A stretch of DNA of 64,000 nt, taken from Dromiciops gliroides (Eukaryota; Chordata; Mammalia; Microbiotheria; Microbiotheriidae). Below are positions 1 through 64,000 of this stretch, piece after piece. The DNA is taken from contig NC_057863.1 of NCBI RefSeq assembly GCF_019393635.1, forward strand, positions 642,665,306-642,729,305, in the 5' to 3' direction. Under the pieces are notes generated by a model. The model was not told the DNA's origin, ran no database searches, and worked only from the letters and a program-made list of their open reading frames with translations. Numbering within the stretch: position 1 is the first letter of the stretch; the number at the start of each line of letters is the position of its first letter. A program made the position numbers and the translations under genes.

Positions 1-35
1 AAACAAATGTTTATCAACTGACTAATGGGAAGACC

Positions 36-245
36 TAAGTTAGAATCTGCCCTCTGACACTTACATATGTAACTCTGGGTGAGTCATTGACCTGCTGTCT
101 GCCTCAGTTCCTTCATCTGCAAAATGGAGGTGATAATAGCACCTATCTCCCAGGGTTGTTGTGAGGAGAAAATGAGATGAGATTTGTAAAGTGCTTAGCA
201 AATTTTAAATTGCTATGTAAATGTACTTATAATAAGTTTGTTCCC
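36..245 (+). repeat. MIR (CORE-SINE) copy
   Basis: Has the MIR-like run TCATCTGCAAAATGGAGGTG, ATAATAGCACCTATCTCC and GGGTTGTTGTGAGGA. Confidence 0.75.
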
Positions 246-305
246 CTTTTAGTCATCAACAAATGTACAAGTCAGTCAACAAATATTTATTGAGGGCCTA
301 CTATG

Positions 306-512
306 TGCTGGCCAGCTAGGTGGTGCAGTGGATACCTAAAGTCAGGAAAGATTCCTCTTCCTGCGTTCAAATCTGGTCTCAGGCACTTCCTCACTATGTG
401 ACCCTGGGGAAGTCACTTCACCCTATTTCCCTCAGTTTCCTCATCTGTCAAATGAACTGGAGAAGGAAATGGTAAACTGCTCCAGTATCTTTGCCAAGAA
501 AGCCCCAAATGA
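306..512 (+). mobile_element. Mar1-type SINE
   Basis: tRNA-like head followed by the RTE-like 3' half (CTGGAGAAGGAAATGGTAAA ... GCCAAGAAAGCCCCAAATGA). Another SINE abuts its end. Confidence 0.8.
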
Positions 513-664
513 GGGCAGCTAGGTGGCACAGTGGATAAAGCACCTGCCCTGGATTCAGGAGGACCTGAGTTCAAATCCAGCCTCAGACACTTGACACTTA
601 CTAGCTGTGCGACCCTGGGCAAGTCACTTAACCCTCATTACCCCTCAAAAACAAACAAAAAACA
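512..664 (+). mobile_element. tRNA-derived marsupial SINE
   Basis: GGGCAGCTAGGTGGCACAGT head, GTTCAAATCC B-box region, GGGCAAGTCACTTAACCCTC and a CAAAA-rich tail. All entries with this name belong to this family. Confidence 0.92.
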
Positions 665-1373
665 TATGGGCACCAGGACAGACCTTGAGCAGTCCATCTA
701 TTACTTATTTGAGACCTCTCACCAAGGGGACCCAATCATGTATCAGGAAAAGTCCTCAAAAGAAGACATCTTTGATCTCCAACCTTCTGCCTGGGAGGTG
801 ATAAACCTTAGCGCTAAGGTTCTGAGAGAAAAGTCAAGAAGGCAATCCTATTCTAAAGATCTCTGCTTTTTTTTTTTTTGAAAGCAAAACAATACCCTAG
901 CTGAGGGTTGCTCAAGAGTTGGGCCTCTGTATTTCCATGGGGCATTGAGGTCCTATAGTTCCATAAAGTGAAAAGACATTGAAGTCCTACAGTCCCAGCC
1001 ACTGTACTTTGGCCACACATTTTTCTAATTACCATTGTCATTTTAGTTTGTCCTTATTCCCTGCAAGAACACTATGTGTCCCAAGTAATAAGCAAGAAAA
1101 TAGCGTTTTTGTAACCATTGTTCTTCCTGTGCCCTTTGAGTAATAAATGCCTTTTCTAAGTGTTAACTAAGTGTACAGGCTGATTAATGGGAAGAACAGT
1201 GGTGGGGGTTTGTGAGCCACAATAGCAGAAGTAGACTACAGGGTTATCCCTTCAACCTGATAGTGGTCACATTCCTGTAGAACCAGTTTATAAGTGCAAA
1301 TATAAGTTAGTGGTGTAGGGGTAGCACTGAAGGGTTGTGTGTATAAATGTGGTTCCCCTCAAAAGAATGTAAG

Positions 1374-1519
1374 CTCTTTTTTTGTGAGGCAATTGGAGTT
1401 AAGTGACTTGCCCAAGGTCACGCAGCTAGTAAGTGTCAAGTGTCTGAGACCAAATTTGAACTCAGGTCCTCCTGACTCCAGGGCCAGTGCTCTATCCACT
1501 GCACCACCTCGCTGCACCC
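1374..1519 (-). mobile_element. tRNA-derived marsupial SINE
   Basis: Reverse copy from the T-run to CTCGCTGCACCCT. It interrupts an L2-like 3' end: GAATGTAAGCTCTTT occurs on both sides (1366 and 1521) as a target duplication. Confidence 0.92.
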
Positions 1520-1520
1520 T

Positions 1521-1608
1521 GAATGTAAGCTCTTTGAAAGCAAACTTTTTAATTCTGTCTTTATATGCCCAACACCCAGAAGAGGGTCTTAGTAGATGCT
1601 CTATAATA
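1521..1608 (+). mobile_element. L2 LINE 3' end
   Basis: AATGTAAGCTCTTTGAAAGC ... ATATGCCCAACACCCAGA ... TAGTAGATGCTCTATAA resembles the L2 3' UTR. The L1 that follows inserted at its end. Confidence 0.6.
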
Positions 1609-1617
1609 ATAATAACT

Positions 1618-1936
1618 GTTATTGCTAAAGCTACCATTTCTAGTACAATATTAAATAATAGAGGTGATAATGGACATCCCTGTTTCACCCCTGATCTTAT
1701 TGGGAATGCCTCTAACTTATCTCCATTACATATAATGCTTGCTGATGGGTTTAGGTAGATACTGCTTATTATTTTTAGGAAAGCTCCCCCTATTCCTAAG
1801 CTCTCTAGTGTTTTTATTAGGAATGGGTGCTGTACTTTGTCAAAAGCTTTCTCTGCATCTATTGAGATAATCATATGATCTTGGTTAGTTTTCTTATTGA
1901 TGTGGTTGATTATGTTGATAGTTTTCCTAATAACTT
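1618..1936 (-). mobile_element. L1, inverted 5' segment of a twin-primed copy
   Basis: Minus-strand reading gives L1 reverse transcriptase: [20 protein letters not shown], then [20 protein letters not shown]. It stops at VALAI, exactly where the plus-strand part resumes. Confidence 0.93.
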
Positions 1937-2572
1937 TAGCAATAAGAGAAGAAAAAGGAATTACAGGAATTAGAATAGGCAAGGAGGAAACAAAACTATC
2001 ACTCTTTGCAGATGATATGATGGCATACTTAGAGAATCCTAGAGAATCAACTAAAAATTATTTGAAACAATTAACAACTTTAGCAAAGTAGCAGGATATA
2101 AAATAAATCCACATAAATCATCAGCATTTCTATACATGACCAACAAAGTCCAGCAGCAAGAGATAGAAAGAGAAATTCCATTTAAATAACAGTAGACAAT
2201 ATAAAATACTTGGGAGTCTACTTGCCAAGACAAACCCAGGAACTTTATGAACACAATTACAAAACGCTTTTCACACAAATCAAATCAGATCTAAAGAATT
2301 GGAAAAATATCAATTGCTCATGGATAGGCTGAGCTAATATAATAAAAATGACAATTCTACCTAAATTAATTTACTCATTCAGTGCCATACCAATCAGACT
2401 ACCTAAAAATTATTTTATAGAGCTAGAAAAAATAATAACAAATTCATCTGGAAAAACAAAAGGTCAAGAATATCAATGGAAGTAATGAAAAAAAATGCAC
2501 AGGAATGTGGGCTAGCTGTACCAAATTTGAAGCTTTATTATAAAGTGGCAGTCATCAAAACTATTTGGTTGG

Positions 2573-2722
2573 TTGGGGGCAGCTAGGTGGTGCAGTGGAT
2601 AAAGCACTGGCCTTGGATTCAGGAGGACCTGAGTTCAAATCCGGCCTCAGACACTTGACACTTACTAGCTGTGTGACCCTGAGCAAGTCACTTAACCCCC
2701 ATTGCTCTGCAAAACAAAAACA
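2573..2722 (+). mobile_element. tRNA-derived marsupial SINE in L1
   Basis: Head to CAAAACAAAAACAAA tail, flanked by AACTATTTGGTTGG repeats. A second copy follows at the same place. Confidence 0.93.
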
Positions 2723-2736
2723 AAACTATTTGGTTG

Positions 2737-2884
2737 GGGGCAGCTAGGTGGTGCAATGGATAAAGCACCAGCCCTGGATTCAAGAGGACCTGAATTCAAA
2801 TCCAGCTTCAGACACTTGAAACTTACTTGCCGTGTGACTCTGCGCAAGTCACTTAACCCTCATTGTCCTGCCCCCCCAAAAAAC
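2737..2884 (+). mobile_element. tRNA-derived marsupial SINE in L1
   Basis: Second SINE next to the previous one. ACTATTTGG occurs before, between and after the two copies, so both used the same target. Confidence 0.93.
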
Positions 2885-3009
2885 AACTATTTGGTACTGG
2901 CTAATAAATAGACTAGTGGATCAACAGAATAGGTTAGGCACAGGAGACACAGAAGTAAATGACTTTAGTAATGTACTGTTGGATAAACCCAAAGACTCTA
3001 GCTTCTGGG

Positions 3010-3561
3010 TGTGACAAGTAAAATCTAATGTGTGGTCTCCTTATTCCTGTCCCAAGTGTAGGGAAAACTAGCTAGGGTTTACTTATAAGTTAGAGGTTTT
3101 AGCACCAGTTTTTTTTGGGGGGGGGGCATTAAGCATTTATTAAAGAGTAAAGACAGAAGACTTGAAGTTCAGAAAGTTAAGAAACCTATCTACCCTAGAG
3201 GAGAGATAAGGGTTCAACCTGGCCTGGTTCTTCTCCCAAGTCTTCCTCCAAGAGGCTGTTTGAGATAGGAACTGTGTGTGTCCAAGGCCCTTCCTGTGTC
3301 CCTGGAAGAGGCAGTCCTTACACACTGCTTCAAACTAATTGGCTAGTGTCACCCAAATCCATTGGTTCACTGGACTTGAGGGTGATCCAGAGTTGAGGTG
3401 AGCAGAGAACAATACCTTCTTCAGAGTCAGGCAGGTGTGGCTTCAATTGAATTAACTTTAAGTGGGTTAATCAGCAAAGTCAGTCAGTCTCAGTCAGTCT
3501 AATCAGTCCAAATCAATCTGGAGCTTTGGGGCATTGGCAAAAAGCCTGTTATTTTCTTACA
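3010..3561 (-). mobile_element. Solo LTR of an endogenous retrovirus (fossil)
   Basis: A 552-bp element on the minus strand with TG...CA ends (TGTAAGAAAA ... TTGTCACA), an AATAAA signal and no internal region, flanked by a 4-bp target repeat TGGG. It splits the L1 cleanly. A 4-bp repeat suits an ERV1-like element; the exact family is unknown. Confidence 0.85.
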
Positions 3562-3847
3562 TGGGATAGGAACTCAGTATTTGACAAAAAGTACTGGGAA
3601 AACTGGAAGATAGTATGGCAGAAATTAGGCATAGACCAACATCTTACACCTTATACTAAAATAAGGTCAAAATAGGTACATGATTTAGACATAAAAGGTG
3701 ACACCATAGGTAAATTAGGAGAGGAAGGAATAGTTTACCTCTCAAATTTATGGAAAGGAGAAACAGTTTATGACCAAACAAGAGATAGAGAATATTATGA
3801 AATGCAAAATGGATTTTGATTACATTAAATTAAAAAGGTTTTGTCCA

Positions 3848-3997
3848 GGGGGCAGCTGGGTGGCACAGTGGATAAAGCACTGGCTCTGGATTCAGGAGGA
3901 CCAGAGTTCAAATTCAGCCTCAGACACTTGACACTTACTAGCTGTGTGACCCTGGGCAAGTCACTTAACCCCCATTGCCCCACAAAAAAAAAAAAGA
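3848..3997 (+). mobile_element. tRNA-derived marsupial SINE in L1
   Basis: GGGGGCAGCTGGGTGGCACA head, A-run tail ending near 3997. Confidence 0.93.
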
Positions 3998-4231
3998 AGG
4001 GAGGCAGAAAGCTGGGAAACAACTTTTTATAGCCAGTATTTCTGATAAAGGCCTCATTTCTAAAATACATAGGGAAATAAATCAAGTTTATAAGAATCCA
4101 AGTCATTCCCCAATTGAGAAATGGTCAAAGGATATGAACAGGCAGGTTTCCTATGAAATTAAGCTATCTATTGTCATATGAAAAAATGCTCTAAATCACT
4201 ATTGATCAGAGAAATGCATATTAAAACAACC

Positions 4232-4393
4232 CTGGGAGCATCTGGGTGGCACAGTGGATGGAGCGCCAGCCCTGGATTCGGAAGGACCTGAGTTCAGATC
4301 CGGCCTCAGACACTTGACACTTGCTAGCTGTGTGACCCTGGGCAAGTCACTTAACCCCCATTGCCCTGCAAAAAAAAAACAAAAACAAAAAAA
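4232..4393 (+). mobile_element. tRNA-derived marsupial SINE in L1
   Basis: Head GGGAGCATCTGGGTGGCACA, tail CAAAAACAAAAAAAC. AACCCTG flanks both sides. Confidence 0.92.
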
Positions 4394-4796
4394 CCCCAAC
4401 CCTGAAGTACCACCTCACACTTATCAGATTGGCTAATATAACAAAAAAGGAAAATAATAAATGTTGGAGAAGCTGTGGAAAAATTGGAGCACTAATGCAT
4501 TTTTGGTGGAGCTGTGAACTGATCCAAGCATTTTGGAGAGTAGTTTGGAACTATGCCCAAAGAGCTATAAAGCCGCGCATACCCTTTGACTCAGCAATAC
4601 CACTATTAGGTCTTTTTTCCCAAAGAGGCCATAAAAAAGGGAAAAGAACCCACATGTACAAAAATATTTATAGCTGCTCTTTTGTGGTGGCAAGGAATTG
4701 GAAATTGAGGGGTTGCCCATCAATTCGGGAATGGCTGAACAAGTTGTGGTATATTAATGTAATGGAATACTGTTGTGCTATAAGAAATGATGAGCA

Positions 4797-4945
4797 GGGG
4801 CAGCTAGGTGGTGCAGTGGATGGAGCACCGGCCCTGGATTCAGGAGTACCTGAGTTCAAATCCGGCCTCAGACACTTAACACTTACTAGCTGTGTGACCC
4901 TGGGCAAGTCACTTAACCCCAATTGCCACACTAAAAAAAAAGAAA
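4797..4945 (+). mobile_element. tRNA-derived marsupial SINE in L1
   Basis: AAGAAATGATGAGCAG occurs before (4780s) and after (4950s) the copy as its target duplication. Confidence 0.94.
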
Positions 4946-5245
4946 GAAAGAAATGATGAGCAGACAGATTTCAGAGAAACCTGGAAGGACTTATATGAAC
5001 TGATGCTGAGTGAGATGAGCAGAACCGGGAGAACATTGTACACAGTATAAACATTGTGTGTTGATCAACTGTAGACTTGACTCTTCTCAGCAATACAATG
5101 GTCCAAGATAGTTCCAAAGGACTCATGATGGAAAATACTCTCCAAATCCAGAAAAAAAAGAACTATGGAATCTAGATGCAGATTGAACCATACTATTTTT
5201 ATTTTTTTGTTTTTGTTTTTTGAGGTTTTTCCTTTTTTCTCTGAT

Positions 5246-5409
5246 TCTTTTTTCTTTTCTTTTCTTTTCTTTTGGCAGGGCAATGAGGGTTAAGTGACTT
5301 GCCCAGGGTTACACAGCTAATAAGTGTCAAGTGTCTGAGGTTGGATTTGAACTCAGGTTCTCCTGAATCCAGAGCCAGTGCTTTATCCACTATGATACCT
5401 AGCTGCTCC
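5246..5409 (-). mobile_element. tRNA-derived marsupial SINE in the L1 3' UTR
   Basis: Reverse copy; CTCTGATTCTT repeats on both sides (about 5238 and 5413). Confidence 0.92.
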
Positions 5410-5629
5410 CTGCTCTGATTCTTCTTTCACAGCATGACTAATGCAGAAATATGTTTAATGTGATTGTACATATATAACCTACATCAGATTGCTTGCTGTC
5501 TTGGGGAGGGGGGAAGGAGGGGAGGGAGGGAGAAAAATTTGAAACTAGAAATCTTATAAAAACAAATGTTGAAAACTATCTCTACATGTAACTAGAAAAT
5601 AATAAAATAATGAAAAAATAATAACTCTT

Positions 5630-6230
5630 TGTTGGCTTGGAAATGCAGCTGGCCCAATTTTGCCCTTGTTTCTTCCTGCAGGTTCATCTCCAGTGTGACT
5701 AGGAAGGTTATCTAAGCCTTGTCACGAGATACAAAGCAAAGTCTAGTATCACAGCCAGTCCTTGGGCTCATGGGTAGATAATTTGTTACAAAGCAAGATA
5801 GGCTGATGCTATTATCCCTTGTCCTAGGCAACACCCCAAGTCAGGGCAGAGCACTGCAGAGAGCTGCTACCTGTCCACAGGCATGTGTGAGGGGGACCCC
5901 AGGCTGTGGGCATCAGGCTTGAAGTGGGTGGCAGCAATTTCACTGCAAGAAAAGATGCTAAGGGGTAGGGGTAGGGGATAGACAAGCAGTTTTTCACAGT
6001 TGATAGAGTGGTGGGCTTCAGAGTCAGATCCATTTCTGGTCTCTACTAGCTTTGTGACAAGTTACTTAATTTCTCTCAGTTTGGTGGAGTGGTGGGGAGC
6101 CTCAGTTTCCCTACCTATAAAGTGGAAGTACAAATACCTACAGTACTAGCCTCATGGAGTTTTCTGAACCACAAATGAGGTAAGTTATGGGAAGTGTTCT
6201 GCAAACTTAAAAAAAAAAAACTAGGTAAAT
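5630..6230. other. Intergenic, no gene seen
   Basis: Unique-looking sequence with a possible MIR-type remnant (5985-6190, TTAATTTCTCTCAGTTT and CTCAGTTTCCCTACC). No coding pattern. Confidence 0.5.
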
Positions 6231-6370
6231 AGGGGGCAGCTGCTAGGTGACACAGTAGACAAAGCACTGAGCACCAGCCCTGGAGTCAGAAGATCATGAG
6301 TTCAAATCCAGCCTCAGATACTTGACATGTACAAGTTGCGTCCCTGCTTCACCAACAAAAGAAAAAAAGG
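6231..6370 (+). mobile_element. tRNA-derived marsupial SINE, older copy
   Basis: Divergent head GGGGGCAGCTGCTAGGTGAC and shortened 3' part. Confidence 0.8.
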
Positions 6371-6400
6371 TTAGGGAAATGTCCAGTATTATTATTACAT

Positions 6401-6652
6401 AATGTTGTTGCTATGCAGTCATTTTCCTGTCATTTCTGACTCTTCATGAGCCCATTTGGGCTTTTCTTGGCAGAGATATTGAAGCAGTTTGTCATTTCCT
6501 TCTCCAGCTCATTTTATAGATGAGGAAACAGGCAAACAGGGTCAAGTGACTTGCCCAGGATCATACCATGAGTAAGTATCTGAGTTTGAATTTGAACTCA
6601 GGTCCTCCTAACTCCAGGTCTAGCTCTCTATCCACTGTGCCACTTAACTGCC
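6401..6652 (-). mobile_element. Mar1-type SINE
   Basis: From the RTE-like end (CATTTCTGACTCTTCATGAG, GCTTTTCTTGGCAGAG) to the tRNA-like head (ATCCACTGTGCCACTTAACTG). Confidence 0.88.
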
Positions 6653-6842
6653 ACAATTATTTCAAAATACCCCTACTCAGATTCAGTGCTGGCACAGAAG
6701 TAGGGGGTACAGCTTGGAAGGGAGATTTTTTTTTCAAGAGGACAAAAGAAAGCAGGTGGGGAACCTTTCCCAAGACCCCTCCCAGACTGTTCATGGAAAC
6801 TCCTGGCTACACAGAAAGAAAGAGTGAGGGGCTCTGAGCAAA

Positions 6843-6937
6843 GGGAGAAGGAGAGGGAGAGAAGGAGAGCTTAAGGGGGGGGAGAGACAGAGTGATGGAA
6901 AGAGGGAGACAGAGAGACAGAGGGAGAGAGAGAGACA

Positions 6938-7014
<77 letters not shown>

Positions 7015-7050
7015 GGAGGAGAAAGAGAAGGAAAGAAAGAGGAGACAGAC
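6843..7050. repeat. (GA)n microsatellite
   Basis: Purine-only on the plus strand; the pure AG core is 6942-7009. Open frames here are low-complexity Arg/Glu or Ser/Leu. Confidence 0.97.
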
Positions 7051-7059
7051 ATAACCCAA

Positions 7060-7510
7060 CTTGAGGGAGACAGAGGATTCTCTTAGGTCTCCTCTGAACC
7101 ACCCTACCCCAAATCACCCTAAACCACAAAAGGACCAAAGTAATCCTGCCTGTCCTCTCCGGTGGGATACATCCCCCCTCCCCCAGCTGAAGATACCCAG
7201 GACTCCTGGGCACTCTCCCCGACTCCCCCTCAGAAGATATTTATCTCTCGGTTCCATCCTGTGTCTTCTGTTCCCATTCTGCCTTGTACACTTTTGTTTC
7301 TTTTCTCCCCTGGCCATTTAGCTGGCTACACAAAAGACCATTGTGAAGCATCTGGGTCCCCAGCTCCTCCTGCTAGTCCTGATGGGAAACATGCTCACCC
7401 CGGGACACTCAGGAGCCTCTTCTGCCAGACCCCATCTGTCCAGAGCTGCCTGACCTTGCCTGGTTTTGCTGGATCTGGTCTCTATTAATCCCATTTAAAA
7501 ACTGCTTGGT
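7060..7510. other. Intergenic, no gene seen
   Basis: C-rich unique sequence with short open frames but no splice-linked or family-like protein. Confidence 0.5.
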
Positions 7511-7525
7511 GATAAGTGCAATATA

Positions 7526-7671
7526 TATATATTTTAGTGAGGCAATTGGGGTTAAGTGACTTGCCCAGTGCCACACGGCCAGCAAGTGTTAAGTGTCTGA
7601 GGCCAGATTTGAACTCAGGTACTCCTGACTCCAGGGCCAGTGCTCTATCCATTGTGCCACCTAGCTGCCCC
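7526..7671 (-). mobile_element. tRNA-derived marsupial SINE
   Basis: GATAAGTGCAATAT flanks both ends (7510 and 7672). Confidence 0.94.
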
Positions 7672-7984
7672 GATAAGTGCAATATTGAACTGCATTCTGA
7701 GGGGGTGGAGGTCAGGACCTGGGATTTCTGAGGTCTTGAGGAATTCCCTGGGTGGAAACTCTCCACACAATGAACTTGCTTATTGTGTGTTTTTTAGGTT
7801 GGGAGAGAGTTGTCTGAGGCTACTGACCACATACAGAGATTTGCAAGGTGTCCTAAAATTCATTTTAATTTCAGTTGTGTTTAAAGTACCTTCTCTCCCC
7901 CCCCAATTTTTAAAATTATCTTGTATTTAACTACCTTGTACATAGTTATATTTACTCACTTTATATTTATCTCCTATATATTCT

Positions 7985-8115
7985 CCTATGTCTTCATTGT
8001 CACCCCCATTAGAATATACACCCCTTGTAAGTAAGAGATTATTTCATTCTTTGGACATCTACAGCACCCAGCACTGTGGCTAGCACATAGTAGGTGCTTA
8101 ATAAATGTTGAGTGA
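7985..8115 (+). mobile_element. L2 LINE 3' end
   Basis: CAGCACCCAGCACTGTGGCT, AGCACATAGTAGGTGCTTAA and TAAATGTTGAGTGA are the L2 3' UTR signature. Confidence 0.75.
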
Positions 8116-8408
8116 CAGTGATTCATCACCAAGAAACTGAACTTCAGGACCACTAATTATATGTGATTAGCTATTCTATGCCTATATTAGGGGTGGTCTG
8201 AACCAGTCCTTATCATAAATTCATATAGTCTCTGCCTTTTTCCAATCCAGCCACTGAAAACTGGGGATCCAGTTTCTGGGAATGAGGAATTCAGGGTTTG
8301 CTACTATGTGATAACAAAAAGTCTTCTAATTGGCTGTAGACCCAGGATTCCTCTGGAGTGGTTGAGCACTCCTTCGGGTCTCTCAGTATTTCCTTTGTCC
8401 CAGGTCCC

Positions 8409-8560
8409 TTTTTTTTTTTTTAGGTGAGGCAATTGGAGTTAAGTGACTTGCCCAGGGTCACACAGCTAGTAATTGTTAAATGTCTGAGGCCGAATTTGAA
8501 CTCAGGTCCTCCTGAATCCAGGGCCAGTGCTCTATCCACTATGCCACCTAGCTGCCCCCC
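8409..8560 (-). mobile_element. tRNA-derived marsupial SINE
   Basis: Reverse copy; CAGGTCCCTTTT flanks both ends (8401 and 8563). Confidence 0.94.
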
Positions 8561-9585
8561 CCCAGGTCCCTTTTCAGCCACCAGATGGGGAAGGGCTGCT
8601 ACCACTGCACCATGATGATCCTAATGTGAGGCTGCCTCTGCCTCTTTGTGGTTATTCTTTCCCCATGTTAGGCAAAGGAGTATTCTGAGGCTAATGTGTC
8701 CAGGCTTCAAGCTTGTGAGTGCAGGAGATAAGAGGGCCCACAAGGGACAGGAATCTGCTGAAGCTGTTGTTTCAGTAGAGTCTGATTCTTCACAACACCT
8801 GCTGTGTTTGAGACACTGTGGTTAGAGCTGGGAATACAAAAACAAAAAAGGAACGGTCCCAACCCTCCAGGAGCTTATGGTAGCTTGGGGTAAAGGACTT
8901 CAGTGGGTACCAGGTCATGAACAATGGGTACAGATATCTTAGGACCTTTCCCAAGCACCTGAGGGAGAGAGGAGAGCAGGTGGGAGGCATTGCAGGAGAT
9001 GGTTGGGCAGAGGCTACCCAAGTCAAAAGCTCTTCACTATTTTCCTTCCATTTTTGCTTTGTCTAATAAACTGTATCTGTAGGGAATCGTGTATTGACTG
9101 TGAGTGCATTGATTGAGAGGGGAAAGTCCAGATGTGGGGTGGGTAAAGATTAGAGCCATAGAGTTCTCTCTTTTAGAAAAAAAAAATATGCTTGAGCAAT
9201 AGTTCATCATTCTCTAGTCTAAAGCAAGAGCCCTACCAGTGCAGCAGCCTGGAATCATTTGTCTAGGCAGTGACCTGAGTACCTTGGTGGCTTGTTCTAC
9301 AATAAGCATACTCCAGATCAGCTCTGATGGGACCACTCAGCTGGTCAGTGGCTTAAGCATGCCGCCACCTAGTGGGCCATTCGGATACAGCACCCCCTTT
9401 TGAGAAATGAATAAAGTGACTCCCTGCCTTCCTACAGGTTTAAAGAAGGCAACTCACAAGCTAACGGGAGCTGCTTGTACAACAGCAATGTCACATGATT
9501 ATTTATTATTCAACCAATGTCGCATGCAGCCTGCCCCGTCGCACATTGACTAAAATGTTTTATTTGATTCATATCCCTCAGGGTT
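8561..9585. other. Intergenic, no gene seen
   Basis: No recognisable gene or young repeat, apart from a CTCF-like motif near 9361. The ATACAAAAACAAAAAAGGAA region near 8830 looks like an old repeat. Confidence 0.5.
9360..9376 (-). promoter_or_regulatory. CTCF-like motif
   Basis: Minus strand reads CCCACTAGGTGGCGGC, matching the core CCASYAGRKGGCRS. Confidence 0.45.
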
Positions 9586-9587
9586 TT

Positions 9588-10545
9588 AAATGGTTATTAT
9601 CCTTTGTTCTCAAAGAGGACCAAAATGACGTCACTATGTCAGGGTCAAGGTCCAGTATGTCTGGCTGTGGCTGATCGGATAAATACCAGTTTGGAAGGTT
9701 CTATCACAGATTGGTCACAAACAGTTCGCGTGAACATTTGGAGGAGAGATGGCTCTGAATTTCTGCATCTCACACTTCTTTTGAGCTAGTGCAATCCTGC
9801 TTTGCTCAGAGAGCACAGCACCCTTTGATATGGGCACACCATGCCAGGCGGTCCTGTGCCAGTGTCTCTCATGTCTCACAATTGGTTCCAAAGCTCTTTA
9901 GAGAGACCTTGAGAGTGTCCTCATATCATTTTTCTTGACCTCCATGTGAACACTTGCCTTGTGTGAGTTTTCCATAAAATAGTCTTTTAAGTAAACATAG
10001 GTTTGGCATTTGAACAACCTGGCCAGTTCATCTGAGCTTTCGCATTCTGCGGTAGAGTTTGACTGCTTGGCAATTTAACTCAAGAGAGAGAACTTCAATG
10101 TATGGTATCTTATGCTGCCAGGTTATCTTCAGAATCTTCCTAAGACAATCCAAATGGAAGTGATTCAGTTTCCTGGCAAGGCGCTGGTAGGCTGTTCAGG
10201 TTTCACAGGCATCCAACAATGAGATCAGCAAAATGGCTCTGTAGACCTTCAGTTTATTAGGCAGTCTAATACCTCTTCTCTCCCATACTTTCCTTTGGAG
10301 CCTCCCAAACACTGAACTAGCTCTGGCAATGCATGCTTCAACCTTATCATCTATGTGTATATACCTAGAAAGTTTACTGCCAAGGTAAGTGAAGTTATCC
10401 ACAGTATTCAATATTTTTCCAGTTGCAGTAACCAATGGTTTCACATATGGATAGTGGAGGACCTCTGTTTTCTTGGTGCTAATTGCCAGGTCAAAATTAG
10501 CACAAGTTTCAGAGAATCTATGACATTTAAAAAGTTCAAGAGACA
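9588..10545 (-). mobile_element. RTE-type LINE, 3' part with reverse transcriptase C-terminus
   Basis: Minus strand encodes NFTYLGSKLS, ARASSVFGRLQRKVWERRGI and KLKVYRAILLISLLDACET, typical of the region after the catalytic core in this LINE group. Its 3' end (TTGGTCCTCTTTGAGAACAA) matches SINE tails elsewhere in the window. The element is 5'-truncated. Clade assignment (RTE or a relative) is uncertain. Confidence 0.75.
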
Positions 10546-11735
10546 TAGTTTCCGGATAATTAATCATTTTATTAATAATGCTAACATGGTACAAAAATAT
10601 TTAGAGCTGCTCTTTTTGTGGTGGCAAGGAATTGGAAATTGAGGGGATGCCCATCAATTGGGAATGGCTGAACAAGTTGTGGTATATGAATGTAATTGAA
10701 TACTATTGTGCTGTAAGAAACGATGAGCAGGCAGATTTCAGAGAAACCTGGAAGGACTTACATGAACTGATGCTGAGTGAGATGAGCAGAACCAGGAGAA
10801 CATTGTACAGAACCAGGAGAACAGTATTAGCAACACTGTGTGTTTATCAACTGTGATAGACTTGACTCTTCTCAGCAATACAATGGTCCAAGATAATTCC
10901 AAAGGATTCATGATGGAAAATGCTCTCCAAATCCAGAAAAAAAGAACTATGGAATCTAGATGCAGATTGAACCATATTGTTTCTATGTTTTTTGTTTTTC
11001 TATTTTGAGGTTTTTCCCTTTTGCTCTAATTCTTCTTTCACACCATGACTAATGCAGAAAGATATTTAATGTGATTGTACATATGTAACCTACATCAGAT
11101 TGCTTGCTGTCTTGGGGAGGGGGGAGGGAGGGAGAAAAATTTGATACTAGAAAACTATCTCTACATGTAACTGGAAAATAATATAATACTTCTTTGAAAA
11201 AAATATAATGCTAGCATGTTACCACTAAAAGAGCTGACAGCACTCTTGAATACCAAGGACAAATCATGGCAGTGGGCTTACTGTTATATGCCCTTCGAAA
11301 AGTGGGTGCTCCTGAGGGTGGCAATCAGCTCCAATTGGTTAACAAGTAATGAGAGAGAATGAATATTCCAATGAGAGACAAGCCTATTATAATGAGAGGC
11401 TGGGGAAGTGACTGATTATGTCATTTACTTCTAAATTGCCCAGTCTTGGGCAATTTAATCAAAGAATGTATTCCATCCTCACCAGTGTAGAGCACAATGG
11501 GCTTCCCCACCTGGGTAGGGTCTGAACAAGATTGAGGAGAAAGTTCATTCAATCTCATTATCAGCAATGTCCTTCAGAGACTGAACAGTCTACGGGCTTC
11601 TGGGGGGGGGGAATCCTGGTCCAAATTCAATAATTCATTATTAATATGATGGAGAAATAATCATTTCTCTCAAATCCATATTTTGTTGTATCTCAACCTC
11701 AGAAACTACATGGAATACACAATCATACGGGCTTT
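10546..11735 (-). mobile_element. LTR-like repeat (fossil), split by an L1
   Basis: Shares TTTC(C/T)GG(A/G)TAATTAAT, AATTGGTTAACAA and TTATTAATATGA blocks in the same order with 18668-19215. On the minus strand an AATAAA-like signal sits near one end, as in an LTR. Family unknown. Confidence 0.5.
10589..11204 (+). mobile_element. L1 3' fragment
   Basis: Encodes the C-terminal L1 ORF2 end (GMPINWEWLNKLWYMNVIEY) and the same 3' UTR as the L1 at 5.5 kb. ATAATGCTARCATG flanks it (10575-10588 and 11205-11218), so it inserted in the LTR-like repeat. Confidence 0.93.
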
Positions 11736-11789
11736 TAATAGTTGATTACTTTGATCCAGGACCCCAGAAATCACATAATTTGAAAGTCA

Positions 11790-12062
11790 GAAAGGACCTT
11801 TTTGTTTGTTGTTATTTAGTCATTTTTCAGTTGTATCTGACTCTTCATGATCCATTGTTGAAGTTTTCTTGGCAAAGATACTGGAGTGGTTTGGCATTTC
11901 CTTCTTCAGCTCATTTTACAGATGAAGAAACTGAGGCAAACAAGGTAAAGTGACTTGCCTAGAGTCACATGGCTATTAAGTGTCTGAGGTTGGATTTGAA
12001 CTCAGGAATATGAGTCTTCCTGACCCCAGGCACAACATTCTGTACACTATGGCGCCCCCTAG
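11790..12062 (-). mobile_element. Mar1-type SINE
   Basis: RTE-like end (GTATCTGACTCTTCATGATC) to tRNA-like head (CTATGGCGCCCCCTAGCC). Confidence 0.9.
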
Positions 12063-13160
12063 CCATCCCCAAAATGAACCTTAGTGACCATCTCATCCAA
12101 CCCATATCTAAAAAGGGATCCTTATTCTAAAATGCCTGACAAGTGGTTAACCAGTTTTTGCCTAGAGGGTAAATCCACCTCATATAGCGGCAATCCATTC
12201 CACTTTCCGCCTCAAACCTGTGGTATGTGATCCCATTACTTCCCCATCTTCAATCAGATACCAATGAATGTTAACATATATATACTTAACCGAGGGTTCA
12301 TGAACTTGGTTCATGTATAATGACATAACAATATAACGTAATGTAATGTTATATATAAATTTTATCCATAATAAATATTGTATATAATAAAATATATATA
12401 CAAATTAGTGTATAATTGCCTGGATATAATATACACACACATACATACATGTATGCACATATACACGTGTATATATGTATATGTTTGTGTATGTAACAAT
12501 ATTCCAGAATAATTGGTTTCTTATATTTTATTTTATGCGTTTACAATATTACTTTGATAAGGGGTCCATAGGTTTCACCAGACTGCAAAAGGGGTCCATG
12601 ATACAAAAAAGGTTAAGAACTCCTGCCTCAGATAAATTTTGAACCTAACTACTGGTTTTCTTCTCCCCCACCCCCAACCGTTTGCCCAGTTTGTCATAGT
12701 GTTGGGGAGAGAAGATCTCTGTTGAATGTGTCAGAGAGACTTTTCAGAGACCACTGGACTAGTGGGTTGGGTCTAGTGCCATCTCGTGGACAAATTGTGT
12801 ATTACATGTCCCTGGTAGTGATTCAACAAAGGATTGGTGTTGTTCGAGAAGGAAGGACCAACAACAAAGGGACATCCTGCCTTTCTGTCGGTTTAAGGAA
12901 GTTGATGCACAAACCTGTGCTGGTGCTTGTACAATGGCAAGTGTCCAGAGTATCACACGGGATACTCACCAGGGGTGATGCCCACACAGCCTACAAAGTG
13001 TCAACCTCCCATTAATAGAGTATGTTAAGGTTTGCAAAGTGCTTGACCCTGACAACAACCCTATGAGGGACTTGAGATGATCACTCCTAGTAGTAGGAAT
13101 ATCTACCAAAGTCACTTCCCCAGTGAACTGGGATAGTTCTTTTCATTCAAAGGTATTGAA
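12063..13160. other. Intergenic, old repeats and AT-rich stretch
   Basis: AT/TATA-rich from 12280 to 12500. A 97-codon plus-strand frame at 12722-13015 has no family features. A CTCF-like site lies near 12775. Confidence 0.5.
12772..12790 (-). promoter_or_regulatory. CTCF-like motif
   Basis: Minus strand reads CCACGAGATGGCACTAG, one mismatch to the CTCF core. Confidence 0.35.
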
Positions 13161-13166
13161 ATTGTC

Positions 13167-13304
13167 CTTCAGGATAGAGCACTGGCCCTGGAGTCAGGAG
13201 GACCCGAGTTCAAATCCGACCTCAGACACTTGACACTTACTAGCTGTGTGACCTTGGGCAAGTCACTTAACCCTCATTGCCCAACCAAAAAAAAAAAAAA
13301 AGAA
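13167..13304 (+). mobile_element. tRNA-derived marsupial SINE, 5'-truncated
   Basis: Starts within the head at GATAGAGCACTGGCCCTGGA; A-run tail. GAAATTGTCCTTCAG flanks both ends. Confidence 0.92.
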
Positions 13305-13466
13305 TGAAATTGTCCTTCAGTTGTAATTAGTTCAAAGAATGTAAGACTTGGGCCTTTGGCACAGCTTCCTCAGTGTAGAATTGCCTAAATACAAAAAAAG
13401 CTCTGTGGCTCAGGAAATCTTTGGCTATCTGTTAGATGGACTACAAATATTTCATTTCATTCCAAT

Positions 13467-13620
13467 CTTTTTTTTTTTCCTTTTTAGTGAGGCAGTTGGG
13501 GTTAAGTGACTTGCCCAGGGTCACACAGCTAGTAAGTGTTAAGTGTCTGAAGCCGGATTTGAACTCAGGTCCTCCTGACTCCAGGGCCAGTGCTCTATCC
13601 ACTGCACCACCTAGCTGCCC
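13467..13620 (-). mobile_element. tRNA-derived marsupial SINE
   Basis: TTCATTCCAATCTT flanks both ends. Confidence 0.94.
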
Positions 13621-13659
13621 TTCATTCCAATCTTGATCCTAAACTACAAAGGAATCGAC

Positions 13660-14080
13660 CTGGTCTTGTTCTTCATTTGCAAAGAGGACCGTTGACATCA
13701 TGGGTAATGTCTTGACTAGTGGGTGAATTGTCTTTAAGTGAGGCAGAGTTTCACTCTCTTCCAGAGTCATTGACAAAAGTCAAGACAACCAGTGACGGCC
13801 CAGGATGTAGTGGGTGACCTTGGCGTCTTCCATGTCTGACCAAACTCTAATCCGCAGTGCCTGCTTCTGCCACCTTCATGGCTATTGGAACAAATGGTTC
13901 TCACCCTCCCATTCCACTGGGGGAAGTCTCCAAATGCTTGGAGTAGACACCTCCCCTGACTCACTGTCAGATTGGAGTCCTACCCTCAACCTGGTTTCTC
14001 TCTGCTGCCTAGATGGGTTACCAAGGTGTGGCTGCTGCATATGAGAGTTGGGTGATGAATGAGCAGCCCTCACACCAGAG
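13660..14080 (-). mobile_element. RTE-related repeat with the shared LINE/SINE 3' tail
   Basis: Begins with CATTTGCAAAGAGGACCGTTGACATCA-like tail (reverse) and an AAGTGAGGCAGAGTTTCACT block also found at 25.4 kb, then diverges. Confidence 0.6.
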
Positions 14081-14157
14081 GTCCCAGTCCTCTGAACACC
14101 CCCACACCCTGTAATGCTTGGTTTACATATGAGAACACTGAGGTTTATATTCTCTCT

Positions 14158-14301
14158 CTTTTTTTTATGAGGCAGTTGGGGTTAAGTGACTTGCCCAGGG
14201 TCACACAGCTAGTAAGTGTTAAGTGTCTGAGGCTGGATTTGAACTCAGGTCCTCCTGAATCCAGGGCTGGTGCTCTATCCACTGCACCACCTAGTTGCCC
14301 C
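14158..14301 (-). mobile_element. tRNA-derived marsupial SINE
   Basis: GAGGTTTATATTCTC flanks both ends. Confidence 0.94.
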
Positions 14302-14635
14302 CTGAGGTTTATATTCTCAAAGTGATTTACCTGGTCCCTTAGGAGACCCAGAGCTTGAATTCGGGACTTCTGACTCCTGGCCTATACATTGGACTTCCTT
14401 GCTGTAAACCACCTGTGTGAGTAATGGAAGGGGAGAGGGACAGAATGAAAACAAGTCCACCCCAGCCTCCTTTCTTCTTTTTCTCTCTTCAGTTGACTTT
14501 GGGCTGGCAAACTTCCTAACCAGGAGACTTCCTGGCCCAGAGTGGGATGGGCTGCTTGGAGAGCCCCTGGGCCTCTCTCACTGGAGATCCTTGCTGAGGG
14601 TACCAGAGCAGGGGATTCTTCTTCTTCTTCTTCTT

Positions 14636-14776
14636 TTTTTAGTGAGGCAATTGGGGTTAAGTGACTTGCCCAGGGTCACACAGCTAGTAAGTGTTAAGTG
14701 TCTGAGGCCAGATTTGAACTCAGGTCCTCCTGACTCCAGGGCCGGTGCTCTATCCACCGCGCCACCTAGCTGCCCC
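14636..14776 (-). mobile_element. tRNA-derived marsupial SINE (first of a pair)
   Basis: Preceded by (CTT)n; abuts another copy. AGGGGATTCTTCTT flanks the pair (14611 and 14938). Confidence 0.93.
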
Positions 14777-14786
14777 TGTTTTTTTG

Positions 14787-14937
14787 ATTTTTGGGGTTTT
14801 TTGTGGGGCAATGAGAGTTAAGTGACTTGCCCAGAGTCACACAGCTAGTAAGTGTCAAGTGTCTGAGGCCAGATTTGAACTCAGGTCCTCCTGAATTCAG
14901 GATTGGTGCTTTATCTACTGAGCCACCTAGCTGCCCC
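14787..14937 (-). mobile_element. tRNA-derived marsupial SINE (second of a pair)
   Basis: Belongs to the GGATAAAGCAC/TGGATTCAGG type, unlike its neighbour, so the two are separate insertions. Confidence 0.93.
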
Positions 14938-14939
14938 CA

Positions 14940-15350
14940 GGGGATTCTTCTTAAGGGAGGGGTTGGGCCAGGAAACCTGTGCATTATAATTCAGGGCACA
15001 GGAGCCTTGTCTTAGGGAGGCCTGCCCTAAGTACCATGCCACTGCTTGCTGCCCACTGGTAGGACCTCCCAGGGAAGAAGAGTGAGCTGCAGTCCAACCT
15101 ATAAGTCTGCGGGTTCCTGTTCTCATTAATCACCTGCCCTGGACACTGGAACCTCTACCTCTTCCAAACCGGCCCCCTCTCCAGACTCACACAGAACAAA
15201 TGCTAGAGGAAGAGGGAGGCCTCATAAGGAGCTCTGGGGACGCCTCGTTTCTTTTGACTTCCCCTTCCTCTTCTCCTCAAATTCCCTCACCCTAAATATA
15301 TGCCTCCTTGCTCCCCAAACTACACACTGCCCTTTCCTCCCTTTTCTTCT
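14940..15350. other. Intergenic, no gene seen
   Basis: Unique GC-moderate sequence without coding features. Confidence 0.5.
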
Positions 15351-15351
15351 C

Positions 15352-15600
15352 CTTATTGTTGCTCAGTCATTTCAGTCATGCGTGACTCTCCATGACCCTG
15401 TTTGGGGTTTTCTTGGCAGAGACACTGGAGTGGTTTGCCATTTCCTTCTCCAGCTCATTTTACAGATGGGGAAACTGAGGCAAACAGGGTTAAGTGACTT
15501 GCCTAGGATAATACAGCTAGTAAACATCTGAGACCATATTTAAACTCATGTCTTCCTGACTCCAGGTCTAGTGCTCTATCCACTGAGTCACCTAGCTATC
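15352..15600 (-). mobile_element. Mar1-type SINE
   Basis: TTGTTGCTCAGTCATTTCAG end, CATGCGTGACTCTCCATGAC, then the tRNA-like head at CTATCCACTGAGTCACCTAG. Confidence 0.9.
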
Positions 15601-16430
15601 TATTTCATCTACTATCTATTTCCTTTGCCACCCACCACTGCCAAGTGCCTCCCAGTTCCTCCTTTGATCTTCTGCCAACCCAAGAAATGGAATATGTCCA
15701 GGGGAAAAGGAAAGTGTTGCCCACATGCCAACCTTCCTGACGTTCATCTTGATTGTTCCTCTAAATCACTTTGAAATGAAAAGATATATCAGATGTCTTC
15801 CCAACACAGCCTCACCCTATGTCTGTGTGTCTGTGCGTTTATGTCTGTGTGTCTGTGTGCACGTGTGTGCAAGGAATAAGACTGCCGCAACCCTTCCTGT
15901 TTGGGGCCACTAGTCCTGGGCTCATGTGTCTCAGTGTTTCCCTGTGCCTTCATCTCCCCTTTTAGGAGCCTAAACTTTAGAGCTGGAAGAGCCACGATCC
16001 AGTCCAACACCTCTGTTTTACATGAAACACTGTGCCCCACCTTGACACAGACTGGCAGTCTCCCATCTATTAAAGGCAGCAGCCCAGGATGTAGTTTTAG
16101 GTAAAGCCACCAGGGGGCAGCAGGCACCACCAAGAAGCACCTTGAAATCAAAGGACCTCTGAGGTATGAGTGACAAGGACATCTCAGGCAGCTGCTCTCT
16201 TTCCACTCTAGCACCAGCAATCATCTCTGTCCCCCATCCCTGAAGGCCAATGATTACAGCCCTCCCCTCAAAATAGGCACCTGCCCTGTCTGTCTCCCAG
16301 CGGGGCGGGATGGGATTGTGGTTGTGGAAGGGAAAGGTAGGGTCCGCATGTACCTAAGGGGGGAGTGACAAGACTTCAGGTGTGTTCATCAAGGAGCTGG
16401 CATGTTTCACAGGAATCAGTGAGGCTGATC
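15601..16430. other. Intergenic with TG-rich tract and CTCF-like site
   Basis: TGTGTGTCTG-rich at 15821-15871. The longest frame (143 codons, minus) shows no known domain. Confidence 0.5.
16104..16122 (+). promoter_or_regulatory. CTCF-like motif
   Basis: GCCACCAGGGGGCAGCAGG on the plus strand matches the CTCF core exactly. Confidence 0.5.
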
Positions 16431-17245
16431 CTGATATCTGCATTCATTTTCAATTGAATTTCTCTATCTTCCTGCTGAACTTTATTGGTATTATTTTTAA
16501 ATGCTCATGGTTTGCATGGGTTTATTTTCTATCTTACAACTTTGCTGAAGTTGTTAATTGTTCCAGTTAGTTTTTTAGTTGATTCTCCAGGGTTCTCTGT
16601 AAGTAAACTATCATAACATACAACCCCAAAAGGGAGTAATTTTGTTTCCTCTTTGCCTGTGCTTAATCTACTTCTTCTTGTCTTACTGTTCTGAGCGCCA
16701 TATTGAACCATATTGAATGATAATGGACACCCTTACTTTACTTCTCATCTTATTGGAAAGGCCTCTAGTTTGCAGATAATGTTGGCTCTTGGTTTTAGAT
16801 AGAGATTACTTATGTTAAGGGAAGCTGAATTTCTTTCTATGTGTTCTAGTGGTTTTTTTTGGTTTTTTTTAGGCAATGGGGGTTAAGTGACTTGCCCAGA
16901 GTCACACAGCTAGTAAGTGTCAAGTGTCTGAGGCCGGATTTGAACTCAGGTACTCCTGCATCCAGGGCCGGTGCTTTAACCACTGCGCCATCTAGCTGCC
17001 CCTGTTCTAGTGTTTTTAACAGGAATGGGTACTGTAGCTGATCAAAAGCCTTTTCTGCACTTATTGATATAATCATATTTTTGTTTTGTCATTAATATTA
17101 TCATAGTATGATCATAATAATATGTTTCTAGTCGTCCTAATATTCTACCAGCCCTGCATTCCTGGTATAAATCCATGCTGATGATGAATTCTAATCTTTG
17201 CCATATGTTGTTGTCTCCTAGCTGGCTACCTTCTGGGTGACTGAT
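16430..17245 (-). mobile_element. L1 fragment (reverse transcriptase region)
   Basis: Minus strand gives IISISAEKAFDQLQYPFLLK and GKEETKLLPF with ENPGESTKKL, split by a SINE. Old and broken. Confidence 0.85.
16853..17002 (-). mobile_element. tRNA-derived marsupial SINE in L1
   Basis: TGTTCTAGTG flanks both ends. Confidence 0.93.
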
Positions 17246-17284
17246 GCTTACCTCCTTAGTCAATGGAGAAGCATAGATGTTAGT

Positions 17285-17453
17285 CATCTACCACATCCAG
17301 GGTCATCACCGGTCATGGGGACTTTTGTCTTGTCACTGAACTTCAGTGAAGAGAAAGTGATGACTTTGTGTGGCTCTGCCTCACTTAAATCCAATTCACT
17401 CACAAGTCAAGACATCACCCTGTGATGCCATTGGTCCTCTTCCGAAATGAAAG
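17285..17453 (+). mobile_element. RTE-related 3' fragment
   Basis: Ends CCATTGGTCCTCTTCCGAAA then GATGAACAACA, the shared tail; contains CTGCCTCACTTAAATCCAAT. Confidence 0.65.
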
Positions 17454-18149
17454 ATGAACAACAGGAGAAACTCAGATCTAGGGAAGTTAGGAAATACAAG
17501 ACAGGCAAAGACTGGGTTCTCATCACTTTGAATTATTAATAATAATAATAAATTGTTGTGAGGACAGGATTTGCTAACTCTTCATTCTCTATAAGAATGA
17601 GCTACTATCATCAATTTTCTGATTGTGTGCCTCCTGCCCCCCTTCACTCTGCCAGGCAGCCCCGATAATGAACTTGATTCAGTTTATCCTCAAAGTTAAT
17701 ACAAAAGTCCCCAGCCCTTTCTTTAATACTCTTGATTGAATCGGATAATTATCTCCTACCCAACCCTGTCCTACTCCCCAGGTTCCACGTGGATGAGGAA
17801 CAACTGAAATGTATGCCCTTTTCTAAGGCTCAGCCCTTTGATCTCCAAATTGTGGTGACTGAAGACAAGTACCAGATGACTGGGATTGAGAGTAAACAGT
17901 TGGAAAGAAAGCATTCAGTCGGATTAGGGGAGAAGTTGGAAAGAGGGTGCATTGTGGACCAAAGAGAGGCTTTCAAGGACTGTAGCCACTCACTGGCCCC
18001 TTCTTCCACCAGGTGACTGTATGGCAATCCTGGCTACAAGTTTAAACATCAACTGCCTGTGAAGACAGTCCAGATGGTTGAAATAACTGGAGATGTGATA
18101 CTGAATGCCTTCTCTTTTATGTAACCAGAAGGTAGGAGATTTCTTTTTT
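17454..18149. other. Intergenic, no gene seen
   Basis: A 94-codon plus-strand frame at 17732-18016 has no recognisable motif or splice partners. (AAT)n near 17535. Confidence 0.5.
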
Positions 18150-18305
18150 TTTTTAATTTTTTTTGGGGGGGTGAGGCAATCGGGGTTGTGACTTGCCTAG
18201 GGCCACACAGCTAGTAATTGTAAAGTGTTTGCTGAGGCCAGATTTGAACTCAGATCCTCCTGAATCCAGGGCCAGTGCTCTCTCCACTGTGCCACCTACC
18301 TGTCC
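18150..18305 (-). mobile_element. tRNA-derived marsupial SINE
   Basis: GGTAGGAGATTTCTT and GGTAGGAAATTTCTT flank it. Confidence 0.92.
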
Positions 18306-18667
18306 TGGTAGGAAATTTCTTCATCTTCAAAATAAGGAGGTTTCTCCCCAGGGTAATGTGTTTGGTTTTGTTTTTTAAGCCAAAAATAAAGCCTTTAATC
18401 CTCCCTGATGAGCTTCCTCAAGCTTCTGTCCTGATGATGGTGACAATGATTGGAGCTGATTGGTTGTGTTCGCCTATAATTATGGGTTTCTGTGAGTGTC
18501 TGGGCTTTTTAGGAGTCTCTATGTCTCACTCATTTCATCAACTTGCATTTTTGATCCAGCTGCATGGTGTGTGTCGGATGAAAGGAGAAAGAACTAACAA
18601 GACTCAGGTCCTGTTCTCAGGTAGCTCATAGTCTGGTAGGATGTAAAACTCAACATGAATGAGAAGC

Positions 18668-19215
18668 CTGAGAGACAGAGTTTCTGGGTAATTAATAATC
18701 AATTTATTAGTTATACTAGCAAATAATCAATAAATTCAGGCCAGTGGTTTCTCTCCTTATGAAAGATGGAGATTGTCAAATGTTTAAATACCTTTGGAAA
18801 AGGGGGCAAAAATCAATTTCAATTGGTTAACAATTAATGAGAGAATGAATATTATAATAAGAAGTGTGCATTTTCTAATGAGGGGCTGGTGGGACATGAC
18901 TTCAATCTTGTCAGCACTCTCAGGTCATTTTGCTTCCAGCAATCTATAAAAAAAAAATCTATTCTCCACCCAGTCCTACTGGAACAAAGGTGAGGTTACA
19001 GTAAAGATTCAACCTAGATAAAACTGTCAGGTGGGCTGAATTTTTGGACAAAGTCAGAAATGTCCTTAAGAGACTGGGCTTTGAATGAGAAAGCAAAAAA
19101 TGAGAATCTTTGAGTCTTGTACATAAAATTGGTTATTAATATGAGAAAAGAATCATTTTTCTCAAACCTAAACACAATGGGTATTTGTTTTCTGTTTGTT
19201 TTGTTTTTACCAAAT
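18668..19215 (-). mobile_element. LTR-like repeat (fossil), second copy
   Basis: Shares ordered blocks with 10546-11735. The minus strand has AATAAATTGATTATTAATTA near one end. Divergent from the other copy, so old. Confidence 0.5.
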
Positions 19216-19282
19216 GGAATATCAGATCTGTGTAAAGCTAATATGGCTAGGTACAGCCTTTTGATGCAATTAGACTTTAATT

Positions 19283-19436
19283 TGCAGCTAAGTGGCACAG
19301 TGGATAAAGTACCTCCTGGAGTCAAGAGGACCTGAGTTCAAATCTGGCCTCAGACACTTGACACATACTAGCTGTGTGACCCTGGGCAAGTCACTTAACC
19401 CTCATTGCCCTGCCCCCCTCAAAAAAAAGGAAAAAA
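19283..19436 (+). mobile_element. tRNA-derived marsupial SINE
   Basis: Head GCAGCTAAGTGGCACAGTGG; TTAGACTTTAATT flanks both ends. Confidence 0.92.
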
Positions 19437-20094
19437 GGGGGAAAAAGGAAAAAAATTAGACTTTAATTAACTCTATTCAGATTGGTTCTAATGCTTGATG
19501 CCATGGCCAATTTTAGGGAAAAGAAAATCCCTTCACTATCAGATCATCATCACCATTATATCGTATTCCTATACCTCCCCAAATCAAGTCAATTCCCATG
19601 ATCCATTCCCCCTCCATTCACTTCCAGTTATTCACTGCCTTCCATTTCCATTATTATGAATTCTGAAATTTCTTTAATTGATCATAATCTTTTACTCTTT
19701 CAGACTTTGCCTATACCTTGAGATACTAAACCCTGTTTTTGTCCTCACTATGCCCTCCATTCCTTCAGTTCTTTCCCAGACCATGAGTCCTACAAATGTC
19801 CCTGCACTCTCATCCTTTCCCTTCTTGGCCCCTATGATTGGGTAAACCAATTTGAACCTAAACTGTCCTCTTTTGTCAAATTAGAATTAACCAAATAAAA
19901 GCTAATGACTACATGATACAATGAAAAATATCAAAACAAAGTCAAAGGAGTGAAATAATAGAACAAAATCTAAAATCTCATGGCAAAAAGAAACTGACCT
20001 GTAAAAGAGAAAGAGATTATTTAAGAATCATTGGATTGTCTGAAAATCAGGAGTAAACAAAGAGCCTGGACAGCATATTCAAGAAATCATAATA
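19437..20094. other. Intergenic with probable old L1 5' sequence
   Basis: From about 19840 the A-rich plus strand (AGAATCATTGGATTGTCTGA and nearby) resembles marsupial L1 ORF1. No gene seen. Confidence 0.4.
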
Positions 20095-20275
20095 GTTAGA
20101 AAGACTCATCTTCCTAAGTTCAAATCTGGCTTCAGAAACTTACTAGCTGTGTGACCCTGGGCAAGTCACTTGACCATGTTTGCCTCAGTTTCTTTATCTG
20201 TCAAATGAGCCAGAGAAGGAAATGGGAATTTACTCCAATGTCTCTGCCAAGAAAACCCCAAATGGGGGTCTTTGG
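20095..20275 (+). mobile_element. Mar1-type SINE, 5'-truncated
   Basis: TTACTAGCTGTGTGACCCTG, then GCCAGAGAAGGAAATGGGAA and GCCAAGAAAACCCCAAATGG. Confidence 0.88.
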
Positions 20276-20439
20276 TCTAACAAAGAAATGGCCAAATGAC
20301 CATCCTTTTATTAAAATGCTAGTGTTATTAATAAAATGATTAAATTACCCAGAAATTATTTGTTTCAAACTTTACTTCAAACCTTTTAAGTGGAAAACCA
20401 AGAAGAGATCATTCATGTTTTGCTACATTCATGTTTTGG

Positions 20440-20602
20440 AGGGTTTTGTTTGTTTGTTTGTTTGTTGTTTTTTGCATGGCAATGAGGGTTAAGTGACTTG
20501 CCCAGGGTTGCACAGCTAATAAGTGTCAAGTGTTTGAGGTCTGATTTGAACTCAGGGCCAGTGCTTTATCCATTGTACCACCTAGCTGTCCCACCCCCCA
20601 AG
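20440..20602 (-). mobile_element. tRNA-derived marsupial SINE, first of three stacked copies
   Basis: CTACATTC lies before (20424) and after (20603). Confidence 0.92.
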
Positions 20603-20610
20603 CTACATTC

Positions 20611-20752
20611 TTTTTTTTGAAGGTGGGGAGGGCAATGAGGGTTAAGTGACTTACCCAGGGTCACAGAGCTAGTAAGTGTCAAGTGTCTGAGGCCAGGTTT
20701 GAACTCAGGTCCTCCTGGCTCCAGGGCCAGTGCCACCTAGCTGCCCCCCAAC
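20611..20752 (-). mobile_element. tRNA-derived marsupial SINE, second of three stacked copies
   Basis: CTACATTC at 20603 and 20753. Confidence 0.92.
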
Positions 20753-20760
20753 CTACATTC

Positions 20761-20928
20761 GTTTGTTTTTGTTTTTGTTTTTTTTGCGGAGCAATGGGGG
20801 TTAAGTGACTTGCTCAGGGTCACACAACTAGTAAGTGTCAAGGATCTGAGGCCGTATTTGAACTCAGGTACTCCTGAATCCAGGGCTGGTGCTTTATCCA
20901 CTGTGCCACCTAGCCGCCCCCTCCCAAG
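20761..20928 (-). mobile_element. tRNA-derived marsupial SINE, third of three stacked copies
   Basis: CTACATTC at 20753 and 20929. Confidence 0.92.
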
Positions 20929-20936
20929 CTACATTC

Positions 20937-21390
20937 TTAACCAAAAAAGAAAAAAAACCAAACAAACAACTCCCCTATATATCTTGGACTCATGTGAAGA
21001 GTCCTTCATAAGGAGAATTTTTTGTTAGGAGTCTGTGATCTGATTCTCCTTTTTACCAAGAATTAAATTTTATCCAATAAGGTAAGTGTCTAATTGATAA
21101 AACTGCAGCTCTCTAATTTTCACTCTCACTAGCATGGGGTCTTCTCCAACAGGCAACGGGTATAGTTTTCAAGCCAATGAAACTGCCAAAGAGGGATTTA
21201 AAAAGAAGTCTTATTTTTAAATTGAGTTTTTGGGGTGCCAACATAAATGTGGAGAGCCACCTAAGGAATTTGGGGGTTCGATTTGAGATAGGAGCCTGAC
21301 CATTCAAGTACTCTTTTTAATTTTAAAGAGTTAATAAGTAGGTGTGGTCCAAAATCTCTTGCAGGTAAAAGTTTCAAGAGTCTTGTGTTT
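20937..21390. other. Intergenic, no gene seen
   Basis: AT-rich. It reads like an old retroelement (minus-strand frame 21113-21307 without clear motif). Confidence 0.4.
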
Positions 21391-21391
21391 G

Positions 21392-21540
21392 GGGGCAGCT
21401 GGGTGGCACAGTGTTTAGTGCACCAGCCCTGGATTCAGGAGGACCTGAGTTCAAATCTGACCTCAGACACTTAACACTTACTAGCTGTGTGACCCCGGGC
21501 AAGTCACTTAACCCCAATTGCCTCACTTTAAAAAAAAAAA
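21392..21540 (+). mobile_element. tRNA-derived marsupial SINE
   Basis: AAGAGTCTTGTGTTTG and AAGAGTCTTGAGTTTG flank it. Confidence 0.93.
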
Positions 21541-21545
21541 AAGAG

Positions 21546-22300
21546 TCTTGAGTTTGTAAAAGGCTCTATGAAATTGGCAAACTGTAAGGGTACCAACTCT
21601 AATAAAAATGATGAATCTTAGAGAACAAATAAGGATTGAGGATGGTTACGATTCTGCCCAAGAGGGGGAAGTCCTCTTAGTGTTTTCAGGCAGAGGTATG
21701 CCAAGAGAACTGGGCTAGATGTGGGATTGGGTATGGCAATGTGGTTGTAGGAAGCAGACGGATAAATTTAAAAAGCAGGGTAGAAACCTCTCCGAAGCAA
21801 ATAGCTTTTATCTCAACTTTGATTTCTGTATGTTTTTGTCTGTTTTATCTTTGTCTTTAGTATATGGCCTTCATTTACTGGGGGAGGGGGGAGAGGGATG
21901 GACTAAAAAAAGTAGGGTGTAAAAGGGTTTTAAAGAGTCTTTTTCTGGCTTTTGATCATGAGTTTACAGTTTTGAAGGTAGAATTAGAGAAGGGATCTCT
22001 CTCTCAGTAAAAAATGTTAAGGTTTTTTCTTTGGATTTAACAACTGACAAAGACTAGACCAAACATCCCAAAGATAGCAAGGGTTGATGAGGGAAAGTTA
22101 AATTAAGAAACTACTTAGCAAAGGGGATTTTGAAAAGAAAGGAAAAGAAAAGAACGGAACAGAACAGAAAAGAAAAGAAGATAAGAGAAAAGGAAAGAAA
22201 AAAGAGAAAGCAAGGCCAGGCCAGGCCAAATGGAGTCATGAAGGGTCAGATATAAGTAAACAACAAGAAATAAAAATTATATTCAATAAAAGGCCAGTGA
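21546..22300. other. Intergenic, A-rich, with (GAAAA)n tract
   Basis: GAAAAGAAAAGAAC-type repeat at 22128-22212; no gene seen. Confidence 0.5.
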
Positions 22301-22301
22301 A

Positions 22302-22447
22302 GGGGCAGCTAGATGGCGCAGTGGATAGAGCACCAGCCCTGGAGTCAGGAGTACCTGAGTTCAAATCCAGCCTCAGACACTTGACACATTAGCTGTGGGA
22401 CCTTGGGCAAGTCACTTAATCCCAATTGCCTCGCAAAAAAAAAAAAG
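22302..22447 (+). mobile_element. tRNA-derived marsupial SINE
   Basis: AAAAGGCCAGTGAAG flanks both ends. Confidence 0.94.
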
Positions 22448-22559
22448 GCCAGTGAAGAAATTACTTTGAGACTAAATAACTTAATCACATAGAATTGATG
22501 GGTCAAAGAATAAGTCAGAGAAACAATTAATAATTTCTTTAAAAATAATAACAATGAAC

Positions 22560-23385
22560 AACATACCAAAAATTTATGAGTGGCGACCTAAGCAGTCCTT
22601 ATATGTCTAAACAATTTCATCAGTAAAAGAAAGGAGCATATCAACAAATTTGGTGTGCAACTAAGAAGCAAATAAATAAACTAGGAAAATGAACACATTA
22701 AAAAACATCAAAATAAATACTAAAATAAAAATCCTTAAAAAAGAGGATATTAACAAAATTGAAAGCAAAGAAAAATTCATTTAACAAATAGGAGCTATTT
22801 TTAAAATCAACAAAATGGATAAACCTTGATTAAAATGAAGAAAACAAATTACCAGTGTCAAAAATGAAAAAGAAAGAATTCACAATAAATGCAAAACAAA
22901 TAAAATGAATTTTCAGCCAATTATATGGTAATAAAACTGTCCAAATGAAATGTGTAAATGTTTACAAAAATATAAAATATCTATATTAACAGAACAAGAA
23001 TAAGGGATTTAGCCCAGTCTCCAAAAAAAAAATAAAAAATGAACAAGCCATAAATGAAATCCCAATGGAAAAAACTTCAGGACTACATCAAATTACATGT
23101 GGATTATATCAAATATTTAAAGAAAAATTACCTTTGATATCATAGAGTCTGAGAGAATAGAAAAGGAAGAGGTCCTGACAAATTCCTTCTGTGATACAAA
23201 TATGATATTTTGGGGGCAGCTAGGTGGCGCAGTGGATAGAGCTCCAGCCCTGGAGTCAGGAGGACCTGAGTTCAAATGTGGCCTCAGACACTTGACACTT
23301 ACTAGCTGTGTGACCTTGGGCAAGTCACTTAACCCCAATTGCCTCACCAAAACACAAAAACAAAAACAAATATGATATTTTTGCC
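22560..23385 (+). mobile_element. L1 ORF2 fragment, split by a SINE
   Basis: ATGAACAAGCCATAAATGAA and GACAAATTCCTTCTGTGATA match marsupial L1 ORF2 between endonuclease and reverse transcriptase. Confidence 0.75.
23214..23365 (+). mobile_element. tRNA-derived marsupial SINE in L1
   Basis: ACAAATATGATATTTT flanks both ends. Confidence 0.94.
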
Positions 23386-23770
23386 TTGGTAAGTAAATTC
23401 CTAGATAACTCCTGTCTTTCCTTTTGCTTGTGTTTGGATTCCCATCCCTTTGCCCACATATAATAAGGGCTGAGTAATGTTCTATTGATCTCCCTAGATA
23501 TTTTGTACCTTTTCTAGTTATTTTGAATGGGACTTCCCTACTATTTTCACCTGGATTTTGCTATTGTCATATATAAAGGCCATTGATTTTTGTGGATTTG
23601 TTTTTATCCTATCTTACTGAAGCTATTAATTGTCTAAATGAGCTGTTGGGGTTTGTTTGGAGTTTTGTTATTACTGTTGGTTTGCTGAGGTTTCCCAAAT
23701 AAACCACCCTGTCATCATTAAATAGATAGAATTTTGACTCGTCTGTGGCTGTGCTTATGCCTTTAATTTA
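23386..23770 (-). mobile_element. Probable L1 fragment
   Basis: Minus-strand L1-like composition (GATAAAAACAAATCCACAAA region). Assignment rests on resemblance only. Confidence 0.4.
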
Positions 23771-23779
23771 TTTCTACTG

Positions 23780-23960
23780 TCTAAAGTGCCCATCTCCACT
23801 CGAAATGTTTGTGTGGACTCTTTGTGCCTGACCTGTGGTAGAGGCTTCGGAGCTCATGTTGGTCTGATCAGTCACAGCTGGACACACTGTACCTTGAACC
23901 TGACACAGTGATGTCATTTTAGTCCTCTCGGAGCATGATGGACAACAAGCAAGCAGCCAG
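23780..23960 (+). mobile_element. RTE-type LINE 3' end with zinc-finger tail
   Basis: Plus strand encodes CLTCGRGFGAHVGLISHSWT then H, a C2H2-like finger before the stop, followed by the AGTCCTCTCGGAGCATGATG tail. Confidence 0.7.
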
Positions 23961-25125
23961 CTATGTCATTGATATTGCTAGCATTTCTAGGGATAAAACC
24001 TATGATTTCATGGGTATTGGGAACTATCACTTGAGAAAACCCCAGCTATTATTTCAGGTTAGCATCTTCCTTGCAATTGAGATATTCAGAGTTATCCTAG
24101 AGTCCTGTTAATTAGTTAAGCATTGGGTTTACAAGTTAGGTGACTTGTCCAGGGCCACTCAGCCTGTATATCAGAGATGAGATTTGAACCCAGTGGTCCT
24201 GGTTGATTATATAACACACAAAGAGACAGAGTCGGGATCCCAAAAGACTTTGGTATTGAGTTGAATCTAAGAAGATGAAATTCAACAGTGATAACAAAGT
24301 CTTATACTGGGGTCTAAAAAATCTAGTTCAAGATAAGAAGGAACAAATAAAGTAACAGATAAAGAGCAGGATGTGTATTTTTTTTTCTGACAAAAAAACA
24401 GGTGACCTGTTCTCCTCTTCTGGATTCCACACTTCTAGTCACTGCCATATTGGCCCCACCCTCTCCTCCTCTGTTCCAATCTGGTTGGATGAGGCACCCC
24501 TGCCGCCATTGCCAACCCCTCTACTTGAGGTTGTAATCTCATCCCTTCCCATTTCTCTCAGGACGTTGACCCTTCCTTAGGTCATTCCCTCTCGATCCCT
24601 AATTTGGGATCTCTCCATATCCCCCCGCCATTTCTTAGCCACCCACAAACAGATCTTTCTCTCCTTAAGGAAAAAACAAAACAAAACAAAAAAACCCTTT
24701 GCTTGACCCTTCCATATCTTGTCTTCCCTTCACAGCCAAACTTCATGTGGTTTTGAATGGAACCAGAGGAAATAGCAAAAAATATGATGACTTGTCCCAC
24801 TACAAATTTATTTTCTAATCTGAGTCAGACCCTCTGCCCCATGGCAATCATTCTACCCCTCCCTGATTGACTAGCTATCCTATTCTCCATAGCACTTGCT
24901 CTGATCCTACATGCGTCTCTTCAAGGCAACCCACCTCATACTTTTCCACACACAAAAACCATATTGAGGCCATTTGGCATGAACTCTCTCTTCTTCCTTC
25001 CTTCCTTCCTTCTTTCCTCCTCATTTCACACTACTCCGGCATCTTCCTCCATTATATCCTCTTTCACTCTTGTCTCTGATGGAAAGGTGGTCCTTCTCCT
25101 TGCCAAGACAAACCCATCTACAGTC
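23961..25125. other. Intergenic, no gene seen
   Basis: MIR-like remnant near 24130-24200. From 24390 a C/T-rich stretch with short frames, no coding motif. Confidence 0.5.
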
Positions 25126-25127
25126 AT

Positions 25128-25278
25128 CTTTTTTTTTTTTTTTTGCAGGGCAATGGGGGTTAAGTGACTTGCCCGGGGTCACACAGCTAGTAAGTGTCAA
25201 GTGTCTGAGGCCATATTTGAACTCAGGTACTCCTGAATCCAGGGCCGGTACTTTATCCACTGTGCCACCTAGCTGCCC
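25128..25278 (-). mobile_element. tRNA-derived marsupial SINE
   Basis: TACAGTCATCTTT flanks both ends. Confidence 0.94.
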
Positions 25279-25373
25279 CTACAGTCATCTTTGATGTCAT
25301 CCCCTTCTGTCTTATCAAACAGATTCCTCTACTATCATTCCCACTTTCTCTTTTATCTCCAGTTCCTCTCTAT

Positions 25374-25660
25374 TGTTGTTTGTCCTTTGTTCACAAAGAG
25401 GACCATGACATTGGGGTTAATGTAATGACTTGCAGTGGATTGGTTTTAAGCGAGGCAGGGCTATGTAAGGTCACCAACCTGACTTTCTCCTCCAGAGCCA
25501 TCTGTATCCAGTGGCAAGATATACATCAGGACCACTGGAGATGGCATCGGATGTTTCAGGAAATTGGGGTTAAGTGACTTGCCTAGGGTCATACAACTAG
25601 TAAGTGTCTGAAGTGAGATTTGAACTCAGGTCCCCCCAACTTCAAGGCCAGTGCTATAAA
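25374..25660 (-). mobile_element. Composite SINE: tRNA-like head with RTE-type 3' end
   Basis: On the minus strand the tRNA-like head is followed by a middle block (GTCCTGATGTATATCTTGCC area). The 3' end TGGTCCTCTTTGTGAACAAA equals the LINE end at 9.59 kb. Confidence 0.85.
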
Positions 25661-25904
25661 TATTCCTGGGTCCCTTCTGTTCTTAAAAATCCTCATTTTA
25701 TCTCGCAATCCTTCTAGCTATTGTCCTATATCTTTTCTTCCCTTCATGGCCAACCTCCTTAAGAGGTTGTCTACCCTGGGCACTTCTACATTATTTCCTC
25801 TCATTATATCACATTGGTTTTCCCATTGGCCAGAATGTTTGTCCTCAACTTCCCTTTGCAGCTACTTCAACCAGGTAAGAGATGTAGTCCTTTTTTTTTT
25901 TTTT

Positions 25905-26090
25905 TCAATTTTTTAGGGGATGTATTATTAACCAAACAAAAGGTAGAAGCAATTGCAAAAGATATCCCTGGTAACTTGAAGGCAATGACTTCTTGATACA
26001 ACAAGAAACACTAAAACAAAGTGAAAAGACTGGGGTGGGGCAGAGAATGCAATTTGAAGTATCTCACAGCAAAAACAAGTATTGTGGAAA
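25905..26090 (+). mobile_element. Probable L1 ORF1-region fragment
   Basis: TTGATACAACAAGAAACACT and similar A-rich text also seen at 19.9 kb. Confidence 0.45.
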
Positions 26091-26094
26091 GCAG

Positions 26095-26340
26095 AGGCAA
26101 CTAGATGGTACAGTAGAGTGCTAAGTAAGCAGTAGGAAGACCTGAGTTCAAATTTGACCTCAAACCTTACTACTGGTGACCTCTGGCAAGTTATTTAACC
26201 TCTGCCTGTTTCAGTTTCCTCAAATGTAAAAATGGGGATAATAATAGCACCTCTATCCCAGGGTTTTTGTGAGGATCTAGTGAAATAATATTTGTAAATT
26301 ACCTGATACACAGTAGGCACCATATAAATGCTAGCTTTTT
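26095..26340 (+). mobile_element. MIR/CORE-type SINE
   Basis: AAAAATGGGGATAATAATAG, CACCTCTATCCCAGGGTTTT and CACAGTAGGCACCATATAAATG. Confidence 0.75.
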
Positions 26341-26487
26341 TTTTTTTTAGTGAGGCAATTGGGGTTAAGTGACTTGCCCAGGGTCACAATACAGCTAGTA
26401 AGTGTTAAGTGTCTGAGGCCGGATTTGAACTCAGGTCCTCCTGACTCCAGGGCTGGTGCTCTATCCTCTGCGCCACCTAGCTGCCCC
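26341..26487 (-). mobile_element. tRNA-derived marsupial SINE
   Basis: AAATGCTAGCTTTT flanks both ends; inserted in the MIR-type copy. Confidence 0.94.
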
Positions 26488-26504
26488 AAATGCTAGCTTT
26501 TTAA

Positions 26505-26870
26505 AAATACATATATATTTTGGTTAGATTTATTTAGACTAGAAGGAGCTAAATTGAAGTTTCTCACTTATTGTTTTACTACTACTCCCTATAATTCATT
26601 AACCTTTTCCTTTAAGTATTTGGATATTGTGCCATTTGGTGAATATGTTTAATATCGATATTAATGTATTATCTATAGTACCTTTCAGCAAAATGTGGTT
26701 TCCCTGTTTATCTCCTTTAATTAAAGTCTATTTTATGCTGCTTTGCTTGAGAATATGATTACTACCCCTGCCCTTTATTTTAACTCTGTATCTTTCTGTT
26801 TCAAGTGTTTCTTTTTTCCTCTTCCATTGTAAGTGTAAGTTTGTACCATTCACTTACAGAGTTATAACTG
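26505..26870 (-). mobile_element. L1 endonuclease-region fragment
   Basis: Minus strand (AACATATTCACCAAATGGCA; TTTAGCTCCTTCTAGTCTAA) resembles the marsupial L1 endonuclease region. Confidence 0.6.
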
Positions 26871-27029
26871 TTAATTTTGTATTTCCCTCCATCCTATTAT
26901 ACTTTTTCTTTTTTTCCCACTCACTTTTTATAAAGAAGAGGATGGTAAGGGACAAGGAGTGAGCTCTGAACCTGTGCTCAAGGTTTTGTATAATACATTT
27001 GTTACCCTGTCCCATTTCTCTTTATTTCA

Positions 27030-27725
27030 CTGATATAATCTGCTCTAACCATTTTGGAAAGCAAATTGGAACTATGCCCCAAAGCTGTAAACTATGCATA
27101 CCCTTTGACCCAACAGTACAACTACTAGATCTAACCCCCCAGAGCAATACCATTACTAGGTCTACACCCCAAAGAGATGAAAGAAAAAGGGAAAGGATTC
27201 ATAGGTACCCAAATATTTCTAGCAGTTCCTTTTGTGGTGGCAAAGAACAGGAAACTGAGGGAATGCCCATCAATTAGGAAATAACTAAACAAGTTGTGGT
27301 ATATGATTGTAATGAAACCCTATTGTGCTGGAAGAAATTAAGGGGATGGTTTCAGAAAAACCTGGCTAGATTTATATGAGTTAATGCAAAGTGACATGAG
27401 CAGAACTAGGAGAACACTGTATACATTAACAGCAAAAAAATTGTAAGATGATCAACTGTGAAAACCTTAGTAACTGACCAGTACAATGATCCATGACAAT
27501 TCCCAAGGATCCATGATGAAAAAATGCTATCAACCTCCAGATATAAAGCTGATAGACTCATAATGCAGACCAAAACATATTTTCTTTGGATTTTTTTGAC
27601 ATGGATAATGAGAATTTGTTTTATTTGACTAGATACATTTATAACACATTGAGTTTTTCTTGCATTCTCAGTCGGGGAGGGAAAGGGAGAGAATTTGGAA
27701 CTGAAAATAAAATTGAATTTTAAAA
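27030..27725 (+). mobile_element. L1 3' end
   Basis: Encodes FGKQIGTMPQSCKLCIPFDP-like end of ORF2 (GGKEQETEGMPIN), then the L1 3' UTR. With the previous entry it may be one inverted insertion. Confidence 0.8.
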
Positions 27726-27726
27726 A

Positions 27727-27860
27727 TGAGTGGTAGATAAAGCACCAGCCCTGGATTCAAGAGCACCTGAGTTCAAGTCCGGCCTTAGACACATACTAGC
27801 TGTGTGACCCTGGGCAAGTCCCTTAACCCTCATTGCCACACCAAAAAAAAAAAACCCAAT
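27727..27860 (+). mobile_element. tRNA-derived marsupial SINE, 5'-truncated
   Basis: Begins GTGGTAGATAAAGCACCAGC; A-run tail. Confidence 0.9.
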
Positions 27861-27875
27861 GTAAAAAATAATGAG

Positions 27876-28040
27876 TGGGGGCAGCTAGGTGGCGCAGTGG
27901 ATAGAGCACCGGCCCTGGAGTCAGGAGTACCTGAGTTCAAATCCGGCCTCAGACACTTAACACTTATTAGCTGTGTGACCCTGGGCAAGTCACTTAACCC
28001 CCATTGCCTCACTTGAAAAAAAAAAAAGAAAAAGAAAAAA
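27876..28040 (+). mobile_element. tRNA-derived marsupial SINE
   Basis: GGGGGCAGCTAGGTGGCGCA head; AATGAGTG flanks both ends. Confidence 0.93.
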
Positions 28041-28924
28041 GAATGAGTGAATGAAATTTCATTTTCTGAGCTTTGCGATTTCAAATATAAAAGCAAAGAC
28101 AGTCCTTGATCTCAAGGAGCTTACATTCAAATGAAGGAAATAAAGAGTAGACAGGGAGAGGCACTTTGCTCTGGAAAGTTACTGAGATGTTGAATGGGGT
28201 CACACAAAGGAATATGTTGACAAACCCCATCCACGGACAATGATGACGTTGATTTTATCATGATTCTTGGTTCCAGAATTGGAGAGAGACAGTGCAGAAC
28301 GCTGGACTTGGCATCAGAGGAAGTAGGTTACAATTTCAGCCCTTCTTCTTACCTTTATAACTACAGCATACCCCTGCTTCAATGTGGATAGTGAGACTGG
28401 CAGTGGGAACAGAGAAACAGAAATTCTTTGAGATCATCCCAGCCTTCCAGAGTATGGCCAATGCCAACAAGATTATGAGGGCCCTTCACATTGGCCCCTA
28501 GAGTAGTAACTTAGAATAGGGCCTATTGGTGGGCTTGTTGGAGCCAAGTAGATTTCCTAAAGACAACCAATAGAAACCAGGCACGACAACCGAAGAACAG
28601 TCCTTGTGAGCTATCCAAGTATCCTCTAAAGGACAGAACTATCCCAACTGGGGCATGAAGGATTGTGAGACCACCAGAGCAGAAGTGTTCAGGCAGCCTG
28701 AACCAGATGAAAGCATGCTTGGGAAATATTTAACAAAGTAAAAATACAATGGGGCATAGATAATGTTAATATGTGGTTTTCTAAGTCAATATGCATCCCA
28801 CAAGGACCCTTATAATAGGTCCAGTGTCCTCCATTCCTATTTGTGTTTGTTAACCACTTAACCAGAAGGTTCCCTAGAAGCAGTGCTCACACCACCAGGT
28901 TTACTAATATCAATCGACATCAGA
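28041..28924. other. Intergenic, no gene seen
   Basis: Unique-looking sequence without coding features. Confidence 0.5.
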
Positions 28925-29190
28925 GTGTTGTTCTGTTGTTGTTCATTCTTGTCTGACTTCCTCATGACCCCATTGGGGGTTTCCTTGGCCAAGAAACTGG
29001 AGTGGTTTACTATTTCATTCTCCAGCTCATTTCACAGATAGGGAAACTGAGGCAAACAGGGTGAAGTGACTTGCCCAGGGTCACACAGATAGGAAGTGTC
29101 TGAGGCCAAATTTGAACTCAGGAAAATGAGTCTTCCTGACTCTAAGCCCAAAGCTCTATCCACTATGGCATCACCTAGCTGCATAGAAAA
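28925..29190 (-). mobile_element. Mar1-type SINE
   Basis: TCTGACTTCCTCATGACCCC to the tRNA-like head at CTATGGCATCACCTAGCTG. Confidence 0.9.
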
Positions 29191-29502
29191 AGTGTTTCCA
29201 GGATACAAAAAGAACCTATGCCCTATATGAGTTATCGTTACTATGAGCATTATTTCCATTTTGTATTTAATGAAGTTCATAGAAACTTTTTAAATGTTTA
29301 CTATTCGTTGGTTTGTGGCACAAGTGAATGAAAATGGCAGCTCTTTGTAACTGAATCCAAGTGTAGGGGTGGGAGCTCATCCTCTTTGTAGGATGCCTGC
29401 CCATCTGGATCATTGGTGTGAGTATTGTCGTCCACAGCAATAGCAGCAAGAATGTCCAAATCTCAAAGCCAGGTTCCCAAACCCTCCCAGGAGGAGGATC
29501 TT

Positions 29503-29653
29503 CTTATTTTTTTTTTTTGCGGGGCAATGAGGGTTAAGTGACTTGTCCAGGGTCACACAGCTAGTAAGTGTCAAGTGTCTGAGGTGGGATTTGAACTCAG
29601 GTCCTCCTGAATCTAAGGCCAGTGCTTTATCCACTCTGCCACCTAGCTGCCCC
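29503..29653 (-). mobile_element. tRNA-derived marsupial SINE
   Basis: AGGAGGATCTTCT flanks both ends. Confidence 0.94.
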
Positions 29654-29954
29654 AGGAGGATCTTCTAATCTTCATCCTCTAGTGGCACAGGTTAGCAGGA
29701 GGCCTGGCAGGAGTCTCCAGCCCTACAAAGCATCCTCCCTGATCCATCTTCCAAGTCTGGGGGGCCTCATTGGTCTCACAAGTGTAAGAGACTAGACGGC
29801 ATATCGGCTAACCTCCCTTGTTATACAGATGAGGAAATGAAGGCCCACAGTAAGTGAATAGAGCTGGGGTTTGTACCTGGGGACTCTGACTCCCCACATC
29901 CTGTTCCCCTTTCACCACCTCCCCCATTGTGCTTCCCTCCCCATTTTATTTGGT

Positions 29955-30113
29955 TTGGGGGGGGGTGTTAGGTTTTTTGTGGGGCAATAGGGGTTAAGTG
30001 ACTTGTCCAGGGTCACACAGCTAGTAAGTGTCAAGTGTCTGAGGTCGGATTTGAACGCAGGTCCTCCTGAATCCAGGGTTGCTGCCTTATCCACTGCACC
30101 ACCTAGGTGCCCC
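29955..30113 (-). mobile_element. tRNA-derived marsupial SINE at the SELENOV-like 3' end
   Basis: CTCCCCATTTTA flanks both ends. It is sense with the SELENOV-like gene; an AATAAA on the minus strand (29945-29950) follows its A/C-rich tail. Confidence 0.93.
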
Positions 30114-30187
30114 CCTCCCTCCCCATTTTAAATAAAGACAGACAGCAAATAAAAGGCGCACATTGTTGTTACATCTCTCCCCCACGG

Positions 30188-30260
30188 TGCCCAGAAGCCA
30201 TCAAGGAAGGACCCGGCTTCTGAGATATTTTCTGTCTTTCCTATCATTAAACTGGAGCAG
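30188..30260 (-). promoter_or_regulatory. Candidate SECIS element in the SELENOV-like 3' UTR
   Basis: On the minus strand, 182 nt past the stop: ATGA (30244-30247), a stem AGGAA-A-GAC pairing with GTC-C-TTCCT, an apical loop holding AAAA 12 nt after the ATGA, and TGAT (30200-30203). The outer stem CCAG/CTGG closes it. This matches the eukaryotic SECIS plan (ATGA/NGAN quartet, unpaired AA in the loop). I could not fold it by computer. Confidence 0.7.
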
Positions 30261-30428
30261 GAGGGAGAGAGGATGTTGCCCGAGACTTGAGAAGAGGGAG
30301 ATGGAAAAAGATAAGCTGGCAGGACGGTGATTGAGAGGTGAAGTTCCCAAGCTCATTTTCTTCCATCTCACCCCCATTCCCCAGCGTCTGAGCCCAAACC
30401 CTCCCATTGCACCCTCCTCTGGGTTCGT

Positions 30429-31130
30429 TCAGCTGTGAAGTTCCAAGGCTTTCAGCACTTCCCGGATCTGAGCCACGACTTTGACCAATTTTGACTCATT
30501 CAAGTAGCCATCCACGTAGCCATCTCCTCCCTGGGAAACCAAGAGGAACAGCGCCCCCTGAAAGTGCCCCCAAACCGGCCTTCCCCAGCCTCAGCCCTGG
30601 TCCCTGGCTATGCATCTCACCACTCCCACCAGCTTCCCCCAGCCTGGAACAAAAATAATGATAAAAACTCCCATTCAAAGACTGCAAAGCATCGCCCCAC
30701 AGCAGCCCTGGGGCGTTAGGTAGTACATTATCATCCCCATTTTCCAGATTAAGAAATAGAGCCCCAGAGAGGTGATGGACTTGCCCTGGGTCTTGCTTTG
30801 TGGCCAATCCAGAACTCACCCATACATGCTTTGAGGACTTTCTGAGTCCAATCTCACCTTTTTAGAATGCACCAGTTTGCCAGCCACAAAGACCTCAAAA
30901 TCCTCTGAGGGCTGGGGCACCCGCTCTTCAACCTGGGTCAGAGGGAAGTGGAAAATGGCTAACGTCTGTAGTATCCCTCACACACACACATAATATGTAC
31001 GCTGTCACCTTGTACCAGGCCATCAGCAGAGGGGGAATGAAGTGACTTCCACCCAGCATGGGAAGAGTCTACTCACAAAGGTTAGGCGTTCTGGGAAAAT
31101 TTCATTTAGCTGCCTTTTCAGTCGGTTGAA
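30429..31130 (-). CDS. SELENOV-like (SELENOW-family) gene, C-terminal exons
   Basis: Three minus-strand exons with clean GT-AG sites and phase 0 joins: 31077-31130 (FNRLKRQLNEIFPERLTF), 30858-30932 (VEERVPQPSEDFEVFVAGKL plus VHSKK) and 30429-30530 (GGDGYVDGYLNESKLVKVVA..., TGA stop). They match the thioredoxin-like C-terminal half of SELENOW/SELENOV; FEVFV, LVHSKK and NESKL are closer to SELENOV. The gene lies just past DLL3, the place of human SELENOV. VDGYLNES has four residues more than the human proteins. The exon that should carry Cys-x-x-Sec is not found. Fragments at 31292-31306 (PEVTIFG, before a donor) and about 31169-31189 (AYYGLE) line up with human VTYCG and USYSLR, but I cannot join them in frame. 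Whether the gene is functional, a Cys/Sec-lost form or decaying is open. The family call is firm, the symbol less so. Confidence 0.8.
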
Positions 31131-31242
31131 CTAGAGATGAGGAAAAGGGAGTCACTCAGGGGCCCAACTTCCAGCCCATAATAGGCTGGCCCTTCCAAAG
31201 GGCCACAGATCTGATCTCTCCTCTTCCCCCGCCCCACCTCCC

Positions 31243-31270
31243 CGCGCGCGCGCGCGCACACACACACACT
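31243..31270. repeat. (CG)n(CA)n alternating tract
   Basis: Alternating purine-pyrimidine run, (CG) units followed directly by (CA) units, inside the gap where the missing SELENOV-like exon would lie. Confidence 0.95.
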
Positions 31271-31291
31271 TCATCGGGAAAACTCACTCAC

Positions 31292-31640
31292 CCGAAAATG
31301 GTAACTTCAGGAGTTGCTGGAACAGGTGCACAGACATTCAAAGGCATAAAGGCGGAGACAGAGAGAACAGGTCCCCGCCCAAAGATGCAAAGAAGTCGGA
31401 TGGACAGAAAGAGAAACCAGAGATTTGGAGAGATCGAGGACATAGAAGAAGAGATCGCAGTAGCCAGACACAGAGACACCAGAGATAAAGAGATAAACAA
31501 AGTTGAAGAAGACATTGACAGAAAGAGACAGGAATAGAGAGAGAGACAAAGAGACAGAAACGGAGAAGTCCAATGAAAAAGACAGGTAGGGATAGACATA
31601 TCAATGAAAAGGGGGAGGGAAAAGACAAGAATCAGACCGT
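31292..31640 (-). other. Purine/pyrimidine-biased tract upstream of the SELENOV-like exons
   Basis: The plus strand is AGA/GACA-rich. The minus strand is open for 123 codons ending APVPATPEVTIFG before a good donor (CGG|GTGAGT at 31292). The open frame is mostly Ser/Leu low complexity, so I do not call it an exon; only the last residues resemble SELENOV. Confidence 0.35.
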
Positions 31641-31802
31641 CATTTATTTGTGATTGCATCCCCCCTTCCTAATAATTAAAACCGGTTACTTTATCACTTT
31701 AAATTTGCAAATCACTACAAATATACATTATTGGATTTAATCCTTATAACAATCCAGTGAAGTGTGAAGCAGATACTACCTCATTTTAGAAAGGAAAAGG
31801 AG

Positions 31803-31965
31803 GGAGCAGCTAGGTGACGCAGTGGATAAAGCACCGGCCCTGGAGTCAGGAGTACCTGAGTTCAAATCTGGCCTCAGACACTTGACACTTACTAGCTGTG
31901 TGACCCTGGGCAAGTCACTTAACCCTCATTGCCCAGCCAAAAATTTTTTAAAAATTAAAAAAAAA
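31803..31965 (+). mobile_element. tRNA-derived marsupial SINE
   Basis: GAGCAGCTAGGTGACGCAGT head; AAAAAT-rich tail, then AAAGGAAGGAAGG. Confidence 0.92.
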
Positions 31966-32346
31966 GAAAGGAAGGAAGGAAGAGGAAACTGAGGTTCACA
32001 GAGGTTATATCAAGATAACATATCCAGCTGAATAAGAAGTGGGATTCCAGCTCACATTTAGCCTTAACCCAAGTTCAGCATCTCCAGCCCGCCACAGAAC
32101 TTGCCTCTTCTCAGAGAATGCAACACCCCCCGCCCAGAGCAAGCCAAGCACTACCCCACTACTCCATTACCCCACCCCTGCCCTGGAAAGAGAAGTCTGT
32201 TCCCTCTTGCGCAGGGAGCAGTCACTCAGTCCTGGACTGAACCCCGAGTGGGGATACCTCATCAGAGAGAGGGATAAAGAGAGAAGAGAAAGCCAAAAAA
32301 TGAAGCCCTAGAAGCATCCCTTCCATACACGTATAATAAAGATGGG

Positions 32347-32490
32347 GAGGGGGCAGCTAGGTGGCGCAGTGGATAGAACACCGGCCCTGGAGTCAGGAGT
32401 ACCTGCGTTCAAATCCGGCCTCAGACACTTAACACTTACTAGCTGTGTGACCCTGGGCAAGTCACTTAACCCCAATTGCCTCACTAAAAA
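32347..32490 (+). mobile_element. tRNA-derived marsupial SINE
   Basis: ATAAAGATGGGGAG flanks both ends; a close match to the GGATAGAGCACCGG subtype. Confidence 0.95.
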
Positions 32491-32499
32491 AAATTTTTT

Positions 32500-32830
32500 T
32501 TAAATAAAGATGGGGAGATCCGCCTCTAAGAGAACGGGGACCCCCGCTCTCTGCCGTTCTTCCCCTCGCCTTCCACCCCGTCTCTATAGAGGGATGGGGG
32601 CAGGGGAGACACAGCGGGCACCGAGGCCCCATTTACCAGAAAATGACCAGAATCTGAATTCGGGAGGCCTCGTCGGGACTTTCGCTGGTTTGTTGCGGCA
32701 AAACGAGTGGGGGGGCCGGGTCTCTGTCAGAGCAGTGGTCGGTTTCCATGACCCCCGGGAGGGGGGGCGGCGCCCGTCTAACACACCTGAGCGCAGGCAG
32801 TTACCTGCCTAGCAGCCGCCGTTCGGAAAA
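32500..32830. promoter_or_regulatory. CpG-rich segment, possible SELENOV-like promoter
   Basis: A GC- and CpG-rich stretch between DLL3 and the SELENOV-like exons, just upstream of the latter on their strand. No motif fixes a start site and no SELENOV-like N-terminal exon is recognised here. Confidence 0.3.
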
Positions 32831-33059
32831 AGAATTCGGTCACAAGAGGGAACTGTTACATTGCATTCGGTCGCACCTCCAGTCACCCAAAGGTGAGGCG
32901 TAAGGGTGTGCCCTGGAAAAAGGTCTTCCCAGCCAGTCCCCTACCCTTATGGAGAAGAGTCACTGGCACACGGGTAAACACTTGTAGGCTCCAGCCCAAT
33001 CGGAATAATAGGATCACAGACGGAGAATTAATTAGGAGGGCGCTCAGACATCTAGTTCA

Positions 33060-34559
33060 GCCCTATCATTATACAGGTTAAGAAACTGAGGTCCCAGAGA
33101 GGCGAAGTACTTGCTCGAGGCCAGCCTGGTAATAAATGGCAGCGGCAGGATTCGAACCCAAGTCCCAGGATTCCAAGTTCAGGCTGCCTTCCTACAGCAT
33201 AGCTTCCACTCAGGATCTCTCTCTCTCTCTCCCACCCTCCACCCTCCCCGCTCCCCCCCCACAACGCTTCTAAATTCTCCCCCCTGCAAGGTGCTCTCAG
33301 AATCCCTGGACTCCAAATAGCAACTGGGTAGAGGAGGGAGCAGGAGTAAGGAGGTTGGTGAAGGCTGGTGAATGGCAAAGGATTTTAAAGATATTTCATA
33401 ATAACTGCATACAATCATTTATTATTATTATTATTATTAGAATCCAAATGTAACCTCTCTTCCTCAAATCTGGGTCCAACCACTGGAGAAGGAGATCGTT
33501 TAGACCCTTCGAGCCCTAGTGGGAGGTGGAAGCTAAGCCTTCTGACAAGATTCTGGGGATGAGAACTGAAGGAAGCATCGGGGGAAGTGGGGAGAGCTTT
33601 TAGCAGATGGGTTTTTCTCCCTACAGTCCTCCAAGCGATCCTCCCTCAAACCTGTTTGCCTAGGAACTACGGTCTGTGTCTAGCTCTGGAGAAAGCTGCA
33701 GCCAGCCCTTCCCCTTTGCCCGTCCCACCTTTTCCAGGGGGTTGTTGTCCCACAAGCCCAGAGATTCTCCTAGAACCAATATACCTAGCAGGAGGGTGAT
33801 TTAGGATTCCTAAATCCTCTGACCCCTTTGTTGCCACTTCCAGCTGAAAACCTCCTAAGAACATTATAGGGGTTAACCTTGAATGACATCAGTCTACATA
33901 CCTCCCCCAAGCCCATACCAGAGAACCCTGGCTGGATCCCGGGGCCACGCGCAGAGAAATGGACATTGAGTAAAATAAAAATCATTCATAGATGCATCTG
34001 CAGAGATGAGGAAGGGGGACTGATGTAAATATTCTTTTTACACAATTCAAAGTGGGATATGAGGTCCTTGGCTCCCCCAATCCAGAACTCCTGAGTTTTT
34101 CGGGAACAGGCTTCGTGAGCCACAACGGGATTAAGGCAACTCCCTTCCCCAAGAGACTTTTCCTGCCTGCTGTATGCCTGAGTTTCCCCATCCCTTGAGT
34201 GTGTTGGGGGGAAGAGGGGAAATGTCTGCAGAAACAGCATCAGAGAATAAATATGTTAACGTCTCTAGGTCTTCAAGGGAGCTTGAGAAAGCGAGAAGTC
34301 CGGCGAAGGGCTGATTCAGACCTAGAAGCGAAACGAGAAGACAGGATCGTCGATCGAGGAGGCAACAGATGGTTGTGCCCAGTCCCCTCCCCCAACTATC
34401 CCATGACCCAATGGAGAAAAAAGAGTTTCAGGGAAGAAGCTCTCCCCACCCCGCACCCCCACTCAGCTCTGCAAAGGGGGAAAACCAGCGACTAAGAAAG
34501 AGCAGCGAGAAGGAAATTTAGACTCTGGAAATGAGAGAAAGGGAGGGCAGGGCAGAGGC
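33060..34559. other. DLL3 3' flank, no gene seen
   Basis: Holds a MIR-like remnant (33065-33170) and (ATT)n at 33418-33440. The nearest minus-strand AATAAA I see is at about 33416, 1.1 kb past the DLL3 stop; the true poly(A) site is undecided. Confidence 0.45.
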
Positions 34560-37500
34560 TCAAAGGAAGGGAAGTGGGAGAAGACTCGCCTCTCTGGCAT
34601 AGAGGGGGCAGTCTGGGATGACATAGATGGTTCGAGGGTCGCTGTCCTCTGCAAGACACCAATCTTCGGTCCTGCTGGAGAAAGAGATGGGGCTGGAGGG
34701 AGGGAGGCTCCCAGGTCCCCCGTCCCCCGCCCCAACACCAGGACTGAGAAGAAGTGGCGATTATCAGAAATAGCGTGGGATAACTTACTGGAAATTCGAA
34801 GGGACGATTAGCATTGTTTTCTGGGCAAGAAACACCGGACCTAGATCCAATTTCTCCAATTCCCCAGTCCCCTGAAACCTTTTCGCACCGCCCCCTCCAA
34901 AGCCCGTGCGCCAGCTTCCTCGGGAACTAACTATCGGATCACGGATTAGAGAACGGTCGGACCAATCGGCAGCGCTCCCCCCAGACCACAGAATGGGCAG
35001 AAGCAGGGAACATTTACGGGTCCTAGTTGTCTGCAACTTCACCTCATCCCCGACGACGGCTCCAGCCGTCGCTGCGTCCGCTCGTGCTTGGGCGCTTTTA
35101 AGTTCCCGGGGCCCTGAAAAGGGGGGACCTGGGAGCCAATCTCGTGAGCCCGGAGGTTGTTGAGTGCGTCGGCTGGAGGCGGGGTTGGCGGAGCAGGGTC
35201 TGGGGAGGAAGGAAGGGGCCGCGCCCCTGGACTCCGCCGGCGGGCCCGGGCTCTGACCAGGAGGGCCGCGCCTCCCGCCACGACCGCCAACAGCAGCACC
35301 AGAGCGAAGGGAAGTCCCAAGGCCCCCGGCAGGGGTACTTGTCTGCGTCGGGCAGCTTCTGGGGGCCCGCGGTGGGGCCCGGGCGGGGGAGGGGCAGGAG
35401 CCGGCGGGAGCTCGGAGCCGTCCCCTTCCTTAGGCCCGGGACTCACGGGGAACTCACAGCGCGCGCCCATGTAGCCCGGAGCACAGGAGCACACGTGGCC
35501 GGAGAAGTGCGCGTAGCAGCGGCCACCGTGCTCGCAAGGCTGGGGATCACAGGGGTCAGCGCGCTCACGACAGTCGCGTCCCCCAAAGCCCAGCGTGCAG
35601 GAGCAGCGGAAGCTGTGCGCGCCGTCCACGCATGTGCCCCCGTTGGCGCAGGGCCGTCCCGCACAGTCGTCCAGGTCCCTCTCGCAGCGCGGACCCCCGA
35701 AGCCGGGCCTGCAGCGGCACAGGACCGCGCGGCCCAAGTCCAGACAGAAACCGCCTACGAGGGAAAGAGAGCCCCGGCGTCACGTCCCTCTTTTGTCTAC
35801 ACCCCCCCTCCCCCGCCCCAGCCTCAGCTGAGCCTGGGACGCACCGAGACTGAATTCCCAGCACCACCCGTCCCTTTTGGAGATGCGCACCAACCCTGAG
35901 AAGCCACCGAATGAAAGGATCTCAGAGCTGGAGAGAACCTTGGAGAGCGTCTGATCCAATCACGTCAGCCTCATTTTCTCTCTTCCAAATCACCTCATTC
36001 CTGTCTGTCCTCTCTGCTTTCCTTACCCTCCTGCAGCTCTCTGATTCTGAGGCTTTCTCTCGGCGTTTCCTTACTTCTCTCGGCTACAGTTTCGCTTGGG
36101 CTCCCTCAGCTTTACTCTCCCTCTCACTCATCTTCACTCCCCAATAAAGGAAAGGGCGAAGGCCTTTGGTCTCCAGGTCTTGGACGAGCCTCACGGCTGT
36201 CCCTATACTTCTTCCAGGTCCCTCTGCCCCAGACCTCCAGCCCATGGTTCAATGGAAAGATTTGAAATCAAAGGAGCTGGATTCAAGTTCTGACATCTAC
36301 TACCTAAGACCTTAGGCAATTTACTCAACTGGGGCTCTCTGAGCCTCAGTTTTCTCGTGTGAAAAATGAGGTCGTTGGACTAGATCTTTTCTAGTTTTAA
36401 GCCTATCATCTAGTCATCTCTGGCCTCAGTTTCCTCTTCTGTCAGATGAGGAGTGGTCTGCATGGTCTTGAGGGTCTCTGAGTCCTGTTCCCTTCACCCT
36501 CCCCGAGGCTCACCGTTGCGACAAGGCTGCAGATTACAGCGATCCATCTTCTTCTCACAGTTGGAGCCATGGAAGCCTGGTGGGCAGCGGCAGGTGTAGC
36601 CAGCAGGGGCCCCGCCATCCACACAGGTACCGCCATTGAAGCAGGGCCCATCAGCACAGGTCATCCCAATGACCTCACACCGCTTTCCATAGAAGCCCCG
36701 CGGACATGTGCATTCAAAGTCCCCGGCCACCTCCTGGGAGCAGAAAGGGGAGGGAGGGAAGGAGGGAGGGCGTTAAGAAGGACCAGAGGTCGTAGTTCAA
36801 ATCTTGGCCCTGCTACTTACTACGTGCCCTTCTCTGAACCTCAGTTTCCTTATCTGTTAAATGAGAGGACCTAGATGATCCCCTAGTCCATATGTCCGAT
36901 TGCACTGATTCTGGCGCCAGCGTCGCCTTTCTGAAGTGTTGTAACAGCCTTCCAACTGATCCCTCAGTTTCCTCTTTCTCTCCTTCTTTAATCCATCTTC
37001 CACACTTCTGCCCTAAAGCACAGATCTGACTGGGGTAGCACAGCTCCCTCTTGCCTCCAGGATAAAATACTCTCCACTTGGAACTTCCATCTCTACCCTT
37101 TCTAGCATCTTTCTGGATACTGCCCTTCATGGCATCTTTCTAGAAACTGCCCTTTAAAGATTCTGGACTCAAACGGAACTGAGCTTCTAGCTCTTCCCCA
37201 GACTCCGAATTCTGCCCTACAGCCATACCTTTGCACAGGCTAACTGGAATTGCAGCCCTTTATCTCTTTCTTTCTTTCTTTCTTTCTTTCTTGGGCGGGG
37301 CAGTGAGGGTTAAGTGACTTGCCCAGGGTCACACAGCCAGTAAGTGTCAAGTGTCTGAGGTCAGATTTGAACTCAGGTCCTCCAGGTCTGGTGCTTTATC
37401 CACTGTGCCACCTAGCTGCCCCTGCAGCACTTTATCTTAACTTCTCCAGACTTTGCCTTCTGTCAAGTCTCAGATAAGGCACCACCTTCATACTTTCCCT

Positions 37501-40500
37501 GATCCACTTCCCACACCCCTAGTGCTTTCCCGCTGTTCCATCTCTCTCCCATTAGACTTGCTCCTATATACCTTGTATCTATCCCTCAAAGTGTGAGCTC
37601 TCTGAGGGGCAGGGACTGTGGGAACAGTGCCTTGCATCCTGTAGGAGCCTAATAAATGTTCGATGAGTTGAATTGAGTCTAAGAACCTTTCCCACTCTCA
37701 GTCCTGGGATCCCTTATATGTGTTCTCTTGTCTGGTTTCTGAATATGACTTCGGAGACTACTCCTGGGATGGATTATGGGATCATGGCTCTCAAGCGAGA
37801 AGAACCCTTAGAGGTTATCTAGTCCAACCGCTCCTCCCCATTTTACATATGAGAAAACTGAGGCCCAAAAGGAGGTGAAGTGATTCCCCCCTTTCCCTGG
37901 CCCTCAACACACCGTCCTCAAGGTCTCCTCTGAATTCTGCCTCCTACACGTCCCTTCCTTTCCATGCCTATGGCCCCTACCCTAATCCAAAACCTGGGCC
38001 CAGGGCCAGAAGGATCCTAGACTAAACCAGGGGGCTCAGTGACAAATATGTTGATGGATCTATGCCAGCAGCATCGTGATGACAGCAAAAGTGTCCTAGA
38101 TTCCAGTCAGGCAAACTGGGTTCAAGTCCTGACTCTCCCACTAACAAGCTGTTCGACACTGGGCAGGTGAATTCCCCTCTCTGAGCCAGTTTCCTTATCT
38201 GTCAAATAGGGATAATAATTCATGTAACAGATGGCTTGTTAGGAGGAGTGATTCTAAGCTTTCCAAAATGCTTTCCGCACACTATCAATTAGGTATTTTC
38301 CTCATCCAATAGATAAAGCAGCTAAGGCTCACAGCTAGCAAGTATCAGCAGCAGTATCTGGACCCAGGTCTTCTTAACTCTAGGTCCAGGGCACCATGCC
38401 CTGGGGTACATAAAGGAAGCATTTTGTAACCTTAAAGTGTTCTAAGGCATTGGTTTTAGCACACACAGAAAAGAGGGTCCCTCATCAAAGGCCACTGAAA
38501 GGTCAGAGGTCAGGGTTCCTGGAAGAGGGAGAGCCTGAAGTCAGGACTGGTCATCTGGGGGCAGGGGAAGAACTCGGGGGTCAGTACTAACACTGCAGCT
38601 GCCACCATTGGTACATGGGTGATCATCACACAGTCCGGCTGGGAAGAGGCATTGGCGGCTGGAGAATCCTGGGAGGTTGGAGCAGGTGGCTCCGTTGGTA
38701 CATGGCTGGAGGCTGGAGCAGTCACTGTTGGGGACTCGGATGGTGCAGAGGGGGCCAGTCCAGCCTTGACGACAGTGGCACTCACCTGGCCTTTCACAGG
38801 AGCCATACTCAGCACTGCAGCCTGCCTGACATATGGCTGCAAGGGGAGAGATGAGGGACCCCAGGCAGAGAGAGGGAGTGAAGGATGAAGGCCACAGAGA
38901 TGTGGGAAGAAACAAAAGTGGAAAGATGGAATATTTGGGAGAGAAATATTAGGGGAGTTGGGGGAGAAGGAGAGGTGGAGAGGAAAATCGGGTGGAGAGA
39001 CACAGGGGGGCATCAGGGAGAGCGATAGGGGAGAAACAAGGAGTTTGGGGGGAAAGGTTTGTAGAAGATATTGAGGGACATGGAGTTTGTGGGAGAGATG
39101 GGAAAAAAATAAAACAGGAAAGAGTTATGGGAGATGTGGTGAACACATGACATCGGGGAAGACCTTGACAGGAGAGTGGTTGAAGATAAGGTTTGTGAGA
39201 GTTTTGAAGGAAGAGAGCAGAAAAAACGGTTTAAAGGAACATGACATATTTAGGGAATAGAAAACAAAGAAGAGACAATGGGAGAGACCCAAAGGGGGAG
39301 GGGAGAAAGCTTGGTGAGCTGTTTGGTGACCGCCAAGCTTAGCCTGACTACCACCTCCAGCCCTGGGAATGGCAATGGGAGGGGGCCGGCTCCCAGGGAG
39401 TTCTCAGAGTCTCGAGAAGGTAAGTGTTAGAGGAGCGTCGAACTCTAAAATCAGGGTGTTTGGAGGGGGAGAGTCTACGTCATTCTGGTGAAAAGAGAAC
39501 TCGGCCTCTCCTTGGGTGGGAGCGGAGGGTCCTTGGTTATCCGCCCCTGTCCCACTAGTTCAACTCAACGCTGGGCTCACACCTTCCGCAGCCCAGCCGT
39601 CCAGGCATCCTTCCCCCTCCCTCCCCCGGCCACCAGCCCAGCCCGTTCACTCACGCCGGGCACACATGTCTCCAGCCCAGCCGTCCATGCACACGCGCTC
39701 CCCGTTGGCCCCGCAATGGAAGTGGCCAAGTGGGTCGTCTCGAGGGCGGCAGAGTCGGGCACAGGCAGGACCATAGTAGTAAGGCTCGCAACGAACCCGG
39801 TAGGAGAAGAGGAGCTCCCAGCCTCCGGCCTGCCTAGCATCCCGGGACCAGGGGCCGCCCACCGCCAACTTGTGCCGCCCAGCCAACCGGCTCAGCAGAC
39901 TCCGATCCGGCCCTGCAAGCAACAGGAATGTGGTAGCCCGGACCTGTGGTCCCAGCCAGCCTCATCTGTGCCTGGCGGCGGACCACAGGCCTCCCCGCTC
40001 CTTGATGCGGGAGCCCTTGAGAACCCAGCCCCCCTGGAGGTTTACAGCCCACTGCACCCCACCACCCTCCTATCTGTGATTCCAGGCCACAGGTCCCCTC
40101 CTACCTGGATAACGTAGGCCCTCCGATGTCAGACACAATCTCTGACGTGGTGACTTGGACTACACAAATTCCAACACGTGGGATTCCCAGAGCCCGGACC
40201 TCCCTCCCACACCCCTCTTTCTCCACCCTCCCCAGCCCACATACAAGAGTTCGCGGTACCAAGTTCCCCAGGCCCCCATGGAAATCAAAGACCACCCCCT
40301 CCAATCTAACTCCACCCACACCCTGAATGCCCCGCCCCCGCTGATACCCGAGCCCCCCCTTCCCTTCCATCTCCGCTCTTTCCCCTTCCCTCCCCTCACC
40401 TGGAAGCTTCTCCCCCAACTCTTCCTTACTCCTGGAATCAAGTTCCTCCCTCCAGGATTCGATGATTAAAGAGAAAGTCCCCTGGAGGAGGGGGCAGAAA

Positions 40501-41655
40501 GGACACGGGGGAGCATCAACAGGAAGTCGGAGGGAATTCGAGAAGGGGGATAGGAGAGGAGGAATGGAGGAAGTAATTTCCTAGCTCAGGGGAGAGGGAC
40601 ACTGCAGGTAGTCAAAGGCTTTAAAAGAGGAAACAGATATGAGACTGAGAAAGATGCTGCTTTGTATAGAGAGAGGATCTGAGGGTCCCTGAAGTCAGCA
40701 ATGAAGATTGGGGTGGGAGCATGAATCTGGGGAAGTCTCGGAAATGGAGAGAGGAGGCTGTGTCTGGTCATCCCTCAGGGAACCCCGTGGTTAGGGTCTT
40801 CCAAGATAGGAGATAGGAGCACCAGAGGGTCTGCTTCTGTCGGTTGGGGTGCGGCCATGTCTGGGAATGGAGGTACCTCCTAGTTTCTGAATTAGAGTCT
40901 AGGGAGGAAAGGGGGGCGGGGGGCGTCCTGAAATCTTAGGAGATGAGAGTCTCAGAGTTCTGGGGATGGGCTTCATCCCGCGTCTAGGGAAGGTTTCCCG
41001 GGGTGTAATTGGGATCAAAGACATTCCTGGACATCTGAGGGAGTGACTTCTATAGAATTGGACGGGAGTGGGATATCCTAATGGAATCTGATGTGGAGAT
41101 CTTCACATAGCCGTGAAAGGGGGGGGGGATCCCACAAGGTCGCAAGGTTCTGGAGGGCCGAGAGTTCTATTAACTCAAAAAAGGGCTCCTCACCGGCCAA
41201 GCGGTCCGGAAGGGAACACGGATGAGGCCGTCAGTCAGGGAGAGCTGTGGACCCGGATCGGTGGGGTCCCCGGGGTGGGGGGTCCCTGGGGTACTGAGCG
41301 CAGCCCCTAGGACACACGGCAGCTCTGGGCTCCGGTCGGGCAGCGCAGGCTTCAGGCAGACACGAAAGATGAGACGGCAGGAGCCCCGGGTACCACACGG
41401 GGAGTCTGGAGGGGCCAGGGACCCTGGACCGCGCCGGAAGGAGTGGATCTGCAGTTCGAAGACTCCTGCGCAGCGGACCTTAGGGAGCAACAGGGGGACA
41501 AGAGGTCAGAGAGTCCCAAGTACCCCACCCTCCTAGCCCAGTGTCCCGCCGGAACCCCTCCTCCGGGGCCGCCCCGATGCCCCTACCTTGGGAAGACAAA
41601 GTAAAGAAACCAGCGCCGCCAGGAGCCGGGCGCCCAGCGGCCGTCTGGAGGCCAT
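34560..41655 (-). CDS. DLL3: DLL3, delta-like Notch ligand 3
   Basis: DLL3 is a single-pass Delta-family protein needed for somite segmentation. Eight minus-strand coding exons: 41587-41655 (ATG 41655), 41194-41478, 40400-40481, 39655-39912, 38592-38836, 36514-36733, 35043-35754, 34560-34671 (TGA). All junction phases agree and sum to 1983 nt, 660 residues; human has 618. Order: signal peptide ([20 protein letters not shown]), MNNL region (about 24-185), DSL (187-229), six EGF repeats, a Pro-rich stalk, membrane segment ([20 protein letters not shown]) and a cytoplasmic tail ending [13 protein letters not shown]. The first EGF is followed by a degenerate spacer, as in human DLL3. Exon 7 uses the GATGAG|GTGAAG donor, the choice that keeps frame into exon 8 ([12 protein letters not shown], like human VDWNRPEDVDP). 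The DSL is canonical, unlike placental DLL3. Synteny with TIMM50 and SUPT5H confirms identity. Confidence 0.96.
35043..35754 (-). other. DLL3: DLL3 exon 7: last EGF repeats, membrane segment, cytoplasmic tail
   Basis: Encodes EGF4 (completed from exon 6), EGF5 ([15 protein letters not shown]...) and EGF6 ([15 protein letters not shown]...). Then come a Pro-rich stalk, one membrane helix, a basic stop-transfer (RARARRR) and a tail with the conserved DALNNLR motif. The tail includes [14 protein letters not shown] with two lysines, where I recall the human tail having none before the final residue. Very GC-rich. Confidence 0.93.
36245..36410 (+). mobile_element. MIR-type SINE in DLL3 intron 6
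   Basis: AGGCAATTTACTCAACTGGG, GAGCCTCAGTTTTCTCGTGT. Confidence 0.65.
37263..37422 (-). mobile_element. tRNA-derived marsupial SINE in DLL3 intron 5
   Basis: (TTTC)n tail then GGGCAGTGAGGGTTAAGTGA; TGCAGC(C/A)CTTTATCT flanks it. Confidence 0.93.
37570..37675 (+). mobile_element. L2 LINE 3' end
   Basis: GTGAGCTCTCTGAGGGGCAG, GGAGCCTAATAAATGTTCGA. Confidence 0.7.
38090..38270 (+). mobile_element. MIR-type SINE in DLL3 intron 5
   Basis: TTCAAGTCCTGACTCTCCCA, TTCCTTATCTGTCAAATAGG. Confidence 0.65.
39655..39912 (-). other. DLL3: DLL3 exon 4, canonical DSL domain
   Basis: The exon encodes [20 protein letters not shown] followed by [20 protein letters not shown] and WAGDMC. Six cysteines (C187, C196, C200, C212, C220, C229) have the DSL spacing, with the YYYG and CRPRDD...GHF motifs shared by DLL1 and JAG1. 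In human and mouse DLL3 this stretch is degenerate (CEPPAVG..., no DD..GHF). Confidence 0.95.
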
Positions 41656-41689
41656 GGCGCTCTGGGTTTGGAGGCGGCAGAGCCTGCGA

Positions 41690-41730
41690 GGGCAGCTTTA
41701 TAACCCGAGGCGAGGCCCCGCCCCCAAGGA
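41690..41730 (-). promoter_or_regulatory. DLL3: DLL3 core promoter: TATA box and GC box
   Basis: On the minus strand a TATAAA (41697-41702) lies 42 bp before the ATG, with a GC box GGGGGCGGGGCC (41714-41725) just upstream. A start about 25-30 bp past the TATA box would give a very short 5' UTR. E-boxes CACCTG and CAGCTG lie about 1.1 kb upstream (42,718-42,735), possible bHLH sites. Confidence 0.6.
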
Positions 41731-41764
41731 GACCCCGGCCCAGCTTAGGGGAGGAGGGAAGGGA

Positions 41765-41862
41765 GGAATGCGTGTGTACGTGGTGTGTTACTGTGTCTGT
41801 GTGTATGTGCGTGGGGGGGGGGGTGTGCGTGTGTGTGCACGCGAGTGTGTGTGTTACTAGGT
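41765..41862. repeat. (GT)n-rich tract upstream of DLL3
   Basis: Interrupted TGTGTG units with a G-run, about 100-200 bp upstream of the DLL3 start codon. Confidence 0.9.
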
Positions 41863-41869
41863 GATGATG

Positions 41870-43430
41870 TGAGTGCAAAGCTTCCTGTAGGCGACTGTCC
41901 GTTCGTGTTACTAGCGGGTTTGTGGGTGTGCGATCTTGTAGACATCGTTAGTTGCCTTACTGTCTGACGTTACCTTTGTCTCCCTGCGTTTCTAGGTCAT
42001 TGCTCCCAGGTGGATCTGAGTCTCTGGTTTCACCTCAAACTCTCCGAGACCGTCGCGAACCTCACCCTCCGCTTGGGCGCAGCCGAGAGGTGGCAATGCC
42101 CTCATGTTTGAGGGGACCGAGGGGAGTCCTGAAGTGGGGGGAGGCACCCAAGGCTGGCAGGCATGAAAGACTTGTAAGCTGGGAGGGGGAGCCCGCAGCG
42201 AAGAGATCACGGACTCTAGGGAACCCGGGGTCTCGAGAGTGATTTGTGTCTTTGTGTGTCTGTATATCGGGGAATTGTTTGGGGTCTTGTGTGGAGAACG
42301 TGTCTGATTTGTGGCTGTGGCTCTTTGTATAGCGGTTCATTGATCAGTGTTTTCCCCCAACGCTGGGGGGGTGTGGCCCCCTCCCTGGGCAGCGCCGCTC
42401 CCAGACGCAGGCATTTGGTCTGTCTGCGCAACCTTGGGGGTGGGGGAGTACAGTGAGTACTGGAGCGAAGATCTGACCCCAGAGCAGAGGCCAGCCTGCC
42501 ACCAGGCTAGGGCTTACCAGCTGTATGTAAATCCGGCCATCTGCCTCCCAGGCTGCCCAAGCCCAGCCATCCCCTTCCTTTCCCGGAGGCCCCCTTTCCT
42601 TCTTTGGTCTTCCCCCCCTCCGGCTTTATGACTGGGGGAGGGGTGTCTCCATTTGCTCCAGGGGAGGTGTGAGCAGCAAACGGGCAGGAAATGTCTCTGA
42701 AGTATTACGCTGTCAGGCACCTGGGTACCAGCTGGTCAGGGAGGGCACTGGTCAGCCCCAGGTGCTCCTAAGCTAACCCGGGCTCCCCAGGCACGCACCC
42801 TTACAAGAAGATCCTCACCTTCCAAACTCTCCCCCCTCCTCCACTACACCCCATCACTACACATTCAGCATCCTAGGAGCTCAGAGAGGGGAGTTTGGAA
42901 CTATCTGGCCCAATGGCTCTCTCAGGGCAGGAACCCCACCATGGCAGCTCAGATAGGGAACTGGCCTCTTTAGCCATCTGAATGCCTCCCCCAACAGGGA
43001 GCTCCTGCCTCTCCAGGTAGCCTGTCCCGAGTTGTGTCCAGAGATAGTAAGTCTTTTCTTACATGGAGCTGAAACCTATCTCCTTCGGAATCTTCCAAAT
43101 GGCCGATTCTACTCTCCTGATCCTTACTGAACACACTTTAACCCTCTCCCCAGTGGTGACCTTGCAGGTGCTGGAAAACGGGAGCCGCATCCCCCTAGTC
43201 ATCACTCCTCCAAGCTAAACATTCCCATTTTTCTAGGTCCACCATCGTAGTCCTAGGCAACTGAGAACATTTCCAGCCAACCTCTCCCCTCTTTCCAATT
43301 GTCTCCAGCTTGTTGCTCTGACCAGACCTCTCTCTGTCCTTGAATTTCTCTCCATATTCCCATCTCCCTACTCTCCCTCTCTCCATTTTCTCTCTTCCAT
43401 CTCAGGCCCTATTTCATCAGTTCAGTCTTT
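41870..43430. other. Intergenic upstream of DLL3
   Basis: GC-moderate, few repeats. Contains paired E-boxes CACCTG and CAGCTG at 42718-42735 and another CAGCTG near 42518. No gene seen. Confidence 0.5.
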
Positions 43431-43671
43431 GTCGATCTTTGTTTTCTTTTTCTTGCTTGCTTTCCTTTCTTTCTTCCTTTTTTCCTTCCTTCCTTTTTTC
43501 TCTTCTTTATCCCTTCCTTCTTTCCTTTCTATTCTTTTTCTTTCTTCCTTTCTCTTGATTTCTTTCTTTCTCTCTCCCTTCTTCCTTTCTTTTCTTTCTT
43601 CCTTTCTCTCTCTCTCCCTCTTCCTTCCTTCCTTCTTCTTTCTATCTTTTTCTCTCTTCCTTCCTTTTCTT
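43430..43671. repeat. Pyrimidine (TTTC/TTCC)n tract
   Basis: Almost pure C/T on the plus strand; open frames are Phe/Ser/Leu low complexity. Confidence 0.96.
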
Positions 43672-43819
43672 TTTTTTTTTTTAGTGAGGCAATTGGGGTT
43701 AAGTGACTTGCCCAGGGTCACACAGCTAGTAAGTGTTAAGTGTCTGAGGCCGGATTTGAACTCAGGTACTCCTGACTCCAGGGCCAGTGCTCTATCCACT
43801 GCACCACCTAGCTGCCCCC
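43672..43819 (-). mobile_element. tRNA-derived marsupial SINE
   Basis: Inserted in the tract; CTCTTCCTTCCTTTTC flanks both ends. Confidence 0.94.
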
Positions 43820-44627
43820 TCTTCCTTCCTTTTCAACAACACCATCATTTGCAAATTTCCCTCCACCCTCAGCTGCTCTCTAGAACAAAGCACCCTTATG
43901 CCAAACAGACCTATTGATCACACCTGTGCCTTATTCCCAGGACCCTGTCCTTTAACCTCATCATGTTTATAGATCTAAAGTTAGAAGGCCTCTCAAAGGT
44001 TGATTTCAATAAATATCTATTAAGCACCAACTATGTGCCAGGCACTGTGTGTGCTAAGAATTGGGAATACAAAGAAAGCCAAAATAATGATCTCTGCTGG
44101 AAGAGCTCATGGTCTGTAGGCCCTCATTTTACAGATGAGGAAATGAATGTCAAGAGAAGTCCAGTGACTTGGCCCAGCATCCCATAGCCAGAAGACTCAG
44201 GATCTGACTCCCATGACACCACAGTGCCTCTTACTACTGGCCGATCCAGGACCAGAGGTAGCCCCTGCAGGGCTGATATGTTCAAGGGCCAACGTCCTCC
44301 AAAGCATTTTGGGGACAGAATCAGCTGACCTGTCCTTGAAGGGGCTCCAAGGATAGCAGAGACCTTTCCAGGATCATACTTCACTATGAGGAAAAGGCGC
44401 TGACCCCAGCTGGCATCAATGCCTCACCTCCACTCTGATCTTCTGGGGAGCAGATCATTTAAAGGGGGAGGAAACGGATTCAGAGACAGGGAGGGACTCA
44501 GCCACATCATAGCCAGCATTTAATTGAACTTCAGGTCCTTAGATTCAAAATCTAGGACTCTTTCAAAGAATCTCGACACAGCAGTCTCTCTCTCCCTATC
44601 CTCCTCCAGCCATACCATTCCCAGGAC

Positions 44628-45190
44628 ACACAGAGGCACACACTCATACACTCCCACACTCACTTACTCATACACACACAAATACACACACTCACACATG
44701 CCACACACATACCACACACTTACACATATCTACACACACCACACAATACACATACTCACTCACTCATACTTTCACATACATGCGCATTCATGCTCACATA
44801 CGTGCACACTCACTCATACTTACACATACCACACACTTACACACACTACACACATACTCACATACACTCACTCATACACTCACACAATACACTCATTCAT
44901 ACACTTACACATACCACACACACCACACACTTACACATATTTACACACACCACACACATACTCACACTCACTCATACACTCACAAAATATGAACATTCAT
45001 ACACACATGTATCACACACTTACACATACTTACACATACCACACACCCACACATATATTTACACACACCACACAATATACTCATACAATCACACAATACA
45101 CACATTCATATACTCACACACCTCACACTTGCACATACTTACACACACCACACATATACACACACACACTCACACTCGTGTATATACACA
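44628..45190. repeat. ACAC/TACA-rich array
   Basis: About 560 bp of degenerate CACACA, CATACCACACAC and CACTCATACA units. The 232-codon plus frame across it (44524-45222) is His/Thr/Tyr low complexity. Confidence 0.95.
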
Positions 45191-45284
45191 TAGCCATCGG
45201 CCCTCACGGGGCCTTCACCTGAGCTCAACACATCTTCTAACAGCTAAAATGATCTTCCTCCTTCTCACAGGAAGGGGTGTGATA

Positions 45285-45485
45285 GAGAGAATGCTGGAGT
45301 CAGGAAGACTTGAGTTCAAATCCAGCCTCCAACACTTACTAGTCGTTTGACTTCAGGTGAGACTCTCAGCTGTAAAATGGGGGTATTAGCAGCATTTCCC
45401 TCAAAGGGCTGTTGTGAGGATCAAATAAGAGAATCGGCTTAGCACTGTGCCTGGCACGTAGTGGGCATTTTATAAATTACTATTC
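45285..45485 (+). mobile_element. MIR/CORE-type SINE
   Basis: GTAAAATGGGGGTATTAGCA, GGCTGTTGTGAGGATCAAAT. Confidence 0.75.
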
Positions 45486-45616
45486 CCTTCCCTTTCTGGT
45501 CATACCTTAAACATTCTAGTCCAGGCCCTTACCATCTCTTGCCTGGACTACTGCAGTAACCTAGTGAGTCCCTGAATTTGGCCTCTCAATCAATCAGCAG
45601 TTATTAAGTACCTACT

Positions 45617-45812
45617 AGGGGGGGGCAGCTAGATGGTGCAGTGGTTAAAGCACTGGCCCTGGATTCAGGAGGACCTGAGTTCAAATCTGGCCTCAGACAC
45701 TTGACACTTACTAGCTGTGTGACCCTGGGCAAGTCACTTAACCCCCATTGCCTGCAAAAAAACCAAAACCAAAACCAAACCAAAAAAAAAAAAGAAAAAG
45801 AAAAAAAAAGTA
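45617..45812 (+). mobile_element. tRNA-derived marsupial SINE
   Basis: AAGTACCTACTAGG flanks both ends; long CAAAA-rich tail. This is the rightmost plus-strand copy of the family. Confidence 0.94.
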
Positions 45813-46149
45813 CCTACTAGGTGCCAGGTACTGGGAAAAAGCTTTTCCCCTCTCCGGTCCATCTCCCACCTAGCTGCCAAAGAGGTAGCCCTAAAGTCCA
45901 GGTCTAAGTCACAAGCATCTTCAGGTCAAACTCACCTTCTTTGAGGCGTTCAGTGTCCTTCACAATCTGATCTTCCCTGAGTGGTTTCTCATTACCCCCT
46001 CCCCATCTTCCAACTTCCCCAACCCTGGAAGGCTTTCCCACCTCCACTCTGCCTTCTAAAATTCCTCACTCCCTCTGAGGCTGAAATGTCGCCTCCTTCA
46101 AGAGACTTTCCCCATTACTGTCTATTTTCTTTCATATACTTATCTGTGA

Positions 46150-46372
46150 ATATGCTGTTGCCTCCTCTCCTCCAGAGCCATCTGGGTCTAGTAGCAAGAT
46201 AGGCACCAGGATGACTGGAGATGGATGGCCCCGGATGTTTTTAAGGCAATTGGGGTTAAATGACTTGTTAAGGATCACACAGCTAGTCAGTGTCTTGAGG
46301 TGAGATTTTAACTCAGAGCCTCTCGACTCCAGGGCCAACAGCTCTATCCACTGCACCACCTAGCTACTGTAA
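46150..46372 (-). mobile_element. Composite tRNA/RTE-type SINE, truncated
   Basis: Same middle block as the 25.4 kb copy (TCCTCCAGAGCCATCTGGGT) and a tRNA-like head. Confidence 0.85.
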
Positions 46373-46379
46373 ATATGTA

Positions 46380-46495
46380 TCCCTCTGTAAAAAGTAAGAG
46401 CTCTGAAGGCAGGACCTGTCTCCCTTTTGTAGTTGTATCCTTTGTGCCGAGCACAGTACCTGGCCCATATTAAGCCCTCAAGATATGCTTGTTTT
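46380..46495 (+). mobile_element. L2 LINE 3' end
   Basis: AAGAGCTCTGAAGGCAGGAC, GAGCACAGTACCTGGCCCAT. Confidence 0.65.
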
Positions 46496-46829
46496 CTTGT
46501 TTCCTTGCTTTTTGCCCTTCATCCCTTCCTTTCTTCCTTCTCTCCTTCCTTCCTCCCTCCCTTTAGCCCACCCCCTTTACTGAGGAGGGAAGTATGTTCC
46601 ATCATCTGTCATCTGTAGTCGACTGACCATTCCATAGACCTGAGTTCTGTTATCTCTTATAGTTGTTTGCTCTTCATATTATTGGAGTCGCTGAGTATAT
46701 TCTAGTCAGCTTCCTTTGTTGTGCATCAGTTCAAACACCCATCAACTCATCCTGAGTTTCTCTGACTTCTATTTGTTTTTTCTTATGGAACAAAAATAGT
46801 CCACACATCCATATATGAAGATTTGCCTG

Positions 46830-47010
46830 GCACTGGATTTTGGAGTCATGAGCATCTGGCTTCAAATTCTGCCACAGCTATCAACAAGCAGTGTGACCCT
46901 AGGCAACTCACTTAACCTTTCTCTCCATGCTTCAGTTTCTTCATTTGTAAAGTTGGGGGAGTGAGGGTTGGACTTGATGATCCCTAAAATCTATGATCCT
47001 ATATATGACC
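46830..47010 (+). mobile_element. MIR-type SINE
   Basis: GTGTGACCCTAGGCAACTCA, CTTCAGTTTCTTCATTTGTA, TTGGACTTGATGATC. Confidence 0.7.
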
Positions 47011-47019
47011 AGGGGTTCA

Positions 47020-48180
47020 GACAGTTTCCAGTTTCTTGGCTACCACAAAGTGCGGCTACAAATGTTTTGTATAGATGGACTTTCCCTGTCTTTGTCCCTC
47101 CCTCCTTCCATGGGTTCTATGTCCAGGTGCAGAATTACTAGATCCAAAGGGTATGAAGTCTCAGCATAGTTCCCAATTGTTTTCTGGAATGGTCAGGCCA
47201 GTTCAGTTCTACAAACACTGTTTTAGGATGCCTCTCCTCCCACAGCCCCTCCAACATTGTCTCATTCCAACTTGTACTAATCAGCTGGGTGTGAAGCGAA
47301 ACCTACGTTATTTTCCAGTACTTTTCTCTTATGGCTAACGATTTGGAGCACCTTCCTCCAGATTGATTTTGACGTATTTCATCTTCTGAGAATTGTTCAT
47401 ATTCTTTCACATTAGGGAATGGCTCATGGTCTTACCTATTTATATCAATTACTGATAGATAGCGGATACCAGATATTAGATGCAGGTATCTTCCCCATTG
47501 ATGGTTTTTGTTTGTTTATACAGGATCATAGATAGTCAAAAGGAAAAATACAGGTTATCCACCCCAACCTCCCTTCCCTGTTCTAGATAGGGAAACTGGG
47601 AACCAGAAAGATTAAACAACTTTAAACACATTGATTTTGTTCACACACAAGTTTCTCCTTCGCATGACCAAACCATCCATTTTGACTTGGGTGATCAGCT
47701 CTATGCCTTCATTGGTTATGAATTCTTCCCAAAACTACGCTTGAAAGTTAGCTCCCTCCATTTTCTAGTATTTTTCTTATGATATAGCCCTTTACATTGA
47801 AGTTACTTATGCATTTGGTCTTTATGTCATCTTTTATGAGATCCTGGTCTACATCGAATTCTTCTCAAAATGATCCCCAATTTGCTCAACAGTTCTTGTG
47901 CAAAAGGGAGTCTCCACTACCTGTGATTCTGAGGCCAGTTCTGGCCTGTTTGATTGCATCCGGGTCTTATCTAAAACATCCCAGTTTTTGCCAACTGGTA
48001 TGAAATAGTACTGATGATTACTGCCTTTTATATATTTGGAATCTAGAAGTGCCAGGCCTCCCTTCATTATTTCCCTTGAGATTCATAACTGTTTGTTCCT
48101 CTACATGAACCTTATAATATCTACGTCTACAAAGTAACCCTTTGCCAGATCAGTATAACAGTAAATCTAGTAAATTTAGA
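47020..48180 (-). mobile_element. Old L1 3' part
   Basis: Reverse L1 ORF2 C-terminal and 3' sequence (TAGTTCCCAATTGTTTTCTG, CACAGCCCCTCCAACATTGT). Much decayed. Confidence 0.65.
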
Positions 48181-48234
48181 TATTGCTGTCATTTCCATTA
48201 TTTGATTACAATCCAACCACAAAGCGAAGAGAAT

Positions 48235-48480
48235 TAGCATTTATTAAATACCTATTATGGCCAAGCATTGTGCTAAGTGCTTTACACATATAGTCTCATT
48301 TGATCCTCACAATCACCTTAGCAAGTAGGTGCTATTATACACATTTTATAGTTCAGGAAACTGAGGCAGAAGTTAAGGGACTTGTCCAAGATCACATGAC
48401 TAGGAAATCTCTGAAGCTGAATCCGAACCCAAGTCTTCCTGACTCCAGAAACTGCGTTCTAGCCACTGCCTCCATGCCCG
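48235..48480 (-). mobile_element. Old therian SINE/MIR-type repeat
   Basis: CTAAGTGCTTTACACATATA, TCATTTGATCCTCACAATCA, GGAAACTGAGGCAGAAGTTA. Confidence 0.65.
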
Positions 48481-49097
48481 CCCCCCATCATCTTCCCATT
48501 GATGCCTTTGCGTCTGATAAGGGTTCATGTAAGTCCTGAGTGTGCCTTCAGAGGTCGATTCTTAGGTAGTTTATGGATCTTGCGGTTATTAAGGGAATTT
48601 TCCTATCTCCTGCTGGGTTTTTTAGTAACACAGTAAAGCCGTCCACTGGCACCCTGCTGGGCTGAAGCTGGGGTCTTATCCCTTTTGCTGGGGACCTCTG
48701 GGAATCTAGACAAGCCACTTCACCTGCAGAGGGAACTGTGCCTCCTCTCTGTCCAAGCTTATCCCCTCAATTCCTTTTTCTCCCGGCTAGAGCCGACGCT
48801 TCTAGGATTAGAGACCTCTTGCCTTTGTCTCTCTCAGCTCCCCACTCCTCTCTCCACAGCAGGAGAGCACCCACCAGGAGCCTGCCCAAGGGTCCACGGC
48901 ACATCAAAGGTGAAAAACCTTTAAGTGACAGAATCAGGAGTGTCTGAGGCGGACAGGACCTTTAAGCCCAGGATGGGCCAGCTAGAAAGGGGGAAACTGA
49001 GGTTGAAAAGAGAAGAAATTTGAGCACAATCATTCATGCAAATGGCTGAGCTGGGGCTCTCCTGGAGCCCCCTGACTGACAATCTCCCCTCCCTCTA

Positions 49098-56164
<7,067 letters not shown>

Positions 56165-56165
<1 letters not shown>

Positions 56166-56560
56166 CTTACTTGGACACAGCCGCCGCCGCCACCAGGCCC
56201 CGCCCTATTCAGGACCTCCCACGGAGCTCAGCCAATGAGCGCACGGAGCGGGCCCGCGACTTTGACCAATGAAGAAGCAGAGTTCCACTTTTCCCCGCCC
56301 CTTCCAAGAGCAGCTAATGGACTTCGGAGAGGGCTACTTCTTCAGCCAATGAGAGGACGCTGTTTTCTACCTTTCTCCCCTCCACCCAATTTCGGCCTTC
56401 CTCTTCCTCCACCCCCAAACACATGCGTGCCTGGAAGTCAGGAACCGGTCATGACGGGGCCCGGGGAAGGCCAAAAGAGCTTCGGGCGACCGAGGCGAGC
56501 CTGTTCATGTGCTCCTAGGGCCCGGGGCACAAACGGGAACAAACCTTTCCCTCCCACGCC
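56165..56560 (-). promoter_or_regulatory. TIMM50: TIMM50 CpG-rich promoter with three CCAAT boxes
   Basis: The DNA around and upstream of the TIMM50 ATG is GC- and CpG-rich. CCAAT occurs on the plus strand at 56232, 56266 and 56346, which is the inverted (ATTGG) form relative to the gene. I see no TATA box. This is typical of an NF-Y-driven housekeeping promoter; the start site itself is not shown by sequence. Confidence 0.6.
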
Positions 56561-57370
56561 TTAGCGGGCCTCTAGAGAGGGCGCCAGCTGGAGGGAGGTG
56601 GATCGGAGGGGGCCGGGAGCTGCGGATGAGGCGGGGGAGCATCCCAGGCAGAGGGGAGGATACTGGGAGTACGGAAGCTTTCTAGTGTCCGAGGGGGAGG
56701 CGGGGTCCTTGAACGCTGTTTATGTTGGACCCTGGAGGGCGTGGATTGAGTAGGGGGCTGTCAAGGCAGGACCTGGGCTTCAGGTGAATTGACAGAATGA
56801 GATCATAGGGAGGGGGCAGGGGAGAGGGGGCGGTCAGATTGTAACTGAGGGGTGTCCTGAAACCTATTGAGGGAGACCCAGAGAGGAAGGGGTGATGCGC
56901 AGGGGGCCACCGAGGTCAAGGAGAGTGGGCACAGGGAGAGAAGGCGGGTGGGCCTGACCACTAAGAGGCCTCTGTGCCAGGGCAGATGGCCCCGGGAGGC
57001 AGGAGCGATAGGGGATGGGGGAGCCACGGGCCTGGTCATAGGCAGGAGGGAAGAGATGGAGTGACAGAAGTGACAAGAACCCTGCTGGGCCCTGGCCACC
57101 AGGCCGGACCACACACACCCTGGGGAGGCAAGGCCGCCTTCTGGGAACGCAGGCCAGAGAAAGCCAGGCCTACGAAGACCCCAGCGCGGTGAGCAAGGAG
57201 GGGGCTCTTCCAGACTTCCCTCCCCTAGTGCTGGCTCTGACTGAGCTTGTCTGCAGGCAGCACCAGGGAAGCCTGGGGCAATTTCTTTCCCCAGGCCCTG
57301 CCCCCGCCCCCTCCCCCTTGACCCCCAGCTCAATTGAGGATTCTCTTCAGACAAACTGACCAAACAATCT

Positions 57371-64000
<6,630 letters not shown>

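Follow-up and report, generated by a model that had tools for sequence, protein, structure and literature searches.

An intact DSL domain in marsupial DLL3 points to a probable stepwise dismantling of this Notch ligand

The DLL3 protein of the marsupial Dromiciops gliroides carries a whole DSL domain, unlike the placental DLL3 proteins with which it was compared. On the rows compared, decay of the domain maps to the placental stem, after the marsupial-placental split. Judged from sequence, marsupial DLL3 is probably an intermediate in a stepwise dismantling, still competent to bind Notch and either poorly activating or inhibitory, with placentals having lost the contact later. In the open-access papers searched, no account of a marsupial or monotreme DLL3 with its DSL whole was recognised, and earlier notice by others is possible, the NCBI entries being public.

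The window, which is the whole stretch of 64,000 nucleotides that was analysed, comes from D. gliroides, and the protein encoded in it is 99% identical to the NCBI DLL3 of that species (P0002). The spliced model comprises eight exons and 660 residues on the minus strand between 34560 and 41655, with GT at all donors and AG at all acceptors (Table 1). It differs from P0002 by two residues near the joint of exons 1 and 2, and the C-termini differ as well. P0002 itself continues from exon 8 into selenoprotein-like (Rdx) exons (window 30432-34671, minus strand), a joining that is either a read-through transcript or an annotation error. An Rdx domain is also carried by the camel DLL3 model P0037, and the Rhynchocyon model P0029 has a tail of similar appearance, which resembles SELENOV. 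All four marsupials have an insertion of 8 residues in C2 (residues ~133-140; window 40416-40439, minus strand) that is missing from the aligned platypus, placental and non-mammalian DLL3 rows.

Table 1. DLL3 and neighbouring features in the window
Feature	Position	Strand	Basis
DLL3 exon 1 (ATG, signal peptide)	41587..41655	-	spliced model
DLL3 exon 2 (bulk of C2/MNNL; Pro at DLL4 His64-equivalent)	41194..41478	-	spliced model, Pfam, contact-residue comparison
DLL3 exon 3 (C2/MNNL, 8-residue insertion)	40400..40481	-	spliced model, alignment
DLL3 exon 4 (C2 end and entire DSL)	39655..39912	-	translation in frame fixed by exon 3
DSL domain, residues 184-231 (six cysteines, contact loop)	39656..39799	-	Pfam, structure-domain matches, alignment
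DLL3 exon 5 (EGF1 and EGF3 remnant; without EGF2)	38592..38836	-	spliced model, alignment
DLL3 residues 265-299, site of EGF2 and EGF3 second half in platypus and non-mammals	38634..38738	-	alignment
DLL3 exon 6 (EGF repeats)	36514..36733	-	spliced model
DLL3 exon 7 (EGF repeats, transmembrane segment, first part of intracellular tail)	35043..35754	-	spliced model
DLL3 transmembrane segment, in exon 7	about 35255-35317	-	hydrophobicity guess
DLL3 exon 8 (tail end, stop)	34560..34671	-	spliced model; NCBI model departs after YARE, extreme end uncertain
Selenoprotein-like (Rdx family) gene exons, adjoining DLL3 and fused to it in P0002	30432..31130	-	comparison with NCBI model
Open frame with Tim50-like stretch, synteny neighbour	50871..51380	-	weak match, E 8.8e-4; no Pfam family
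SPT5 (SUPT5H) exons, synteny neighbour	59972..61907	-	domain search

The extent of exon 4 and the six DSL cysteines given in the initial annotation (residues 187, 196, 200, 212, 220 and 229) agree exactly with the spliced 660-residue model, and the three motifs that it had likened to DLL1 and JAG1, namely YYYG, CRPRDD and GHF, are all present. YYYG is unique to Dromiciops among the marsupials compared, with HYYG in koala, opossum and devil. In Dromiciops DLL3 the six cysteines are canonically spaced and the acidic-x-x-GH loop is present. Residues 187-231 are recognised by Pfam DSL (PF01414) with E=2.2e-16, and DSL domains of solved structures match the exon with a best E of 1.8e-14 (fly Delta, then JAG1, Serrate, DLL1, JAG2 and DLL4). 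Because the Pfam score of 60.3 bits exceeds the curated cut-off of 24.2 bits and the solved domains match as well, the DSL match is not due to chance. With an identity of 46-54%, the marsupial DSL stands about as near to the domains of DLL1, DLL4, JAG1, fly Delta and Serrate as those domains stand to each other (46-63%). In the AlphaFold models, the Dromiciops DSL is partly ordered, with contact-loop residues 203-208 of P0002 at pLDDT <50, and the rat DLL3 DSL is without ordered structure; this contrast between predicted models is weak evidence.

Homologues were drawn from lists clustered at 90% identity (best 120 of 1249; best 120 of 2629, DLL1-type; best 120 of 1167). Among the best 120 of 1249, the cysteine spacing and acidic-x-x-GH core are found in all four marsupials (Dromiciops, Phascolarctos, Monodelphis and Sarcophilus), and the DSL is likewise intact in the single platypus and coelacanth rows, 5/5 reptiles, 7/7 amphibians, 55/55 fish, 6/6 Jagged and 3/3 invertebrate rows, and in none of the 38 placental rows. 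One decayed form, with the six cysteines kept and the GH and GW segments deleted, accounts for 33 of these 38 (P0010 exceeds the common pattern by one residue and P0030 falls short of it by one); the other five (P0032, P0034, P0037, P0038 and P0093), which are counted in the placental denominators, are models without the DSL region or truncated there. The positions of JAG1 residues 207-209 are gaps in 38/38 placentals from the same best 120 of 1249. In the DLL1-type set (best 120 of 2629), the core is present in 120/120 rows and the cysteine spacing in 119/120, while 52 further rows have the core in 49 and the spacing in 48, the core being missing in P0244 (a short platypus model), P0264 and P0284. 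Pfam DSL was found in 34 of the 47 members of alignment A2, which includes 13 placentals, and by inference from the domain lists the 13 members without a match are these 13 placentals.

The view in the initial annotation that the DSL is degenerate in placentals holds for those compared, which were macaque, rat and others apart from human and mouse. Its dating of the decay to after the marsupial-placental split is borne out by the same counts, and the alignment of exon 4 across marsupials, platypus and placentals revealed no placental-like DSL in the four marsupials (best 120 of 1249). Since the deletions are common to Afrotheria (golden mole, tenrec and elephant shrew), Xenarthra (tamandua) and other placentals, the simple reading is one decay event on the placental stem. 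The decayed domain retains its six cysteines in 33 of the 38 placental rows, and its identity among seven placentals (80%) is like that of C2 (78%) and below that of the later EGF repeats (92%), so it may be constrained for another use.

A rival reading is that the gene is another Delta paralogue, or that the domain was copied from DLL1 through gene conversion, and the 54% identity of the marsupial DSL to DLL1 (likewise 54% to JAG1) could be read in that way. This is highly improbable. In a tree of 442 ectodomain columns from which the DSL columns were removed, marsupial and placental DLL3 are joined with an SH-aLRT support of 100, platypus comes next (100), and DLL3 nests in a vertebrate DeltaC/DLL3 clade (99) that is separate from DLL1 (91), including the DLL1 of opossum and platypus. 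The tree holds 43 rows, made up of 41 of the 240 listed proteins, the window protein (standing for P0002) and one human DLL4 fragment, which is the only representative of DLL4; it was built by a quick method, seven placental rows deviate in composition, and Sarcophilus P0005 was excluded for its odd N-terminal model. The neighbouring genes in the window also fit DLL3, with the selenoprotein-like gene, the weak Tim50-like stretch and SPT5 all on the minus strand, in what is presumably the order of human 19q13. Gene conversion from DLL1 to DLL3 is further disfavoured because some residues of the DSL exon occur in macaque DLL3 too but not in opossum DLL1. On the tree and the neighbours, the gene is the true marsupial orthologue of DLL3, as the initial annotation had held. 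Within the DeltaC/DLL3 clade, the fish rows P0065, P0083 and P0098 sit as a group with a support of 100, P0065 having been grouped by sequence with the two fish rows named delta-like protein B; a review likens DeltaB to Dll1, unlike its position in this tree (PMC9001970).

Outside the DSL, marsupial and placental DLL3 share a series of losses. The alignment shows EGF2 missing and EGF3 broken in four marsupials and nine placentals, both repeats being whole in platypus and the aligned non-mammals. A strict EGF2 pattern occurs in 0/4 marsupials and 0/38 placentals (best 120 of 1249). Of the 198 rows that are not therian DLL3, 17 also fail to show this pattern, so the therian loss rests on the alignment too. 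Pfam JAG1-like_EGF2 matches 36 of the 47 A2 members weakly, with E values as high as 1, which is 6 above the 30 non-therian rows. Tail lysines, whose counts depend on a membrane segment guessed from hydrophobicity, number 2, 2, 2 and 0 in the marsupials (0 in Sarcophilus; residues 606 and 609, both in exon 7, in Dromiciops). Platypus has 2, the placental median is 0, and reptiles and amphibians have 7-16 (best 120 of 1249); the median of the DLL1 set is 15 (best 120 of 2629). The placental models P0029, P0037 and P0093, with 3-8 tail lysines, have tails that look fused or wrongly modelled. A terminal ATEV is found in 0/43 mammals (0/4 marsupials), 2/5 reptiles, 7/7 amphibians and 44/55 fish (best 120 of 1249), and in only 64/120 rows of the DLL1 set (best 120 of 2629), where many models are cut.

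Residues that contact Notch have changed as well. DLL4 His64 is described as contacting Notch1 (PMC6986876). The equivalent position is Pro in the three readable marsupials and 38/38 placentals, and His in platypus and 68/68 non-mammalian rows of the DeltaC/DLL3 group (best 120 of 1249). The adjoining contact Phe65 is uninformative because Ala, Ser or Gly already stands there in nearly all of these rows. The contact face of JAG1, given as F199, R201, R203, D205 and F207 (PMC3415683), reads L, R, R, D and L in 4/4 marsupials, so that the three charged residues are kept.

These retained and altered parts bear on whether marsupial DLL3 is a real trans-activating Notch ligand, for which few lysines or other sorting signals would suffice, the non-activating form then being a placental novelty. 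The intact motifs and spacing, the charged contacts, the two tail lysines in three of four marsupials and the occurrence of Leu at the JAG1 207 position in 9/55 fish rows of the same clade (best 120 of 1249) would be in keeping with such a ligand. It is nevertheless unlikely in view of the lost EGF2 and broken EGF3, the C2 Pro, the missing ATEV and the lysine-free tail of Sarcophilus. A review ascribes the failure of mouse Dll3 jointly to absent tail lysines, an absent DOS motif and a DSL-EGF1-2 head unable to replace that of Dll1 (PMC9001970). With EGF2 lost, EGF3 broken, 0-2 tail lysines and Leu in place of Phe207, the suggestion in the initial annotation that this DLL3 may still activate Notch is not upheld as worded. 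Its companion claim, that the cis-inhibitory role was derived in placentals, is likewise not upheld as worded. Serrate DSL mutants are described as losing both trans-activation and cis-inhibition (PMC3415683), so a whole DSL speaks no more for activation than for inhibition. Inhibitory behaviour may also predate mammals, since fish DeltaC, whose DSL is intact, is described in the same review as partly intracellular and drawing DeltaD off the membrane (PMC9001970).

In a different possibility, the marsupial DSL would be a passive survivor, still folded but unable to bind Notch since contact residues of C2 and DSL changed in the therian ancestor, in a protein that works like mouse DLL3. Branch lengths from 24 of the 43 tree rows, on a fixed species tree written by hand, give fast change on the therian stem in C2 (1.03) and the DSL (1.08), but not in the later EGF repeats (0.21). 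Measured against six non-mammalian tetrapods and the coelacanth, the DSL is 74% identical in platypus, 49% in marsupials and 29% in placentals. In addition, the single change F207A is reported to abolish JAG1 binding (PMC3888931), and marsupials have Leu at that position. On the other hand, Leu is a mild change that occurs in fish relatives, and DLL4 itself has Leu at the JAG1 199 position. The three marsupials compared share 94% identity in this domain, and the DSL branch measures 0.00 changes per site on the marsupial stem and 1.65 on the placental one; this identity and the zero stem suggest continuing constraint on the marsupial domain. It is therefore doubtful that the domain merely survives.

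The stepwise dismantling proposed above appears the best account, and it is probable in our estimate. The sequences show C2, DSL, a complete EGF1-2-3 and a lysine-rich tail often ending in ATEV in the DeltaC/DLL3 relatives among fish, amphibians and reptiles. Marsupials and placentals both show EGF2 lost, EGF3 broken, the C2 contact His replaced by Pro, and the tail poor in lysines and without ATEV, and the DSL contact loop is missing only from placentals. The marsupial DSL would still fold and touch Notch EGF11-12 at least weakly, and the protein, without most of the pulling lysines and part of the head, would be mainly a poorly activating or inhibitory ligand. Placentals would then have dropped direct contact with Notch, keeping only a cis, Golgi-based mode. 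In favour of this account, human DLL3 N-EGF1 is described as binding neither Notch1 nor Notch2 in a plate assay (PMC5538765). As far as the compared proteins go, the order of losses is shown to end with the DSL; an order in which the tail preceded EGF2 is unsure, as it rests on models of one platypus genome. Several observations stand against this account. Binding could already be abolished by Leu in place of JAG1 Phe207 and by Pro in place of DLL4 His64, leaving the DSL a mere surviving fold, and the contact loop is of low confidence in the AlphaFold model. The two lysines kept in three of the four marsupials speak against a strict loss of pulling, and changes in EGF2 need not be fatal because DLL4 is described as signalling without a DOS motif (PMC6986876).

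DLL3 is a drug target in small-cell lung cancer. Vertebral segmentation is also described as requiring it (PMC4391858). In the improbable case that marsupial DLL3 does trans-activate, marsupial and placental segmentation would differ in their DLL3 step, and a ligand that does nothing but inhibit, as in mouse, would have arisen only on the placental stem. The transition from an activating ligand to one that neither binds nor trans-activates is known so far chiefly through mouse chimeras. The platypus protein with its full head, the marsupial protein with a DSL and no EGF2, and the placental protein with no DSL loop are natural intermediates, which would separate the contributions of the DSL, EGF2 and tail using unaltered proteins. 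They also counsel caution, in that mouse DLL3 need not represent mammalian DLL3.

Placental DLL3, as seen in macaque, rat and others, is one of the closest known systems and is orthologous to the marsupial protein, the better models being 52-54% identical to it across most of the length. Both are without EGF2, with EGF3 broken, have few tail lysines and no terminal ATEV, carry Pro in the C2 contact loop and keep six DSL cysteines. Unlike the whole marsupial domain, the placental DSL is without the DD, GH and GW segments, and Pfam DSL fails to recognise it. Platypus DLL3 and the DeltaC/DLL3 proteins of reptiles, amphibians and fish belong to the same clade and have an intact DSL, as marsupials do, but retain EGF2 and EGF3, and their C2 contact residue is His; the non-mammals also have lysine-rich tails, which mostly end in ATEV in amphibians and fish. 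Marsupial DLL3 resembles DLL1, DLL4 and JAG1 in its DSL spacing, its RPRDD..GH loop (KKRND..GH in DLL4) and its C2-DSL-EGF1 order, and differs from them in having Leu at the JAG1 Phe207 position, no EGF2, 0-2 tail lysines and no ATEV.
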